DNA from: Butyrivibrio sp. AE3004
GTDB taxonomy: Bacteria > Bacillota > Clostridia > Lachnospirales > Lachnospiraceae
Direction: 5' to 3'
DNA: 64,000 nt
Assembly (NCBI RefSeq): GCF_000703165.1
Contig: NZ_JNLQ01000003.1
Span: 124,001-188,000, forward strand
In this document: positions 1 to 64,000 of the stretch, in pieces
How the letters are laid out: each line of letters opens with the position of its first letter
Position numbering within the stretch: position 1 is the stretch's first letter
Notes under the pieces: model-generated
Seen by the model: the letters and a program-made list of their open reading frames with translations, nothing else
Told to the model about the DNA's origin: nothing
The model's database searches: none
Position numbers and translations under genes: made by a program

Positions 1-572
1 TCACAATACTTAAAGCCGGTAAGTATCTGTTCTTTTGCCTCATCAAGACTATTCCAAAGAGGTTCTCTCAAATTAGGATCGAAGGTTATAAGTGCTCCGT
101 TCTTTTTGGCTTCTTCAAGTGCACAGATTGTAGCCTCACGACATTTCTCATGTGTCATGGACAGAGTACCGAAATGGAATATCTTAGCTTTCTTTATAAG
201 CTCCATATTTACTTCGTCTTTATCAAGCATCATGTCCGCGCCGGGATTTCTGTAAAAAGAAAAATCCCTGTCGCCATCTTCAAAGGTCCGGACAAATGCC
301 AGGGTAGTATGAACCGCTTTATCCATAGCAAGTCCGGTAGTATCAATCCCGATCTCTTCCAGTACTTTTTTCAAGGTAAGACCAAACATATCGTCTCCAA
401 CCTTGCCAATAAAACCAACTGAATGTCCGAATTTTTTAAGCATTGCAAGAACATTACACGGAGCTCCGCCGGGATTTGCCTCAAACAACATATTATTGTT
501 ATCTGAAACCCCGTTATTCGTCATATCAATAAGCAGCTCTCCGAGAGCAACAACATCGATTTTATTTTCCAT
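1..572 (-). CDS. PfkB-family sugar kinase (fructokinase-like), 3' end outside window
   Basis: The reading frame opens with ATG at 572 and runs off the left edge, giving about 190 N-terminal residues of a ribokinase/PfkB-fold kinase that phosphorylates fructose or a similar sugar with ATP. Visible family marks are the start VVALGELLIDM, the sugar-binding stretch NPGGAPCNVL near residue 35, GKVGDDMFG near 57, and FDPNLREPLW near 170. The catalytic GAGD motif would lie beyond the edge and cannot be checked. Fructokinase is the commonest assignment for this arrangement, but other hexokinase or ketosugar specificities are possible. It is transcribed away from the HxlR regulator at 718. Confidence 0.85.
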   Translation of the reverse strand, partial: MENKIDVVALGELLIDMTNNGVSDNNNMLFEANPGGAPCNVLAMLKKFGHSVGFIGKVGDDMFGLTLKKVLEEIGIDTTGLAMDKAVHTTLAFVRTFEDGDRDFSFYRNPGADMMLDKDEVNMELIKKAKIFHFGTLSMTHEKCREATICALEEAKKNGALITFDPNLREPLWNSLDEAKEQILTGFKYC

Positions 573-717
573 AACATACTATACGCCTGCAAATAAGCGC
601 CTTTCATACATTTCGTGAATAACTACTTGTTTTTCTCAGCTGATGCCTTTATTATATGTGGTATAGATTTTATATCAAGTACGCAGTTTTTATTTATCTG
701 GTAAGGAAAAGTATACT

Positions 718-1062
718 ATGAGAAAAAAAGCGACAAAAGAACCATTATGTGAAGATATCGCTGGAAAAGATTGTGGATTAAAAAGGGTTATCGATACCAT
801 TGGCGGCAAATGGAAGATCATGATCCTGTGCGTTATAGATAAGAACGAGGTTGTCAGATATGGAGAATTAAACCGTTCAATTCATGGGATTACCAACACA
901 ATGCTTGCCAATTCCCTAAAAGAACTTGAATCAGACGGTCTTGTTGAAAGGAAGCAGTACGACGAGATGCCTGTAAGAGTTGAGTATAATCTTACAGAAA
1001 AAACAAAAAGCCTCATCCCCATTCTTCTTGAACTGAAAAAATGGGGTGAGGACAATCTGTAA
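718..1062 (+). CDS. HxlR-family winged-helix regulator
   Basis: A 114-residue protein matching the short HxlR/DUF24 regulators. It has the N-terminal cysteine-bearing segment (GKDCGLKRVIDTIGGKWK), a winged helix covering roughly residues 30-95 (RYGELNRSIHGIT, then KELESDGLVERKQY) and a short C-terminal dimer helix. Members often sense electrophiles or redox stress through that cysteine and act on an adjacent gene. It is divergent from the fructokinase, leaving a 145-bp shared upstream region. The start is supported by AAGGAAA upstream of the ATG. Its target cannot be told from the sequence. Confidence 0.85.
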   Translation: MRKKATKEPLCEDIAGKDCGLKRVIDTIGGKWKIMILCVIDKNEVVRYGELNRSIHGITNTMLANSLKELESDGLVERKQYDEMPVRVEYNLTEKTKSLIPILLELKKWGEDNL

Positions 1063-1176
1063 ACCATTGCAAAAGTTTTGTTTTTATCTCAAATCTTTTT
1101 CATAATCAAAACTTGTACCACATTACAAAAAAATATCTGTACAACACGCTTTCAATTTACTATAGATTTGTTTAGC

Positions 1177-1587
1177 TTATCGTGTCTTTCGCCAGCATGG
1201 ATAAAAATACCTATTTTTGAAATCATCCATCTTTAGGATATCTTTTCCGAATACAAACAAGCGGTATATATGTTTATGCTCATCACTGTAGTATGGTATA
1301 TCATTCCGCTCATACTCTATATTCATGGCTTCCAATTCTTTTTGTGCTGCAAGTAGTGATTCTTCATCCCACAGCCAGGCCGCTATCTGCACCTTTAAAG
1401 ACTTATTGTCCTTTATACTGTCATAAACATAATTTACGGCTTCCTTCTCTGTATCAAATTCGCGGTATGTATCTATGTTTCCTCTTTCACTATATCCGTA
1501 ATAATATCTGCCGTTTTCCTCCCATACCATATACGATTGGTCATGATTTAGTTTCCCAACATCTATTGAGCCCTGCCTAACACTCAT
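1177..1587 (-). CDS. hypothetical protein, 136 aa
   Basis: I do not recognise this family. The 136-residue acidic/aromatic protein lacks a signal peptide or membrane segment, has a Tyr-rich N-terminal part (ENGRYYYGYSERG) and a predicted alpha/beta C-terminal half. The ATG at 1587 has a poor ribosome binding site: AAGG touches the start codon. A short upstream frame that ends in KKYIKDEC overlaps this start and may be the tail of a lost upstream gene, so the protein could be read by coupling or be a remnant itself. Confidence 0.5.
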   Translation of the reverse strand: MSVRQGSIDVGKLNHDQSYMVWEENGRYYYGYSERGNIDTYREFDTEKEAVNYVYDSIKDNKSLKVQIAAWLWDEESLLAAQKELEAMNIEYERNDIPYYSDEHKHIYRLFVFGKDILKMDDFKNRYFYPCWRKTR

Positions 1588-1679
1588 CCTTAATGTATTT
1601 TTTTAGTTCTTCTAACGTCTCAATGTATCTTTCTCCTGTCCGTTACTTTCCCTTAAGTGTCAGGTTCTGAGGTCTTTCA

Positions 1680-2237
1680 TTATCCCATCATTATTCGCAA
1701 ATTTATAAATACCATGACCACCATGCACAGTACAAGTGGAATGCATCCATCTATATATCCTTTTTCATAAGACAGTTTATAGTAAAGGATATAGCAGACA
1801 AGGCTTATCAGAGCTGCTATCAGTACTATAAGCGCAAGTATCAGAGCTTCTTTTGTTCGGAAAAGACCTACTCCGTACATGTAATTACATATGGATATCT
1901 CAAGCAGCGCCCACCCGGTTATGATAAAAAGCTCTGATGTTACCTGCCTGTGAAAAATAGCTCTTGTAAGGAGAAGTAATAGTATATACGATGCCATGCC
2001 TCCCAAAATGAGCCACAGGCCGCTTATACCTTTGATCATGATTTCTGATGCCGGGATCGCAATTTCCCTTACGGAAAATAACAAACCAGAAAGCCCTGAA
2101 ATAAAGGCTATTACAAGAAATATGTTTCCCATAAGACTGCTCTTCATCTGCGGCGGCTTAAATGTGACAAGCCACCATGCAAGATAAAATATGCTGCATA
2201 TAACAAGCATCCAGTTCCCTGCTAATACTTTGCTCAT
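1680..2237 (-). CDS. integral membrane protein, 185 aa, unknown function
   Basis: The 185-residue protein consists almost wholly of hydrophobic helices, about six by eye (residues 7-27, 37-57, 70-92, 100-118, 128-152, 162-182), with few charged residues. The ATG at 2237 follows GGGGAGAG, a good ribosome binding site. No catalytic or transport motif is visible and I do not recognise the family. It is monocistronic as far as can be seen, followed by the unknown gene at 1177-1587 on the same strand after a 92-bp gap. Confidence 0.6.
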   Translation of the reverse strand: MSKVLAGNWMLVICSIFYLAWWLVTFKPPQMKSSLMGNIFLVIAFISGLSGLLFSVREIAIPASEIMIKGISGLWLILGGMASYILLLLLTRAIFHRQVTSELFIITGWALLEISICNYMYGVGLFRTKEALILALIVLIAALISLVCYILYYKLSYEKGYIDGCIPLVLCMVVMVFINLRIMMG

Positions 2238-2509
2238 GTCTTCTCTCCCCTTTTAAGACCTCATTAAAACAAAAGCCGGCATGATAAGGATAACTGATAT
2301 CTCACCAAAAACATCCTTTGCAATCAATTATTCAACACAGTTTTGTTTAGTGATCCCGCATTTTCAACAACTATTCTTTTGCCATACGAAATCTCCTTCT
2401 TAGAATTACTGCGATAAATGGTTTAGTTTAAGCTATTATAATTGATAATCTAATCGTACACAATCTATCTGCGGGGATTTCTGCATGTGATATTTTATAA
2501 CATTTAATT

Positions 2510-3850
2510 TCAACTTCTGCCTTTGGATTTTTGATTTATTAAAACATAATAAGTTACCATGAGCATTATGAACGCTGCTATCCATGCAGACACCTCAGAA
2601 ACCGCTATCCCTCTAAAACCTTTTCTACCTACAGAAAAACCAAATGCCAGCCTCATAATCACTTCCAATCCACCTGAAAGCATTGGAATAAAAGTATTTC
2701 CCAGTCCCTGAACAGAGTATCTGTATACAAACAGCCACCCCAAAGCCAAAAAGCTTATTCCCATGATCGGCATAAAATCCGTGCAGTAATCAATTATCGT
2801 ATTATCTGTTAATAACATTCTGGCGAGAGTACCAGGAAAAAAAATCATAAGCATAGATATGGGCAAGTTTACTACCGTAGATATTAAAATTCCTTGTCTG
2901 ACCCCCAAACGTATCCTATCAATTTTCCCAGCTCCCTTGTTTTGTCCCACAAAGGTCATCATTGAGAGACCTACTGACATGCCGAACTGCTCAAATAGTG
3001 ATGCGAATTTCATGCACGCTGAATACGCAGCAACATATGCACTACCCATAAGATTAACAAAATACTGTAATATCATAGCTCCGACTGCAGTTACAGAATT
3101 CATTAAAGCCACAGGGATACCAATTCTCATAAGTTCAAAAGATAATGCCAAAGGCTCTTTTGCTTCTTTCCCCAAATTTAAAAAGCCGATATTCTTTATC
3201 TTCTTTAAACATAAAAGGTAGGAGATAAATTGCGAAACGACTGTTGCCACGGCAGCTCCGGCTACCCCTGTATTAAATGCCATTATCAAAATGATATCCA
3301 GCATTATGTTTACAAGTGATGAACTAATCATCGCTGTAAGCGGTGTTTTTGAATCTCCCAAAGACTGAAGAATGGTAATCTCAAGGTTATTCATTACTGT
3401 TACTACAATTCCCAGCAAGATAACAATAAAATATTTATACGCATCTTCGAAGATATCATCCGGTGTTTTCATGAACGAAAGCATCATATTTAAAAGAGAA
3501 ACACAGACAATTGTAAATATTATTCCAAATGTAATGCTCAGTTTCTTGGCTGCTCTAATATATGCATTCAAAAGCGTCATATCATCTTTTCCAAAACTTT
3601 GGGCAAAAGAAATACCAAATCCCCTTGTCATTCCAACAACGAAACCAAGTATAAGGAAATTTAGTGTCCCGGTCGCACCGACAGCTGCCAGCGCCTGATC
3701 TGAAATTCCTTTGCCAACTATGATACTATCCACCAGACTATATAATTGTTGAAAAAGATTACCCCATAATAAAGGCAAAAAAAACAGTATAATCTGTTTC
3801 ATACTGTTTCCGTATGTCATATTCTGTGTGTTTTGCTCTACACTTAACAT
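2510..3850 (-). CDS. MATE-family multidrug/toxin exporter
   Basis: A 446-residue, roughly 12-helix protein of normal MATE length. The start NSMKQIILFFLPLLWGNLFQQLYSLVDSI is characteristic, followed by an internal second half with the same layout (ALMNSVTAVGAMI, then VGQNKGAGKIDR). These cytoplasmic-membrane proteins export cationic compounds using a Na+ or H+ gradient; the substrate is unknown. ATG at 3850 is preceded by AGGAG at good spacing. It lies downstream of the acetyltransferase at 3899-4423 with a 48-bp gap and may be cotranscribed with it. Confidence 0.93.
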   Translation of the reverse strand: MLSVEQNTQNMTYGNSMKQIILFFLPLLWGNLFQQLYSLVDSIIVGKGISDQALAAVGATGTLNFLILGFVVGMTRGFGISFAQSFGKDDMTLLNAYIRAAKKLSITFGIIFTIVCVSLLNMMLSFMKTPDDIFEDAYKYFIVILLGIVVTVMNNLEITILQSLGDSKTPLTAMISSSLVNIMLDIILIMAFNTGVAGAAVATVVSQFISYLLCLKKIKNIGFLNLGKEAKEPLALSFELMRIGIPVALMNSVTAVGAMILQYFVNLMGSAYVAAYSACMKFASLFEQFGMSVGLSMMTFVGQNKGAGKIDRIRLGVRQGILISTVVNLPISMLMIFFPGTLARMLLTDNTIIDYCTDFMPIMGISFLALGWLFVYRYSVQGLGNTFIPMLSGGLEVIMRLAFGFSVGRKGFRGIAVSEVSAWIAAFIMLMVTYYVLINQKSKGRS

Positions 3851-3898
3851 AAAAACGTACTCCTGAAATATTCTTTTCTCTCCACATATTGCTGGAAT

Positions 3899-4423
3899 TT
3901 AAACATCTTTAATCATATAAAGTAAAAGGTCATCGTCATTGATACATGGTGCATACTGTTCTAATTGCTTTCCTTTATACCAAACTCCGCTGCCATCGAA
4001 ATTGTAACCTCTTTTTACATACATTCTCTGGGCTGGCCCATATCCTGAATGAACCCCAACTGCCAAGTATACTCTATTGGAAACTTTAGAAGCTTCTTTC
4101 TCAACAGCATCCAAAAGCCTATTTCCGATACCCTTATTATGAACATCAAAGAAAACTGTCAGATCTTCGATTTCAGGATAGCCTTGATTTCCCAAAGGGC
4201 CCTCTGTAGGATTCATAACTAGCGTACATTGTCCTGAGACTCTGCCATCATACTCTGCAATAAAAACAAATCTTTTACCATCCTCCTGTTCTTTATAATA
4301 ATTTTCATATGTAGCTATAGAAGGATGCCAACCATACAAAAAATATGTATCATAAAGGACTTGAGCATCTTCAGGAATCATACTCCTAATTCTTATAATT
4401 CCGTCATCATAATATGTAACCAT
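3899..4423 (-). CDS. GNAT-family N-acetyltransferase
   Basis: About 174 residues with the GNAT core: a beta-strand pair around FVFIAEYDGRVSGQCTL, the acetyl-CoA loop NKGIGNRLLDAVE, and the closing strands with YVKRGYNFDGSGVWY. I place the start at ATG 4423 (MVTYYDD) because GAGGTGG lies 6 bases before it; the in-frame ATG at 4438 is itself part of that ribosome binding site. The acceptor substrate is unknown. Residues NPTEGPLGNQGYPEIEDLTV suggest the subgroup acting on small molecules rather than ribosomal proteins, but this is weak. Confidence 0.85.
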   Translation of the reverse strand: MVTYYDDGIIRIRSMIPEDAQVLYDTYFLYGWHPSIATYENYYKEQEDGKRFVFIAEYDGRVSGQCTLVMNPTEGPLGNQGYPEIEDLTVFFDVHNKGIGNRLLDAVEKEASKVSNRVYLAVGVHSGYGPAQRMYVKRGYNFDGSGVWYKGKQLEQYAPCINDDDLLLYMIKDV

Positions 4424-4459
4424 CTTCAACCACCTCATAGACCATTTGTAGCCTGAAAT

Positions 4460-4828
4460 TCAAGGTCTTATTATAGTCGCAAGTTTCTTTCCACATAGGA
4501 TTCCAAATATACAGCAACAACAACTAAGTGCCACATATAATCCACCAATCATATATTGTTTCTTCTCAAACAAATTGAATGCTTCAAGAGAAAATGTGGA
4601 GAATGTAGTGAAGCCTCCGCATACTCCTGTCTTCCAAAAGAGAATAACATTTTCTGATACCCCTTCTCGATTACTTGTAATTCCAACAACAAATCCAATT
4701 AGTATGGCTCCGAGGATATTTGTTATAAGAGTTAATACCGGAAAATAAGTCTTAACAGGTATCAGACTTATAGCATATCGTGCTACTGCACCTAAAGCAC
4801 CTCCAAGTGCTACAAACAGAAAATTCAT
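4460..4828 (-). CDS. crcB: CrcB/Fluc fluoride ion channel
   Basis: A 122-residue protein with four membrane helices. It carries the Fluc signatures: the Asn-containing helix TNILGAILIGF and the phenylalanine-box segment GVCGGFTTFSTFSLE that lines the fluoride pore. It works as a dimer that exports fluoride. The start is set at ATG 4828 (MNFLFVALGG), which has AGAGAGGT upstream; a longer in-frame form starting at 4879 overlaps the preceding stop as TGATG but adds 17 residues foreign to the family. A single crcB copy is seen here. No fluoride riboswitch is recognisable upstream. Confidence 0.92.
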   Translation of the reverse strand: MNFLFVALGGALGAVARYAISLIPVKTYFPVLTLITNILGAILIGFVVGITSNREGVSENVILFWKTGVCGGFTTFSTFSLEAFNLFEKKQYMIGGLYVALSCCCCIFGILCGKKLATIIRP

Positions 4829-4878
4829 ATCAACCTCTCTTATTGTTTTGGGGAAATTAATTCCATTTCGTCTATCCA

Positions 4879-5160
4879 TCAGATCTCTTCTGTGTAATAT
4901 TTCTTTGTAATAACCTTAACCGCATCATTAGCAGCTTTCTCATATGAAAAATCGTAGTATGGTCTCGGCATTCCATGTGCCGGAGCATCCCACGCAATTA
5001 CGTTATAATCTTTTTCAAAATATCCTATCTGCCTTATAAACAACTCATGACTCGCTGTTAAACCATGCATAAAAAATAATGATAATGTTTCTTTTTTAAT
5101 TATATCTGAAATCCAATAATACACATTTCCTGATTCCGAATGAAGTACCTTTTCGATCAT
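4879..5160 (-). pseudogene. truncated alpha/beta hydrolase (N-terminal fragment)
   Basis: About 93 residues match only the first third of an alpha/beta hydrolase: the strand and oxyanion loop LFFMHGLTASHELF and the strand-turn NVIAWDAPAHGMPRP. The frame stops before the nucleophile elbow (GxSxG), so Ser, Asp and His are all missing. The stop overlaps the ATG at 4879 in the crcB leader, so translation of the fragment could still feed crcB. ATG 5160 has GGAG 6 bases upstream. The simplest reading is a deletion that joined a dead hydrolase to crcB. Confidence 0.75.
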
Positions 5161-5404
5161 TTGTGTCTCCAAAATTTATTATTTCATCAATTCTTCTTTT
5201 GTTGTGACTTTATCCATGTTTTTGTCTTTATTTCCATTCCCGGCATCTCTTCAATTGTACTATCAGTCCGACAAAATAGGAACGTCTAACTCTTTGGAAT
5301 TACTGCGTTTGCGATGTGACACTATAGCAAACAATCAAAATGCATTATTGCTTTTCCTTGGGAAAATGATAAGCTATTACTAAAAATGAAAAGGTTGGGG
5401 AACT

Positions 5405-6412
5405 ATGAGTAACAAAGAGGAATACAACAGAATATTGGAAGTGATTGACATAAATCAATTTTCCGACGAAAAAGCATTTGCTGACAGCTGTGGCAAGAAA
5501 TTCAGAAATGTCAGGAATGCTTTTTATGTGGTATTGATTGTTTCTTTATTTTACATGATGTGGGCTGGGGCACTTTTTCCGAAAAATGACCTTATTATGA
5601 TGGTCATAACACTATCGGTTTTCGTGACAATTCTTGCCTATATGAAGCAGAGAAAAATCCTTCACCGGGAGCTAAATACGTATCTTTTCAGAGAATGTTA
5701 CCCTGATAAAGGATTATCGAGATATGCCAATTTTATCCCAATGATGCTGAAAAAACAGGTTTTGTGGAGTAAGGTCCACTACAACCTGGGAATGGGCTTG
5801 TACTACCTGGGATGGATCAACAAGGCTTCTGAAATGCTAAGACTTATGGAGGCGTCCTGTACAACGGCAAATGACATGCTTTTGGCGCTCCAGCTAAAGC
5901 AATTGATTGCCCTGTATTATATGGATCTTGATGTAGTGATGTCCTGCGCCGATGCCGCAAGCATGCTCTATTCCAAGGCTTCAAAGTCAGAATGGATGTC
6001 AAAGGTTTGCAGTGACCTGCAAACTACAGCTGCTTTTGCGAGCTGCTATAGAAGTCGTGATTACCGGAAGGCGTACCAGATTCTTGGCACCCCTTGTGAA
6101 AGGCCTCTTGATGAGGTTAAAAGGTCCTACTATCTGTACCTCGCTGCTATCGCTTCAAGCGATTTTGAATATGCCGGGTCCTGCAAAAATTATGTACTGC
6201 AAAACGCCGGTACAACCTGGTACGGACGTGCACTCCACGAAGGTTTTGTCGCAGAAGCAATCCCCTCCAATTATCCTGGTTTTATGGTTAATGTTACCCA
6301 ACTGCAAAACCCCAGTAAAATCGATAAAAGCAGGTATAAATACTTGCTGGCAGGGGTGCTGCTTACTGTTTTGATGTTTCTGGTGCCACAGCTGATTAGA
6401 ATGGTGAAATAA
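5405..6412 (+). CDS. membrane protein with helical-repeat middle domain
   Basis: The 335-residue protein has two adjacent membrane helices (about residues 38-57 and 62-80), a soluble mainly helical middle of about 220 residues (resembling TPR-type arrays, with YNLGMGLYYLGWINKASEML typical of such a helix pair) and a C-terminal membrane helix (about 312-330). I do not recognise a named family. ATG 5405 follows AAAGGTTGGGG. It stands alone on the plus strand between minus-strand genes. Confidence 0.7.
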   Translation: MSNKEEYNRILEVIDINQFSDEKAFADSCGKKFRNVRNAFYVVLIVSLFYMMWAGALFPKNDLIMMVITLSVFVTILAYMKQRKILHRELNTYLFRECYPDKGLSRYANFIPMMLKKQVLWSKVHYNLGMGLYYLGWINKASEMLRLMEASCTTANDMLLALQLKQLIALYYMDLDVVMSCADAASMLYSKASKSEWMSKVCSDLQTTAAFASCYRSRDYRKAYQILGTPCERPLDEVKRSYYLYLAAIASSDFEYAGSCKNYVLQNAGTTWYGRALHEGFVAEAIPSNYPGFMVNVTQLQNPSKIDKSRYKYLLAGVLLTVLMFLVPQLIRMVK

Positions 6413-6417
6413 ATGCA

Positions 6418-6445
6418 CAAAAAGAGCCTTGGAAAACCAAGGCTC
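6418..6445 (-). terminator. rho-independent terminator of the esterase operon
   Basis: A 9-bp perfect stem (GAGCCTTGG paired with CCAAGGCTC) with a 4-base loop is followed on the minus strand by TTTTTG. It sits 60 bp past the stop of the SGNH lipoprotein gene and just past the convergent gene ending at 6412. Confidence 0.85.
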
Positions 6446-6507
6446 AATCCACATTAATTGAGTAAAATATTTACAAATAACAGCAACTCTATACTGTTGT
6501 TGAAAAA

Positions 6508-7884
6508 TCATTTAGAAGTAAGATATTCTGTGATTTCTTTCTCAAATACAGGTGTCCACCATTTAACATATCCATCCTTTAGTGGATGGATGCCATCTTC
6601 ATATATATATGCACTGCGTGTATCCTCGTCAATGGTGTTCATTTCTTCATTGTTCCATAAATCTATGACACCAATTCCCCACTTCTCCTTTAGCAGGAGC
6701 AAAGCTTCAACCATATCACCATACTGCTCAGATTCATACTTTGTCCCAGTGTAGAACATTACAGGACATCCCCAGTTTTTCCGGACATATGCGATAATGT
6801 ATTCCATTGCTCCGATAACAGTCTTCGTATCCTGGTTATTTATGTCAGTATCTGCTGAAATCTCTCCCATCGGAATTCCGCCTGTTGCATCGTTAGTAGA
6901 CAGCTGAACAATAAACAGGTCATAATCCTGGTTTGTATCAAGCATCTCCAATCGATGGACGTAAGAACCATGAGAGCCTTCTCCATCCGTCGGTAGCGAT
7001 CTTGGCGAAGCATAGTCAGCAAGCGTTGTCCCGGAAATTGCATACTTATTAGATACTGTTGCATCATGATTTGCAGCAATTTCATCCGCCATCGAATATC
7101 CATTTGCCCCAAGCCCATAAGTAACTGATGATCCAAGCCATGCTATATTGAGTCCGCTTAGCGGGTCGGAGGGATCTTTTTCCTTGCTTGATAAAGTAAA
7201 TGTACTTCCTTTATATCCCTGCTCTACTTCAGTTCCTGCAGGATATAGAGCCAAATCCCCAATCGCAGGCATGGCAGATGTATATACATCATTATTCTTA
7301 AATTCATTACCCGGCACTCCGCCAATAATGATCGTATCATCAGCCCCTAAGGTTACATTCGCTTCCACAAGAAATAATCCCATGTCCTGCTGATAAATAG
7401 GTTCGCCATCAGCGCTCATCTGCTCTGCACTGGGAGGCTGAACAGCAACAGTAGGAATATATACAGAGCCTCCATTTACTGAAACCGTAACCGGAGTTGA
7501 TCCGCATACCATTCCAGAGGCTTTTGAAACATTCAGATATATATCATAATTCCCTGGAACTATGTCCTTTAAATTGTATGATGCGGATGAGAATTCACCA
7601 AGCCCGATAATACAGCCATCATCTTCACTATAACAGATAGCTTTCTCAGCTTCAGTATCCTTGAAAATACAGCCATCAAGTACCGCATCCTTTGCTGAAA
7701 CAATTACCATCTCTTGTTCCACTCCTTCATCCTCCTGTTTTTCCATTACGTCCACACTATCTGTTTTTGGGACAGCTTCCTGTTCAATCGAGATCTCTTC
7801 TTTCTTTGTTTCTGCTGCTCCGCATCCTGACAGCGTAATAAATGCACCTGCACACAAAATTGCCGTCAATCTTTTATAATTCAT
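6508..7884 (-). CDS. SGNH/GDSL esterase lipoprotein
   Basis: A 458-residue exported lipoprotein: signal sequence with lipobox TLSGC (Cys near residue 21), an acidic linker, a beta-rich domain to about residue 240 that looks like a carbohydrate-binding module, then an SGNH hydrolase. Block I is LGSSVTYG (nucleophile Ser), the Gly block is SGTTLADY, the Asn block is QLSTND and the Asp-His pair is DGIHP. Such enzymes remove acetyl or other acyl groups from plant polysaccharides. It is the last gene of the operon with the symporter and metallo-hydrolase, 17 bp behind the latter, and ends at a strong terminator. A good GGGGGA site precedes ATG 7884. Confidence 0.88.
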   Translation of the reverse strand: MNYKRLTAILCAGAFITLSGCGAAETKKEEISIEQEAVPKTDSVDVMEKQEDEGVEQEMVIVSAKDAVLDGCIFKDTEAEKAICYSEDDGCIIGLGEFSSASYNLKDIVPGNYDIYLNVSKASGMVCGSTPVTVSVNGGSVYIPTVAVQPPSAEQMSADGEPIYQQDMGLFLVEANVTLGADDTIIIGGVPGNEFKNNDVYTSAMPAIGDLALYPAGTEVEQGYKGSTFTLSSKEKDPSDPLSGLNIAWLGSSVTYGLGANGYSMADEIAANHDATVSNKYAISGTTLADYASPRSLPTDGEGSHGSYVHRLEMLDTNQDYDLFIVQLSTNDATGGIPMGEISADTDINNQDTKTVIGAMEYIIAYVRKNWGCPVMFYTGTKYESEQYGDMVEALLLLKEKWGIGVIDLWNNEEMNTIDEDTRSAYIYEDGIHPLKDGYVKWWTPVFEKEITEYLTSK

Positions 7885-7901
7885 TGGTCATTTCCCCCAT
7901 T

Positions 7902-8723
7902 TTAGCTGATTTTCTTAATGTTATAAACTATATTCCCAAGCCCGTTATCTATACGCTGCATTGTCAAAGGATCAATGGCCTTCGCCATACGAAGTCCCTG
8001 GTAATCCATGAACCTAAATGGTATCTTGTCATCCTTACCTGCTATTATCTCATTGCATACCTCTATCGCCCCTTCAATGATTTCTTTTTTACAGAACAAC
8101 TCATCTCCGTGAGACAGGAGTACGCGGTCATACATATGATCCCATCTCCTGAACCCTTCAAGGTTTCTAAGATATTCAGTTGTTGTAAGGGATTCCTCGT
8201 CCCAGAGGAAGGTTGCGGGGTTACATGCATCTCCCATAAGCATTATTCGATCCTCTTTAAATAGTATGCATGTCATACCTTTTGTATGCCCCGCAAGCCT
8301 TAATGCCTTTAATGTAATACCGCCAAGGTCAAATTCCATGCCATCTGTAAGAGAAAGGTAAGGCTTATCCCGCTCTCCACAGATCATATTTATAGGAAAA
8401 TCTGCTCCGCCGGAAAATCCGATATATTCTATTTTTCTGTTCATAGAGGCATGAATCTTCACTAATTCCATATCCTCATCTGGCAGGTATACTTCTTCAA
8501 AAAGAGCTGCCCCTCCTGCATGGTCACAATGCCCATGTGTAAGAATAACTGTTAACGGAAGACTTGTTATTGCCCGTACATATCCCCAAAGGTCTCCTGC
8601 TCCTGTTCCTGTATCTATCAGTGCTGCCCTGTCTGTCCCCAGTACCAGGTACATATGCACCTTTGTCACATCTGTAATGCATATTATTTTTTCTGTTATA
8701 TTTTTCTTTGTAAATTGATCCAT
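7902..8723 (-). CDS. metallo-beta-lactamase-fold hydrolase
   Basis: A 273-residue protein with the MBL fold metal site: THGHCDHAGG near residue 62, LAGHTKGMT near 142, GDACNP near 165 and a late His (LLSHGDE). The start segment has the usual strand ALIDTGTG. It is the family of small-molecule hydrolases rather than beta-lactamases proper; the substrate is unknown. The gene lies 11 bp behind the symporter gene and 17 bp before the SGNH esterase gene, so its job probably concerns the imported glycoside or its breakdown product. AGGTGG precedes ATG 8723. Confidence 0.88.
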   Translation of the reverse strand: MDQFTKKNITEKIICITDVTKVHMYLVLGTDRAALIDTGTGAGDLWGYVRAITSLPLTVILTHGHCDHAGGAALFEEVYLPDEDMELVKIHASMNRKIEYIGFSGGADFPINMICGERDKPYLSLTDGMEFDLGGITLKALRLAGHTKGMTCILFKEDRIMLMGDACNPATFLWDEESLTTTEYLRNLEGFRRWDHMYDRVLLSHGDELFCKKEIIEGAIEVCNEIIAGKDDKIPFRFMDYQGLRMAKAIDPLTMQRIDNGLGNIVYNIKKIS

Positions 8724-8734
8724 TATTCCACCTA

Positions 8735-10096
8735 TTATGCCTTTGCTGCTCTGAGCTTTTCAGTATCCTTCTCAACATTCCAGAATGCCATGATTATAAG
8801 TATTCCTATCATGAACAGAAGCGGTAGAAGCTTGAAGAACCAGTTTATGCCCGTTATAGCCTCCGGAGCCTGTACAGTAGCTAAGCCATCATAGTGCACT
8901 GCTGTAAGGAACACTCCAAAGATTGATGTAAGAAGACCTCCTGAAATCTTTCCTGTAAGCGTGCTTGCCGAGAACAATATTCCCTGCGCGCGAACACCGG
9001 ACTTAAGTTCGCCATACTCTATGCTTTCACCAATAAGTGCAGAAACCAATCCCATAGGGAACGAAAAGCCTATTCCTCTTATAAGTGCTGTAGCCATAAG
9101 AATTGTTACATTATCAGAAGGTGCAATAATAAACACAATCTGTGCAATAAGCATTATCGCTGTTCCAATAATTACCATCTTTCTCTTACTAAGTTTGTGC
9201 ATCACAGAAGGCATTATAAGCATTACTACTATTCCGGGAAGATTGCACATCATTACAAATGTTCCCATGAGGTTCATATCACCTACTACCTGATTGAGAT
9301 AATATACAGAGATTGCAAGATTGAATGTCAATATGAAGTTTGTAAAAAGGGAAGCAAGTGTTCCAAGTATCCAGTATTTATTCTTAAAAGCAGCCTTAAG
9401 ACCCTCAAGAATATTTCCGGAAGGATTCTCGTTTTCAACTCTTTCCTTTACAAAAGCAACATTAAGATAAAGGAAGAAGCATCCAGCAAGTCCAAAAACC
9501 ATGATTGCCTTTACCCATGCCCACTGGTCTGTCTGACCACCAAAGAAATTAACCATTGGAAGGATTGCCATAGCCATTATGGTCTGTGTAATTGCCGCAA
9601 AGAGCATCTTGAAAACAAACATCTGGCCACTTTCAACATTATCCTTTGTAACATAGGTAGGGAGTGTCTGATGGGCAAGTCCCACATATGTATACATGAT
9701 AGTATTGAACAGATTATAGGTAATAAAGATATATGCAACTCTTATCACAAGGCTTGCATTTGGTACAAGAAATACCAGAATTACAGTAAGAATCATGGGA
9801 ATTGTCCACTTGGTAAGAACCGGTATGCAGTGACCGCCTTTACCCTTATTTTTATCTATAAGATTTCCTGCTATGATATCCGATACCCCATCAAATATCT
9901 TGCAGAACATAATGGTCATACCGATGATTGCTGCATTCATTCCAATGACATCAGTATAAAAAAACATTACATAGGACGAAAACAACGTATAAATTGCATT
10001 GAGTCCCACATCTCCTGAACCATAGATGATCTTTTCCATTAGCGATGGTTTTTCAGATATCGCTTTAGGCTTTTCCAGTGTTGCCGTAGTATTCAT
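8735..10096 (-). CDS. GPH-family glycoside:cation symporter
   Basis: About 453 residues and 12 membrane helices, of the MelB/XynB-like glycoside-pentoside-hexuronide:cation symporter family. The conserved opening IIYGSGDVGLNAIY, FYTDVIGMNAAIIG and KIFDGVSDIIAGNLID are visible. I set the start at ATG 10096 because GGAGGAAA lies just upstream, and because the in-frame region further upstream contains a terminator hairpin (10154-10197). It begins the minus-strand operon symporter, MBL hydrolase, SGNH esterase, and lies directly downstream of the AraC/GH39-like regulator, which probably controls it. The likely cargo is a plant oligosaccharide such as a xyloside. Confidence 0.9.
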   Translation of the reverse strand: MNTTATLEKPKAISEKPSLMEKIIYGSGDVGLNAIYTLFSSYVMFFYTDVIGMNAAIIGMTIMFCKIFDGVSDIIAGNLIDKNKGKGGHCIPVLTKWTIPMILTVILVFLVPNASLVIRVAYIFITYNLFNTIMYTYVGLAHQTLPTYVTKDNVESGQMFVFKMLFAAITQTIMAMAILPMVNFFGGQTDQWAWVKAIMVFGLAGCFFLYLNVAFVKERVENENPSGNILEGLKAAFKNKYWILGTLASLFTNFILTFNLAISVYYLNQVVGDMNLMGTFVMMCNLPGIVVMLIMPSVMHKLSKRKMVIIGTAIMLIAQIVFIIAPSDNVTILMATALIRGIGFSFPMGLVSALIGESIEYGELKSGVRAQGILFSASTLTGKISGGLLTSIFGVFLTAVHYDGLATVQAPEAITGINWFFKLLPLLFMIGILIIMAFWNVEKDTEKLRAAKA

Positions 10097-10153
10097 TTCA
10101 TTTCCTCCACATAAAACATTGTTATTAGTGATGAAATAATGATATTCAAAATG

Positions 10154-10197
10154 AAAAATGGATTCTCTTAGGTTATTTACCTTTTGAGAATCCATTT
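10154..10197 (-). terminator. terminator after the AraC/GH39-like gene
   Basis: A 12-bp stem (AAATGGATTCTC with GAGAATCCATTT) and an 18-base loop is followed on the minus strand by TTTTTCATTTT. It separates the regulator gene (stop at 10278) from the symporter operon, which therefore needs its own promoter in the 57 bp before ATG 10096. Confidence 0.8.
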
Positions 10198-10220
10198 ATT
10201 TTTCTTTTTAAAATATTCAA

Positions 10221-10227
10221 ATGCCTA
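10221..10227. promoter_or_regulatory. ATGCCTA motif, candidate AraC half-site
   Basis: The heptamer ATGCCTA recurs here, upstream of the symporter operon, and in both orientations before the AraC-type regulator gene (12759-12800). A shared binding site for that regulator is an inference from recurrence alone; a 7-mer can recur by chance. Confidence 0.3.
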
Positions 10228-10277
10228 AAATATCTTTATAGGAATAAAAACAATATCTTAAGTATATCAAATCGTGA

Positions 10278-12749
10278 TTATTCCGCTTCAAATGTAAACG
10301 ATATAAGCCTTACCTCATGCGGAGTGAGGATTTCATAGAATGTGGCAGGTATATCAGCCAGCACATGTTGATGTAACATACTATATCCCGGAACCGATGT
10401 CCCAACTATATATTCCCGCTGGGCCTCTGTAAGAAATTCAGGAGCCCCCATTTCTTTCCAGACATCAAATGAAGATCCGCAGCTCCTGCTCACTATATAA
10501 TTTTCCCTGAGCCACTTACCTGGCCGCATACCTTCTAAAGTGACACTGACATTTAGCGGGCCTTTATCCTCAAAAGCATAATACCGGTCAATTGTAAGCT
10601 GTTCTTCTCTGGCAATAATCTCATTAAGGCTAAGATCAGGATCATAATGGCAATAATTATAGAGAAGAATGTGAAAATCATCTGTAATATGGTTCTTTGT
10701 AACCATATAGCCATATCCACTGGAAATAATATCTTCTCCCTCTATCTTCTTAAGAAATGTAAGAGCATGATATACCGGCTTAGGTATTCTTCCGGCCGCC
10801 ATAATACAGAAATTCCCTCCAAACAAAGGCTGCTCCGTTTCCCCGTCATAATAGGTTGAATATGATAAAGTATCAAGTTTGTTGCAGTTCTCTGTAACAT
10901 TTTTTATTAAAAATGCACTTTTGTAGCAAGTGTCATTTCCAAGATCCTTGTTCCACATGGTACTGTTCCAGTAAACAAAAGCCATTGGTATTTCTGTATC
11001 AGCTTCTTCCTGTATCCTTTTAAGACTTTCTATATCATTTGAAAGACTGTCCGCATCCGTAGTCAGTAAAACAGGGTTTTTAGTGCGTTTTTCGTCAACT
11101 ATGAGCCTTTCCGCATCAGATATTTCAGTGGTTGCAAAATCAGAATGAAAACACTGTATTCCCAAAATATCTGGCAGGATTCCCTTATTTTTTGTGATTT
11201 TAAGGAAGCTTGTAAGTAAATTCCTGTCCTTTTCGCTCGTTGAACTAAGGAGCAGCCGGACATCAAATGTGCCTCCGCAAATCATAATATCTGGCAGATT
11301 TTTCCTAATCTCATTATATGTTGCCTCATAATAATCAAGATATTCTGATAAGGTAAACACGCCATAGGAAATATATAACCCGGGAAATATACTCATTCTC
11401 CATTTATTTACGCATTCAAATCCATATCTCTTGATAAAATGCAGGAGAACCGATTCAATAAAAACTGACCACTTTTCAAGATCAGTAGGGAGCTGGACAT
11501 ATCCACCGTAAAATTCATTTTCCGGACTGTCTATCAGTTCTCTGGGAGTTCTGGACAGCTCTATCCAGGGCATTGTTCCTACTTCGAGTATAAAATCAAT
11601 TACCTGATCCAAAAGACGGAAACGTGGCGAAAGCTCTCCTTGGGGAGATTCATTGTAAACATTCATTTCCTCGTCAAAAATGCCCTGGACATAGATATAT
11701 TTATACCCAAATTTTCTTATTGCTTCAGACGCAGCTATCTGATTTTCTTTGTCCATTAGGCCTATGGCGTAACCCATATTGAGCATGATAAACGCAGATT
11801 CAGATATAGTATCTATCCTATCCTTATTAACATCACATACTATTTCCATATTTCTCTGATTATTTACTGTATTTCCCGTTTCTGAATCAGATGCGTGTCT
11901 AAGCAGGGAATACAACTGTGTCCTGCTGTTTTTCTCATCAAGAAGATTTCTTTCATCTACATCAAAGACAACCTGTACTCCGCTTTTCCTATATTTTGCC
12001 GGAGTCATCCCATATTTATCCCTGAAATTAGAAATAAATGTATTTACATTATCAAAGCCACTGTCTGCGGCAATATCAATAATCTGCTTATCAGAAGTCA
12101 TTAGAAGATTTCTGGCATGCAGAAGTCTTAAATCCCTGATATAAACAGAAAAAGGCTTTCCAATACTTTTTTCAAAATACTTCGAGAAATATCCCTGAGA
12201 AAAATGAAAATGATCCGCAACCCTTTGCGCTGATATCTGATTCCTGTATCTCTCATGTATAAATAACAGAATAGGCGCAAGGTCTTTTCTGTTTTTTAAG
12301 ACCTCAGATTCACCCGGAAAATACGTTTTTAGTATGGCAAGGAACTGCAATAGGTTACTCTCGGCAAACATATCATTTTGCTCATGTGAGTGTTGAAGAA
12401 GATACCTTACAACCTGAGCCAGATGCTTTCTTATCGCAGGATAATAACTGACATTCTTCCCGGAAATGGTACTACAGCAGCCTATCTGTCCCACATTGTA
12501 GCTAATGAGTATATCCAGCGGTATAAATAAGGAAAAGGCATGACATCCCTTGTCCCTATACATCTCATGGCGTTCAAAAGGATTTATCACTATAAAATCT
12601 TCTGTCCCCAGGACAAAGTTCCGTTCATCATTAAAAACCGCCATCCTTCCGGAAAGAATATAGAGTATCTCCATATCCTCATGAATCTGAACTCCTTCTT
12701 CATAATGATCGTATTTGTATTTTACTGTATCGATAGTTATTCCGCTCAT
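10278..12749 (-). CDS. AraC-type regulator fused to a GH39-like (catalytically dead) sensor domain
   Basis: The 823-residue protein has an N-terminal cupin-like segment (residues 1-130, with EILYILSGRMAVF and NPFERHEM), an AraC double helix-turn-helix (about 165-260, HFHFSQGYFSKYFEKSIGK and GFDNVNTFISNFRDKYGM) and a C-terminal TIM-barrel resembling GH39 xylosidases (about 300-823). In GH39 the acid/base Glu is in a W-N-E-P motif; here the matching place reads KWRMSIFPG (near 450). The nucleophile Glu of T-E-W-N-S is a Tyr here (VYWNSTMW, near 591). So the barrel is probably a ligand sensor, not an enzyme. Its neighbour operon encodes glycoside uptake and de-esterification. Confidence 0.87.
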   Translation of the reverse strand: MSGITIDTVKYKYDHYEEGVQIHEDMEILYILSGRMAVFNDERNFVLGTEDFIVINPFERHEMYRDKGCHAFSLFIPLDILISYNVGQIGCCSTISGKNVSYYPAIRKHLAQVVRYLLQHSHEQNDMFAESNLLQFLAILKTYFPGESEVLKNRKDLAPILLFIHERYRNQISAQRVADHFHFSQGYFSKYFEKSIGKPFSVYIRDLRLLHARNLLMTSDKQIIDIAADSGFDNVNTFISNFRDKYGMTPAKYRKSGVQVVFDVDERNLLDEKNSRTQLYSLLRHASDSETGNTVNNQRNMEIVCDVNKDRIDTISESAFIMLNMGYAIGLMDKENQIAASEAIRKFGYKYIYVQGIFDEEMNVYNESPQGELSPRFRLLDQVIDFILEVGTMPWIELSRTPRELIDSPENEFYGGYVQLPTDLEKWSVFIESVLLHFIKRYGFECVNKWRMSIFPGLYISYGVFTLSEYLDYYEATYNEIRKNLPDIMICGGTFDVRLLLSSTSEKDRNLLTSFLKITKNKGILPDILGIQCFHSDFATTEISDAERLIVDEKRTKNPVLLTTDADSLSNDIESLKRIQEEADTEIPMAFVYWNSTMWNKDLGNDTCYKSAFLIKNVTENCNKLDTLSYSTYYDGETEQPLFGGNFCIMAAGRIPKPVYHALTFLKKIEGEDIISSGYGYMVTKNHITDDFHILLYNYCHYDPDLSLNEIIAREEQLTIDRYYAFEDKGPLNVSVTLEGMRPGKWLRENYIVSRSCGSSFDVWKEMGAPEFLTEAQREYIVGTSVPGYSMLHQHVLADIPATFYEILTPHEVRLISFTFEAE

Positions 12750-13052
12750 ATTCCCCTCTGCCTAATGACATAGGCATACTAAAGTGTTATTATTAGGCAT
12801 TTCATATGCAAGCAGTTCGATTTACCTCCCAATTTGTCATGGAAGTCATTGAACATTTGCAGACTGGAAGATAATTTTAAATTATCAATCTCTATTATAC
12901 ATAAAAAAATTGAGCCCCAAAGCATCACTGCTTCAGATCCCATATAATTCAATTCGTCCTCGTTGTATAACACCTGCCATCCACACTCCACCAATATATT
13001 GATACATGAAAAAGTGTATAGCAACTATACCGTACATAAGTATTATGATTTT
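12750..13052. other. intergenic region, no convincing gene
   Basis: About 300 bp between the AraC-type gene and the DJ-1 gene. Short minus-strand frames exist (for example 12779-13024) but lack a ribosome binding site and family resemblance. The end near 12750 carries the TAGGCAT repeats described separately. Confidence 0.5.
12759..12800. promoter_or_regulatory. TGCCTA/TAGGCA repeat cluster upstream of the AraC-type gene
   Basis: TAGGCAT occurs at 12771-12777 and 12794-12800 (23 bp apart, same orientation) and the inverse TGCCTAAT at 12759-12766. The cluster lies 10-50 bp upstream of ATG 12749, where an autoregulatory AraC operator would sit. Functional role is inferred. Confidence 0.4.
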
Positions 13053-13640
13053 TTATATTGCTTTCTGCATTGCATTGTATAGAATACCCTCCTTAACCTT
13101 TTCTACATCACCACCAAGTACTTCTGCTAACTTGAATGCAAACGGAAGTGTGGTCGCAGGACCTCTGCTTGTAATAATATTGTCATCGACAACGACCATT
13201 TTCTCCATTTCTTTATTATCATCAACGTAATTGCTATCTTTAAACAGCTCCCTGTATTTATCCGCAGGATATGAGGTAAGTGTTCTTCCGGCCGTTATCC
13301 CTGCCTCTTTAAGAACCATTGGCCCTGCGCAGATAGCAGCTATATACTTGCCCTCTGAATCAAATTTCTTTACCCATTTCACAACCAGTGGGTTATTCCT
13401 AAGATTCTCTGCTCCGGGCATTCCTCCGGGTATGACCACCATGTCATAATCATCAAATTTGTTTTCTCCTATAAGGCAATCCACTTTTACATAGATATCA
13501 TGACTTCCTCTTACCATTTCACCTTCTACGGATACAGTATCTGCGCACACTCCGCACCTCCTAAGAATATCAACTACAAAGAGTGACTCTCCCTCCTCAA
13601 ATCCATCTGCAAGTAATACTGCTGCTCTCTTATCAGACAT
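13053..13640 (-). CDS. DJ-1/PfpI family protein
   Basis: A 195-residue flavodoxin-like protein with the DJ-1/ThiJ marks: LLADGFEEGESL with the conserved Glu (about residue 16), VVIPGGMPGAENL and the reactive cysteine in AAICAGPMVL (about 104). Members act as glyoxalases, deglycases or redox-stress chaperones; which applies cannot be told. It is the third gene of the minus-strand set GH3 glucosidase, GtrA-like protein, DJ-1, with 23 bp before it. AAGGAGGG precedes ATG 13640. Confidence 0.92.
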   Translation of the reverse strand: MSDKRAAVLLADGFEEGESLFVVDILRRCGVCADTVSVEGEMVRGSHDIYVKVDCLIGENKFDDYDMVVIPGGMPGAENLRNNPLVVKWVKKFDSEGKYIAAICAGPMVLKEAGITAGRTLTSYPADKYRELFKDSNYVDDNKEMEKMVVVDDNIITSRGPATTLPFAFKLAEVLGGDVEKVKEGILYNAMQKAI

Positions 13641-13663
13641 AAAAAACCCTCCTTAAAACATTC

Positions 13664-14215
13664 TTATTTACTTGGAAAAATCATCTTGTTAGCAAAGAAA
13701 AAAACCACCATGCTAATCCCGCCATTTAATACGGTCGTCCCTATGTTATAAACATAATCGGGCACAAATTTTCCTGCGACCGCAATATAGATGCAATTTA
13801 TTGAATTAACAATACATGTTATAAAGCAGAATGCCAGGAAATACTCTGTAATCTGCTTCCATATATTCCCACCACTCCTAAAAACCAGATTCCGCTGAAT
13901 GGGAAAGTTTATACACTCACCAACAAACATGGCAACCATATACGCACAAAAATATGGTAGTCCACCGTGTACAATATCATATCCAAGTATATTCCATTTA
14001 AAAGTCTCTCCCATAATTGTAACCTCTTTACCCGGCCATCCGAAGTCTACAAGAGGAAGTCCTGCAAATACATCAGGTAAAAATTGAAGCATCAGATACT
14101 TAAATACTGTAATGAGATTGGATACAATAATAAACAATCCACCTTCCCTTATCCATTTCGATGCTGAAGGATGCCTTGATGAAAAACCATCCCAAATATT
14201 TATTACTCCTGTCAT
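13664..14215 (-). CDS. GtrA-like membrane protein
   Basis: A 183-residue protein with four membrane helices and the GtrA hallmark FPIQRNLVFRSGG near residue 110. GtrA proteins are small membrane proteins tied to flipping or transfer of lipid-linked sugars in cell-surface glycan decoration. A 25-residue loop after helix 1 (VDFGWPGKEVTIMGETF) is longer than in typical 120-140 residue members. It starts 3 bp after the GH3 gene stops, so the two are almost certainly cotranslated. Confidence 0.8.
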   Translation of the reverse strand: MTGVINIWDGFSSRHPSASKWIREGGLFIIVSNLITVFKYLMLQFLPDVFAGLPLVDFGWPGKEVTIMGETFKWNILGYDIVHGGLPYFCAYMVAMFVGECINFPIQRNLVFRSGGNIWKQITEYFLAFCFITCIVNSINCIYIAVAGKFVPDYVYNIGTTVLNGGISMVVFFFANKMIFPSK

Positions 14216-14218
14216 TTG

Positions 14219-16645
14219 TCACCTCTCTCTGGCAAGTAACTTTTCATATGCCTTATTTTTACTATTATTCCTAAAATATCCACTTATCACTTGCCCTAGT
14301 CCCCTGAAAAAATGTCCATTAACAATTTTCACTATTCCATGAACCATTTCCATATCAACAGCTCCGCCTGTCATCTTAGCCATTGCCCTAAAAGGCATGT
14401 TATAGATGAATAGCGTATTAAGATCTGGTTTTCCACTCTCCTCAGCTTTCTTTTTCATCGCTGTTAACTTTTTATATACAAGTCTGGCAAGACCGCTCTT
14501 TGCGTAATACATCTGACAAAATGCGTCATTTTCAGATAGAAGTCCGTTCCATTTCCCATCAGGGATAACCCTTCCGAGCAGTTCTTCAAATTCTGCATCG
14601 GGCACATTTTCAATCTTTCCTGAATAATAGGATTTAAGATTATCTTCGCAATAAGGAAAAATGTCTGTAGTTCCTTCAACATGAATCATGTCGGATATTC
14701 GTATATCTGCACTGCTTGCTCCTACCTTTATCACATAATCCCCTTCTTCAACTTCCCATTGATTTGTATTAATATTGAAATAGCGGAAAGACTTATCATC
14801 AAAAGGTATTTCAACTACCTTGCTCTCCCCTGCTTTTAGGAATACTTTTATAAATCCCTTTAGCTCTTTCTCGGGTCTGAATACCTTTGCATTTGGAAGG
14901 CCAATATACATTTGAACAATTTCAGCTCCGTCAAGTTCCCCTTCATTTTTGATAGTTACGCGAATTCCTTCATTAGTAATCTCTAAATCACTATATGAAA
15001 AACTTGTATACGAGAGACCAAATCCAAATGGATAAAGGACCGGTATCGCAGCCTTCTCATAATATCTGTAACCAACATAAATACATTCTCGATACTCAGT
15101 AGTCCTCTCCCTGCTCGGGTAATATCTATAGCACGAAGTATCCTCCAATCTTCTCGGAATAGTTTCATTTAGTTTCCCTGAAGGGTTTACTTTTCCTGTA
15201 ATAATATCAAGCGAAGCGCCTGCTCCCGCCTGTCCGTTTAAATAGCAGTGAAGAAGTGCCTTAAAATAATGATGCCAGGGCATCTCAATAGCAGAACCAG
15301 CACTAATAACGCCAACCAAATTCGGATTAACCTGACCAAGCTCCTGAATGAGTGTTATTTGATTCTGTGGAATTCTCATATGTGTTCTGTCCAGTCCTTC
15401 AGACTCACTGTCTTCATTAAGTCCAAAGAAAAACAAGACAATATCTGCTTTACCGGCAAGATCAAGTGCATCCTTTTTCATGGCAGCATCTTCCATGCCG
15501 TTTCTGTTGTAACCAGGGCTTTTTCCCACAACCTGAAGATCATAATTACTTACAATATCAGTGACTGTTTCAAGCCTAGTTACATTAACAAGCGAGGACC
15601 CTGCTCCCTGATATCTTGGAGAAAAAGCGAAGTCACCTATAATAGCTACCTTTGATCCTTTTTTCAGAGGAAGAATTCCGTTTTCATTTTTAAGAAGAAC
15701 CGCACTCTCTGTAGCCACCCTTTTCGCTATATCATGATGCTTTTCCTTATCAAAAGTTTCCTTTTTATTCTGCGCATTCACATACAAAGTCATAACAACA
15801 TCAAGTAGTTCATCTACTCTCTCATCGACATCTTCTTCAGAGATTTTTCCTGAATTCACTGCTACAATTAGTTCCCTCGCCGAGCCAAGCCCGGGATTTG
15901 GCATCTCAAGGTTTGAACCGGCTGCAACTCCGAGGGCATGGTCATTAGAAGCACCCCAGTCAGTGATCACTATTCCATCAAATCCCCATTCATCGCGAAG
16001 GATTTCCTTCAGGAGATGTTTGTTTTCGTTTGCATATGTACCGTTAACTTCATTGTAGGCTGACATTATTGTCCTGGCCTTGCCTTCCCTGACGGCTATC
16101 TCAAAACCTGTAAGATAAATCTCACGAAGCGTCCTTTCATCAACCACCGCATTCATTGCCATTCTCCGAAGTTCCTGAGAGTTGACAGCGAAGTGTTTGG
16201 GACATGCATAGACGCCCTTAGACTGAATGCCTCTTATATACGAAGCTGCCATTTTCCCGGAAAGATAAGGATCTTCAGAGAAGTATTCAAAATTACGACC
16301 ACATAAAGGACTTCTCTTAATATTCAGTCCTGGTCCAAGTAGCACATTAACACCAAGTGACATGGCTTCTTCACCGAGGACTTCTCCCAGCATTTCACCC
16401 AGTTCCGTGTCCCAGCTGTTAGCAACCGTTGCCGCTGTCGGAAAACATGTTGCAGGAAGTGACTCATTAAGTCCAAGGTGATCTCCCGCTCCTGCCTGCT
16501 TCCTTATACCATGTGGTCCATCCGAGCAGAATATTGATGGAATCCCCAACCTGTTAATTTCCCTTGTCTGCCATTCTCCTTTACCACTTAGGAAAGCAGC
16601 CTTTTCTTCTATTGTCATCTTGTCAATGATTTCCTGATACTTCAC
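14219..16645 (-). CDS. GH3 beta-glucosidase-type glycosidase with C-terminal extension
   Basis: The 808-residue intracellular enzyme has no signal peptide. Domain order is the usual one: TIM barrel (1-300, with KHFAVNSQE and the nucleophile Asp in VITDWGAS near 228), alpha/beta sandwich (310-520), fibronectin-III-like domain (560-660), then about 120 extra residues with no recognised domain. It hydrolyses beta-glucosides or beta-xylosides of imported oligosaccharides. The start is GTG 16645 with AGAGGT upstream. It heads an operon with GtrA and DJ-1 genes, and is divergent from a second, domain-swapped GH3 gene, sharing the palindrome at 16722-16767. Confidence 0.93.
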   Translation of the reverse strand: MKYQEIIDKMTIEEKAAFLSGKGEWQTREINRLGIPSIFCSDGPHGIRKQAGAGDHLGLNESLPATCFPTAATVANSWDTELGEMLGEVLGEEAMSLGVNVLLGPGLNIKRSPLCGRNFEYFSEDPYLSGKMAASYIRGIQSKGVYACPKHFAVNSQELRRMAMNAVVDERTLREIYLTGFEIAVREGKARTIMSAYNEVNGTYANENKHLLKEILRDEWGFDGIVITDWGASNDHALGVAAGSNLEMPNPGLGSARELIVAVNSGKISEEDVDERVDELLDVVMTLYVNAQNKKETFDKEKHHDIAKRVATESAVLLKNENGILPLKKGSKVAIIGDFAFSPRYQGAGSSLVNVTRLETVTDIVSNYDLQVVGKSPGYNRNGMEDAAMKKDALDLAGKADIVLFFFGLNEDSESEGLDRTHMRIPQNQITLIQELGQVNPNLVGVISAGSAIEMPWHHYFKALLHCYLNGQAGAGASLDIITGKVNPSGKLNETIPRRLEDTSCYRYYPSRERTTEYRECIYVGYRYYEKAAIPVLYPFGFGLSYTSFSYSDLEITNEGIRVTIKNEGELDGAEIVQMYIGLPNAKVFRPEKELKGFIKVFLKAGESKVVEIPFDDKSFRYFNINTNQWEVEEGDYVIKVGASSADIRISDMIHVEGTTDIFPYCEDNLKSYYSGKIENVPDAEFEELLGRVIPDGKWNGLLSENDAFCQMYYAKSGLARLVYKKLTAMKKKAEESGKPDLNTLFIYNMPFRAMAKMTGGAVDMEMVHGIVKIVNGHFFRGLGQVISGYFRNNSKNKAYEKLLARER

Positions 16646-16721
16646 ATTTAAACCTCTTTTCTAATTCACTGTTTATTTCTGATGCATTGAAGTTTATAGA
16701 ACATAACATCTTCATTCAATC

Positions 16722-16767
16722 GATTTTCAAATTATGAAACAGTTCTTTGTTTCATAATTTGAAAATC
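16722..16767. promoter_or_regulatory. 20-bp inverted repeat between divergent GH3 genes, candidate operator
   Basis: Arms 16722-16741 and 16748-16767 are perfectly complementary around a 6-base centre; the inner core reads ATGAAACA and TGTTTCAT. It is the only strong dyad in the 230-bp divergent promoter region, so one repressor could switch both glucosidases. RpiR-type regulators often bind TGAAA/TTTCA dyads, and one is encoded at 20133-20915. That pairing is an inference. A transcript hairpin is the alternative, but it lies outside both coding leaders' obvious terminator positions and lacks a T-run. Confidence 0.6.
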
Positions 16768-16874
16768 TATTGTTTTGATTTTTTTGCTCTGATATCTTTT
16801 TCTGCGTGAACAGCAAATGTGAACGGATCCGCACATTGAAGTCAAATGAAATATATTATGAGAGGAATAGTTTT

Positions 16875-19800
16875 ATGAAAAAGAAGATGAGTCCTAAAAA
16901 ATTCGGATTTATATCCATTCCGATAACTGCTATTTTATTGGTATTCTTTTTGGTTGCGACCAGTATTATGAATTACTGGAGCACGGTTATGGATGCGGTG
17001 TTCGGTTCATCAAAGATAAAGGTTACACCGGCGACCGGTACTGAAAACTGGGATACCGATTATTACAGCTTAAATGCAGAAGGTATGACAAAGGAAGATA
17101 CCGCCGCCAAAGGAAAAGATCTCGCAAGGAGAGCTGAAGCAGAAGGTATTGTCCTTTTAAAGAATTTGGACAATGCTCTTCCCTTATCCACAGATAGAGG
17201 TTTGACAGTTAATGCACTTGGCTGGTCCTTCTACTATCCAAGCCTTGGTGGCTCGGGATCAGGTGCTGTAGGAAGTGATGATCTTGTTTCTCCTACAGAT
17301 GCATTTGCTGCTGCAGGCATCGACGTCAACAAGGGAATTGCTGACTACTATTACAACTGGTCAGAGGAACACTATAGTGACTGGCAGATAAGCAAAGCAA
17401 ACGGTTACTATACTGATGACGATTCAAATGAAGCACCTCAACGTCCAACTGTTGGTAAGACTTACGATGCAGCCTGGGATGTTCCTGAACTTAATGCATC
17501 TGAGATTGAAGAAGCTGTAACCGGAAACGGTGCTGAAAACAATAACGTACAGATCATGTGGATTGGTCGCGGTGGCGGTGAATACCACGATCTTCCTACA
17601 GTAATGACAAAGGAAGGCGGAAGCGTAAATAAATATGGTATAAACGCTGACAAACATTACCTTGAGCTTACCGATGAAGAAGAAGCTGTTCTCGAAAAAG
17701 CCAAGGAGCTTCGCGGAAGTGATGGAAAAATCATAGTTATTGTTAACTCAAACAACCCGATGGAACTGACAAAACTTGAGGATGACCCTATGGTTGATGC
17801 GATCCTTTATGTAGGAGGTCCCGGTAAAGCAGGCTTTTACGGAATTGCAGACGTTGTGACAGGTGAGGCTAACCCTTCAGGACGTACAGCAGATACCTAT
17901 GCTGCTGATTTTATGACTCTGCCTGTTTTACAAAATTTTGGAAGCCGTGTTTATTACGATGCAAACGGTAACTTTGATAACATGTATGATACAAAGATTG
18001 CTTATAATGCAATCGACGGAACTCCCAAAGAACGTCCCATCATGTTCGTAGGCTATGAAGAGGGTATCTACATGGGCTACCGATATTTTGAGACAGCTGC
18101 AGCTGATGGATATTTTAATGATCAGGGAGGTAGCGATCCTTACTATAACAGAACAAACGGAGTGGTTTATCCTTTCGGATACGGTCTTTCTTATACAACC
18201 TTTAATCAGGTAATAAAAAATGCCGAATACAAAAATGACAGCTTTGAATTCACAATCGATGTAACAAACACTGGAAGCGTCGCAGGAAAAGACGTAGTTG
18301 AACTCTATGTTGAAGCACCCTATACTGCAGGCGGAATTGAAAAAAGTAAGGTAACACTTTGTGGCTTTGATAAAACAGAGCTTATTGAACCCGGAAAAAC
18401 AGAAACCGTCACAATCACAGTAAATCAGGAAGATATCGCATCTTATGATGATACAGTAAATAAATCATATGTACTTGATGCCGGTGACTATTCATTCTAT
18501 CTTGGTACTGTAGATGAAATAGTTTACGGCAGCCACGGATGGGCATATGCAAACGAAGAAAGTTCCTATACATTTGCAGCTTCAGATGCAATAAAGAAAA
18601 CTATTGTTTATAGTGATTCTGCTGACGGAAAGAGAAAAAGCGATTTTGTAACTGCAACCAATGCTTTTGAACGTGAAATGACAGGCGCAAATCTTAAAGT
18701 AGAAAATGGTGATCGTACAATGAACAGATCCGCCGGTTTTGAAGAAAGCTGGCCTACCTCTCCTACTCCGGATGATTGTAAAATGTCGGAAGACTTAAAG
18801 ACTATCCTTGATGAAAACAACTATTCAACTAAAGACGACATTGCAAAACACAATGAAGATGTAGAAATGCCTGTTACCGGAAAGAAAAGTGGATTGATGC
18901 TGATAGATCTTCGCGGAAAGAGCTTTGATGATCCTGCATGGGACAGCTATGTTGAACAGTGGACTCCTGCTGAGATGGCTCTTCTTCTTGGAAAGGCAGG
19001 TTTCCAGACTGAAGCATTCACAGATTACGGAAAGCCTTCAACATTAGATAATGATGGTCCCCAGGCATTCCGTCATCAGGCGCTCGGAGAAGAAAACGAA
19101 AAAATAGATACTTACTACATGACCGCATTCCCCTGTGAAGCACTTCTTGCCTGCACATGGAACACAGACTTGCTGAAAGAGATCGGTCAGATGGTAGGTA
19201 TGGAAGGCTCTGTAAACGATATGTCCGGATGGTATGCTCCCGGGCTTAATACTCACAGAAGTCCTTTTGGCGGAAGAAACTTCGAGTATTTCTCTGAGGA
19301 TCCTTTCCTTGCCGGAAAACTCTGTGCAAATGAAGTATCCGGAGCCGCTGATTACGGCGTATTCTGCTATATCAAGCACTTTGCAATGAATGACCAGGAA
19401 GCTTTTGCAAGAAGCTGGTGCTGCGGTATGCATATGGATGAATCTCTTGACCGTTATAAGAATCCCGAATGGATCCTTATGACATGGGCAACAGAACAGA
19501 CTGTCCGTGAAATCTACCTTAAAGCGTTTGAGATTGCCATAAAAGAAGCAAAAACCAATCTTAAGCATGTTGATGGAAATGGTCAGATAAATATTATCAG
19601 TGATTTCCCTGCTGCATCCGGTGTAATGACCGCATTTTCATGTGTTGGAAATACCTGGGCAGGTGGAAACAATGCACTTCTTAATACTCTTCTCCGCGAA
19701 GAGTGGGGTTTCCATGGTACTGCACTAACAGACTATGCGCTTCATGATTTCATGTATCCTGATCAGATGATAAGAAATGGTGGTACTGCTTGTCTTCAGT

Positions 19801-20081
19801 CAAATAGAAAAGACTTTAAAGACCAGGATGATCCTAGTGCAACAACAGTAAAATATCTCCAGAAGGCGACACATGATATGTGCTACATGGTAGTAAATTC
19901 CAATGCCATGAATGGAATAGCTCCCGGAACCATGATTGAATACAGTCTTGCTCCATGGCAGCTCGGTCTTCTTATCGGACGTATTATCTCTTATATTCTG
20001 TTCGCTCTTGCTATCGGAATAACTATCTATAAGATAAATGATAAAAAGAAGAGACCTGAATTATATAAAGATGTCGCATAA
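16875..20081 (+). CDS. domain-swapped GH3 glycosidase with N- and C-terminal membrane anchors
   Basis: About 1068 residues. Membrane helix near residues 12-33, then the GH3 C-terminal-type sandwich (about 70-440, with EGIVLLKN), an Fn3-like domain (ending near 560), and only then the TIM barrel (about 690-1010), with KHFAMNDQE and the nucleophile region LTDYALHD near 952. This reversed order is known from Butyrivibrio fibrisolvens and Ruminococcus albus glucosidases. A second membrane helix (about 1030-1055) ends the protein with a basic tail, so the enzyme should sit tethered at both ends on the outer face. Start ATG 16875 is chosen for its AGAGGAAT site over an upstream frame at 16806. Confidence 0.92.
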   Translation: MKKKMSPKKFGFISIPITAILLVFFLVATSIMNYWSTVMDAVFGSSKIKVTPATGTENWDTDYYSLNAEGMTKEDTAAKGKDLARRAEAEGIVLLKNLDNALPLSTDRGLTVNALGWSFYYPSLGGSGSGAVGSDDLVSPTDAFAAAGIDVNKGIADYYYNWSEEHYSDWQISKANGYYTDDDSNEAPQRPTVGKTYDAAWDVPELNASEIEEAVTGNGAENNNVQIMWIGRGGGEYHDLPTVMTKEGGSVNKYGINADKHYLELTDEEEAVLEKAKELRGSDGKIIVIVNSNNPMELTKLEDDPMVDAILYVGGPGKAGFYGIADVVTGEANPSGRTADTYAADFMTLPVLQNFGSRVYYDANGNFDNMYDTKIAYNAIDGTPKERPIMFVGYEEGIYMGYRYFETAAADGYFNDQGGSDPYYNRTNGVVYPFGYGLSYTTFNQVIKNAEYKNDSFEFTIDVTNTGSVAGKDVVELYVEAPYTAGGIEKSKVTLCGFDKTELIEPGKTETVTITVNQEDIASYDDTVNKSYVLDAGDYSFYLGTVDEIVYGSHGWAYANEESSYTFAASDAIKKTIVYSDSADGKRKSDFVTATNAFEREMTGANLKVENGDRTMNRSAGFEESWPTSPTPDDCKMSEDLKTILDENNYSTKDDIAKHNEDVEMPVTGKKSGLMLIDLRGKSFDDPAWDSYVEQWTPAEMALLLGKAGFQTEAFTDYGKPSTLDNDGPQAFRHQALGEENEKIDTYYMTAFPCEALLACTWNTDLLKEIGQMVGMEGSVNDMSGWYAPGLNTHRSPFGGRNFEYFSEDPFLAGKLCANEVSGAADYGVFCYIKHFAMNDQEAFARSWCCGMHMDESLDRYKNPEWILMTWATEQTVREIYLKAFEIAIKEAKTNLKHVDGNGQINIISDFPAASGVMTAFSCVGNTWAGGNNALLNTLLREEWGFHGTALTDYALHDFMYPDQMIRNGGTACLQSNRKDFKDQDDPSATTVKYLQKATHDMCYMVVNSNAMNGIAPGTMIEYSLAPWQLGLLIGRIISYILFALAIGITIYKINDKKKRPELYKDVA

Positions 20082-20088
20082 ATAAAAA

Positions 20089-20131
20089 GGCTTTCAGATG
20101 GTTTGTATAATCATCTGAAAGCTTTTATTCT
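20089..20131. terminator. bidirectional terminator between GH3 and RpiR genes
   Basis: Stem GCTTTCAGATG (20090-20100) pairs with CATCTGAAAGC (20112-20122). TTTTATTCTTTT follows on the plus strand and CTTTTTATT on the minus strand, so it can stop both convergent genes. Confidence 0.9.
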
Positions 20132-20132
20132 T

Positions 20133-20915
20133 TTACTGTTCTTGTAGGTTCAAATACGCATAGTTTTGAGCTATCAGACTCTCAACCATCTGAAGCTGAT
20201 ATGGATGTGAATGCTGATTCTGCTTAGATTTAAATCGTATAATTGTATTATAGATATCTGCGTCCGGTGCTTTAGATGCTCCGGTAATCAGATATATTTT
20301 AGGTCTGTCTTTTTTGGGCTTTTTAAGCGCCTGCGGCAGGCCATAATCAAAGTAAATCCCTGTATAACTGAAAATTACGATAAGATTGTTTTCATCTGCC
20401 TGTTCAAAATAATCCATCTGCTCGGAAAATGGCAGCTTAGTAACAACAAATTTCCCCTGCATAGCAAGATCTGCCTGGAGATTCATAGCAACGCCTTCTG
20501 CCTTGAGAACTCCGAAAACCGCCACTTTATCATAATCCCTGATATCCTTACACAGCTTCTCAACCTTCTCCATTGATATGCTGTTTCCAACATAATTAAT
20601 GCTGTCTACAACATCTGTAATATACTTATCCTTCCAATCTTGAGGCTTATCACCCTTTGAGCATACCTCAAAATTCAATTCCGTTTTCTCGGCAAGTTCC
20701 TTTAATTCATTAAAATCTTCAAGTCCTATATCACGACAAAATCTGCTAATCGATGCTGGTGATACATTTGTTTTAGCTGCTATTTCTCTTATAGATAAAC
20801 CAGAAATCTCTTCAATATGACCAAGAATATATGCTGCAATATGACCATTTGTAGAATCATCCTTTGCACTGACCATTTCTGATAGCAGTACTATTGGTAA
20901 TTTACTGTAAAACAT
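20133..20915 (-). CDS. MurR/RpiR-family transcriptional regulator
   Basis: A 260-residue regulator with an N-terminal helix-turn-helix (IREIAAKTNVSPASISRFCR, residues 42-61) and a C-terminal SIS sugar-phosphate-binding domain (about 110-245; AVFGVLKAEGVAMNL, IVIFSYTG). RpiR proteins typically control sugar catabolism in response to a phosphosugar. Its convergent neighbour is the membrane GH3 enzyme, making the GH3 pair a plausible target. GGAGGT precedes ATG 20915. A palindrome (20949-20967) lies in its promoter region. Confidence 0.9.
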   Translation of the reverse strand: MFYSKLPIVLLSEMVSAKDDSTNGHIAAYILGHIEEISGLSIREIAAKTNVSPASISRFCRDIGLEDFNELKELAEKTELNFEVCSKGDKPQDWKDKYITDVVDSINYVGNSISMEKVEKLCKDIRDYDKVAVFGVLKAEGVAMNLQADLAMQGKFVVTKLPFSEQMDYFEQADENNLIVIFSYTGIYFDYGLPQALKKPKKDRPKIYLITGASKAPDADIYNTIIRFKSKQNQHSHPYQLQMVESLIAQNYAYLNLQEQ

Positions 20916-20948
20916 GGGACCTCCATACTGTAGTTATATAGATTCTCC

Positions 20949-20967
20949 ATGATTATACGATAATCAT
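20949..20967. promoter_or_regulatory. perfect palindrome upstream of the RpiR-type gene
   Basis: ATGATTAT and ATAATCAT arms flank a 3-bp centre, 34 bp upstream of ATG 20915. The position fits an autoregulatory operator, but the sequence is AT-rich and could be part of the promoter itself. Confidence 0.4.
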
Positions 20968-21027
20968 TTTGCTCAATCAAATAACCGGATAAATATGGTA
21001 TTCTTACAGATATTTCCTATTATTTCA

Positions 21028-21687
21028 TCAACTTTCGTACTGTTTTTTTGCAATCTTCACAAGTCTGCTTGTGCCAAGTCTGTGAGCCCCAAGCTCAATG
21101 AACTTCTCAGCATCTTCAATGGATGCGATTCCTCCTGATGCTTTTATCTTGATATTGGGTCCGCAGTGCTTTGCGAAGATCTCTATATCCTCAAAAGTTG
21201 CACCACCCGTCGAAAAGCCGGATGAAGTCTTGATATAGTCTGCCTTTGACTGTGTTACTATCTCGCACATCTTAATCTTCTCTTCTTCTGTCAGAAGGCA
21301 GCATTCGATGATAACCTTCATGACATGATCACCGCAAGCCTCTTTTAGTTCGTTGATCTCATCAAGAACAAACTTATAATTCTTAGCCTTAAGCTCTCCT
21401 ATGTTGATAACAATATCAATCTCTGTTGCTCCGTTCGCAAGAGCATCCTTTGTCTCAAAAACCTTCGATGCAGTTGTTGTATTTCCGTTTGGGAATCCGA
21501 TTACTGTTGTAATAGGCATATCAGGCCCCATATACTCACGGGCCTTCTTCACATAATATGGAGGAATGCATATAGAAGCAGTGTGGAACTTCATACCGTC
21601 ATCGCATATCTCTTTTATCTCATCCCAAGTGCTTCCCTGGGCGAGCAGTGTATGGTCAACCATTTTTAATATTTCTTCAAGTTTCAT
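21028..21687 (-). CDS. deoC: deoxyribose-phosphate aldolase
   Basis: The 219-residue class I aldolase splits 2-deoxyribose 5-phosphate into glyceraldehyde 3-phosphate and acetaldehyde. Family marks are MVDHTLL at the start, TTVIGFPNGN, the lysine-bearing strand VMKVIIECCLL, the Schiff-base lysine in ADYIKTSSGFSTGGAT and IKASGGI. Start ATG 21687 is preceded by GGAGG; an in-frame upstream ATG at 21702 is too close to the preceding stop. It follows the YeiH-type gene by 21 bp and is probably cotranscribed with it, though no functional link is obvious. Confidence 0.95.
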   Translation of the reverse strand: MKLEEILKMVDHTLLAQGSTWDEIKEICDDGMKFHTASICIPPYYVKKAREYMGPDMPITTVIGFPNGNTTTASKVFETKDALANGATEIDIVINIGELKAKNYKFVLDEINELKEACGDHVMKVIIECCLLTEEEKIKMCEIVTQSKADYIKTSSGFSTGGATFEDIEIFAKHCGPNIKIKASGGIASIEDAEKFIELGAHRLGTSRLVKIAKKQYES

Positions 21688-21708
21688 TCGAATAACCTCC
21701 ATTCATTT

Positions 21709-22746
21709 TTACCATATTCCCATTACATGCTGCATCACAAGACTGACTACTGTTATTCCTATCCAGCAACAGCCTCCAAGCAGTATCGGCTTTCCGCCTG
21801 ATCTAATAAGCTTTATCACGTTGCTGTTCAGCCCTATTGCAGCCATTGCCATTATGATAAAGAACTTGCTAAGTTCCTTAAGTGGCTTAAAGACATCAGA
21901 AGTGACACCCATTCCTAAGCAGAGCGTTGTGACGATTGAAGCAAGAACAAAGAACACTATGAACATCGGGAAAGCTCTCCTGAAGCTAAACCCATTGGTG
22001 GCACTGCCATCCTTTTTGGCTTCCTTTGCCCTCAAATACGCAAGCACCAATGTAATAGGAATGATTGCTAATGTTCTTGTAAGCTTAACTGTGACGGCTT
22101 TATCCAGAGTCTGGCTGCCCAGGTTCCACATGCTATCCCATGTTGATGCAGCTGCAGTAACCGAAGATGTGTCGTTAACCGCAGTTCCTGCAAATATACC
22201 GAAAGCTTCTCCGGTTGTGATATCAAATCCTATAAGTTTACCAAGTGATGGGAAAAGAAGTGCCGCAAGCACGTTAAAGAAGAAAATTACTGAGATTGCC
22301 TGTGCCACTTCATCATCATCCGCATCAATGACCGGAGCAGTAGCGGCTATCGCTGAACCTCCGCATATTGAGGAACCAACTCCGATAAGGGTTGCTGTGT
22401 TTCCTTTTATATCCATGGCTTTATGGAGTACAAAGGCAAGAATAAGTGATGTAGAAATTGTACAGACTATAATTGGCAGTGACTGTTTTCCGGTCTGGAG
22501 AACAACTGACAGATTCATGCCAAATCCAAGAAGTACAACTGCAGCCTGCAGGATCATCTTAGATGTAAACTTTATTCCATCCGCAGCCTTGCCCTTATCA
22601 TTCCAGAACAAAGCTATTATCATACCCAAAATGATTGCTATCACAGCTCCTCCGATAACCGGAAATCTCTTTCCCATAAGCCATGAAGGAAGCGCAATAG
22701 CAAAACATACTAAAATTCCAAAATAATTCTTTTTCAAAAAAACCAT
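21709..22746 (-). CDS. YeiH/UPF0324 family putative anion (sulfate) exporter
   Basis: A 345-residue protein with about ten membrane helices. It carries the UPF0324 segments [14 protein letters not shown], the glycine-rich [16 protein letters not shown] and [14 protein letters not shown]. Members are annotated as sulfate or sulfonate exporters and are usually divergent from a LysR regulator, exactly as here with the gene at 22874. AAGAGAGG precedes ATG 22746. Substrate assignment rests on the family only. Confidence 0.9.
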
Positions 22747-22873
22747 CTCAAGACCTCTCTTACTTTCTTATCTGTTCTTTCGCAGGTCTTATTCTATTCT
22801 GTCTTTTGAAAAAGATAAAATTATATATTATTATATATCCATAAATATTTCTTATCGTTAGGGAGAACTGATT

Positions 22874-23761
22874 ATGCTGGATTTCAGGATAGATACCTTT
22901 CTATGTGTTTGCAAGCACCTAAATTTCACCAAAGCAGCTAGAGAACTTAATATTTCTCAGCCAGCTGTTTCCCAGCACATCCACCACCTTGAAAATGAAT
23001 ACAAAACAAAGCTGTTTTCTCAAGACGGAAAAAAGCTTTATTTAACCGACAGTGGAAAACTACTGTATAAAAAAATGAATCAGATAAAAAATGATGATGA
23101 AAGCCTCAAAGAAAAACTTTCACAGAATAGCCATGGATTAAAAGACATCTCTTTTGGTGTCACCATGACCATAGGCGAATACATAATTGCTGATCCAATC
23201 AGCGATTACATAAACAAACACCCGGATATTAATCTTAAGATTACCTTTGGAAACACATCGGAGCTTCTGAAAAAACTCTCGGAGGGAGTTATAGATTTTG
23301 CACTTGTAGAAGGATATTTCCCTAAAGATGATTATGAAACCTTGCTTTTTAGCAAAGAAGAGTTTGTTCCTGTCTGCTCGGCAAAGCACGCGTTTAAGAA
23401 AAAACCCAAAATGATAAAAGACCTCTTTTCTGAGCGCATTCTGATAAGAGAGCCTGGGTCAGGAACACGCAATATCTTAGAAAGAGCCCTTGCCCTGAAC
23501 AATTACTCAACAAACGACTTTAGACATTTTATACAGGTCGAGAACATGCATGCCATAATAAGCCTTATTGAAAAAGACTGTGGTATCACCTTTTTATATA
23601 AAGCAGCGGTGTCATCAGGGCTACAATCCGGATCTCTGAAAATAATCCCCCTTGACGACTTTAGAGTAGAACATGATTTTACCTTCATCTGGCCAAAAGA
23701 TACTGTTTTCAGTGAAGAGATCCGTGCAATATGTGAGGAAATACACCCGAATGCCAGATAG
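22874..23761 (+). CDS. LysR-type transcriptional regulator
   Basis: The 295-residue regulator has an N-terminal winged helix (FLCVCKHLNFTKAARELNIS, then QPAVSQHIHHLE) and a periplasmic-binding-like effector domain (about 90-290; FGVTMTIGEYIIADPI, REPGSGTRNILE). The REPGSGTR loop is typical of the CysL/YeiE/CbbR branch. It is divergent from the YeiH-type exporter gene and should control it. The 127-bp intergenic region has AT-rich dyads near 22820-22860 but no unambiguous operator. Confidence 0.93.
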   Translation: MLDFRIDTFLCVCKHLNFTKAARELNISQPAVSQHIHHLENEYKTKLFSQDGKKLYLTDSGKLLYKKMNQIKNDDESLKEKLSQNSHGLKDISFGVTMTIGEYIIADPISDYINKHPDINLKITFGNTSELLKKLSEGVIDFALVEGYFPKDDYETLLFSKEEFVPVCSAKHAFKKKPKMIKDLFSERILIREPGSGTRNILERALALNNYSTNDFRHFIQVENMHAIISLIEKDCGITFLYKAAVSSGLQSGSLKIIPLDDFRVEHDFTFIWPKDTVFSEEIRAICEEIHPNAR

Positions 23762-23828
23762 TGCTATTCTGTTGTACTACTACTTTAAAAAGCCCAATTT
23801 TATCGCACACTATCAGTCGAATTATTCC

Positions 23829-24815
23829 TTATTCTGCATGAAGCTCATGTTCTTTTTCATAAAACTTGTTATCCTGCCGTCTCATGAAAAGAATCCGGGA
23901 CAAAATAAGAATCAAGCTACTCCCTACAAAAATCTGAATCGGATAAGTGACTAGTACGCTTTCAGATATTATCATGCTCAGCATGGTAATAGCACCTACC
24001 GGTGGCATATACATTTTAGTAAAATGAATAACGATAAACATACCACACGTAGCAACAATAGCTGCAATAGTAAGAGGAAGCCCGATCCTAATATTGATGA
24101 TATATCTTGATAACACACCAATTATGGCACAAACAGTTATCACTGCCACCGTTTTGACTGGCATATTTCTTGTTTTGTTCCTTGGCCTGGAAAACTCAGT
24201 AAATGCCACAAGTAACGGAGGTGCCACAACAAATCTATAACCCGTTCTGAATGCAACACCGGCTATTACTGTCACACAAAGGATTCTAATGGCAGTATCT
24301 ACCATATCGTCTCTGGAATTCAGCATCACAGGAACATATTCCTCATCTGCTCGGATTCCCTGAAATAGAAAAAGTTTATGAAACAATATTACAAGTAATG
24401 TCAGTATAAATGCGGCTATTGGGTACACTATGCTTGTAGTCTGCATCATCACTGGGAGCACTATTGCTGAGACAAATGGTGCAAATGTGGTTCCTGAAAA
24501 CATAAAAATAACCTGTGCGATTGCAAATGCTAAAATAACTTCGATATAAGTATCAAACGGAACAAATCTTACAATGCAAACTCCCATTATCGCACAGCCT
24601 GTTATCAGTGATAGCATTCTCTTTCCGTTTACCTTCCAGCTTCTCTTTTTTGCCACCATATATCCAACTGCTAATGCTGTTATCTCAGGAAATATAATCT
24701 CCTTCTCATTTAAAGTTTCTGCAAATAGTGTCATCAACGCTACCAACAGAACTGTACATGCGTACGGTATTACTCTCTTAACTCTATACATATTCTTAAA
24801 AAAGCATGCAATCAA
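23829..24815 (-). CDS. HPP-like integral membrane protein, duplicated halves
   Basis: About 328 residues with two four-to-five-helix halves that look like copies of an HPP-type unit: the first ends FAPFVSAIVLPVMMQTTS, the second MPPVGAITMLSMIISES, each followed by a long hydrophobic helix. HPP proteins have been linked to nitrite transport in plastids; here the function is unknown. The start is uncertain. TTG 24815 is possible, but the same frame stays open and protein-like upstream to 24897 with no ATG or GTG, and GGGAGG (24833-24838) would best serve a non-standard ATC codon. A damaged 5' end is another explanation. Confidence 0.6.
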   Translation of the reverse strand: MIACFFKNMYRVKRVIPYACTVLLVALMTLFAETLNEKEIIFPEITALAVGYMVAKKRSWKVNGKRMLSLITGCAIMGVCIVRFVPFDTYIEVILAFAIAQVIFMFSGTTFAPFVSAIVLPVMMQTTSIVYPIAAFILTLLVILFHKLFLFQGIRADEEYVPVMLNSRDDMVDTAIRILCVTVIAGVAFRTGYRFVVAPPLLVAFTEFSRPRNKTRNMPVKTVAVITVCAIIGVLSRYIINIRIGLPLTIAAIVATCGMFIVIHFTKMYMPPVGAITMLSMIISESVLVTYPIQIFVGSSLILILSRILFMRRQDNKFYEKEHELHAE

Positions 24816-24945
24816 TGTGATGATTGCGATTCCTCCCTGCTTTAAAATAGCACATTTACTGACAATCTTTCCAATTAATCCTTCAACATGTTCTTACCAT
24901 TGCTAGAAAGATGAACATCACCTGCTAATCATCTACCGCCAAAAG

Positions 24946-25473
24946 TCATAATGTTTGTTCGATTTCTTTAAGTCCTCTTCCCATCTCTTCATCATTATGA
25001 TCCATCACATGAGTATAGAATTCGTGAAAAGGCATTATTTTAACATCATTTACTTCATAATGATTAAATGAGAAGCCACCTTTAGGGATTTCTACACGTA
25101 TCATAAATACTGATGCCAGTAGGCCGGTTCCATCATCCCAGTCCTTTATGTAGTCAAAGGCAAGTTTCATATCCTGCGGGTTGACAACAATACCCAGTTC
25201 TTCAGAAAGTTCCCTTATGGCAGCTTGATCCGGTGCTTCCCCGGAACGTACCCCGCCACCTGTCATGTCCCATTTCCCTGCATAATATCTGGTTTTAAGT
25301 GAACGCTGTTGTACTATATACATGCCTTCACCTTCTCCGGGCATAGGAGAATCCACAGTTTTCATTATGATAAGTACATGTCTGTAATACTCGCCGGGGA
25401 GCTTGGCTTCATGTTTTTCCTTAATTTTTCCGGTAGGGATTCCATCCCTTGTGTAGATATCTATATATTCCAT
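24946..25473 (-). CDS. Nudix hydrolase
   Basis: A 175-residue protein with a full Nudix box (GGVRSGE, then REL-SEELGI, residues about 76-98) inside the usual alpha/beta/alpha sandwich. Family members hydrolyse nucleoside diphosphates linked to other groups; the opening IDIYTRDGIPTGK resembles the YfcD/isopentenyl-isomerase-like branch. I place the start at ATG 25473 (MEYID), 7 bp past the stop of the upstream HD gene, so it is probably read by coupling; its own ribosome binding site is weak. Confidence 0.9.
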   Translation of the reverse strand: MEYIDIYTRDGIPTGKIKEKHEAKLPGEYYRHVLIIMKTVDSPMPGEGEGMYIVQQRSLKTRYYAGKWDMTGGGVRSGEAPDQAAIRELSEELGIVVNPQDMKLAFDYIKDWDDGTGLLASVFMIRVEIPKGGFSFNHYEVNDVKIMPFHEFYTHVMDHNDEEMGRGLKEIEQTL

Positions 25474-25480
25474 GAAATGA

Positions 25481-25942
25481 TCACAGCCCCATTTCTTTGC
25501 AGAGAGCGTCATATCTCTTCTGCTCTTTTTCTTTTACCGGCTTCGATGAATCTTTAAAGCAGTGGTCGATAACATCTGCATCCTTTAGAAGTTCATCCAT
25601 CGGAGAATCAGTCACGAGTTTATCATCGTGATGGTATATCGCAGAACAAATGATATCTGTTTCTTCTTTTGAAGTAATACCAAGCTCTTCAAGAATCTTT
25701 CTTGCCAGATCTGCTCCGAGATGGGCATGGTCATCATAGGAACCACTCTTATATGCATGAAGATCGTGAAGCATTCCTGACATAGCAGCTAATTCCTCAT
25801 TAAGTCCGCGCTTCTTAGCAAGAATTGTCGCCGCAAGGGATACGCCGTAAAGGTGAGCGGTTGCGCTGGTCCTTTTGTCTGAGTCAGTAATGTTAGCAAG
25901 CTCCTTATCGATATATGTCCTCAAATCTTTTAATCTACTCAT
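25481..25942 (-). CDS. HD-domain metal-dependent phosphohydrolase
   Basis: A 153-residue single-domain HD protein. Metal ligands are visible in order: TAHLYGVS (His 30), the HD pair in MLHDLHAYK, HAHLG, IYHHDD and the late Asp in KDADVIDH. Substrates of such stand-alone HD proteins are usually nucleotides. GGAGGT precedes ATG 25942. It is cotranscribed with the Nudix gene, 7 bp apart; together they suggest nucleotide clean-up. Confidence 0.88.
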   Translation of the reverse strand: MSRLKDLRTYIDKELANITDSDKRTSATAHLYGVSLAATILAKKRGLNEELAAMSGMLHDLHAYKSGSYDDHAHLGADLARKILEELGITSKEETDIICSAIYHHDDKLVTDSPMDELLKDADVIDHCFKDSSKPVKEKEQKRYDALCKEMGL

Positions 25943-26166
25943 GTGTACCTCCGGATACTATGATCACTTTACTAATAAATATATATTGTTAAATGCCATC
26001 TTCTGTTTCACAGGAGCGGTCTATGATAAACTCCCCGGAACCAACCTCCATTAAAAGATAACTCCTAATCCATACGCTATAATACATCCGAAACCCATAG
26101 GAGAGAATTCACTTCGTTCATTTTTATGCCACTTAAACAATTTTATTGGGCAATACTTAACGTAAT

Positions 26167-26521
26167 TCAGTTATTTTGTCTTTTGAATTCTGTCCTTAGC
26201 TCATTCTGAAGCATAGTAAAGAATTCTGAGTATCTCAGGGTTGTTCCGCCATCATAGCGCACTACTTTAGCATACAGTGAAAGCGGGATTTTTTGCTCCT
26301 CCCAGGATATGAATTCTTCATTATGGCTTATTATTTCTTCGTATATACTTCTTGCATAATTTTCATCCGTTGAATTTGTAAGGATCACGAATTCATCTCC
26401 ACCAATGCGAAAGACAATATCTTCTTTTCCTGCAGCCTGCTCCATCCGCTTCATAGCAGTTATAATTGCCAAATCTCCCGCCTTTAGAGAAATCTCATTT
26501 ATTGGAATAAGGCCATTCCTT
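26167..26521 (-). pseudogene. GGDEF-domain fragment (5' truncated)
   Basis: The frame from about 26521 down to the stop at 26167 reads as the middle and end of a GGDEF diguanylate cyclase: NGLIPINEISLKAGDLAI (the INDxxGHxxGD region) and the active-site loop RIGGDEFVILT, then the C-terminal half. The N-terminal part and any sensor domain are missing. No start codon with a ribosome binding site exists; TTG 26472 is the first possible. It abuts, in another frame, the truncated DUF1963 gene, so this is a deletion product. Confidence 0.8.
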
Positions 26522-26795
26522 TCTTTGGCAGAATTTCGTCCTTATCATATGGAGATAACTCTTCCAGATTGTACTGGCAAAGGAAAGTAAGAGGTATGCC
26601 TTCATCCTCTTCATCTTCTTCATGATAGCGGAATACAGGCCATTCAAATCCTTCCGGAACAGAAGGTTTTCCTCCTATTTTACAGGATGTTACAGAAACA
26701 TCCTGATTATCGTCTTTGATATCAAGGACAATCTGGTTTCTGCCTTTTTCAAGTATTACCTTTGTTAATTCTTCTTTGTTTTTGATTTTTTCCAT
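26499..26795 (-). pseudogene. DUF1963 (YwqG-like) protein, N-terminal fragment
   Basis: Ninety-eight residues from ATG 26795 (MEKIKNKEEL) match the start of YwqG-like proteins: KIGGKPSVPEGFEWP, LTFLCQYNLEEL and LPKKGMALFQ. Full-length members continue for about 150 residues, but here the frame stops at 26499 and GGDEF coding sequence takes over in a different frame. The junction lies at about 26500-26520. Confidence 0.75.
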
Positions 26796-26814
26796 ACTTA
26801 TTAACCGTCTTTCT

Positions 26815-26856
26815 GTGAAAGACACCAACGGGGTTATGAAACCCTGCGTCTTTCAC
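26815..26856. repeat. 9-bp plus 5-bp hairpin upstream of the DUF1963 fragment
   Basis: GTGAAAGAC (26815-26823) pairs with GTCTTTCAC (26848-26856); inside, GGGTT pairs with AACCC. It lies between the DUF1963 fragment and the IS110 left side. No T-run follows on either strand, so it is not an intrinsic terminator. It may belong to the element's end or be an old leader structure. Confidence 0.6.
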
Positions 26857-26889
26857 CATCTTCTATTTTAAAGTTTCCTGTTTTATTCT

Positions 26890-27100
26890 TTGTTTGTAAG
26901 GCTGACACACTACAGAACACGTGGAGGTGAGTGGCGGGGCGGTATAGCGGCTACCTCGCATACTTATATGTTGTCGGTCATCTGTAAAGGCATCAACGAA
27001 TGGCGCATAACGTAGCCCGTAAACTTATCTCTTCCGAAGTTGTCTCGATTTCGCCGGATGACCAGTCACTGTCAGCATTACAACGATAAAATTTGACAGG
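26890..27100 (+). ncRNA. candidate IS110 bridge RNA in the element leader
   Basis: The stretch before the transposase has no reading frame, is visibly richer in G+C than its surroundings and is full of short complementary runs, for example GTGGAGGTG / CGGCTACCTCGC. IS110 elements of the IS621 type transcribe a bridge RNA from this position that pairs with donor and target. An 8-base word GCTACCTC recurs at 26950-26957 and just past the element's right side (28448-28455), as a guide-target match would. Both the RNA and the match are inferred. Confidence 0.45.
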
Positions 27101-27110
27101 AGGTTATCTA

Positions 27111-28370
27111 TTGGCATTTAAAATCTTTCGAAAGAACTGCTGTGGACTTGATGTCCACAAAACCTGGATCTTTGCATGCATTGGCATTACCGATGCAAAT
27201 GGCCGCACTGAGTATTTTGAGAAAAGGTTCTCATCCTTCTCAAGAGGATTGCGTGAACTTGCTGAGTGGCTTACCAAGCATCATTGCATTGATGTCTGCA
27301 TGGAATCTACCGGCAAGTACTGGATACCTGTTTTTAATATCCTTGAAAAGACTTGCAATGTCGTACTTGCTCATCCCAAATATACAAAACCACAAAAAGG
27401 TAATAAGACCGACCGTAAGGACGCAAAATGGATATGTGACTTATTCATGTGCGACATGATCAAGCCTTCCTTCATTCCACCAGCTGACATCCGTCATCTT
27501 AGAGATCTGGTGAGATACCGATTCAAGATTTCCTGTATGATCACAGGTGAGAAGAATCGCGCTCTTAATTGTCTCACAGTATCAAATCTTAAACTTGATG
27601 AAGTGTTCACTGATGTATTTGGAAAATCTTCCAGATCCATAACTGAATATATTCTTAAGCATCCCGGAGAATGTTTCGATGTTTCTCCATTTGTTGACAG
27701 ACGATGTAAGCATCCAATTGAAGAAATCCAGGCTGCCGTTGATGGTGCAATCTGTGAAGAACAAGCAATCAAGCTTCGCCAATGTCTGGATCACATAGAT
27801 GAGTTAGAGAAACACAAGAATGAAATAGAGCGGGAAATCTTTCGTGTTTCTGATCCATACAACGATGCTCTTGCCCTGATTCGTACAGTTCCGGGTTTGG
27901 ATAAAAATCCATTCACGGCAATACAGATACTTTCAGAAATAGGTGGCGATATGTCCGTCTTCCCCACAGACAAGCACCTTGTTTCCTGGGCTGGCTGCTG
28001 TCCACGCAATGACCAAAGCAATTTCAAAATCAAATCCACTAGGATTTCCCGTGCTGGTAGTTATCTTAAACCAGTATTGGTGCAAGTTGCAAATGCTTTG
28101 ATCAAATCCAAGAAGCATCCTGAAATCACAGAACGTTATCGCCGTATTAAATCACATCGTGGTCACAAGAAAGCCATCATTGCCATCTGCCGTATGCTCC
28201 TGACCGCTATCTGGCACATACTCACAGATCTTAAGTCCTATACCCATGATGGTTATCTTATTCAGAAGCCTGCTGAAGAGAAGAAAACTCTTACAACAAC
28301 TCAGGCTCTCAATCTATTGAAGTCCAGAGGTTTTATCATCAAAGATGATCTTGCAGAAGTGACATCGTAG
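27111..28370 (+). CDS. IS110-family transposase (DEDD recombinase)
   Basis: A 419-residue recombinase. The N-terminal RuvC-like DEDD domain shows GLDVHKTW (first Asp), VCMESTGKYW (Glu) and NKTDRKDAKW (two Asp). The C-terminal Tnp_20 domain shows IRTVPGLD, GDMSVFPTDKHLVSWAG and STRISRAGSYLK, whose Ser is the candidate nucleophile. All catalytic residues appear present and the frame is intact, so the element may be active. The start is TTG 27111, preceded by AGGAGG at 8 bases; another TTG at 27093 overlaps that site and is less likely. Confidence 0.93.
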   Translation: MAFKIFRKNCCGLDVHKTWIFACIGITDANGRTEYFEKRFSSFSRGLRELAEWLTKHHCIDVCMESTGKYWIPVFNILEKTCNVVLAHPKYTKPQKGNKTDRKDAKWICDLFMCDMIKPSFIPPADIRHLRDLVRYRFKISCMITGEKNRALNCLTVSNLKLDEVFTDVFGKSSRSITEYILKHPGECFDVSPFVDRRCKHPIEEIQAAVDGAICEEQAIKLRQCLDHIDELEKHKNEIEREIFRVSDPYNDALALIRTVPGLDKNPFTAIQILSEIGGDMSVFPTDKHLVSWAGCCPRNDQSNFKIKSTRISRAGSYLKPVLVQVANALIKSKKHPEITERYRRIKSHRGHKKAIIAICRMLLTAIWHILTDLKSYTHDGYLIQKPAEEKKTLTTTQALNLLKSRGFIIKDDLAEVTS

Positions 28371-28398
28371 ATCTTTAGCCTAAATATTTAATTTTTCG

Positions 28399-28420
28399 AC
28401 CACCTCCAGGTGGTTTATTT
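28399..28420 (+). terminator. short hairpin after the transposase gene
   Basis: ACCACC pairs with GGTGGT around TCCA, followed by TTATTTG. It lies 28 bp past the transposase stop and probably ends that transcript; the stem is only 6 bp. Confidence 0.5.
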
Positions 28421-28485
28421 GTCATGCCCTAAACTTTATTCCTATCCGCTACCTCTCTGTTTCAAACTTTTTCCTCCATTTAAAA

Positions 28486-28617
28486 AGTTCCCCGATTTTT
28501 CATTATAGGGTAAATAAGAAAAGAATTGAAGCAAACATTCCTTATGACATAATTTTAAACGGCGAAAAGCTATGGTCATATGACTATGTACGCAAAATAC
28601 AGTTGGTTAAGTACTAA
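28486..28617 (+). pseudogene. C-terminal coding remnant next to the IS110 element
   Basis: An open frame without a start reads like the last 43 residues of a protein, including RVNKKRIEANIPYDIILNG and ending RKIQLVKY at the TAA 28615-28617. I do not recognise the family. It begins close to the IS right side, so the element or an associated deletion removed the rest. The following 28618-28830 holds nothing I can support. Confidence 0.45.
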
Positions 28618-28830
28618 GTTATAGGTTATCAATCAGGCAAAGACGCAGCTTTTTATTGGTCAAATCCCATGCGTGAAATGCTCCTCACATGCAGTATTTA
28701 CGACTTTCGCAATTAGCACATTTCTCATTGTCATCAATTCATTAATAAGCGAAGCCAGACAATGCTGAGCTCTGGAACGTCTCGGCACCACCTGACCTCT
28801 GTTGTTTTCTTATGGCGCTTGAAGCACACT

Positions 28831-29946
28831 TTATCCCCATACTTCTTCAGCAATTTCCTTTACAAGCTTAAGTTTTGCCCACTGCTCTTCTTCCGTGAGC
28901 TTATTACCTATCTCACAAGAGGCAAAACCGCACTGCGGACTTAAGCATAGGCGCTCCAACGGAACATATTTTGCTGCCTCATATATCCTATCTATAACTG
29001 TCTGCTTATCTTCAAGTGCAGGTGTTTTAGTTGTGATAAGTCCCAATACAATCTTCTTATCATCTGATACTTTTGATAGTGGCGCAAATCCGCCTGAACG
29101 CTCATCATCATACTCAAGAAAAAGTGCATTTACATTTTCCTTTGCGAATACATAATCAGCAACCGTATCATAGGGGCCGCTGGTAAAATATGTTGAATGG
29201 TAATTACCTCTGCAAATATGTGAATTAATCACCATATCTGCAGGTTTTCCTTCAAGCGAAAGATTGTTTACCTTCAAAAGCTGTTCTTTTACTTCCTCCA
29301 GATCTATTCCGAGAGATTTGTAGCGCTGCTTAGCAGCATCACCGACAATTGCGCCCCATGTGCAATCATCCAGCTGGAGATTATGGCATCCTGCATCGTA
29401 AAATTGTTTTATAACATCACGATATGCCTTTGCTATATCCTCAATCAGTTCCTCGTTTGTAGGATAGACCTTTCTTGTTGTATCGAAATTAGTCGGAACG
29501 ATAAACTGCTGAAATGTCTGTGCCGGAGCCGGAATAGTATATTTTGCAACAGTATTCTCATCCTCGAACTGCTTAAGAAACTTGAAATATTCAACGAATG
29601 GATGGGCTGTCGCTTTTATCTTACCGATCAGATATGTATCATCAAGAACAGCCAGCTCATCATTAAACTTTACCCCATTACCTGTAGCTTTGTGCTCTAC
29701 GCCTTCAAATCCCCACATGAAATCAAGATGCCAAAAACTCCTTCTGAATTCTCCGTCTGTTATCACATGGAAGCCGAGCTCTTTCTGTTTGGCAACGACT
29801 TTTGTGATTTCGTCATTTACAATATTGTCAAATTCTTCTTTGCTGATTTTTTCTTCATGATATGCGGTTTTTGCATCTTTAAGAGCCTGTGGCCTTAAAA
29901 AACTCCCAACAAAATCATAGCGAAACGGTGTATGCAATTTTCCCAT
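28831..29946 (-). CDS. MetE-like methyltransferase of the YxjG/YxjH type
   Basis: A 371-residue protein homologous to the catalytic C-terminal half of cobalamin-independent methionine synthase. It begins FRYDFVGSFLRP and contains VITDGEFRRSFWHLDF, NLQLDDCTW, INSHICRGNY (His/Cys zinc ligands) and LSPQCGFAS (last Cys ligand). Such stand-alone forms probably methylate homocysteine from a different methyl donor. Instead of a SAM riboswitch, a divergent LysR gene with a perfect operator (30034-30056) lies upstream. GAGAGGAG precedes ATG 29946. Confidence 0.92.
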   Translation of the reverse strand: MGKLHTPFRYDFVGSFLRPQALKDAKTAYHEEKISKEEFDNIVNDEITKVVAKQKELGFHVITDGEFRRSFWHLDFMWGFEGVEHKATGNGVKFNDELAVLDDTYLIGKIKATAHPFVEYFKFLKQFEDENTVAKYTIPAPAQTFQQFIVPTNFDTTRKVYPTNEELIEDIAKAYRDVIKQFYDAGCHNLQLDDCTWGAIVGDAAKQRYKSLGIDLEEVKEQLLKVNNLSLEGKPADMVINSHICRGNYHSTYFTSGPYDTVADYVFAKENVNALFLEYDDERSGGFAPLSKVSDDKKIVLGLITTKTPALEDKQTVIDRIYEAAKYVPLERLCLSPQCGFASCEIGNKLTEEEQWAKLKLVKEIAEEVWG

Positions 29947-30033
29947 ACTTCATATGCTCCTCTCATAAATTGTTCTAATGAGTTGGATTATATGCCTACT
30001 GACTTTGTTGGTATAATATATATAATAATTGTT

Positions 30034-30056
30034 TACCATAGATTTTATCTATGGTA
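30034..30056. promoter_or_regulatory. 23-bp LysR-type operator
   Basis: TACCATAGAT and ATCTATGGTA are perfect inverted arms around TTT. The inner ATAGA...TCTAT satisfies the LysR T-N11-A pattern. It lies midway between the divergent metE-like gene (start 29946) and lysR (start 30101), so it should serve both autoregulation and activation. Confidence 0.75.
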
Positions 30057-30100
30057 TATATTAGATTGATAACAAATTCTATCTATCCAAGGAGTCGGAT

Positions 30101-30997
30101 ATGACACTAAAGCAACTCCAATACGCCATAACTGTAGCAGAAACAGGCAATATTACAGAAGCAGCAAGAAAACTATTTATCGCACAGCCCTCTCTTACCT
30201 CTGCAATACACGAACTGGAAAAAGAATATGGGATAACTATTTTTTCACGCTCTAATAAGGGAATAGAAATGACCTCCGAGGGAGATGAGTTTTTGGGTTA
30301 TGCCAGACAGGTTTTAGAACAGGCCAATCTGATAGAGGAAAGATACACCGGTCAGTCAAAGGGGAAGCAGCGTTTTAGTGTGTCAGCGCAGCACTACTCT
30401 TTTGCAGTTGAGGCCTTTGTTCAGTTGTTGAAAGAATATGGTGGAGATAAATACGAATTTCATATGCGAGAGACTCAGACTTTCGATATCATAGATGACG
30501 TTGCCCACCTCAGAAGCGAAATAGGCATACTTTACCTTAATGAGTTTAATGAGAACATCATCCGTAAGACGCTTCGTGACAATGGCCTTGCATTTACAAC
30601 TCTTTTTACAGCAAAGCCACATGTTTTCATTGGAAAAAATAATCCTCTTGCAAGAAAAAAGAAGCTTACCCTTGAGGATTTAATTCCTTATCCCCGACTT
30701 TCGTATGAGCAGGGAAGCCATAACTCTTTTTACTTCTCAGAGGAAATTTTGAGCACGGTAGACTGCGATAAAGAACTTATTGTATGCGACCGCGCTTCGC
30801 TATTTAATATGTTGATTGGTTTGAATGGATATACCATATGCAGCGGCGTAATCAGTGAGGAACTTAATGGTCCAAACATAGTAGCCAGGCCCCTTAATGT
30901 AAAGGATCATATGGAGATTGGTTATATACTCCCTGTAGCAATTCATCCTTCACAGCTTACACTGACTTATATTGATATCCTAAAAAAGCTAATTTGA
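30101..30997 (+). CDS. LysR-type regulator, MetR-like role inferred
   Basis: A 298-residue LysR protein: winged helix at residues 1-60 (LQYAITVAETGNITEAARKL, AQPSLTSAIHELEKEYG) and effector domain to the end. It is divergent from the MetE-like gene with a strong shared operator, so control of methionine or one-carbon metabolism is likely, as for MetR or similar LysR proteins. AAGGAG precedes ATG 30101. Confidence 0.92.
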   Translation: MTLKQLQYAITVAETGNITEAARKLFIAQPSLTSAIHELEKEYGITIFSRSNKGIEMTSEGDEFLGYARQVLEQANLIEERYTGQSKGKQRFSVSAQHYSFAVEAFVQLLKEYGGDKYEFHMRETQTFDIIDDVAHLRSEIGILYLNEFNENIIRKTLRDNGLAFTTLFTAKPHVFIGKNNPLARKKKLTLEDLIPYPRLSYEQGSHNSFYFSEEILSTVDCDKELIVCDRASLFNMLIGLNGYTICSGVISEELNGPNIVARPLNVKDHMEIGYILPVAIHPSQLTLTYIDILKKLI

Positions 30998-31040
30998 AGC
31001 TTAATCAAAAATTTCTATAAATACTCACCTTTGCAAAGTA

Positions 31041-31157
31041 TCACTTATACATATCCTCAGCAGAAATAATAACAAGATTTATCTTGCCTGTATCTTGAAG
31101 CCAATCCGTAAATCCGCTAAGTGAAAACAGCAGATAGGAAATACCAACTTTTCTTGG
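31041..31157 (-). pseudogene. C-terminal remnant of an AAA-type ATPase
   Basis: The frame ends SAEDMYK and contains SYLLFSLSGFTDWLQDTG, closely resembling the last 40 residues of DUF234-type AAA ATPases (their FSKSGFTD motif near the C-terminus). No start or ATPase core remains. It lies in the 250-bp gap between lysR and the DMT transporter. The rest of the gap (30998-31040, 31158-31250) holds only the transporter's upstream region. Confidence 0.5.
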
Positions 31158-31250
31158 TTTTTTTTAATTTAGTGGCTTTTTATTCTGAGAAAAATTGAAA
31201 AGACATTCTGATTGTGTTATATATGTTTTCTGTTAAGGAGCTATAACACA

Positions 31251-32159
31251 ATGAAAAGAAATCTAAAAGGAATAATATATACACTGCTTGGAGCATCCTG
31301 CTGGGGATTATCCGGATCAATGGGCCAGTACTTGTTTACCGTACAGCAGATGGATAGCCGGTGGCTCGTGCCTATAAGACTTGGTCTTTCAGGAATACTT
31401 ATCCTTTTGTATTGCATGATCAGGCATAAAGATACCGTGTTCAAGCCATGGAAATCCGTAGAAATGGCAAAATGGATGATCATATATGGGGTTGCTGGTG
31501 TAAGCATCTGTCAGTTCCTATATTTTCTTACAATTGAACTTTCAAATGCAGCCATGGGAACAATACTTCAGGATCTATCACCAATATTTATTCTTATCTT
31601 TACATGTATGACCTCAAAGAGGTTGCCCAGACCTTTTGAAATCATATCCATACTTTTGGCAATAACCGGTGTTTTCCTGCTAACAACACATGGCAATTTA
31701 ACTCACATTTCGCTTCCACTTTCTGCACTTATTGCTGGTATCGGAAGTGCGTTCTGCGTAATGATCTATAACGTACTTGCACCGAAGATTACAAATAACA
31801 TTCCTGTCATCGTAGCTCAGGGATGGTCATTTTTACTTGGCGGTGCACTCTTGGGGATAGCTTTTAGAACCTGGAAAATACACTACATTCCAAACCTTAT
31901 GGGAATTTTAGGAATACTCTTTGTTGTCGTTATCGGTAATATTTGCGCGTTCACACTATACATAAGCGGGGTATCAAAGATCGGTCCACAAAAAGCAATT
32001 CTATACAGCTTTGCTGAACCGATAACAGCAGCGTTAATCTCAACATTTGTTTTGAAAAGTAGATTCACCATCTACGATGCCATAGGTTTTGGGCTTATCT
32101 TTATGATGCTATTCTTCGTTACCCTCCTCTGTCCAGGTCATGTAAAAACAGGGCATTGA
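31251..32159 (+). CDS. DMT-superfamily (EamA) transporter
   Basis: A 302-residue protein with ten helices as two EamA repeats; the first begins GIIYTLLGASCWGLSG, the second ALIAGIGSAFCVMIYN. These proteins export or import amino acids, nucleosides or similar metabolites; substrate unknown. Start ATG 31251 has AAGGAG upstream; a longer frame from 31212 adds 13 residues without such a site. Its 3' end overlaps a convergent SGNH gene fragment by about 50 bp. Confidence 0.9.
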   Translation: MKRNLKGIIYTLLGASCWGLSGSMGQYLFTVQQMDSRWLVPIRLGLSGILILLYCMIRHKDTVFKPWKSVEMAKWMIIYGVAGVSICQFLYFLTIELSNAAMGTILQDLSPIFILIFTCMTSKRLPRPFEIISILLAITGVFLLTTHGNLTHISLPLSALIAGIGSAFCVMIYNVLAPKITNNIPVIVAQGWSFLLGGALLGIAFRTWKIHYIPNLMGILGILFVVVIGNICAFTLYISGVSKIGPQKAILYSFAEPITAALISTFVLKSRFTIYDAIGFGLIFMMLFFVTLLCPGHVKTGH

Positions 32160-32441
32160 AGGTGTCTTTCCTATCCACTCCATCAGTTTGTCAGCAGCAT
32201 CTTCCATGACGGAGAACTCTCCCATAGGATGGGCTACGTGCTGAAGGATTATGAAATCATATTCTCCAAATAATATATTGAATCTTGTCTGCTCGTTTTC
32301 AACGTGATAATCAAGCCCCATTCCGCCTTTTGTTAGCATGGTGACCTGCATGTCTATCCCGTTTTCTTTGCATATATCCTTAAAAATCTTTGGCATATCA
32401 TTAAAATATGTGTAGCTGTTACCTATGAAAAGTGTTCTCAT
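32109..32441 (-). pseudogene. SGNH-hydrolase-like fragment, 3' truncated
   Basis: The 110-residue frame starts with the SGNH block I MRTLFIGNSYTYFNDMP (nucleophile Ser) and continues through FIILQHVAHPMG and PCFYMTW, then stops. The Asp-His block that would follow some 80 residues later is missing. The end overlaps the convergent DMT gene, so a deletion probably fused the two loci. There is no convincing ribosome binding site before ATG 32441. Confidence 0.7.
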
Positions 32442-32532
32442 TATAATCTTATTCTACCCAGGTTACAGGGTTTCCCTTTCTTTCAAGTGGTGCTGATTAT
32501 TCCATATACAATATATAAGAAATGTATAGTCT

Positions 32533-32563
32533 AAAAAAGGAAGCAACCAGTCTGATTGCTCCC
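32533..32563 (-). terminator. terminator after the DUF6440 gene
   Basis: On the minus strand GGGAGCAA pairs with TTGCTTCC (one G-T pair) around a 9-base loop, followed by TTTTTT. It lies 36 bp past the stop at 32599. Confidence 0.85.
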
Positions 32564-32598
32564 TAATAAATCTAAATTATCGTCGCACTGTTCCCGCA

Positions 32599-32820
32599 CT
32601 AATCATCAAATTTGGTAACCAGAGGTTTTCCATTTTCATCTACGAGCACCGTCAAGCCAGCTTTATCGGTTCCGCCCATAATAAATAAATAATTTACACC
32701 TGTAGTTCTATCGATGATAATTTCACCACTAATCGTGTTTGAAAATGCACCACTCTCACGTGAGTCAAAAGATATAGAATGGTGCTCGAATCTTTTTTCG
32801 GAACTATTTGAGCCAAACAT
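32599..32820 (-). CDS. DUF6440-family small protein
   Basis: A 73-residue protein with the beta-rich pattern of DUF6440: IIIDRTTGVNYLFIMGGT, then GLTVLVDENGKPLV near the end. Function is unknown; such proteins are common as single genes or in mobile regions of Firmicutes. AAGGAGG precedes ATG 32820 and a clear terminator follows, so it is expressed as a single gene. Confidence 0.8.
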   Translation of the reverse strand: MFGSNSSEKRFEHHSISFDSRESGAFSNTISGEIIIDRTTGVNYLFIMGGTDKAGLTVLVDENGKPLVTKFDD

Positions 32821-32973
32821 AATAAGCGCCTCCTTAATTGAAAATGGTGTAGTTATGATAATGCTAATTTGCCATATACATTGATTATATCATGAATTTT
32901 TTTATTATGCCTTATCTACAGTACTGTGATAAGATTTTCCTTGTTGATTAAAAATATATCAGGCAGGTAAATA

Positions 32974-33420
32974 ATGAATTACAGACTAATGACAGAACAA
33001 GATTTAGCGTATGTAGCAGAAAAGAACATTGAATACTATAACACTGTGGAAGATTGCTGTTGGACATATGAAAAGGCATATAAAAGAATCCACCAGGTAC
33101 TTACTATGGAAGACTCTATGTGCATGGTTCAGATTGATGATAATAACATCATAACCGGATATTTAATGGGTTACTTCAAGGAATTCGATGATATAAGAGG
33201 CTACTTTCTTGATGAGATTGTTATCTTTAAGGGCTTTCAAGGAAGAGGCTATGGTACTGACTTTTTAAAGATACTGGAACAGGAAGTTAGTAAGAATGGC
33301 GCTTCCATCATAGAACTAAACAGTGTTAATGATGAGATGCACAAGCATTTCTATTCAAAACTATCCTATTATGAAACCAAAAATTTCGTAATGATGGGAA
33401 AATTTCTGGAGAAGACTTAA
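32974..33420 (+). CDS. GNAT-family N-acetyltransferase
   Basis: A 148-residue GNAT protein. The core strand FLDEIVIFKGFQGRGYGTDFLKILE contains the acetyl-CoA loop QGRGYGT, followed by the strand IIELNSVND and the C-terminal HFYSKLSYYETKNFVMMGK. The substrate is unknown. GGCAGGTAA precedes ATG 32974. The gene stands alone, convergent to lrgAB. Confidence 0.88.
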   Translation: MNYRLMTEQDLAYVAEKNIEYYNTVEDCCWTYEKAYKRIHQVLTMEDSMCMVQIDDNNIITGYLMGYFKEFDDIRGYFLDEIVIFKGFQGRGYGTDFLKILEQEVSKNGASIIELNSVNDEMHKHFYSKLSYYETKNFVMMGKFLEKT

Positions 33421-33433
33421 TAGCCATAGAAAT

Positions 33434-33460
33434 ACCCACGGACTATGTTGATCCGTGGGT
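33434..33460. terminator. hairpin between convergent acetyltransferase and lrgB genes
   Basis: ACCCACGGA pairs perfectly with TCCGTGGGT around a 9-base loop. The T-run is poor (GTTATAT), so termination strength is uncertain. Confidence 0.5.
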
Positions 33461-33514
33461 GTTATATGAAAGTCGATCTTGCTCAAATCCTTTGCTGTGG
33501 TAATTTCATTATCC

Positions 33515-34207
33515 TTAACACAGGTTTGCAAATAACGATGCTAAAAGAACTGTGAAAATACCTGAAACTGCTATTGCAAGGCCGCTCATGGCTCCTTCTA
33601 CATCACCAATTTCAATCGCTTTTGCTGTTCCGATTGCGTGTGAACTGGCACCAAATGCTAACCCCTTAGCTATCGGTTCTTCTATATGTGCTATTTTGCA
33701 TATGAATTCACCAAACATGTTTCCAAGCACTCCGGTAATTATAATTACCGCTACTGTTATAGTCACATATCCGCCTAGTTCTTCAGATACACCCATTCCA
33801 ATTGCAGTAGTAATCGATTTGGGTAAAAGAGTTACATACTCTTCATGTGATAGCCCACATATCTTGGCAAGAATAAATACTGTTGAAAGGCTTGTTATAG
33901 TTCCTGCCAATAATCCAAGCAAAACAGCTTTATAGTTCTTTTTTAGTAGCTCCAATTGCTCATATAAGGGAATGGCAAGACAAACAGTAGCAGGTGTTAA
34001 CAGATAACTTAAGTATTTAGCACCTTCATTGTATGTTTCATAATCAACATTTCCAGCAATGAGAACTATGCAGGATATAACAATTGAAATAAGTAAAGGA
34101 TTGAAAATTCCCAGCTTAAACTTCTTTTTTAAAGCCATTCCAACCATATATGAAATAAGGCTTAATGTAACGCCTGCGAACATAGAATTTTGAAAAAATT
34201 CATTCAT
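33515..34207 (-). CDS. lrgB: LrgB family protein
   Basis: A 230-residue protein with about seven membrane helices. Segments typical of LrgB/CidB are FNPLLISIVISC, LTPATVCLAIPLYEQ, LLPKSITTAIGMGVSEELGG and GASSHAIGTAKAIEIG. With LrgA it forms the holin-antiholin-like system that affects murein hydrolase export and in some bacteria pyruvate uptake. Its start overlaps the end of lrgA by 8 bp. Confidence 0.95.
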   Translation of the reverse strand: MNEFFQNSMFAGVTLSLISYMVGMALKKKFKLGIFNPLLISIVISCIVLIAGNVDYETYNEGAKYLSYLLTPATVCLAIPLYEQLELLKKNYKAVLLGLLAGTITSLSTVFILAKICGLSHEEYVTLLPKSITTAIGMGVSEELGGYVTITVAVIIITGVLGNMFGEFICKIAHIEEPIAKGLAFGASSHAIGTAKAIEIGDVEGAMSGLAIAVSGIFTVLLASLFANLC

Positions 34208-34559
34208 CTTTTTGTCCTGACTTTCTGATGATAATCTGTGATACCCAACCAGTAGACATCATAACCGTAATTATAGTAACGACAGTAATAATGCTTACCG
34301 GTAGCAGAATTGGTTTCAGGTTTATCCAACTCGACATAAGTCCGACCCCTGCCGGAATAAACATGACAGGCATGATCTCTATTAAGAATAAACCGGTATC
34401 TTTTACATTCTCATATTTTACAATTCCTATAACCAAGGCTAAGAATAACAAAACCATTCCGTATATGCTTGCAGGAATGGGCAACGGAAGTATTATCTTT
34501 AATAATTCGCCCAAAAATGAGAAGCCGAGAATAATCAGAAATTGCTTAAGATATTTCAT
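34200..34559 (-). CDS. lrgA: LrgA/CidA family holin-like protein
   Basis: A 119-residue, four-helix membrane protein with the conserved PIPASIYGMVLLFLAL and IEIMPVMFIPAGVGLMS segments of the CidA/LrgA family. It is the first gene of the lrgAB pair. AAAGG precedes ATG 34559 and an inverted repeat (34592-34612) lies upstream as a likely operator. Confidence 0.93.
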   Translation of the reverse strand: MKYLKQFLIILGFSFLGELLKIILPLPIPASIYGMVLLFLALVIGIVKYENVKDTGLFLIEIMPVMFIPAGVGLMSSWINLKPILLPVSIITVVTIITVMMSTGWVSQIIIRKSGQKDE

Positions 34560-34591
34560 ATAAAGAGCCTTTCAAACATTTCATTTCTAAA

Positions 34592-34612
34592 ATAATAAAC
34601 ATTGTTTATTAT
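34592..34612. promoter_or_regulatory. 9-bp inverted repeat upstream of lrgA
   Basis: ATAATAAAC and GTTTATTAT flank ATT, 33 bp upstream of ATG 34559. It is the only dyad in the 200-bp gap and is placed as a promoter-overlapping operator would be. No LytTR-type direct repeat is seen. Confidence 0.45.
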
Positions 34613-34776
34613 AGGACACATTATATGAAAGTCAATTTGAAATTTATACAAATCTTTGTAACTCTAACATTTTCCATTCGTATCTATATCACTATCTGAT
34701 TCATTATTTGCATGTGACAATAATCATTATTGCGATTATTTGTAGTGTTTTATTTCGATAACGTTCATCACCCCAA

Positions 34777-34947
34777 TCAGATTTCTTCCTTTTCCTTACA
34801 ATGAAGCCTGTATGCTTCAATAAAATGAATAGCTGAGCAGAAAAGCCATATGCCTGCCAGCATTGCTTTGCCCGTTATGAGATAAATGATTCCGCTCATT
34901 CCGAAAACTATTCCCATAATTACTTCTGATCTTGATGTCAATTTCAT
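34777..34947 (-). CDS. small membrane protein, 56 aa
   Basis: ATG 34947 follows AGGAGATTAAAG and opens a 56-residue frame with two hydrophobic helices (VIMGIVFGMSGIIYLI and AMLAGIWLFCSAIHFIEAY) and a basic-acidic tail. I do not recognise a named family. Size and layout resemble the small protein at 46192. It is separate from the next minus gene upstream by 125 bp. Confidence 0.7.
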   Translation of the reverse strand: MKLTSRSEVIMGIVFGMSGIIYLITGKAMLAGIWLFCSAIHFIEAYRLHCKEKEEI

Positions 34948-35071
34948 AATCTTTAATCTCCTTTTTCTTCAAGTCAAACTGTATCAGTAGAAAGAGATTA
35001 TCCTGCTTTGTAGAACAGCCCTGCATATCCAAAAGGATATCCGGATACTCATCTTTTATATTGCTTAATCC

Positions 35072-35302
35072 TTATGCTTCCTTAGTCAAAAGTCCAATTA
35101 TCATAGCAACAACAAGTATCGGGAATGCTATGTAAAGCAGTCCTCCAAATACCATTGCTATTAAAATGAACGGAAGGAACACAAGGAAAAATGCTACCTT
35201 GATCATACTCCAGGAAAACTTAAAAGCAAATCCTATGAGTTTTCCGATAAAACCTAATAAGCAAATCATAAAAAGTATTGTCAGTAACATGATCATCACC
35301 AT
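35072..35302 (-). CDS. small membrane protein, 74-76 aa
   Basis: Nearly the whole chain is hydrophobic, in two or three helices (MLLTILFMICLLGFIGKLIGF; WSMIKVAFFLVFLPFILI; LYIAFPILVVAMIIGLL). AGAAGG lies near ATG 35302 and ATG 35293, so the start may be either. Its 5' region carries a ~90-bp element that recurs upstream of the DUF4342 gene (41192-41285), implying common control. Function is unknown; an envelope-stress role is a guess based on that pairing. Confidence 0.7.
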   Translation of the reverse strand: MVMIMLLTILFMICLLGFIGKLIGFAFKFSWSMIKVAFFLVFLPFILIAMVFGGLLYIAFPILVVAMIIGLLTKEA

Positions 35303-35327
35303 CCTTCTATATGTACCAACGACTTTT

Positions 35328-35421
35328 TTCTGTCTATGCTCATATTTTATTCAAAAACATACATGCGTTACATATCAAGTAGAGCAAAAAATATATCTAT
35401 ATTCTCCATTCTTCGTGACTT
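35328..35421 (-). promoter_or_regulatory. duplicated upstream element, copy A
   Basis: Aligns without gaps to 41192-41285; the core 35367-35396 is identical over 30 bp in both copies. On the minus strand it includes TTGCTCTACTTGATATGTAA and then an A+T-rich -10-like stretch (TAAAAT here, TATAAT in copy B), ending 25 bp before the start codon. It is best read as a promoter with a long regulator site. Confidence 0.7.
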
Positions 35422-35456
35422 AAAAGAAAAGCAGACCACCAAAGCTGATGGCCTGC
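35422..35456 (-). terminator. terminator after the MarR-type gene
   Basis: On the minus strand GCAGGCCA pairs with TGGTCTGC (one G-T pair), followed by TTTTCTTTTA. It lies 29 bp past the marR stop and abuts the duplicated element. Confidence 0.8.
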
Positions 35457-35484
35457 CATACTATAGCATTCTATTTAGTTTTAT

Positions 35485-36009
35485 TTATTCGCTCAGCAGC
35501 TTATCCAGTAGATCTGATAGTGTTTTCTTTTCATCATCTGTAAGCTTGGAAAAGGCATCTTCAAACATTGCTGCCCTTTCATCAGCTACTTCTGTGGCTC
35601 TTGCCTGCCCCTTTTCCGTAAGAAAGAGAAGAGTTGCCCTCTTATCGGATTCATCTATCCTTCTCTCAATGTAACCGTCATCTTCCAGCTTATTTATAAG
35701 CTCCGATGTTGAAGACTGCCCTATTTTAAGTTTCTCCGAAAGGTCTTTCTGTCTGATACCTTCAGAGCTCTCAGCCATTACAACCAAAAGACGTTCTCTT
35801 GAAAGTGGTGGTCTGTGTCCATGAGGGCCGCATTCTCCAAAAGGAGGCTCTGGATGCCCGAATTCGTGAGGTCCCAGTCCTCCAAAATGAGGCTCCGGAG
35901 GGCGATGTCCGTGATCACCAAATGGCGGTTCCGGAGGTCTGTGTCCATGCGATTTTCTTGTAAATATCATCATCTTTTTCATGAGTTCCATATTTATATT
36001 GCTTTCCAT
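35485..36009 (-). CDS. MarR-family regulator with His-Pro-Gly-rich N-terminal repeats
   Basis: A 174-residue regulator. Residues about 20-68 hold degenerate repeats of the type GHRPPEPPFG, with about ten His and many Pro, followed by a normal MarR winged helix (IRQKDLSEKLKIGQSSTSEL, then DDGYIERRIDESDKRATLLF) and dimer helices. The His-rich arm could bind metal, as in other His-rich MarR proteins. Start ATG 36009 has AGGAGGAGC upstream; an in-frame ATG at 36069 lies within the operator. Two operator-like palindromes flank its promoter, so it is autoregulated. Confidence 0.88.
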   Translation of the reverse strand: MESNINMELMKKMMIFTRKSHGHRPPEPPFGDHGHRPPEPHFGGLGPHEFGHPEPPFGECGPHGHRPPLSRERLLVVMAESSEGIRQKDLSEKLKIGQSSTSELINKLEDDGYIERRIDESDKRATLLFLTEKGQARATEVADERAAMFEDAFSKLTDDEKKTLSDLLDKLLSE

Positions 36010-36055
36010 AATATGTGCTCCTCCTATAAAAAAATGAAACATATTTATATTACAA

Positions 36056-36117
36056 CGGTACCGATACATCTAATATACATCCACATGCACCCTATGTCAA
36101 TATGCATCGGTGCCGAT
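36056..36117 (-). promoter_or_regulatory. marR promoter with two operators
   Basis: The -35 TTGACA (36095-36100) and -10 TATATT (36072-36077) are 17 bp apart. CGGTACCG (36056-36063) covers the expected start of transcription and ATCGGTGCCGAT (36106-36117) lies just upstream of the -35. The two palindromes share the pattern CGGYRCCG and are centred 52 bp (about five turns) apart, as expected for cooperative autorepression. Confidence 0.8.
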
Positions 36118-36204
36118 ATATTTAAAAAAATTATAAAGAAATCCCCTGACTTCACAAAGAGAACATGGGATTAAGTGTCTTTAACTCAAGTATATAATTA
36201 TTCC

Positions 36205-36459
36205 TCAGTCAGATCTGCCTTTTTCTTCATTCATACGCTTGACGTTCGAAACTATTGTAATTATGATAATGCCCAAAAACAAACAAAATCCAACTGACTT
36301 TTCAACATCTCCTTTTAAAAGTTGGTCTACTGAGACATCAAATATTTCACTTAGTAGCTATACTCTCTGAATATCAGGATAGTTCTTATCATTTTCCCAA
36401 TTTGAAATTGTCTGTCTTAAAACATAAAGCTTTTCAGCTAATACATCTTGGTTGAGGTT
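36205..36459 (-). pseudogene. XRE-family regulator remnant with in-frame stop
   Basis: The frame reads as a helix-turn-helix (NLNQDVLAEKLYVLRQTISN, WENDKNYPDI), then TAG where family members have LLLLS, then LSEIFDVSVDQLLKGD, a membrane helix (GFCLFLGIIIITIV) and a basic tail. The start is missing; the frame begins inside the 3' end of the acetyltransferase gene, in another frame. It is a clear dead copy of a common membrane-tethered XRE regulator. Confidence 0.85.
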
Positions 36460-37048
36460 TTACACTCTCCTCAATATGCTCTTCATCCCCCAAACACTCT
36501 ATATTTTTCTCCACTATATCCCTTGAAAAAACCGCACCGTAAAAAGCCTTGTACATCTCCCACAACTTTTCTTTGGATCTGATACTGTTATTCTCAAGCA
36601 CAAGTATGATAAATGGAACTCCAAAACACCTCACCCGAAGCCCGTAATCAATGCATCCGTTCCTTTCATAAAACCCGATGCGCCTTGCCTGAAGCTCTTT
36701 AAGATCACGTTCTTTAGTATAAGCAGGATCTTCTACCTCTAGGATAATTAGCCCGGCTCCAGACATATATTCACGAAGCAGTCTAATGATTTCACTGCCA
36801 AGACCTTTATTCCTATACTTAGGATAAACAGCAAGGTAATCTACAAGAAAGTTCATTCCCTGCTTCACAAGAAATGCATATCCTATTATCTCAGACTCTA
36901 TAAAAAGTCCCAGACACTCATATATTCCATCATCAACCGCTTTGAGGATGACCGAAAGCTTTTTAAGCTCATCCTTGATAAAATCGTGAACCATCCGTTC
37001 CTGATATATAGTTGTTATCTCAGCGCTTCGAAGCTGCTTTATCTTCAT
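36434..37048 (-). CDS. GNAT-family N-acetyltransferase
   Basis: A 204-residue protein with the GNAT core: MNFLVDYLAVYPKYRNKGLGSEIIRLL contains the acetyl-CoA loop (YRNKGLGSE), followed by LIILEVEDP and the RIGFYERNGC strand. The last residues (SVKPQPRCIS) run out of frame into the XRE remnant, so the natural C-terminus has probably been replaced. AAGGAGAGG precedes ATG 37048. Substrate unknown. Confidence 0.85.
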   Translation of the reverse strand: MKIKQLRSAEITTIYQERMVHDFIKDELKKLSVILKAVDDGIYECLGLFIESEIIGYAFLVKQGMNFLVDYLAVYPKYRNKGLGSEIIRLLREYMSGAGLIILEVEDPAYTKERDLKELQARRIGFYERNGCIDYGLRVRCFGVPFIILVLENNSIRSKEKLWEMYKAFYGAVFSRDIVEKNIECLGDEEHIEESVKPQPRCIS

Positions 37049-37103
37049 CTGATTGTATCCTCTCCTTCAAGCAGAAAATAAATGCTTCCCATACCGGTTC
37101 CTC

Positions 37104-39101
37104 TTATTCTGAAGCCTCACAAAGAGCCTTAAGGGCTAATTTCAAAGGATGATCCTCACTAAGCGTTTTTCCGAAATCCTCCTCCGCCTTGTCTATGATC
37201 TTGCACTTCTCATTTACCATATCCTTTATAAGCGATTCAAGAGCTTTATCAGGACTTTCAGAATTATTGATTCCTGTATAAAGGATCTGCATAACAAAGC
37301 CCAGGGTTGATGATGTGTAATATTGCCCTGTAAACTGATTGGCGTTCTCTATACAGGTAGGTTCAAAGATTGGTGTGTTTATTGAATTTGTAAGGAATAC
37401 CACAACCATATTGTTTTCAAAATCTATCATGCTGAGAGTGCCTGTCCAGCCCTGATGTCCTATGGTACTCTCCGGAGACTGTGTTCCGAAATACCATACT
37501 CTCTTATCATCAGCCTCTCTCCACCAGCCAATTCCATAATTTGGCTGACCTCCAACCTGAGGAGCTATGGACAAGTCTCTTGTATTTTTCGTAAAATATG
37601 CGTTATTGCCATATCCGCCACTAATCATGACAGATGCAAGCTTTGCAAGATCTGTAGCATTAGCAAAAAGACCGGCGTGCCCTGATATACCTTCCATGGT
37701 GTAATAGCATTCTTCATCATGAACTTCCCCCTGAATAGTTTTTGGTCCTGACACCGGGGAAGTCTACGATTCCGTCCCTGGTATTTCCGCGCAATTCAGT
37801 TGCTGCGCAGTCGTCTTTCGTAAAACCGTTATCAAGCGGATTGTAGGTTATATGGTCGAGTCCCATAGGATTCCAGAAAGTCTCTTTAAGAAATGTGTTT
37901 AAATCTTTGCCTGTTACCTTCTCTACCATCAGTCCAAGGAGCATATAATCTATATCGGAATATCTTGTCGCCGTGCGAGGCTCATTCATAAGCGGTGTGC
38001 GGCATATTCCCTCACTGTAGACCTTTTCCTTGTTCGCATTTTTCACATATAGCTCATTGTCCACATCAAAAGTAAGCTTCTGATTTATGGTGTCGTATTT
38101 ATCGTTATGATAATGTCCGCTATCGGGGAAACCTGCCTGATGCATCAGAAGATCCTTTACAGTAATGCTTCTCTTCCACTCTTTTATGGTATCAAGCCCC
38201 GGATAATTACCTTCAAAGCTTGCAAAATCAACCTCAAGAGTTTCATCAGCAAATTCATCACCCAAAATATCTACAACCTTTGTATCCAGCGTAATTTCGT
38301 CCTTATCAATAAGATATTGAATAGCATATGCTATCGAATACATCTTGGTATTTGATGCAAGGTCATACAATGTCTCATTTGTTACAGCGGTGCCTTTTCT
38401 TAGCCTATTCCCATTTTGATCATAGGAATTCTCTAAGCCCCATGCGTTCTGATAAACCAATCTCCCGTCTTTGATAATTGCAAGTTGAGCACTGGTAAAG
38501 CCGTTGTCTATATCAGACTGAATAATTCTGTCTATTAGCTCGAGCGGTTTTTTATCAATACCCACATCATATAATGCACCTTCTATAACAATCGGGTATG
38601 GGATTTTAACTGCTATTTTATCTTCTGGATCTTTGGAGCTGACATTACTTATCTGAATGGTATTAGTTCCATTAAGTGATAGCCCCGTAATATCGAGTTC
38701 ATAGATGCCCGGAGTAATCCCTTCAGTATTGATAACGTGATTATTAATAAAAAGATCGAAAGACTCAATTCCCTCGTCAACCTCAAAATACAAACTGCCT
38801 GACCGGAAAATCCTGTGAAACTATACATACTGTTCATGGCCAATGTGTTATCAACATACCCGGCCTGATCCGGAAAAGACTTTTCAGCCTGCCACTCTCC
38901 TTCAGGAATACTCTCTATTCCCGCAAGTTTAAACTTTTCGCCTGTTACAGCTGATAAAGCAACAGGTGTTTCTTCTATGTTTTCAGTAGACTTTTCGTCC
39001 TGCCGATTCATAGTATATGCTATTATACCAATCACTGCTAAAAGAGATATTGACGCAACTGTAACCCTTACATTTAGCTTTGATAATATAAACTTTGACA
39101 T
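37104..39101 (-). pseudogene. serine beta-lactamase-like hydrolase (PBP4B-like), two frameshifts
   Basis: Three consecutive frames form one protein. The first (39101-38790) has an N-terminal membrane helix; the second (to about 37725) holds SNTKMYSIAY with the SxxK nucleophile and YSDIDYMLLG; the third (to 37104) holds EVHDEECYYTMEGISGHAGLF and the HQGWTGT motif in place of KTG. Shift one lies near 38795-38805 (one base missing after GGTCAG). Shift two lies in an AAAAA run near 37740, where four A would restore the frame. Full-length homologues resemble E. coli YfeW. The promoter has the tandem 11-bp box (39169-39190). Sequencing error at the A-run is possible, but two independent errors are less likely. 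Confidence 0.8.
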
Positions 39102-39154
39102 GCTTTGCTATCCCCCTATTTTTGGCTCTTTTTCTGAGATGCTATTATATTTTT

Positions 39155-39190
39155 ATATTAGCAAAACATGTCCAACAAATGTCCTATAAA
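39155..39190 (-). promoter_or_regulatory. tandem 11-bp activator box and -10, copy 1
   Basis: On the minus strand the two 11-mers are TTTATAGGACA and TTTGTTGGACA (39190-39169), then 8 bp, then the -10 TAATAT (39160-39155). It drives the frameshifted serine-hydrolase gene (ATG 39101). Three more copies with identical spacing occur in the window. Confidence 0.8.
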
Positions 39191-39288
39191 TCATGTTGTT
39201 TCTTTTTCTACAACAGTTGTATGAATTCCTCACCATTTGCATTAGTTGTACTACAACCGCATAAAATAGTTGTCATGATCACAGAATA

Positions 39289-39330
39289 TAAAAATCGCCA
39301 CTCCAATGATCTCAGATCATTAAAGTGACG
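39289..39330 (-). terminator. terminator after the secreted protein gene at 39361
   Basis: A long near-perfect stem (outer CGTCACTTTAATGATC against GATCATTGGAGTGGCG, with G-T pairs) is followed on the minus strand by ATTTTTATAT. It lies 31 bp past the stop at 39361. Confidence 0.85.
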
Positions 39331-39360
39331 ATTCTTTATTCTTCCGTATATTATAATTAT

Positions 39361-40488
39361 TTACCGCTTTGATTTTTTTGATGCAACAAGGCTCCAATTG
39401 GAATATGTCTTTTCATTTCCATTCTGTGAATAAGCTCTTACGCGTACATATATTTTCTTTCCACGGAGCTTTTTGGGTAATGTTATGGTTGTCTTATTTG
39501 AATCCTTACCCACACTATAGTTCTTAGTAGTTCCTTTGAAATTCTTTTTGTTTGAAACCTGAATTTCATATCCGTCTACATTTGCGGCCTTCTTGAAACT
39601 AACAATAACTTTGCCCTTTTTCTTTACCTTTAGTCCTGGCTTAGTGTTAATCAGATCTTTTGCACTTTTATTAATATCTTCTGACTGTCCCAAAACAATC
39701 TGATAAGAACAAATACCGTCTTTATTATAGGCACTGTTATATCTTTCTACATAAACATAATATGTGCCGGCAGAAACCGTTGTACTTGCTGTGGGACCAC
39801 CATTGCCGCAAAACTTATCAATAAGTCTTTTATCATTCTCATCCAGTAGGAACATAGTCGTTCCATAACCTCTATACTCTGTCTGGAAAAATGTAACTGT
39901 AGTTTTTCCATCAACAGTAAATTTGTACCAGTCTACTGCATTATTTATACCAATCAATCCATGGTAGGTATTACCACCGGAAATAGCTGATGCCAGATTC
40001 TTGGAGTCATTTCTGGTTGAACCATTGTAATATTCTTCAACAAAAGATTGGTAGTTCGAATCAGGGTCTACCGCCATAATACTAAAAGATGTATCAACCG
40101 CATCATACTTGGTATTATGAAGCAAAACATAATAGTCTCCCTTTAGAAGAGCTTCATTTTCAGAAATGTTTTCCTTATATACCGCACCTACCTGATTACC
40201 TGTTGAATCATATATAAAAATCTGTTCCGTAGTATGTTTAACATTAACAATATATGATTTATCCAATGTCAGCTTATACCACTTATCTTCTCTCGCATTT
40301 AATTTGTAATTGACTTGAGTTCCCAAAGTATAGCTTTCAGCGGAGTAATCAACATTAGCAGCTTTTGCTGTTATAGACCCATTCGGAGCAACTATAGTTC
40401 CAAATAGCGCTGACGCAGTAATCACCGCAGATGCCGCTAATCCATATAAAATGGTACTTAATTTTGTAAAACGCTTTAATTCCCTCAT
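39361..40488 (-). CDS. secreted protein with prepeptidase-like and Fn3-like domains
   Basis: A 375-residue exported protein: signal peptide (residues 1-43, ending ITAKA-AN), two beta-sandwich units resembling bacterial pre-peptidase C-terminal domains (about 45-145 and 165-270; each has DKWYKLTL / VDWYKFTV and GTYYVYVERYN), and a Lys-rich fibronectin-type domain (about 285-375; VDGYEIQVSNKKNF, KKIYVRVRAYS). No catalytic domain is present, so an adhesive or carbohydrate/protein-binding role is likely. AATGGGAGG precedes ATG 40488; a strong terminator follows. Confidence 0.8.
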   Translation of the reverse strand: MRELKRFTKLSTILYGLAASAVITASALFGTIVAPNGSITAKAANVDYSAESYTLGTQVNYKLNAREDKWYKLTLDKSYIVNVKHTTEQIFIYDSTGNQVGAVYKENISENEALLKGDYYVLLHNTKYDAVDTSFSIMAVDPDSNYQSFVEEYYNGSTRNDSKNLASAISGGNTYHGLIGINNAVDWYKFTVDGKTTVTFFQTEYRGYGTTMFLLDENDKRLIDKFCGNGGPTASTTVSAGTYYVYVERYNSAYNKDGICSYQIVLGQSEDINKSAKDLINTKPGLKVKKKGKVIVSFKKAANVDGYEIQVSNKKNFKGTTKNYSVGKDSNKTTITLPKKLRGKKIYVRVRAYSQNGNEKTYSNWSLVASKKSKR

Positions 40489-40660
40489 ACAATCCTCCCA
40501 TTGTGTTAAATAATCTATTAAACATATTTCAATATCATCATTTCCCCATATAGCAGATGATATCTTTTAGTTTAATATGCTAATTTTAAATGTAACATAT
40601 AGGGCTGTCATATTTCAAGTTAGCCTCTGATAAGCGCCCGCTTTCATCCAGGTGATTCCA

Positions 40661-40700
40661 ATAAAAGAAGCAGGTCCTCTCACATAGATAACGACCTGCT
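40661..40700 (-). terminator. terminator after the DUF4342 gene
   Basis: AGCAGGTC pairs with GACCTGCT around a 16-base loop, followed on the minus strand by TCTTTTAT. It lies 48 bp past the stop at 40748. Confidence 0.75.
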
Positions 40701-40747
40701 CTTCCCAAATGATATATAAGTTTCCTCGTTTTCCTCTTTTTTCCGAC

Positions 40748-41137
40748 TTACTTAATCTCGTCCTTAGTTCCGTCCTTTTTTACTACAACAAGCTTGCATC
40801 CAAACCCAAATGCGGTGACAGCGCCTGCAATAAGTGCCCAGGGAGCTGCTGCAAGACCAAGAATACCGCCAATGATACCTACATTAACAGGTACACTTAA
40901 CACAATCTCCTCATCCTTAAGAATCTGGACTCTGTCTGCATTACCTTCTTCAACAACCGCCTTAACTTTATCGATGAGCTTCTGTACATCCTCTTCAAGC
41001 TCGCAAACCTTTGGCTGGAGATCCTTTATAGCCTTCTCCGCATCGCCGCTTGCCTTTAAAAGGGCCTCTTTTGCAGCCGCATAGTCAACTCCTGCCTGAT
41101 TCATTACCTTTTCAATTGCTTCAAGTGTTATTTTCAT
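40748..41137 (-). CDS. DUF4342 protein with UBA-like N-terminus
   Basis: A 129-residue protein. Residues 1-40 form a UBA/TS-N-like helical unit (EAIEKVMNQAGVDYAAAKEAL), followed by an acidic helix and a DUF4342 membrane region (VGIIGGILGLAAAPWALIAG) with strands ILKDEEIVLSVPV before and KLVVVKKDG after. Function is unknown; such genes often occur with envelope-stress genes. Start ATG 41137 has AGGAGGAAG upstream; an earlier in-frame start at 41164 lacks one. Its leader carries copy B of the duplicated element. Confidence 0.85.
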   Translation of the reverse strand: MKITLEAIEKVMNQAGVDYAAAKEALLKASGDAEKAIKDLQPKVCELEEDVQKLIDKVKAVVEEGNADRVQILKDEEIVLSVPVNVGIIGGILGLAAAPWALIAGAVTAFGFGCKLVVVKKDGTKDEIK

Positions 41138-41191
41138 AATATTCTTCCTCCTGATAAAAAACATATTACAATGTGTTACTCAACAACTGTT

Positions 41192-41285
41192 TCCTGTCTA
41201 TAGTCACATTATAAGTAAAAACATGTATCTGTTACATATCAAGTAGAGCAAAAAATATATCCATATTTTTCATTCTTTGTGACTT
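41192..41285 (-). promoter_or_regulatory. duplicated upstream element, copy B
   Basis: Gap-free match to 35328-35421 with a 30-bp identical core at 41231-41260. On the minus strand a good -10 (TATAAT, 41207-41212) follows the conserved stretch. Lies 55 bp upstream of ATG 41137. Confidence 0.7.
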
Positions 41286-41361
41286 ATAGGAAATACCGCC
41301 ACCTATACTGAAAATTAGCCAAAACTATAGCAAAGATCGATAAATAGAAAACACGGTGATC

Positions 41362-41706
41362 TTAGAAATTGTTTCCATTCCATCCCCAATCGTCGGATCC
41401 GAAATATCGGATATACATATGATCAGGTGCTACTCCAAGAATATCCCTGTAAATGCCTGTCAATTCCTTTGTCATCCTTCCATATATCTCTGATGAAGCA
41501 CCTCCATAAATCTTAACCTCGATAAATGCTGTGGGCTGAGAATCGTCTCCTCTGAAATACATTGGTACATCCCCCTCAATTGCAAGCATGAGCCAGCTTT
41601 CACTCTTTCCCGGGATTATCGTAATTGCTTGTCCGAGACGCTCCTTGAGCTGTATTTCTTTTTCTTTTGATACTGTTACATTTGTCTTTGTTGAAATAAA
41701 TGGCAT
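41362..41706 (-). CDS. MIF/phenylpyruvate tautomerase-like protein
   Basis: A 114-residue protein of the macrophage-migration-inhibitory-factor fold. The catalytic Pro follows the initiator Met (MPFISTKTNV); GKSESWLMLAIEGDVPMYF and IYGGASSEIYGRM are the other family blocks. It should act as a homotrimeric keto-enol tautomerase; the physiological substrate is unknown. CAGGAGG precedes ATG 41706. Confidence 0.9.
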   Translation of the reverse strand: MPFISTKTNVTVSKEKEIQLKERLGQAITIIPGKSESWLMLAIEGDVPMYFRGDDSQPTAFIEVKIYGGASSEIYGRMTKELTGIYRDILGVAPDHMYIRYFGSDDWGWNGNNF

Positions 41707-41780
41707 ACCTCATTATCCTCCTGTACCTTACACGCATGAAATATAGTTGTTATCTAAGCATTTAGAAGCTGCTTAATTTT

Positions 41781-42086
41781 TTATTGATCCAATACCTCAG
41801 CAACTGCTCTTCCAAGCTTACGCTTTATCCGATCCAGCTCATTGTTGATCTCTTTCATCTTGTCATCATCCTTATTATAAACATAAAATTCAGACAATCC
41901 TTCTCTGGGTGGATACAAAGTCCTATAACAAGCCTCGATGCAGTCGATTTTATCTTCCTCCAATGCTTCTGACTCCAGATATTCTATAGCTCCCTGAAGA
42001 GCCCTATATTGCGGTGTTATTCTGCTATCACCGTAGCTTTTAAGGAACTGTAAGAGTTCCTTAAACAATTCAAGTACTTTTTTCAT
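41781..42086 (-). CDS. hypothetical protein, 101 aa
   Basis: I do not recognise the family. The soluble 101-residue protein is mostly charged helix (ELFKELLQFLKSYGD; KMKEINNELDRIKRKLGRAV) with a central CIEACYRTLYPPREGLSEF loop. GGGGAGAA precedes ATG 42086, which supports expression. It starts 34 bp behind the lipoprotein gene at 42121, so the two may be cotranscribed. Confidence 0.65.
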   Translation of the reverse strand: MKKVLELFKELLQFLKSYGDSRITPQYRALQGAIEYLESEALEEDKIDCIEACYRTLYPPREGLSEFYVYNKDDDKMKEINNELDRIKRKLGRAVAEVLDQ

Positions 42087-42120
42087 TTCTCCCCTTGCCT
42101 TTATATATTGTTTTAAATCT

Positions 42121-42585
42121 TTATATATAATCCCTTACATTAAAAGTCTCTCCTGTCTTCTGCTCCTCATCTATTATACCCGGAACAAGCTCTGTAACAT
42201 ATGTTTCACCGGACTTTGGATTCACATAGTAGCGTATCTGAGCTGCAGTATAGGAACGGTACAACACAACAATTTCTCCATCTTCATTAGTCGAAATCTC
42301 CCAATACTCTGTGTATCCTTCAGAATTCACCTCTTCACTAAAGTCCGGATCAGTAGCCTTACAATAGTTAATTACTGCATTATATGCCTGATCTTCTGTA
42401 ATAACTGCATTTTCTTCTTCAACAGCCCCATCCTGCTCTTGTGGCTGTTCAGATTCTTCCTGCCCTATAGTATTATCTATCTGTTCAAATAATGGCTCTG
42501 TTTCTTGCGGATTATCCCTTCCACATGCAGCCAAAAGTATACCCACGCATAAGATTAATGGTAAAAAAACGTTTTTCTTTTTCAT
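42121..42585 (-). CDS. lipoprotein, PepSY-like C-terminal part
   Basis: A 154-residue lipoprotein: signal peptide with lipobox LLAAC (Cys 21), acidic low-complexity linker (about 30-60), then a small alpha/beta part beginning ITEDQAYNAVINYC and ending with the two-strand pattern QIRYYVNPKSGETYVTELVPG. The latter resembles PepSY/peptidase-propeptide domains, but the match is loose. AAGGAGAG precedes ATG 42585. Function unknown. Confidence 0.7.
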   Translation of the reverse strand: MKKKNVFLPLILCVGILLAACGRDNPQETEPLFEQIDNTIGQEESEQPQEQDGAVEEENAVITEDQAYNAVINYCKATDPDFSEEVNSEGYTEYWEISTNEDGEIVVLYRSYTAAQIRYYVNPKSGETYVTELVPGIIDEEQKTGETFNVRDYI

Positions 42586-42654
42586 AAACTAAACTCTCCT
42601 TGATACATCATCAACCCCATGCCACAAAACATCCGTATTTTCCATGTTATTTAA

Positions 42655-42939
42655 CTAAAAAGCATGAAACTTATTCCTGTTATGGCGGAAGTTTCCTGTC
42701 TTGCTATTTATCAGCTCAATTTTTGCAGCTCTTTTCATGTGTTTAATATGCCACTCCCTGCTCATGGCTTCCTCTTTCGTTTCATAAGTTTCGTAATAAA
42801 CAAGCTTTACCGGAAGTCTGTTTTTGGTATATTTTGCTCCTTTTCCTTCATTGTGAGCACGAAGCCTTTTTTCAAGATCATTGGTCCATCCGCAATAAAA
42901 AGAACCATCCGAACACTCTACTATATATGTATAATTCAT
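42655..42939 (-). CDS. GIY-YIG domain protein (UPF0213-like)
   Basis: A 94-residue stand-alone GIY-YIG nuclease-fold protein like YhbQ. YTYIVECSDGSFYCGWTNDL covers the two Tyr motifs (here YTYIVE and FYCGWT), followed by the Arg in DLEKRLRAHN, GAKYTKNRLP and the Glu helix KEEAMSREWHIKHM. Such short members are thought to act on damaged DNA or RNA. The ribosome binding site is weak. Confidence 0.85.
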   Translation of the reverse strand: MNYTYIVECSDGSFYCGWTNDLEKRLRAHNEGKGAKYTKNRLPVKLVYYETYETKEEAMSREWHIKHMKRAAKIELINSKTGNFRHNRNKFHAF

Positions 42940-42996
42940 AGCATTACTCTATATCATATTTCTATATTTTTAAAGTCAAATTCCCTTAAGCATCGT

Positions 42997-43039
42997 AAAA
43001 AAGAAGCTGCAGCCAGACTTAAACCGGATACAGCTTCTT
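42997..43039 (-). terminator. terminator of the small-lipoprotein transcript
   Basis: On the minus strand AAGAAGCTG pairs with CAGCTTCTT, followed by TTTT. It ends the transcript that begins at the tandem-box promoter near 43444 and carries the lipoprotein at 43228-43374 plus a ~190-nt tail. Confidence 0.75.
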
Positions 43040-43204
43040 TTATGTAACTCTGATACCGTTGGGTGAAGCACACGCCGCCCTTGATACCTTTTCCCCCTCA
43101 ATCGAACCGCAGGATCGGTTTCCTCGTTTAGGTAAAGCATCGCTACCATGACTGAAAACCTTTTTCATCACCTTCGTCTCAGCTTCAACCGGCATTTCTG
43201 CCAT
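43040..43204 (-). other. possible 54-aa frame or structured 3' tail
   Basis: An ATG at 43204 opens a 54-codon frame (MAEMPVEAETKVMKKVFSH at the start), but there is no ribosome binding site. The same DNA contains local pairings (CTGA/TCAG around GGTGATG) and the string GGTAGCGA followed 20 bases later by GGAAAC, which recurs at 59230-59260 in a copy with no such frame. An RNA function is therefore at least as likely as a protein. Confidence 0.3.
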
Positions 43205-43227
43205 AAGCTAAAACTTGTGCTGGTTCC

Positions 43228-43374
43228 TTATCCATAAATATCGGCCCAAACACCGACATATAGCTGGCTGGTTATTGATTCTGTGACATTTGAAGCTGAC
43301 ATAGTACTGCAACCTGTAAACATCACCAGCATAGCCAGAATTGAAACAACTGTAAGCATTTTACTTTTATTCAT
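43228..43374 (-). CDS. small lipoprotein, 48 aa
   Basis: ATG 43374 is preceded by GGGGGAGAG. The 48-residue frame has a signal peptide (MNKSKMLTVVSILAMLVM) with lipobox FTGC and a mature part of only 27 residues ending VWADIYG. I know no named family. It has its own promoter with a tandem 11-bp box (43458-43479), a leader related to that at 59141-59215, and a terminator at 42997-43039. Confidence 0.7.
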   Translation of the reverse strand: MNKSKMLTVVSILAMLVMFTGCSTMSASNVTESITSQLYVGVWADIYG

Positions 43375-43443
43375 CGTAACTCTCCCCCTCATAAGAGTGC
43401 ACGTGTCAATAATGTTAACTGCTTTATTTGCTTCTCTGGTAAC

Positions 43444-43479
43444 AGTATATTATAGTCGGTCCAACAAATGTCCAACAAA
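43444..43479 (-). promoter_or_regulatory. tandem 11-bp activator box and -10, copy 2
   Basis: On the minus strand TTTGTTGGACA and TTTGTTGGACC (43479-43458), 8 bp, then -10 TATACT (43449-43444). Drives the 48-residue lipoprotein gene. Confidence 0.8.
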
Positions 43480-43634
43480 GTTTTAAATCAGTCTTTGGAT
43501 AGTAGCAAAAATGCATAGCAAAGGAAATAAAAATTGAAAAAAACTACAAAAATAGGGATTTTTCTGATATCTTATACAAGTGGGTAATTTATGAGACACA
43601 TTATCAGAGGGGACAATAACAGGAGGGAATGGAA

Positions 43635-44078
43635 ATGAAAAAAGTAGTTATAAAAGTATTATCCTTTATGCTTGCCTTTATAATAGCATTTGGGGCATTC
43701 GGAGTAACTGCAAATGCAGCAAATCTTGATAAAAAAGCAAAGAATATCTGCAAGACTCTTAAAAAGGGCAAAAAGGCAGGTTCTATAGTAGGAAAACTAG
43801 ACGTAAAATACGAAAAACAGGGTAAAACATACGATTTTACTGTAAGTCTTGATTGCCATCAGGATGCTTCTTTATTCGGAATGACAGCAAAGATGGTTCC
43901 TGATAAATACAAAGAATCAAGAGATTCTGTAGGAAAAGCATACAAAAACATTAAGAAAATCATAAAAAAAGGCGGAATCAAGAAATGTAACGTGATATAC
44001 GTTGTAAAAGCAAATGGTGTCAAATTATGGGAATTTAAAAACGGAAAGCTCGTATTTGACAAGTATCTAAGCGAATAA
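43635..44078 (+). CDS. small secreted Lys-rich protein
   Basis: A 147-residue exported protein: signal peptide (about 1-28, cleavage after TANA), then a basic domain with about 20 percent Lys (NICKTLKKGKKAGSIVGKL, KNIKKIIKKGGIKKC) and a final strand KLWEFKNGKLVFDKYLSE. I do not recognise a family; the mature size and charge suggest a surface-binding protein. ATG 43635 sits 8 bases after AGGAGG; ATG 43629 is too close to it. Followed by a strong terminator. Confidence 0.7.
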   Translation: MKKVVIKVLSFMLAFIIAFGAFGVTANAANLDKKAKNICKTLKKGKKAGSIVGKLDVKYEKQGKTYDFTVSLDCHQDASLFGMTAKMVPDKYKESRDSVGKAYKNIKKIIKKGGIKKCNVIYVVKANGVKLWEFKNGKLVFDKYLSE

Positions 44079-44111
44079 TAAATCAAACAACGGCTTATTA
44101 CCCACATTACC

Positions 44112-44165
44112 AAAAGGTCAGAGAATTTACCTGTCAAAGCAGGTATAATCTTCTGACCTTTTTTA
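44112..44165 (+). terminator. terminator after the secreted Lys-rich protein gene
   Basis: AAAGGTCAGA pairs with TCTGACCTTT, with an inner TACCTG/CAGGTA stem, followed by TTTTATAAT. It also faces the convergent gene ending at 44190. Confidence 0.85.
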
Positions 44166-44189
44166 TAATAATGTAAAGGCATGACAATT

Positions 44190-44723
44190 TTAATCATTCA
44201 ATACTTTTATATGGCATGCCTTCATTGCAGAAAGTGCTGTGTTGTGAGCTTCTGTGGTAACACCTGCGCAGCCTGCTGCATCAACATAAATCTTTTTATT
44301 GGGAATCATGGCCTTTGTAAGCAGAACATTCGAGATAACACAAATATCAGTACAAACACCTATAAATTCAACTTCATCAATGTTATCAGCATTTTCAGCC
44401 ATATATTTAGCAAGTTTTTCAGAACCGAAGGTCTCCTTGTCTATGATAAGAGAAGCGGTTTCATCTGCATTCAGTTCATCTATGATCTGCCACCCATCGG
44501 TTCCCTTGATGCAATGCGGCACAGGCAGATTCTGCCCTTCCTCTGTCTGCATGTAATCATCACCATGTGTATCTCTTGTAAAAATAATTGTTTCACCGGC
44601 CTCCCTGGCAGTTTCAATCTTTTTCTTTACATACGGAACAATTGCAATTCCCTCCTCATTTCTGAGTGCTCCGGTAATAAAGTCATTCTGCATATCCACT
44701 ACTACAAGTACTTTTTTATTCAT
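44190..44723 (-). CDS. isochorismatase-fold hydrolase (nicotinamidase-like)
   Basis: A 177-residue cysteine hydrolase. The catalytic Asp is in VVVDMQNDFI, the Lys probably in IIDKETFGS, and the nucleophile Cys in FIGVCTDICVISN; HGDDY and PVPHCIKGT form the metal/substrate region typical of nicotinamidases. Nicotinamide to nicotinate in NAD salvage is the likeliest reaction, but related amidases look alike. It precedes no obvious NAD gene. Confidence 0.85.
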   Translation of the reverse strand: MNKKVLVVVDMQNDFITGALRNEEGIAIVPYVKKKIETAREAGETIIFTRDTHGDDYMQTEEGQNLPVPHCIKGTDGWQIIDELNADETASLIIDKETFGSEKLAKYMAENADNIDEVEFIGVCTDICVISNVLLTKAMIPNKKIYVDAAGCAGVTTEAHNTALSAMKACHIKVLND

Positions 44724-44748
44724 TTCGTATTGCCCCTTTTACCCTTCT

Positions 44749-45201
44749 TCAAAATTTCAAGCTGTCTCCAAGCACCGGAACCTTACTGGCAAAAAATGAG
44801 AATTCTCCACTATCCAAAAGATTTCCTTCATCATCCGTTACTCTGATATCAAATACCAATATATGCTTTCCGGTCTTTAGTTTCATGCATTCACAATAAA
44901 TATATTCAGTGTTAACTGCCGGCAACAGGAAATTCAAATTGGCAGAAACTGTCGTAACATAGTATCCGCTCATACTGCCTGTGGCACCTGCCATAACATC
45001 CACAAAAGAAAGCAGCGCCCCACCGTGTATACTCCCGTACGTATTATGAAGCCTTGTATCACACTTAATTCTTGATTTACTATAGGTCGAGCTTAGCTCT
45101 AATATCTCAAAACCTATAAATTTGTTATACTCATTTGCATACAATTCAGAGATCATCTTCTCTCTGATTGCGTTTTCCTTTTCGGTACGTGCCTTTCTCA
45201 T
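44749..45201 (-). CDS. PaaI-family hotdog thioesterase
   Basis: About 150 residues with the hotdog fold signature YGSIHGGALLSFVDVMAG and the strand VSANLNFLLPA. Such enzymes hydrolyse acyl-CoA thioesters. Start ATG 45201 follows AAGGATAAGATA and lies 4 bp beyond the stop of the DUF3006 gene (45206), so the two are translationally coupled; the AAGGA serves as the end of one and the binding site of the other. Confidence 0.88.
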   Translation of the reverse strand: MRKARTEKENAIREKMISELYANEYNKFIGFEILELSSTYSKSRIKCDTRLHNTYGSIHGGALLSFVDVMAGATGSMSGYYVTTVSANLNFLLPAVNTEYIYCECMKLKTGKHILVFDIRVTDDEGNLLDSGEFSFFASKVPVLGDSLKF

Positions 45202-45205
45202 TATC

Positions 45206-45382
45206 TTATCCTTCAATTATTGAATATTGCATTAACTCATATTTAAGCTTTGTTCCTTCAGCTATACCATCCGGCAGAAGTGCTCTCGCAACAAGCTTAA
45301 GATCATCTGAATCAATATCGGTTCTTCGCAAGTTGGCGTAGTCGCCATCTATACTATCAACTATATAAAACCATGTTTCCAT
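45206..45382 (-). CDS. DUF3006-like small protein, 58 aa
   Basis: ATG 45382 has AAAGGAAC upstream and opens a 58-residue frame (FYIVDSIDGDYANLRR near the start, RALLPDGIAEGTKLKYEL later). This follows the DUF3006 pattern: a leading strand with D-x-x-x-G-D-Y-A, then L-P-x-G-x-x-E-G-x-x-L. DUF3006 proteins are small beta proteins of unknown function, often near metallo-hydrolases. Here it is coupled to the thioesterase gene. Confidence 0.75.
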   Translation of the reverse strand: METWFYIVDSIDGDYANLRRTDIDSDDLKLVARALLPDGIAEGTKLKYELMQYSIIEG

Positions 45383-45441
45383 ATTAATGTTCCTTTCATT
45401 GGTAGCTTTTTATATCAAACGAATTCATATTTATAACATAG

Positions 45442-45942
45442 TTATTCATCTTTTTTATATAATCCAAAAATTGTTTTGTGATATTTTCCGAGCTCTTTTG
45501 TAGCTTCCATCAGCTCTTTTTGAGATTCCAGAAGCTCATTTCTTGATTGCTTTATTTCTTCCTTTGCATGCTCGAGATTGTCATGCTCTTTGTCCGCAAG
45601 AAGTAATAAAGTTTCCGTACGTGCACGATCTTCCAGTAAAGCCGCATTCTGTTTGGTCATATCCTGCAGCTCCTTTTGAAGCAATATTATTGCATCCTTA
45701 AGTCTTTCCCTTTCTTTTTGTGCCTGAAAAAGCTCTTCCTTAAGATCTTCATTATCATTGCTGACAACTATATTCCGCTTAAGTCTATGCTTATCGAGAA
45801 ATTCACACGCAAATTCATCAAGTACCTTTCTGCGATCTTCAGTCGTTATGTGTCCTTTCAGTTCATCCTTATATCGGTTTGTCTGTGCCCTTACCGTTTC
45901 GTAGCTTATAGAGCGACTCTCAGCATATTCTTTTAATGTCAT
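45442..45942 (-). CDS. DNA-binding coiled-coil protein
   Basis: About 166 residues. The N-terminal part (MTLKEYAESRSISYETVRAQ) is a helix-turn-helix of the kind found in plasmid/phage regulators, followed by TEDRRKVLDEFACEFLDKHR and a long coiled coil (about 75-160, rich in Glu, Lys, Leu). The layout resembles KfrA-type or MerR-like accessory DNA-binding proteins. ATG 45942 is chosen because GAGGAGAAA precedes it. Role unknown. Confidence 0.75.
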   Translation of the reverse strand: MTLKEYAESRSISYETVRAQTNRYKDELKGHITTEDRRKVLDEFACEFLDKHRLKRNIVVSNDNEDLKEELFQAQKERERLKDAIILLQKELQDMTKQNAALLEDRARTETLLLLADKEHDNLEHAKEEIKQSRNELLESQKELMEATKELGKYHKTIFGLYKKDE

Positions 45943-46044
45943 TACCAATTTTCTCCTCATGCCATACAGTATTGTTCCAATCTGCTACAGTATATTGTAT
46001 GTCAATTATTCAAATGCCACAATAGGTAAAATAGAGGCTTCTCT

Positions 46045-46080
46045 CTTGATGGACATTTGTTGGACATCGAAAAATATAAT
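46045..46080 (+). promoter_or_regulatory. tandem 11-bp activator box and -10, copy 3
   Basis: CTTGATGGACA and TTTGTTGGACA (46045-46066), 8 bp, then -10 TATAAT (46075-46080). Drives the small membrane protein gene at 46192 with a ~105-nt leader. Confidence 0.8.
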
Positions 46081-46191
46081 ATTAAATATAAGCATAATAA
46101 ATAGTTCATAAAATAATAATGCGTGGCTAACATCAAACCGGTTTTAGTCAGGTATAAAAACAAACGTTTTTAGAAGAGGGGGATTAAAACT

Positions 46192-46407
46192 ATGTCAAAA
46201 GAAAGTAACAAAGTTTATTTCACGCTTAATACTATAAGTGCCCTCGCGCTTGTATTTATGGGTATTATGTATTGGGTAGAAGACGGATTACAGAGCAGTA
46301 GTACTATTACTACCATTACATTGGGAGTAATATATGGCTGCATAGCATTCAGTCATTTCAGAAAATACAAAAAAATGCTAAAGATTAAAGCAAGATCTGA
46401 TATATAA
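46192..46407 (+). CDS. small membrane protein, 71 aa
   Basis: Two membrane helices (about 13-28 and 41-55: ISALALVFMGIMYWV; ITTITLGVIYGCIAF) and a basic C-terminal tail (HFRKYKKMLKIKARSD). No family recognised. AGAGGGGGA precedes ATG 46192, as in the other genes with tandem-box promoters. It lies 100 bp upstream of the xylanase gene and may be on the same transcript. Confidence 0.7.
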   Translation: MSKESNKVYFTLNTISALALVFMGIMYWVEDGLQSSSTITTITLGVIYGCIAFSHFRKYKKMLKIKARSDI

Positions 46408-46461
46408 GTATATTTTTCAAAAAAGCAATAAGAACAGATATCCAAGCAAAAAATGGTTAGT

Positions 46462-46513
46462 CATTCCCGTATTCTCCTCTATATTATAGAATATAGAGGA
46501 GAATACGGGAATG
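46462..46513 (+). promoter_or_regulatory. perfect 24-bp hairpin burying the xylanase RBS and start codon
   Basis: Arms 46462-46485 and 46490-46513 are perfectly complementary around the loop ATAG. The right arm contains the ribosome binding site GAGGAG (46496-46501) and the whole start codon ATG (46511-46513); the left arm begins with the complementary CAT. In RNA this would block initiation unless opened. No T-run follows, so it is not a terminator. Confidence 0.85.
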
Positions 46514-47806
46514 AAAAGAAAACAAATGCTATGTGTCATACTACTTAGTACCTTGATGATCTCAGGATTAAGCGGATGTGGCAAAACAACAGTAACTAAC
46601 AATGAATCGAACGATTCTGCTTCTGCCGAGTTATCAGCCGACAGTTCAAAAGCCACTGATACCGCTGATGGAGCCGAAGAACAATCTTCTGATGAAACAG
46701 TCACTGATGAACCGGTTTCTGCTGCGGATGATGCCATACTTAAAGATTTGTCAGAAAAGTTCTTTACTTTCGGTGTCGGAATAAATGGCAGTACGTTGGA
46801 GAATCAAACCTTAAACATCCCTGAATACATGGAGCTTTGTAAAAAACATTTCAACAGCTGCACTATGACCAATCTTATGAAGAGCTGTTACATCCTTGAT
46901 CAGATGGGCTCACAGGAAAATCTCAAAAACGGCAATGAAGAGCCTGCTCTTTCCTTTTTTTCAATCGATCCCACCCTGGAATGGTGCAAAGAAAACGGCA
47001 TGAAAATGCGTGGTCACACACTTGTGTGGCATACTCAGGCTCCTGAATGGTTTTTCAGAGAGGGGTATTCCGAAGACGGTGATTATGTTTCAAAAGATAC
47101 CATGCTTCTCAGAATGGAAAGCTACATTCGTCAGCTTATGACTCATGTTCAAGAAGAATATCCGGGAGTTGTTTATTGCTGGGATGTAGTTAATGAAGCT
47201 GTTGATCCTGAAAGTGCCGATCCCGAGAGTGGTTTTATGTGCAGGACCAAACTGGAAGAAGCTGATAATCCATGGTATGCGACAATCGGCGCTGATTATG
47301 TAGAAATGGCTTTCACATATGCAAGAAAATATGCCGCAGATGACGTAAAGCTTTTCTATAACGATTACAACACATATCAGGCGCCTAAAACCGATGGAAT
47401 CTACACTTTGTGTGAGTCACTCAAAGAGAAAGGTCTGATAGATGGCATTGGAATGCAAGGATATTGGGGAATTGATTATCCTTCCGATGCAGTTATAGAA
47501 TCCGCAATCAGGAAGTTCTCTGAACTTGGTCTTGAAATACAGGTTACTGAGCTTTCTGTAGGAGTAGACGAAGAAACTGATGCCCAATTTAACAGGCAGG
47601 GCGACAAATACGGTCGCATTTTCAAAATGCTTTGCAGACTGGATAGCGATAATGGTGGTCCGGCAAACATAACAAACGTTACTGTCTTTGGTCTGGTAGA
47701 CCATTACCGTGAGGGTGATACCACTAATTCAAGATTATTTGACAAACACTATCTGCCCAAACCGGCATTTGTGAAAATAAAAGAAGCACTTGAAAATTTC
47801 AGTTAA
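46511..47806 (+). CDS. GH10 endo-beta-1,4-xylanase lipoprotein
   Basis: A 431-residue exported xylanase. Signal peptide with lipobox LSGC (Cys near 22), an acidic Ser/Thr linker to about 75, then the GH10 barrel: RGHTLVWHTQAPEWF (substrate-binding His/Trp), acid/base Glu in CWDVVNEAVD (near 229) and nucleophile Glu in IQVTELSVG (near 346). It would cut xylan at the cell surface, feeding the uptake system at 8.7-10.1 kb. The lack of a carbohydrate-binding module is usual for small surface GH10 enzymes. Translation start is inside a perfect hairpin. Confidence 0.95.
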   Translation: MKRKQMLCVILLSTLMISGLSGCGKTTVTNNESNDSASAELSADSSKATDTADGAEEQSSDETVTDEPVSAADDAILKDLSEKFFTFGVGINGSTLENQTLNIPEYMELCKKHFNSCTMTNLMKSCYILDQMGSQENLKNGNEEPALSFFSIDPTLEWCKENGMKMRGHTLVWHTQAPEWFFREGYSEDGDYVSKDTMLLRMESYIRQLMTHVQEEYPGVVYCWDVVNEAVDPESADPESGFMCRTKLEEADNPWYATIGADYVEMAFTYARKYAADDVKLFYNDYNTYQAPKTDGIYTLCESLKEKGLIDGIGMQGYWGIDYPSDAVIESAIRKFSELGLEIQVTELSVGVDEETDAQFNRQGDKYGRIFKMLCRLDSDNGGPANITNVTVFGLVDHYREGDTTNSRLFDKHYLPKPAFVKIKEALENFS

Positions 47807-47818
47807 ATAAAAAATAAT

Positions 47819-47873
47819 AAGTCGGCAACAATTCTGAATCATATCTCATGATCAAGTGTTGCCGACTTTTTTA
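47819..47873 (+). terminator. terminator after the xylanase gene
   Basis: AAGTCGGCAACA pairs perfectly with TGTTGCCGACTT around a 26-base loop, followed by TTTTTAATAA. Confidence 0.9.
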
Positions 47874-48248
47874 ATAATTCTCAAGATCTTTGGTTCTAAC
47901 GGGTTCCCCATTAAGCAAAATATATCCCTTAGGTAGCGTTGCCACATCAATATGCTTCAATTTAACCTCATTGTGGCTATGAGGAATCGTTCCATCAGAG
48001 TTATTCGCCCTATGTCTGTTTGCAGTATCATAAGAGCCGGATTCCCAGTGCTTATGAGGCATTGCAGATGATTCGGGGTGCGTCATTGCACCTGCATATT
48101 TTGTTTCGGAAAATCGTTTTGAAAGCGTCTTCATATTAACGTTTTTCTTAGAACTGCTACTCTGCCCCGCCTTTATAACTGGTTTAACCAGTTTTAGAAC
48201 AAATAAAATTATTATTGCAACTGTAATTATACTATCCATGTTAAACAT
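47871..48248 (-). CDS. membrane-anchored hypothetical protein, 125 aa
   Basis: One N-terminal helix (SIITVAIIILFVLKLV), then a hydrophilic His- and Ser-rich stretch (AMPHKHWESG, GTIPHSHNEVKLKH) and a C-terminal segment LPKGYILLNGEPVRTKDLE. I do not recognise a family. The ATG at 48248 has GGGAGG upstream and lies 1 bp after the stop of the SGNH lipoprotein gene, so the pair is coupled. Confidence 0.65.
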   Translation of the reverse strand: MFNMDSIITVAIIILFVLKLVKPVIKAGQSSSSKKNVNMKTLSKRFSETKYAGAMTHPESSAMPHKHWESGSYDTANRHRANNSDGTIPHSHNEVKLKHIDVATLPKGYILLNGEPVRTKDLENY

Positions 48249-48249
48249 A

Positions 48250-48870
48250 TTATTCCTCCCCGGCTAAAGCGCTTAAAATGTAGTTCCATATAGCTGTAGT
48301 AGGTTTTGGATTATAATGGATTCCGTCAGGTGATACCTCTATATTGTTTTTTACATAAGTATACAGGTCAATTACTTTTACATTATGCGAAGCTGCCCAT
48401 TTCGTAATCTCGCTGTTAAAATCCATCATTTTTTGGTTAGGATAATTACCAACATTGAAATCTCCGCTTAAATTCTCGTCAACGGTAGGTCCGACTGTAC
48501 AAATAACAATTGTCTTCCCTTGAGAAATAAGATTTTCGTAAACCGATTCATACAGTTTTGCATCATTATTATCGTTGCACCCAAGCCATGACACTAATGT
48601 ATCAAATTCATCTGTGCCGTATTTCCCAATTACATCCGTCATATATGCACAATGACAACCATCCTTTGCAAAAACACGTATTCCCTCAGTATGATAATCA
48701 TAAATTTCCTCGGCATCACCATCAAACATATCAACCGATCTTGAATCACCGATGAAAAATATCCTGCCATACTCATTTTTATATGGTTCTGTAGTTGCTG
48801 CCTCAGTTTTAGCACAGCCTGACAGCAACACGCTTATCAGACATAGTAAAAATACAATCCTTTTATACAT
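48250..48870 (-). CDS. SGNH-type hydrolase lipoprotein
   Basis: About 206 residues with signal peptide and lipobox LLSGC, then a compact SGNH fold: block I FFIGDSRSVDM (nucleophile Ser), SWLGCNDNND in the Asn position, and the final DGIHYNPKPT with the catalytic Asp and His. It probably removes acyl groups from a polysaccharide or from peptidoglycan at the cell surface. Start ATG 48870 follows GAGGAGC; the frame further upstream is not needed. Coupled to the gene at 47871. Confidence 0.85.
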   Translation of the reverse strand: MYKRIVFLLCLISVLLSGCAKTEAATTEPYKNEYGRIFFIGDSRSVDMFDGDAEEIYDYHTEGIRVFAKDGCHCAYMTDVIGKYGTDEFDTLVSWLGCNDNNDAKLYESVYENLISQGKTIVICTVGPTVDENLSGDFNVGNYPNQKMMDFNSEITKWAASHNVKVIDLYTYVKNNIEVSPDGIHYNPKPTTAIWNYILSALAGEE

Positions 48871-48942
48871 CCCATGCTCCTCAAATAATAATAATTGCAA
48901 CATGAATATTATAAAAGAATTTCGCCTTTCAGGACAGTTTTT

Positions 48943-49590
48943 TCAGAGCAAAAACTGATACATAAATATAAAATGGCAAAAACTTCCACCCATCACAAAT
49001 AGATGAAATACTTCATGAGACCCGAAATAGGGATGTTTTTCATTAAATCTTGATAACTTTAGAGCGTAGACCACGCCGCCGACAGTATAAATAATTCCAC
49101 CGATAAGTAGCCACATAAAGCCTAAATGACTCAGATTATTGTATATTGGACGCATTACAAGAACCACACTCCATCCCAAAGCTATGTATATAAGCGAAGA
49201 GAACCAGCGTGGGCAGTTAATCCAGAAAACCTTAAGAACAATACCAATTATTGCAAAACTCCAAACTGCTATGAGCAAGGGAATTCCTATCTCTGAGCTC
49301 AATGCCAGAACACAGACAGGCGTATATGAGCCTGCAATTAGAACAAATATCATTGAATGATCAAGCTTACGTAAAACGCAAATGACCGCAGGAGTAGAAT
49401 TTACAGCATGATAAAAAGCACTGGCACCATACAGCATTATCATACTTACGGCAAAAACAAGCATGGCAATAACATATATACTGCCAAAATCAGATGCCTT
49501 TAATATTAATGGCAAACTGGCTCCGACTGAAAGGAACATAGCTGCCAAATGTGTAAGAGCACTGCCGGGTTCTCTGATAGATATCTGCAT
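48943..49590 (-). CDS. hemolysin III / PAQR-family membrane protein
   Basis: A 215-residue protein with seven membrane helices and the family metal-site residues: SAFYHAV near 58, LRKLDHSMIFVLIAGSYTPV near 77 and the C-terminal FGSHEVFHLFVMGGSFCHF. These proteins of the YqfA/TrhA type affect membrane lipid and energy state; haemolysis is an old and doubtful name. Start ATG 49590 has AAAGGAG upstream. Confidence 0.92.
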   Translation of the reverse strand: MQISIREPGSALTHLAAMFLSVGASLPLILKASDFGSIYVIAMLVFAVSMIMLYGASAFYHAVNSTPAVICVLRKLDHSMIFVLIAGSYTPVCVLALSSEIGIPLLIAVWSFAIIGIVLKVFWINCPRWFSSLIYIALGWSVVLVMRPIYNNLSHLGFMWLLIGGIIYTVGGVVYALKLSRFNEKHPYFGSHEVFHLFVMGGSFCHFIFMYQFLL

Positions 49591-49708
49591 ATGTGACTCC
49601 TTTCTACACGTAGTTTTGATTACTACATCATGCAATACCAATACTACATCCATGTGCAAAAGGTGTCAATATATGCAGTTATAAAGTTTTTGTAAATGAA
49701 CTAATCGG

Positions 49709-52081
49709 TTACAAACTATACAAATCCAGCATATTTGCAAATGTATCTTCCGATAAGGGTTTATAAAAGAAATAGCCCTGTATATAATCGCAGTCTGCAT
49801 CCAGAAGAAATTTTAACTGTTTTTCGGTCTCTACCCCTTCCGCAGTCACTTTTGCACCAATTGAATGCGCAAGATTTATTGTAGAAACAATAATAGATTC
49901 AGATTTTTTATTTATACCTATTTTTCTGACAAATCCAATATCCAGCTTAATGATATCGAAATCAAACGTTTCAAGCATTGATAATGAACTCATACCGCTT
50001 CCATAATCATCAAGAAGTATCTGGATTCCCTGTTTTTTCATCTCGCTAAGGTACTCCAGCGACTTGGACTCAAGATCTGCATAAGCTGACTCTGTTACTT
50101 CAAATCGCACCATCTTAGGGTCTATCTTCTTTTCCTTTATATATTCAAATATATGCTCAATAAATACAGTATCGTAAAAATCGACACGAGAAAGATTTAT
50201 GGCACAAGGAACGACATTCTTTTCCAATCTTGTCCGTTCTTCAATAAAGCTTATACCACGTTCTACCATATATCTGTCCAAAGCAGAGGTTTTTCCCTCT
50301 GATTCGATGATTGGAATAAAATCCGATGGAGAAACCATCCCCAAATCGCGATGCTTCCACCTGATAAGCATTTCAGCGCTTACAATATCGCCTGTTTTTG
50401 TATCTACTACAGGTTGATAATATGGCTCAAACTCGTTCTCGGAAAGCGCTCTTTCAAAATCCGAAAGGAGAAAACGCTGCTTAACGTAGTCTTCCTTCAT
50501 CGAATCATCATAATATGCATAGAGGATATTTCTGTTGCTATTGTTACGTAGGCTTTTCTCCGCAAGCTTAGCGCCTGCCAGTATCTGCGAAATACTGATC
50601 CTTGGATTGTTTATAGGATATATACCGCAATGTATTTCAAAACTGTATTCCATGGATTCAATCCTGAATACCTGCCTGCACATAGTTCGCAGATTTTTTT
50701 CTTTAAGATTTTCATCTGCTGTAATAAGCACAAAGTGGTCACCCTCAAGTCTGCCCACTATAACCGGCTTCAAATATTTCCTAAGAATATCCCTCGTCTG
50801 GAAAATAATCTGATCACCTTTATGAGTCCCAAATAATTCATTAACTGCCTTAAATCCCTTAATATTAGTAAAAACGAGGGAATAATGGTCATTAGCTGAA
50901 AGCTCTGATAAAAACACCTTAGCTCTTTCCAAAAAACCTGTCCTTGCATATTCATCTGTAAGCCAATCATGGTCAATTGTAGTTGTATTGTCTATATAGA
51001 CAATCATAATCCAGTCGGGATATCCCGGTATTTCCTTTGCCCTGATATTTTTGGCTCGTCTTCCGTCCACAGTATCTACATGGAAAGTTCTGACATAGTC
51101 CCCTCTTGCAGACATTTCCTTTAGTATTACCGGCAATCTTATTTCCTTAAGATAGTTTTCTCTTTCTTCTTCTATGATATCCTGAGAAATCTTAAAGCAT
51201 ATGTCTTTATATTGTAAGCGACTACTCTCAAAGGTTTGACTGAGCGTTTCTTTAAGATAATATATCTCACAGTGTTCATCTTTCTTATAAACAGTCACAA
51301 CCATGTCATATCCCTCTGATATCAGAGCTCTTATGACAGGCTGCTCGATATAGCTCATAAAAGGAACGATCGGCCCCTGTTTAAGTGGTGTGATAATTCC
51401 ATCTTCAATTATCTCACCCTTTCCCTTAAATGTAGTTTTTCCACCCTTTACCTTAAAATAACTTCCATCCGACACAAGATAAAATCTGCATCCAAAGCTA
51501 TCAGGAATCAGGACATCATCAAAAAAACTAATGCCTTCCTCCTTTTTTTCTCTTATATATTCTCTTTTTGGAATCATCTGGATATTTGTCAGATCAAGGC
51601 CATCAGAAAATCTAATATAATTAGGATTATTGGCTTCATCAATGGTCTCTGGCATATGATATACATAAAAGGCAGAGTTCACAGCTCCTGCCCCAAAACT
51701 TATAACTATCCCCTCATAGCCCAAAAGAGCACTCTTAAGCCTCATTCGCTTCATAAAAGCAAGCTGTGTCGGCGCATGCCCTCCGGCAAGATATATCACA
51801 TTAGCCCATGCCACCATATCAGGAGCCGTACTAGAACCATCAAGAATTTTAGCCTCATTTACCGGCAGCTTCGCAGCCTTACATTCCTCAAGCACCATTT
51901 GAAGCTGATGTTCATTCTCTTCGGATGCTTCAGGATCACAGGGAACATAAAGAACATTTGCCTTTTTTCGCCATTCTCTTTTCAGATCTTCAAAAAAGCC
52001 ATAAGAAACCACAGGCTTAGATTTATCATAAGCCTCCGCATTCTTGTTCTGTATGAAACTGCTCGTTAAATAAAGCACCAT
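49709..52081 (-). CDS. peptidase-S51-like / degenerate GGDEF / EAL protein (c-di-GMP phosphodiesterase)
   Basis: A 790-residue cytosolic protein. Residues 1-230 resemble peptidase S51 (dipeptidase E/cyanophycinase): NVLYVPCDPEAS, VIYLAGGHAPTQL and IVISFGAGAVN, but the Ser of the family's W-S-A-G motif is a Gly here, so it is probably a sensor, not a peptidase. After a linker, residues 390-540 form a GGDEF domain with RLEGDHF instead of GGDEF, hence inactive. Residues 550-790 form an EAL domain with the expected acidic residues (AEMLIRW, INLSR, FEVTES, LDDYGSG, IKLD, AEGVET), so it should hydrolyse c-di-GMP. ATG 52081 follows GGGGAT. Confidence 0.87.
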   Translation of the reverse strand: MVLYLTSSFIQNKNAEAYDKSKPVVSYGFFEDLKREWRKKANVLYVPCDPEASEENEHQLQMVLEECKAAKLPVNEAKILDGSSTAPDMVAWANVIYLAGGHAPTQLAFMKRMRLKSALLGYEGIVISFGAGAVNSAFYVYHMPETIDEANNPNYIRFSDGLDLTNIQMIPKREYIREKKEEGISFFDDVLIPDSFGCRFYLVSDGSYFKVKGGKTTFKGKGEIIEDGIITPLKQGPIVPFMSYIEQPVIRALISEGYDMVVTVYKKDEHCEIYYLKETLSQTFESSRLQYKDICFKISQDIIEEERENYLKEIRLPVILKEMSARGDYVRTFHVDTVDGRRAKNIRAKEIPGYPDWIMIVYIDNTTTIDHDWLTDEYARTGFLERAKVFLSELSANDHYSLVFTNIKGFKAVNELFGTHKGDQIIFQTRDILRKYLKPVIVGRLEGDHFVLITADENLKEKNLRTMCRQVFRIESMEYSFEIHCGIYPINNPRISISQILAGAKLAEKSLRNNSNRNILYAYYDDSMKEDYVKQRFLLSDFERALSENEFEPYYQPVVDTKTGDIVSAEMLIRWKHRDLGMVSPSDFIPIIESEGKTSALDRYMVERGISFIEERTRLEKNVVPCAINLSRVDFYDTVFIEHIFEYIKEKKIDPKMVRFEVTESAYADLESKSLEYLSEMKKQGIQILLDDYGSGMSSLSMLETFDFDIIKLDIGFVRKIGINKKSESIIVSTINLAHSIGAKVTAEGVETEKQLKFLLDADCDYIQGYFFYKPLSEDTFANMLDLYSL

Positions 52082-52222
52082 AGATAATCCCCTGCAAGAA
52101 TATATTAAGTTAAGATTTATTACCTATTGCCTCTTGAACAATAAAATACATTCCCTACATACGAGATTATCATTTTTTGATTTCTTTGTGAGCGATTTCA
52201 AAAATGTTTAATAAAAAATTTA

Positions 52223-53533
52223 TTACTGGAATTTTATTCGAATAGCTTCAATCTGATCGTAGCAATCGCAGAAAGCATCCACAACTTCAGGGGCAAAGTG
52301 TTTTCCCTTCTGTCTTAAAATTTCCTCATAACTATCCCGGGGTGTCCATGCTTCCTTATATGAACGCTTACTTGTAAGTGCATCATAAACATCTGCTAAA
52401 GCTACAATCTGCGCATATATTGAAATCTCATCTCCGGACAATCCTCTTGGATAACCGCTGCCATCGTACCTTTCATGGTGTTCATAAGCTATAGTTCTTG
52501 CCATATTCATCACTTCCCCGACAGAGGATGTCAGAATTTCATACCCGTAAACGGTATGCTTTTTCATTATTTCTTTTTCTTCATCAGTCAACCCTCCGGG
52601 TTTTTCCACAATCTCATTTGGAATAAGAAGTTTACCAAAATCATGCATCATTGAAGCTGTCCTTATCAAGTCAACCTCATCGTCAGACAAGCCATAGCTT
52701 TTAGCAATGATGGCAGAATATTCTGAAACGCGCTTTACATGTTGTCCTGTCTCACCACTTTTCGCTTCTGAAATCTGCGCAAATTTCTGAATAATGTCAT
52801 TATGATTTTCCTTCAGTTCACTCATGTAAAGGAGCCGCTGAGACTGCTCTTCATACGCCATCAGATTAAGCCGTAAAAATGACCCCAGATAAACGGTAAA
52901 AATAATAGCTATGATATCAATCCATGCATTTACAACGCTCAATACACCTTTTTCAATCCCGGGAAAAATAGTATATGCACCATATAAAGCATCAAGAACA
53001 AAAAAAAGTCCTAATACATAGTGAAGAACCGGTCTCCATGCTTTAGGGTTTTCCAAGCCTACTATCATTTTTCCTACTTTGGAGAAAGATATAGCAACTA
53101 GTACAAGACACAGGACCAATAATACTATATAAGACACGTTGGAAATCGACAGAATCTGACACAGTCTGTCAATACAAGCATACTGAAAATATGTTGTAGC
53201 ACATATGATATAATTGTCTTTTGCAAGCCATATGTATACATAAATAGGTATAATGAAAGATAACATATCCAGAGTCATCGCATATATTACAAAAATAGCA
53301 TTTGCAATATCGGTAGGAAACTCTGATAGGCCTGCGCTAATAAATGAAGAAAAGAAATGTTTAGAAATAATTTCGGTAAAGACCGATACTACCGGCCCGG
53401 AAATCACAAATAAAATCAATCCTTTTATCCAAAGATTTTTCTTCCCTAATCTTTGGTAGATGATCATAGTATTAAAAAGAGCAAATATCAAGCCATAAAC
53501 AAGTCTTGGCCAATACGACATAAGAATATGCAT
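52223..53533 (-). CDS. membrane HD-GYP phosphodiesterase
   Basis: About 436 residues. The N-terminal half has seven or so membrane helices (to about residue 215). The C-terminal HD-GYP domain shows MMHDFGKLLIPNEI, HTVYGYEIL, YEHHERYDGSGYPRGL and ALADVYDALTS, all the metal-binding residues and the GYP motif, so it should degrade c-di-GMP. ATG 53533 has AGGAAG upstream; GTG 53539 overlaps that site. It lies directly upstream of the EAL gene on the same strand (140-bp gap). Confidence 0.9.
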   Translation of the reverse strand: MHILMSYWPRLVYGLIFALFNTMIIYQRLGKKNLWIKGLILFVISGPVVSVFTEIISKHFFSSFISAGLSEFPTDIANAIFVIYAMTLDMLSFIIPIYVYIWLAKDNYIICATTYFQYACIDRLCQILSISNVSYIVLLVLCLVLVAISFSKVGKMIVGLENPKAWRPVLHYVLGLFFVLDALYGAYTIFPGIEKGVLSVVNAWIDIIAIIFTVYLGSFLRLNLMAYEEQSQRLLYMSELKENHNDIIQKFAQISEAKSGETGQHVKRVSEYSAIIAKSYGLSDDEVDLIRTASMMHDFGKLLIPNEIVEKPGGLTDEEKEIMKKHTVYGYEILTSSVGEVMNMARTIAYEHHERYDGSGYPRGLSGDEISIYAQIVALADVYDALTSKRSYKEAWTPRDSYEEILRQKGKHFAPEVVDAFCDCYDQIEAIRIKFQ

Positions 53534-53708
53534 ATCCACTTCCTGAACACAACAAACGTACTCCGTATCATCTCATACACAATTAATTATAGATATGGCC
53601 TAAAAGTAATGCACATTAATTTTTTATAAAGAAAAACCCAAGCATATGTCCTGACATCATGAGCGCTAAATGTGGTCAAAGCCTTTGCTTTAGCTTATAC
53701 TAATTTCT

Positions 53709-54113
53709 ATGGGAAACTATGATGATATAATAAACAAAACAAGACCAATTTCAAAAAAGCACAGTCCTATGCCTTTGGAAAACAGGGCTGCACAGTTTAT
53801 GCCTTTTGCTGCTTTAACAGGATATGACGAAGAAGTGTCTGAAGCAGGCCGTTTTACCACCTCAAAAATCGAACTGACAGAAGAACAAAAGTCTGAAATA
53901 AATGAAAAGCTAATGGAAATCCTGGCCCTTATCGAGTCAGGCTCTGATAGCTATGTTGTTATCACATATTTTGTCCCAGATGCCCTTAAAGATGGAGGAC
54001 ATTATATAACAATACCGGTTCACATCATAAAAATAGACACTTTCAATAAGAATCTTGTGCTTGAGGACAAATCTGTAATCCTGATTGACGATATTTTGGC
54101 GATTGAAAAATAA
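53709..54113 (+). CDS. YolD-like protein
   Basis: A 134-residue protein with the YolD segment MPLENRAAQFMPFAALTGYD and a later beta part (HYITIPVHIIKIDTFNKNLVLED). YolD-like proteins are regularly encoded beside Y-family polymerases of the UvrX type, and that polymerase gene is convergent here, 4 bp away. The upstream region has no strong ribosome binding site and no clear LexA box. Confidence 0.85.
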   Translation: MGNYDDIINKTRPISKKHSPMPLENRAAQFMPFAALTGYDEEVSEAGRFTTSKIELTEEQKSEINEKLMEILALIESGSDSYVVITYFVPDALKDGGHYITIPVHIIKIDTFNKNLVLEDKSVILIDDILAIEK

Positions 54114-54117
54114 TCCA

Positions 54118-55662
54118 CTATGCCTTGTGGCCACCTATCTGCTTTCCTCTCTCAAGTCCGGTTGAACCTTCCTGAAGAGATGTGCCTTTCATGATAGCAT
54201 TTTTCCCAAAACGCTTTTGAATCTCGAGAGCGGCCTTTTGAAGCGCCAGCTCTTTTTCTTCGGCTTTCTTTCTCTCCTGTTGCTCTGCCTGATCTTGATC
54301 ACTATTATCAAAAAGAGTTAGCTGCTTATAGCAATTCTCCTCTCTTTTAGCATTGTCTCCTTCATCAATCACATGTGCCGCAGCTATTGTTACCCGTCTG
54401 ATTAAAAGAATCGGATTAACCTGTTCATCATATATTGCAAGTGCAGCATCAATGATATGTCCCGAAAGGGCGGTATATTTCTCTAGTCTGAAGCTTCCAT
54501 GCGCATGCTCCGGAACCTGTCGTCCATAATAATCCGCTTTTATCTTTCCTTTATATTTCTTTGATATTTCCGGATTTTTCAGACTCTCCATGTCATAGCC
54601 TATAGTCAAAACTACCTGATCTGTTACTTTTCCTGCATCCATAAGTTGCATGGCTAGCGCATCTGCCATTTCTCTTACAATAATTCTTGCTTTATCATAT
54701 GTATATGGACAGTGAAGCACCTGCCCCTGGCTTATGCTGTTATTTTCCGGCTTGTAGTTTTTTATCATTTCCATAGTACAGGGTTCATATCCCCAAGCAT
54801 GATCAATAAGCAGTTCGGCATTTACACCAAACGTCTTATATAAAAGCTCTTCATTATGAAAATCCATATCCCCGCCCAGGCTGCATCTTGCAATGTCCCC
54901 CATCGTATAAATCCCCATGGAAGATAACTTTTTCACATAGCCCTTTCCAACTCTCCAAAAGTCTGTCAGCGGAGTATGATTCCAAAGCTTCTCACGATAG
55001 CTCATCTCATCCAGTTCAGCAATTCTCACTCCATTATCATCAGGTTCCACATGCTTAGCCCCAATATCCATTGCTATTTTCGCAAGGTACAGATTTGTCC
55101 CTATTCCTGCTGTTGCAGTAATACCTGTAGACAACTGGACATCTCTTATCATACTTATAGCAAGCTGTTTCGGTGTCATATTATGAATACCAAGGTAGCC
55201 TGTAGCATCTATAAACACTTCATCAATAGAATATACGTGTATATCTTCCGGTGAAATATATTTTAGATAAGTCTTATAAATTGCAGTACTTATCTCCATA
55301 TACCTTGCCATCCTGGGAACAGCTGCAATAAAACTCAGCTTAAGGAAAGGTTTCTTATTTAATTCTTCCTCATCATCCGATTCTCCTGTAAAAACACCAC
55401 CGGGAGCAAAATGAAGCCTCCTGCTATTAATCTCTTTTACTTTCTGCTCGACTTCAAAAAGTCTGGCTCTCCCGGGAATCCCATATTTTTTCAGGGATGG
55501 CGATACAGCAAGACAAATAGTTTTGGATGTCCTGCTCCTGTCCGCTACCACAAGATTTGTTGTAAGCGGATCTCGTCCCAAATCCTGACATTCCACGGAC
55601 GCATAGAAGGATTTAAGATCTATCGCAATATATATTTTTTCATTTAATCCTTTTAATTTCAC
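54118..55662 (-). CDS. Y-family DNA polymerase (UvrX/UmuC type)
   Basis: A 514-residue translesion polymerase. The palm catalytic residues are in YIAIDLKSFYASVEC and VYSIDEVFIDATG; GITATAGIGTNLYLAKIA is the finger/palm motif, and RVGKGYVKKLSSMGIYTMGD the helix-hairpin-helix thumb. The little finger is followed by the clamp-binding motif QLTLFD and a basic tail ending QIGGHKA. This is the longer, mobile-element-associated UvrX branch rather than DinB. Convergent with the yolD-like gene. Confidence 0.92.
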   Translation of the reverse strand: MKLKGLNEKIYIAIDLKSFYASVECQDLGRDPLTTNLVVADRSRTSKTICLAVSPSLKKYGIPGRARLFEVEQKVKEINSRRLHFAPGGVFTGESDDEEELNKKPFLKLSFIAAVPRMARYMEISTAIYKTYLKYISPEDIHVYSIDEVFIDATGYLGIHNMTPKQLAISMIRDVQLSTGITATAGIGTNLYLAKIAMDIGAKHVEPDDNGVRIAELDEMSYREKLWNHTPLTDFWRVGKGYVKKLSSMGIYTMGDIARCSLGGDMDFHNEELLYKTFGVNAELLIDHAWGYEPCTMEMIKNYKPENNSISQGQVLHCPYTYDKARIIVREMADALAMQLMDAGKVTDQVVLTIGYDMESLKNPEISKKYKGKIKADYYGRQVPEHAHGSFRLEKYTALSGHIIDAALAIYDEQVNPILLIRRVTIAAAHVIDEGDNAKREENCYKQLTLFDNSDQDQAEQQERKKAEEKELALQKAALEIQKRFGKNAIMKGTSLQEGSTGLERGKQIGGHKA

Positions 55663-55703
55663 CTATTATTTAACTCCCATGTCCGTTTCATATGTTAAAA
55701 ACC

Positions 55704-56381
55704 TTATTTACTCTCCTTAAATATTATCAATTCATCCGGGGTTACATGGCATTGATAGAAAACTATGCTGACACCTTCTTTCCTGGCTCTTTCAAATGCT
55801 ATCCCAAACTCAGGATGTGTATCTGTATTTGGTCTTACTTCTTTTACTCCATCCATCTGAATTACAAAAGCAAGAGTCGCTTTATAACCCTCTTTACTCG
55901 CTTTTATAAGTTCTTTTATGTGCTTTATCCCCCGTTCAGTCGGTGCATCAGGGAAATACCCTATTGCATTTTTTTCAAGCGTACATCCCTTTACTTCCAT
56001 CAAGTACTTCTCACATCCCTCCGGAGTATGCTTTTCCATATAAAAATCAATTCTGGAATTACCATAAGTATACTCCGGTATTACTACATCATATTCTTTT
56101 TTCTTCTCCAACCATTCTTTGACAACCTTATTCGGAGCCTGACTGTCTATATTAAAAAGAACACCGTTGTTTTTCCTTACACTTATAAGGTCATATTTTG
56201 TTTTTCTTCCTTGAGAATTCGGCTCTGTAAGCCAGATTTCGCTGCCCGGTAGCAGAAGTTCTCTGCAACGTCCCGTATTTTTCACATGAACTGTTTCTAT
56301 TTTCCCATCGATTTCAACATTTGCTATAAATCTGTTTGGTCGACTTACAAACACTGCTTTTTGAATATTATCATAGTTCAT
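55704..56381 (-). CDS. sfsA: SfsA family protein
   Basis: A 225-residue protein with the SfsA marks: FVSRPNRFIANV at the start, VKNTGRCRELLLPG, SRIDFYME and the nuclease-like motif YLMEVKGCTLEK, FPDAPTERGIKHI. Originally called a sugar fermentation stimulation protein, it has a PD-(D/E)XK-type fold and a DNA-related role is likely. Its place between a translesion polymerase and an SRAP protein agrees with that. Confidence 0.93.
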   Translation of the reverse strand: MNYDNIQKAVFVSRPNRFIANVEIDGKIETVHVKNTGRCRELLLPGSEIWLTEPNSQGRKTKYDLISVRKNNGVLFNIDSQAPNKVVKEWLEKKKEYDVVIPEYTYGNSRIDFYMEKHTPEGCEKYLMEVKGCTLEKNAIGYFPDAPTERGIKHIKELIKASKEGYKATLAFVIQMDGVKEVRPNTDTHPEFGIAFERARKEGVSIVFYQCHVTPDELIIFKESK

Positions 56382-56726
56382 CTATCTTACCCTTTAACCT
56401 TCAGCCTGCATTGTAACACTTACGGTAGATTCATTACATCATGATCCGTACCTATTTGGGGAACTATACTGCATTTATTGGATTATATCATTTCTTTAAG
56501 GCTTAAATGTATATATCCGATGATAATACTGATTGCGTGCTGCCTAAATTGTTATTATGAAATAAAATTTCATTTTTTTCTCAGAAAAAAAAATAAAAAA
56601 AACATTTTAAAAAGCTCTAAAGAAAATTTCCCCTGCTATCGATATATCATCTGTAAGCAAAAAAGAACATTCAGATGGCCAGAATGAATGAAAGAACAAA
56701 TTTAGAATTTACGGAGGATTTCCCTA
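56382..56726. other. AT-rich intergenic region
   Basis: About 345 bp with long A-runs (56570-56610) and no supported gene. It holds the upstream region of sfsA (minus) and of the small gene at 56727 (plus). No repeat or hairpin stands out. Confidence 0.6.
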
Positions 56727-56891
56727 ATGTATATGTATGAACTCTTTCTTTCAACAGATGTAGAAGGCAAAAAAATTCACTTTATCCAGACAAACCACAA
56801 GGTAGGTAATCTTAACAGATGGCTCAAAAAGCTGGTTAAGGATAATACTATTTCCGCAGATGTAGCAAATGCCGTTACTTTTGTTTGGTAA
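56727..56891 (+). CDS. small protein, 54 aa
   Basis: ATG 56727 lies 9 bases after GGAGG (an alternative ATG is at 56733). The 54-residue chain (YELFLSTDVEGKKIHFIQTN near the start, ADVANAVTFVW at the end) is soluble and mixed alpha/beta. I do not recognise it. Its own ribosome binding site and the perfect terminator 28 bp downstream argue that it is real. Confidence 0.6.
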   Translation: MYMYELFLSTDVEGKKIHFIQTNHKVGNLNRWLKKLVKDNTISADVANAVTFVW

Positions 56892-56919
56892 TACTACAAA
56901 AAAATATTGAAGATGATGC

Positions 56920-56945
56920 AAGGACCCGAAAGGGTCCTTTTTCCT
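56920..56945 (+). terminator. terminator after the 54-aa gene
   Basis: AAGGACCC pairs with GGGTCCTT around GAAA, followed by TTTCCTTCTTTTTT. Confidence 0.9.
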
Positions 56946-57001
56946 TCTTTTTTGGTATAATTTTATAAAAATTGTTTTATTTAGACAGGAGTTGTTCCTA
57001 A

Positions 57002-57586
57002 ATGTGTGGAAGATATTATTATGCCGATAAAATTGCACGAAGAGTTGAAGAAGATCTGGGGATACCCTTAGAATCTTTTTTCTCAGATAAAGGGGATATT
57101 ACTCCCGGTATGTCTGCTACCAGCATTATCTGTGGTAAAGCTAATCCTCATCATTATGCGATATCTGAATTATTTTGGGGGATATATTCCAGGGACAAAA
57201 AACTTATTATCAATGCCAGAGCGGAATCTGCAGCGCAAAAGCCCATGTTTTCAGATAGTTTCCGGCTAAGACGCTGCATACTTCCTGCAGATGGTTTTTA
57301 TGAATGGAATAAGGAAAAAACAAAATTTACCTTCAGCAGAGCAGATGGCAGACCTATATATCTTGCCGGCGTTCATGATATAAGTATGGAAAGAGACTCT
57401 TTTGTAATATTGACTACATCAGCCAATGAATCTATGCTCCCTGTTCACGATAGAATGCCTGTCATGATAGACAGGAAAAATGTTATGGATTTCCTCAACG
57501 ACTATTCAGCTGCAAAGGGCATGATAAACGAAACCATGCCTGAGCTTACAAGAAAAAGTGATTACGAACAGTTAAGTCTGTTTTAA
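57002..57586 (+). CDS. SRAP-domain protein (YedK/HMCES type)
   Basis: A 194-residue protein that should crosslink to abasic sites in single-stranded DNA. The catalytic Cys follows the initiator Met (MCGRYYYAD); INARAES, the Glu in ILPADGFYEWNK and the His in LPVHDRMPVMI complete the active site. ACAGGAG precedes ATG 57002. The stop abuts that of the convergent diguanylate cyclase with no gap. With the polymerase and SfsA genes it forms a DNA-repair group. Confidence 0.95.
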   Translation: MCGRYYYADKIARRVEEDLGIPLESFFSDKGDITPGMSATSIICGKANPHHYAISELFWGIYSRDKKLIINARAESAAQKPMFSDSFRLRRCILPADGFYEWNKEKTKFTFSRADGRPIYLAGVHDISMERDSFVILTTSANESMLPVHDRMPVMIDRKNVMDFLNDYSAAKGMINETMPELTRKSDYEQLSLF

Positions 57587-59026
57587 TCAACTTGAAAGAT
57601 GAAATATATCTTTCGAGGTCCTTCTCTTTTTTTCCGGATGTGCCTCATAGTATTTTTTCTTATCCTCATACATGTTTTCATCAGCATGTCTCAGTGCAAG
57701 CCTTATATCTGATACTTTATCTACCATATAAGTCCCTATGGCAAATGAAACATTTTCATACTGTTCGGAAACTTTTCTCACATCCAGAATCTTCTTTTCG
57801 AACTCTTCCCGTGTTACTCCACACATAATTATTGTAAATTCGTCTCCACCTGCACGATATATATAATTATCATCAAAAACTTCCCTAAGCACCATCGCTG
57901 CTCTCTTTAAGAGCATATCTCCGGCACTATGTCCCTCTTTATCGTTAATTACTTTCAACCCATTTAAGTCAGCAAAGGCTACACCTAATGGTCCGTCATT
58001 GTTATCCCTCACACCGGAAAGTGTTTCTACAACATTATTCATCTCATTTCTATTCATAACGCCTGTTAGCATATCTTTCGAACTTAAAATCTTTAATCTG
58101 TCCAAAAGTAGATAATTGCTTATCTCAGAGCTCAGTATAAAGGCTGTGCTTTCTAACGCCTCCTTTATTTTCTGTGCATTTTCGGCGTCAAAATTCATAG
58201 CCCAAATATATCCAAGAAGCTCCTTCCCTTGCTTTAGTGGAAACAAAACTATTGTTTTTACTCCGCCATCCATTAGGGAATTATACCATTCAGGATTTCT
58301 CTCCTTTACAACTTCCATATCTCTTTCATTTTTCGCAATAATACAGTTGCTTCCGGAAATAACACTATCCCATTTCTCAGCAATGTCATAAAATTCATCA
58401 TCAATCAGCTCATCAAATGACTTAAGATTAGAGGACGAAGATACATCCTCTCCAAACACAGTACATGTTCTTTCCACATGATCCATGAGCATAATACAGC
58501 ATCTTTGGGCTTTACAGAGCTTCCTTATGGCTTTTACTACCTCTCCGACGGATTTTTTAAAATCATTTGTTCCCCGTAGCATAATACATGCATTAAGAAC
58601 TCCAGCCGCAGTATTTACTGAAGCATCGGCAATTTGCGATGAATCCGGATCGTAACTAATTTCCATAGTATATGCACAATAGCAAATATTGCCATCGTCT
58701 GGCCAGAGCGGTAAAAAAGTCATGTTAAACCATGCATCATAACGATCAGGTTTTGCGTAGGAATGCAGACACTTCTTTTCTACTGCCGATCTATAACAAT
58801 AATCCTCAAAATTCAGATCTTTGGGAAGATAGCAGGTATACTCTTTCCCCGGCACAAACTCTGTAGTTAGCATAGAAACACCGTTCACAGGCTTTTCAAT
58901 AGACTCAATATAACTCTTATTTCCTGTTACTATGCATATTTTTCCATACCCGCCATTTTCCAGCTTCTCGACTGAAACAATGCAAGTCATCGCTTTTATA
59001 CTATCTGCAACCACCTGAAAATCCAT
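57587..59026 (-). CDS. diguanylate cyclase with PAS/GAF-like sensor
   Basis: About 479 residues: an N-terminal alpha/beta sensor (1-130, ending NMTFLPLWPDDG), a GAF-like domain (about 150-310; RCCIMLMDHVERTCTVFG, VKTIVLFPLKQGKELLGYIW) and a GGDEF domain (about 325-460) with DMLTGVMNRNEMN, FADLNGLKVINDKEGH and intact AGGDEF. The RxxD inhibitory site expected 5 residues before GGDEF is absent, so feedback inhibition is unlikely. Start ATG 59026 has GGCGGG upstream; GTG 59032 is the alternative. It is convergent with the SRAP gene. Confidence 0.9.
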   Translation of the reverse strand: MDFQVVADSIKAMTCIVSVEKLENGGYGKICIVTGNKSYIESIEKPVNGVSMLTTEFVPGKEYTCYLPKDLNFEDYCYRSAVEKKCLHSYAKPDRYDAWFNMTFLPLWPDDGNICYCAYTMEISYDPDSSQIADASVNTAAGVLNACIMLRGTNDFKKSVGEVVKAIRKLCKAQRCCIMLMDHVERTCTVFGEDVSSSSNLKSFDELIDDEFYDIAEKWDSVISGSNCIIAKNERDMEVVKERNPEWYNSLMDGGVKTIVLFPLKQGKELLGYIWAMNFDAENAQKIKEALESTAFILSSEISNYLLLDRLKILSSKDMLTGVMNRNEMNNVVETLSGVRDNNDGPLGVAFADLNGLKVINDKEGHSAGDMLLKRAAMVLREVFDDNYIYRAGGDEFTIIMCGVTREEFEKKILDVRKVSEQYENVSFAIGTYMVDKVSDIRLALRHADENMYEDKKKYYEAHPEKKRRTSKDIFHLSS

Positions 59027-59104
59027 CTTCACAACCCGCCTTTCATGACTAGTGATGCTGTCACCAAATCAAAAAAATAATCATAAAACAAAATTTTCGC
59101 TTAG

Positions 59105-59140
59105 TTTGTTGGACATCTGTTGGACAACACTATCTATAAT
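59105..59140 (+). promoter_or_regulatory. tandem 11-bp activator box and -10, copy 4
   Basis: TTTGTTGGACA and TCTGTTGGACA (59105-59126), 8 bp, then -10 TATAAT (59135-59140). It points at a stretch with no intact gene. Confidence 0.8.
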
Positions 59141-59330
59141 TACATTTAGAAAAACTAATACAGCAGTTCGCATTTTACAATGTGAACCTCTTATGAGGGG
59201 GAGATTTACAGAAAAAGCAGTAACTGCTTGTAATCCGGCAAGGTAGCGACACTCTATCCCCACCGGAAACAATAGTTTTTTCAAAAACGATACCCACTGG
59301 CGGATTATACTCCCCATGGGTATCGTTATT
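59141..59330 (+). ncRNA. orphan transcript downstream of tandem-box promoter, possible small RNA or dead gene
   Basis: The predicted transcript (about 190 nt, ending at the hairpin 59286-59327) shares with the lipoprotein transcript the leader CTTATGAGGGGGAGA and, later, GGTAGCGA followed by GGAAAC. The lipoprotein frame itself is absent; only a 17-codon frame (MRGRFTEK at its start) remains. Either the gene was deleted and this is a relic, or the conserved leader and tail act as RNA. Confidence 0.4.
59282..59327 (-). terminator. terminator of the hybrid histidine kinase gene
   Basis: AACGATACCCA pairs perfectly with TGGGTATCGTT, followed on the minus strand by TTTTTG. On the plus strand the follow-on is ATTTGTTT, so it may also end the orphan transcript. 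Confidence 0.85.
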
Positions 59331-59341
59331 TGTTTACTGTT

Positions 59342-61855
59342 TCATATTTTATCAAGAGCATCCTTATACTTACGATACAATTCAAGCATATCATCATTAT
59401 TATTCCTGATAAAATCAAAATCCTGTCTTTTTCCTGCATCCTCAAGAAGTTTTGCCTTATCAAACAAGCCACGCGCTCCAATTATTCTTGCTGTACATTT
59501 TAAAGCATGAATCTTGATAGTATAATCCTCAATATTTTCGCTTAAACACAACTCTTCAATTTCATCTGCTTTTTCTTCAACAGAATCTCTGAATATTTCC
59601 AAAGTCTCAAGATATAATTCTTCAGCCCCGGAATAACCTATTCCATCCTCTACGTTTAGAAGTCCCTCCTCTTGAAGCTTCACCAATTCGTCAGATGCAA
59701 TCGTCAGAGAACTCTTTTCTTCTTGCTGTTCTTCCTGTTTATTTTCATTATTATTGTTTTTAGCTTCCGTAGCTTTGGGATGGCTTACATCAAGCACCAA
59801 ATCCTTTGGAAGGAACCTTAATAACATATCCTCAAGCTGCCTACCATTAATAGGTTTTTCAAGATATTCATCAAAGCCCGCCTTGATAAACATTTCCCTG
59901 GCTCCTTCAATGGCATTGGCTGTCAAAACTATGCAAACACTATAGTAATTGATGCTATCCAGATCCTTTTTAATATGCTTTAGAAGTTCTAAGCCATCCA
60001 TCTCAGGCATTCGATAATCAATCATCAAAATATCGTATTTTTTCTTTTCAAGAAGCTTTAACGCCTGCTTTCCGCTGCTTGCTGTATCTATTTTCATTCT
60101 TGTAGGTTCGAGTAGTCCTGTTACAACCTTCAAATTGATATCAGTATCATCAACAATAAGAATCTTTGCCTCAGGAGCAATAAAGCTGGAACGATAACGA
60201 GATTTTCTCGCCACCACTGTCTTTGCTGTCTCATTAAAATCTGCAATCTTCTCCCATCTTGATACTTTCTGTCTGACAGAAAATGAAAATACGCTTCCTA
60301 CATCATATACACTCTGTACATCCAACGTACTACCCATAGCATCAAGAATCTGCTTAACAATACTCATTCCCAGACCGGCACCCTCTATAGTCTTATTTTT
60401 TTCCTGGTCCAGTCTTTCAAAGGCATTGAAAAGTCTGTCTAAATCTGACTTTTTCATTCCAATACCGGTATCTTTAACAGTTATTTTCAGATCAATATTC
60501 TCTTCATCGATTTTTTCATAATCAATTGTAAAATCAACAGAGCCTGTAGCTGTATACTTCACAGCATTCGTAAGCAGATTTATAATAACCTGCTTAAGTC
60601 TTGTTTCATCTCCAACAAGCTCATCCGGAATATCTTGATTAACATTAACATTATATTCAAGATTTTTATTTTCCGCTCTATCCTTTATCATCACATTTAC
60701 ATCTGTTATAAGGCTTGAAAGATGATAAGGATCGTTTCTAAGCTTTAACTTGCCTGCCTCCATTCTGGCAAAATCAAGAATATCATCTATAAGACATAAC
60801 AGAGAATTTGCAGAACGGTTTATACTATACGCATATTGCTGGACCCTACTGTCTCTGGATTCTCTGGATATCATTTCTCCCATACCCATTATCGTATTTA
60901 TAGGTGTCCTTATTTCATGTGACATATTTGCCAGAAAGAGTGACTTGGCATTCGATGCATCTTCCGCAACCTTCTGTGCCTTTTTTAATTCATAATTTTC
61001 TCGAATCTTAAAAAGCAGAATAGCTACGAATACCGCCAGAATAAGTCCATATTCATATATATAATCAAAGAAATCTTTTCTATATAGTTTTCTGTTAGTA
61101 TAATCCAGTATTATCGCCTGTCTACGTGTATCCGGTACTTTTCTAATACCCTCATTCAGCTTTTCAATAACAGCCTCTTTTTTTTCTGTATCTACTGCGC
61201 CTATTCTAAAATCCATCGAAAACATCGATGAAGGTTGCACAATCAGTTTAGAATATGTGGGCTTTTGCAATACATAACTCCAAACGTATGAATTATGTAA
61301 CAGGGCATCTACTTTACCTCGCATAAGGGCCTGTACGCATTCCGCCATACTTCCATAAAAAGAGATCTCTATTCCGGGATACATCTGTCTTACAGTATCG
61401 GCAGCGCCTCCAAGGGAGCTTAACATTCCTACTTTAAGCTCATTTATCGGAGGAACCTCATGGTTATTCATAGTAACAAGAGTAAATGGCGTTTGTAACA
61501 GATTATCTGACACAATTGAAGCCTTTCCCTCAGCACTTGTAATAGCACTTCCAAAAGGCATTAGTACATCATATTCATAGTTATCAAGCGCTTCTTTGAG
61601 TGTCGCTTCCTTAATAACAACAAATCTTGCATCATAACCGGCTTCCTTGGCTACCGCGCGCATCAAATCAACACCTATGCCAACAATTTCCCCTGTATTG
61701 GAATCCAAATAGAAAATCGGACATCTGTCAACAGGAACGCCTACTGTTAGTTTTTCCTTATTATTTCCGGCAAAAACAGGCCTAGCTATACCAATAATAC
61801 AAATCAATGTTAAAACTATGCTAAAACATGCTTTAAGAATACGATTATTTCTCAT
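59342..61855 (-). CDS. hybrid sensor histidine kinase with solute-binding sensor, receiver and HPt domains
   Basis: An 837-residue protein. Signal/first helix (1-28), extracellular bacterial solute-binding (family 3) domain (about 33-265; KLTVGVPVDRCPIFYLD), membrane helix (about 272-290), HisKA with NMSHEIRTPIN, ATPase with NLLTNAVKYT, DTGIGM and GAGLGM, a receiver (about 560-690; ILIVDDTDIN, MIDYRMPEMDG with the Asp, LEKPI) and an HPt domain (about 725-837; KIHALKCTARIIGA, the phosphoacceptor His present but the usual Gly after Lys is Cys). This EvgS/BvgS-like relay senses a small ligand. No partner response regulator lies nearby. Confidence 0.93.
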   Translation of the reverse strand: MRNNRILKACFSIVLTLICIIGIARPVFAGNNKEKLTVGVPVDRCPIFYLDSNTGEIVGIGVDLMRAVAKEAGYDARFVVIKEATLKEALDNYEYDVLMPFGSAITSAEGKASIVSDNLLQTPFTLVTMNNHEVPPINELKVGMLSSLGGAADTVRQMYPGIEISFYGSMAECVQALMRGKVDALLHNSYVWSYVLQKPTYSKLIVQPSSMFSMDFRIGAVDTEKKEAVIEKLNEGIRKVPDTRRQAIILDYTNRKLYRKDFFDYIYEYGLILAVFVAILLFKIRENYELKKAQKVAEDASNAKSLFLANMSHEIRTPINTIMGMGEMISRESRDSRVQQYAYSINRSANSLLCLIDDILDFARMEAGKLKLRNDPYHLSSLITDVNVMIKDRAENKNLEYNVNVNQDIPDELVGDETRLKQVIINLLTNAVKYTATGSVDFTIDYEKIDEENIDLKITVKDTGIGMKKSDLDRLFNAFERLDQEKNKTIEGAGLGMSIVKQILDAMGSTLDVQSVYDVGSVFSFSVRQKVSRWEKIADFNETAKTVVARKSRYRSSFIAPEAKILIVDDTDINLKVVTGLLEPTRMKIDTASSGKQALKLLEKKKYDILMIDYRMPEMDGLELLKHIKKDLDSINYYSVCIVLTANAIEGAREMFIKAGFDEYLEKPINGRQLEDMLLRFLPKDLVLDVSHPKATEAKNNNNENKQEEQQEEKSSLTIASDELVKLQEEGLLNVEDGIGYSGAEELYLETLEIFRDSVEEKADEIEELCLSENIEDYTIKIHALKCTARIIGARGLFDKAKLLEDAGKRQDFDFIRNNNDDMLELYRKYKDALDKI

Positions 61856-62129
61856 ACGCTATACCTATTAACTGTAAACAAGAAAAACAACTACAGTTAT
61901 CCATAAAATCATCTTATCACTAATACTATTTTCAAATATTTGCTAAGTATAAAATTTTAGTGAAAAATTAAATCATATTTCATATATAATAAATCAAATA
62001 TCTTGATTTATCTGACATTTTATACAAACATTTTCATATAAAAAACATTAAATATCTGTTTTCTAATACTATTTTTTTGTTTAATGCTATAATAATCGCA
62101 ACGCTTTTTTTGAAAACAGGTAATAAACT

Positions 62130-63626
62130 ATGAAATTAAGTAATCTTCTATCCTTTAGTAATATTGTTATTCAGTGCCACGATAATCCGGATGCAGATGC
62201 TCTTGCATCCGGTTATGCATTATATAAATTCTTTTCATTTAAGGGAAAAAGGGTCGAATTCATTTATCGCGGCCAAAATAAAATACAGAAAAGCAATCTC
62301 CTGATGATGCTTGAAGATCTTGATATCCCCGTAAAGTATAAGCCGGATTATGGCAACATACCTGAGCTTCTTATAACCGTGGATTGCCAATACGGTCAGC
62401 GTAATGTCACCACCACAACAGCCTCTAACATAGCAGTAATCGATCATCATCAGATATCCGGTGATCTGCCGCCGCTCTCAGAAGTAAAAAGTAATGTAGG
62501 AAGCGCAAGCACGGTTGTCTGGAATATGATAATGAATGAAGACGCAGAAACAGCCGAATTCCTCATGGAAGACATAAAACTCACTACTGCACTATATTAC
62601 GGACTTTTCACAGATACAAATAAGCTATCTGAAGTTTTTCATCCTCTCGACAGAGATATGATTGAAGAACTGAAGATAAACAAAATTAAGATAATCAAAA
62701 TGAGCAATTCGAATCTTTCATATGAAGAGCTCATGATAATCATTGATGCATTACAAAAGCACAACTATAACTCTGATGCCAAATACGCAGTAATGAAATC
62801 CGCCCCATGTGATCCTAATATTCTAGGTGCCATGAGTGACCTGCTGCTTGAAACTGCAGGTATAGATACTTGCGTAGCATACTTCGAAACAAGCGAACAA
62901 ATTAAATTTTCCGTAAGAAGCTGCATAAAAGAGGTTCATGCAGATGAATTAGCAAAGTACCTTGTCGATGATATTCCGGGTGCAGGCGGAGGTGGACATC
63001 TCTATAAAGCCGGTGGATCTTATAATCCCATGGCATTTCAAAATGTTTCTATAGATACTCTGATTAGAGAAAGGATGCATACCTATTTTTGCGATTATGA
63101 AGTCATTAATTCAAAAGACGGAATAAAAACAGATGATATGAAACTATACTCCAAAAAATCATATCATATTGGTTATGTAAAGATGACAGATTTATTTCCT
63201 CTTGGAACAAATGTTTCAGCCCGTGCTTATGGCGGAGATATTGAAGAAACTATAAAAAAAGACGAATTTTTCCTTATCAGTATTATGGGTGAAGTGTATC
63301 CTACAAAAGGTGAAACACTCACAAAAACCTACACATTATCTGAAGATCCATATATATGCAGCCTTGAATATGAACCGAACGTAAAAAACCTAAAAACAGG
63401 AGAAAAGAAGCCTATTTTACCCTATGCAAAGATAGCCTCAGCACGTCCTGATGCCAGAATCTATGCTAAACGACTCGATAAGACCGTAAAACTGTTTACC
63501 GAATGGGATATAAATAACTATGTTGTCGGTGTTAAAGGCGATTACCTGGCAGCCCGCGAAGATAATTTAAACGACATCTATATTATAAAAAGTAACCTCT
63601 TCGACAAATTATATGAAGAAGTATAA
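62130..63626 (+). CDS. DHH-family phosphodiesterase with extra C-terminal domain
   Basis: A 498-residue protein. The DHH domain shows CHDNPDADALASGYAL, TVDCQYGQRN and AVIDHHQISGD; the DHHA1 domain shows GAGGGGHLYKAGG (near 290). This is the NrnA/bifunctional oligoribonuclease-phosphatase or cyclic-dinucleotide phosphodiesterase fold. About 165 residues follow DHHA1 with no recognised domain (strands such as YHIGYVKMTDLFPLGTNV), making it longer than the ~320-residue NrnA. A nanoRNA or pApA/pGpG-degrading role fits the c-di-GMP neighbourhood but is inferred. Confidence 0.85.
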   Translation: MKLSNLLSFSNIVIQCHDNPDADALASGYALYKFFSFKGKRVEFIYRGQNKIQKSNLLMMLEDLDIPVKYKPDYGNIPELLITVDCQYGQRNVTTTTASNIAVIDHHQISGDLPPLSEVKSNVGSASTVVWNMIMNEDAETAEFLMEDIKLTTALYYGLFTDTNKLSEVFHPLDRDMIEELKINKIKIIKMSNSNLSYEELMIIIDALQKHNYNSDAKYAVMKSAPCDPNILGAMSDLLLETAGIDTCVAYFETSEQIKFSVRSCIKEVHADELAKYLVDDIPGAGGGGHLYKAGGSYNPMAFQNVSIDTLIRERMHTYFCDYEVINSKDGIKTDDMKLYSKKSYHIGYVKMTDLFPLGTNVSARAYGGDIEETIKKDEFFLISIMGEVYPTKGETLTKTYTLSEDPYICSLEYEPNVKNLKTGEKKPILPYAKIASARPDARIYAKRLDKTVKLFTEWDINNYVVGVKGDYLAAREDNLNDIYIIKSNLFDKLYEEV

Positions 63627-63889
63627 CTTCTTGTAGGCAAAATAAGAAAAACACTTCAAATACAGGCCCTGATTTAATCATTACATTATAATAAAGTGAT
63701 ACTATCTAAAATGTACTCTTATCAAATACAATATACTTTGATTTAATTCACAGAAAAAACATACTTCTGTCACTTAGTTTTACGATTTGATTTATATTAT
63801 ATATACATCAAGAGAGATAACACATTTCCCTTGATTCATAACCCCCTCATTCATAAGAACATATAAACACTTTAAACTTTTCTTCAAAA

Positions 63890-63921
63890 AAGCTGGCGCC
63901 TACGTGACAAAGCGCCAGCTT
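63890..63921 (-). terminator. terminator near right edge
   Basis: AAGCTGGCGC pairs perfectly with GCGCCAGCTT around a 12-base loop; TTTTTTG follows on the minus strand, CCCTTTTTC on the plus strand. It probably ends a minus-strand gene entering from the right; the remaining 63627-63889 shows AT-rich DNA without a gene. Confidence 0.85.
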
Positions 63922-63950
63922 CCCTTTTTCAACATTTAAGTAACAAAGTA

Positions 63951-64000
63951 CTATTCCCGTTTGTCAAACCGTTTATGCGCTTTCCTCCATTTAGATATTT
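63951..64000 (-). CDS. possible 3' end of a gene entering from the right edge
   Basis: A minus-strand frame open to the edge reads ISKWRKAHKRFDKRE and stops at 63951, 30 bp before the terminator hairpin. A second frame ends at 63929. With only about 16 codons the assignment is tentative. Confidence 0.35.
   Translation of the reverse strand, partial: ISKWRKAHKRFDKRE

Follow-up and report, generated by a model that had tools for sequence, protein, structure and literature searches.

We examined a window of 64,000 nucleotides of Butyrivibrio sp. AE3004 DNA (the whole stretch that was analysed), in which the gene of a xylanase-like protein of 431 aa begins within a long inverted repeat. The ORF matches Pfam PF00331 (GH10, E 7.2e-76), its N-terminus appears lipoprotein-like, and it contains the motifs WDVVNEA and TELS, which we take to be the catalytic motifs of GH10. 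Both motifs are also present in the orthologue of Butyrivibrio sp. INlla16, a 79-percent relative among the best 80 of 580 loci; dN between the two genes is 0.12 over 412 codons, and synonymous sites are saturated, so that no dN/dS ratio can be given. The features of the locus, all on the + strand, are as follows.

46192..46407, +, orphan ORF of 71 aa (only itself in a protein search), a possible source of read-through RNA
46425..46460, +, putative promoter box GCAA-N18-CAA-N4-TGRKTAG (GCAATAAGAACAGATATCCAAGCAAAAAATGGTTAG), the only exact match in the genome and present in 16/29 other orthologous promoters
46461..46485, +, left arm of the hairpin, read as promoter spacer and -10 from its position relative to the box and the -10
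46480..46485, +, -10 candidate TATATT (box +19), from comparison with the +20/+21 of relatives
46482..46487, +, -10 candidate TATTAT (box +21), from the same comparison
46486..46489, +, loop, ATAG in the sequence
46490..46514, +, right arm, with the expected transcription start (about 46491-46495, placed from the -10), leader, Shine-Dalgarno (SD) sequence and ATG
46496..46501, +, SD sequence GAGGAG, read from the sequence
46511..47806, +, GH10 xylanase-like gene, 431 aa (ORF; Pfam PF00331)

The hairpin over the xylanase start and its surroundings

The arms of the hairpin form 25 perfect pairs around a loop of 4 nt. The preliminary description of this DNA, which had reported a perfect stem of 24 bp, was thus correct on the pairing and one pair short on the length, while the four-base loop and the presence of GAGGAG and the complete ATG (46511-46513) in the right arm are as it had described them. 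About 2e-9 perfect hairpins of 25 bp (loop 3-12) are expected per 64 kb, and the longest perfect hairpin in five mononucleotide shuffles of the window, with a loop of up to 30, was 10-11 bp. The predicted RNA fold of 46408-46560 has a z-score of -9.4, with none of 200 shuffles equally stable, and an exact search of the 4.47-Mb genome with a 14-nt core of the arm gave the two arms of this hairpin and no other site. In a 447-kb sample, consisting of the window and 383 kb more of the same genome, we looked for hairpins with a loop of 3-12 over the starts of 361 ORFs, each 100 aa or longer and with its start picked by a simple SD score, and the runner-up measured 8 bp. The same sample contains eight perfect hairpins of at least 14 bp (loop up to 12), the two longest of which, 25 and 20 bp, both lie in the window, the other six being 14-18 bp long. 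The 20-bp hairpin (16722-16767, loop 6 nt) lies between divergent GH3 genes and covers no start codon; a search of the 78 other genomes of the genus with residues 1-500 of the + strand gene, its start taken as ATG 16875, gave no match at 1e-120.

Several other identities for the stem at the xylanase start were rejected. A search of Rfam gave no match above the gathering score and 11 below it, all to microRNA families (E up to 1 in 44500-49000), which does not support a known structured RNA family. The stem is not a terminator on the + strand, being absent from the terminator scan and followed by no T run. As for a mobile or phage origin, viral contigs gave no exact match to the 20 nt at the 3′ end of the left arm, and a plasmid collection gave no match to 45900-47850.

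The upstream 71-aa ORF ends with its stop codon at 46405-46407, 53 nt before the stem; a protein search with it found only itself, and the scan lists no terminator-like site on the + strand between this ORF and the stem. The GH10 gene appears not to lie in a conserved neighbourhood, as none of six adjacent ORFs, four before it and two after it, was recovered at 1e-3 in the flanks, of at most 3 kb, of the best 80 of 580 loci. Beyond its 3′ end, an inverted repeat (47819-47868), whose 12-bp arms enclose a 26-nt loop and are flanked by runs of A and T, sits between the gene and its convergent downstream neighbour, and by eye resembles a bidirectional terminator; its loop places it outside the reach of the terminator scan, which had a loop limit of 8.

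Orthologous leaders and a conserved promoter box

The GH10 gene was sought in 60 relatives, in named genomes (the best 80 of 580 loci) and in a genus set of 79 genomes, its own included; in this last set 29 other genomes have a match at 1e-170 and 49 do not. The comparison of orthologous leaders proposed in the preliminary description was made on these 29, in which perfect hairpins with a loop of 3-20 were scanned from -60 to +10 of a start chosen by the script. None exceeds 11 bp: 25/29 orthologues have no perfect hairpin of at least 7 bp near the start, and the other four have hairpins of 11, 10, 7 and 7 bp. Because of this, and within the limits of one genome per species, the 25-bp stem appears to be lineage-specific and the symmetry of recent origin, which the preliminary description had offered as one possibility. 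The structure is likewise kept in 0/29 orthologous leaders when they are considered as leaders of the thermosensor or riboswitch type. One GH10 leader (L167, G102) carries an 11-bp inverted repeat with a 7-nt loop and a -10-like TATAGT in its left arm, and on its sequence appears to be a similar but shorter version of the window's hairpin.

We then compared the sequences upstream of the start. After 11 duplicates had been dropped from 43 leaders, CAA-N4-TGRKTAG was present in 15 of the 32 remaining leaders of 160 nt (own included), whereas 300 dinucleotide shuffles yielded 0.03 on average and 1 at most; the comparison is post hoc, as the motif was read off the same leaders. GCAA stands at a fixed distance of 18 nt further upstream in all 15. 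When up to 350 nt were scanned, the exact box GCAA-N18-CAA-N4-TGRKTAG was found in 16/29 other genus orthologues and in the window, and 13/29 lacked it; in its own genome the copy at 46425-46460 is the sole exact one. A -10-like (TATAAT-like) hexamer, defined by a match of 4/6 or better with A2 and T6, follows the box at +20 in 14/16 relatives and at +21 in the other two, some leaders having extra -10-like hexamers between +15 and +25.

The box with TA at +20 has 17 matches in 16 of 61 genus genomes (own included), compared to 0 for the reversed control, and 14 of these lie in front of this GH10 gene, reduced in one case to an 86-aa remnant. The remaining three precede an ABC-type permease, a carboxylesterase and a GH43 gene. 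The genome under study is itself absent from these matches, since its -10 lies at +19 or +21. It also has four boxes with one mismatch besides the exact one, no excess over the 1 and 4 of the reversed-pattern control; three of them precede a GH43/CBM6 or GH10 gene, in two cases the same one, and the fourth is near a short ORF. The GCAA and CAA cores are spaced 21 bp apart, and the box would presumably overlap the -35 position, as we take to be usual for a class II activator of the AraC type. The sequence at 46425-46460 is a probable candidate for an activator site. Among the papers brought up by literature searches on Butyrivibrio promoters, none describes such a site in its title or the opening of its abstract.

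The box ends at 46460 and directly adjoins the left arm, which starts at 46461. The -10 candidate TATATT is formed by the last six bases of that arm, and TATTAT extends two bases into the loop; a generic sigma-70 scan does not set them apart, as both score only 9/12 matches and its total of 9 sites is no excess over the 6.8 in shuffles (sd 2.6). Because the left arm begins right after the box and ends in a -10, it can be read as the promoter spacer together with the -10. The usual distance from a -10 to the start site is 6-8 nt. Since the conserved box and the -10 put the latter at the end of the left arm, the gene's own transcript should start at about 46491-46495, inside the right arm. Box and ATG are only 50 nt apart, the shortest such distance of 17 (the other 16 being 64 or more), so that a leader of about 16-20 nt with a free SD sequence is expected.

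This fit also bears on the reading of the left arm as an assembly artefact that is absent from the real genome. An artefact would have had to place a -10 very nearly where the conserved box calls for one, in an assembly of six contigs where the contig with the hairpin has 346,755 bases, which we find scarcely credible. As the -10 of the window is off the modal +20, the promoter may be weakened. It is even conceivable, although unlikely, that the event which produced the repeat damaged the gene, by moving the -10 by one base to +19 or +21 and by shortening the leader to the length expected above, with the result that the xylanase is weakly expressed or silent; however, a spacing of +21 also occurs in two relatives, and the ORF is intact with both WDVVNEA and TELS kept.

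A further explanation places the function of the repeat in the DNA, as a palindromic operator, a cruciform or a bidirectional promoter with a mirrored -10, SD and ATG on the minus strand. The single-stranded DNA fold is stable (-26.9 kcal/mol, z -13.9) and the minus strand does have a mirrored -10-like hexamer, but the exact box has no second copy, and so none faces the minus strand, the repeat is shared by 0/29 orthologues, and the 14-mer core with up to two mismatches has 20 and 11 matches in the genome compared to 19 and 25 for the reversed control. We therefore give very little credence to a device of this kind. On the minus strand of 46461-46514, the mirrored SD and ATG lead into a reading frame of only 15 codons with a hydrophobic product, which is the last part of a 106-aa minus-strand ORF; this mirrored frame is probably a by-product.

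Predicted folding of long and own transcripts

We examined how the predicted fold of the RNA depends on its 5′ end, with the 3′ end cut at 46570. In RNAs beginning at 46461 or earlier (five starts, 46192-46461), the probability of being unpaired is 0.000 for the SD sequence and at most 0.004 for the AUG, a predicted complete concealment that agrees with the preliminary description, in which the stem hides both. With a start at 46470 the SD is still hidden in the predicted fold and the AUG no longer so, and with starts at 46476 and 46480 the SD is unpaired at 0.33 and 0.58. From 46484 on, the predicted values are 0.52-0.61 for the SD and 0.81-0.90 for the AUG, and for starts at 46490-46496 they are 0.59-0.61 and 0.88-0.90. 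Since RNAs from the gene's own start would leave the SD and the AUG mostly free, the effect of the hairpin should be confined to RNA arriving from upstream.

The preliminary description had instead placed the stem within the gene's own mRNA, translation being locked until it was opened by coupling to the upstream small ORF, a helicase, heat or RNase III. The predicted concealment of the start in long RNA agrees with this, but the box and the -10 place the start of transcription inside the right arm, and the own mRNA, in which the left arm would be missing, should need no opening event. The stop codon of the upstream ORF, for which the protein search found only itself, is 53 nt away, and a ribosome that terminates there would probably not reach far enough to open the stem, which makes coupling unlikely. 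Opening by temperature fits no better: the RNA 46461-46570 has a predicted free energy of -48.7 kcal/mol, and -7.6 when the left arm is removed, and because the stem would thus contribute roughly -41 kcal/mol, it appears far too stable for a thermosensor. Moreover, none of the 29 orthologues has a comparable lock. Unpaired leaders in orthologues together with a transcription start inside the right arm were what the preliminary description itself had named as speaking against its reading; the former are seen in the sequences and the latter is deduced from the position of the promoter. The gene's own expression is probably not locked in this way, and we hold that version of the mechanism to be quite improbable.

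A hairpin of more than 20 bp has been proposed to block the translation of spoIIGA-sigE read-through RNA at the B. subtilis sigG (spoIIIG) gene, and does not form in RNA from sigG's own promoter, according to the account in PMC5942855. By the predicted fold, the inverted repeat in the window similarly hides the SD and the start codon in the longer RNA and, as far as that account goes, the likeness is that the hairpin would act on upstream RNA and spare the RNA from the own promoter, for which reason we file the window's case, by analogy, with sigG-type read-through hairpins. It differs from sigG, as described there, in that the upstream operon spoIIGA-sigE is known whereas the candidate source of read-through here is an orphan ORF, and in that the stem in the window has no mismatch, covers the spacer and -10 and appears lineage-specific. 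Own promoters that start inside an inverted repeat, with longer RNAs hiding the SD, are presumably also found in phage T4 gene e and the IS10/IS50 transposase genes. There, the protection serves phage timing or the control of transposition, unlike in the window, where the gene encodes an ordinary catabolic enzyme.

Origin of the repeat and possible role as an insulator

The 25-bp perfection, the 4-nt loop and the absence in relatives are best explained by a single templated event in this lineage, most likely a template switch during replication. Template switching at imperfect inverted repeats makes them perfect in E. coli, as described in PMC7202029, and has been proposed as the maker of perfect RNA stems in PMC8794818. 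In the mutations that these two sources describe, and presumably in the window, a single event creates an inverted repeat or removes its mismatches; the repeat here is perfect, has a short spacer, is absent in 29 relatives and, compared to the described cases, overlies a promoter and a start codon. The switch may have been seeded by the short inverted repeat TATATT-ATAG-AATATA in the middle of the hairpin. On functional grounds, the arm with the SD and ATG would be the natural template, but the alignment evidence is weak: the right arm faintly resembles the leader of the nearest, much diverged relative (shuffle fraction 0.024, compared to 0.32 for the left arm and that relative's spacer), with the best alignment beginning at the -10 of that relative.

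Taken together, we favour an explanation in which the promoter lies within the hairpin, the own transcript escapes the lock, upstream RNA is silenced and the repeat stems from one templated event (probability roughly 0.7). The left arm would serve as spacer and -10, and the right arm as the leader with the SD and ATG. When the gene's own, probably activator-dependent, promoter fires, transcription would start in the right arm, giving an RNA without the left arm that can be translated, whereas RNA entering from upstream would have both arms, form the 25-bp stem and leave the GH10 start untranslated. One template switch, seeded by the short inverted repeat around the -10, would account for both arms. 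The repeat, its uniqueness, the box and -10 spacing of relatives and the lack of comparable hairpins in 29 of them are seen in the sequences and the RNA folds are predicted, whereas we infer the start site, the activator, the silencing of read-through and the template switch. The position of the -10 at +19 or +21 instead of the modal +20, the 13/29 orthologues without the exact box and the result of the generic promoter scan count against this explanation.

The anatomy would be the same if the repeat were a neutral scar, a product of template switching that does not affect fitness and persists because the sequence of a promoter spacer matters little and the stem never forms in the own mRNA; the two readings differ only on whether silencing of read-through matters. 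The absence of the repeat from the 29 orthologues and the identity of the spacer to those of 16 relatives, which at 3-7/19 is near chance, are consistent with such a scar, and we consider it rather probable, although by sequence alone it is inseparable from selected insulation. The fuller version of the favoured explanation, in which a single switch used a copy of the leader and start codon to remake the spacer and -10, thereby creating an insulator that silences the enzyme unless its own promoter fires, is more doubtful and is put forward tentatively. In summary, the current state of the locus is most likely that of a young promoter within a hairpin, either neutral or insulating the gene from read-through.

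A start-codon hairpin in raw sequence thus need not lock a gene, as the position of the promoter decides. The promoter box provides a testable candidate site for an activator of Butyrivibrio xylan genes. If the anatomy holds, the locus would be a young natural read-through insulator from one templated mutation, and if the single-switch reading is true, such insulators can arise in one mutation.
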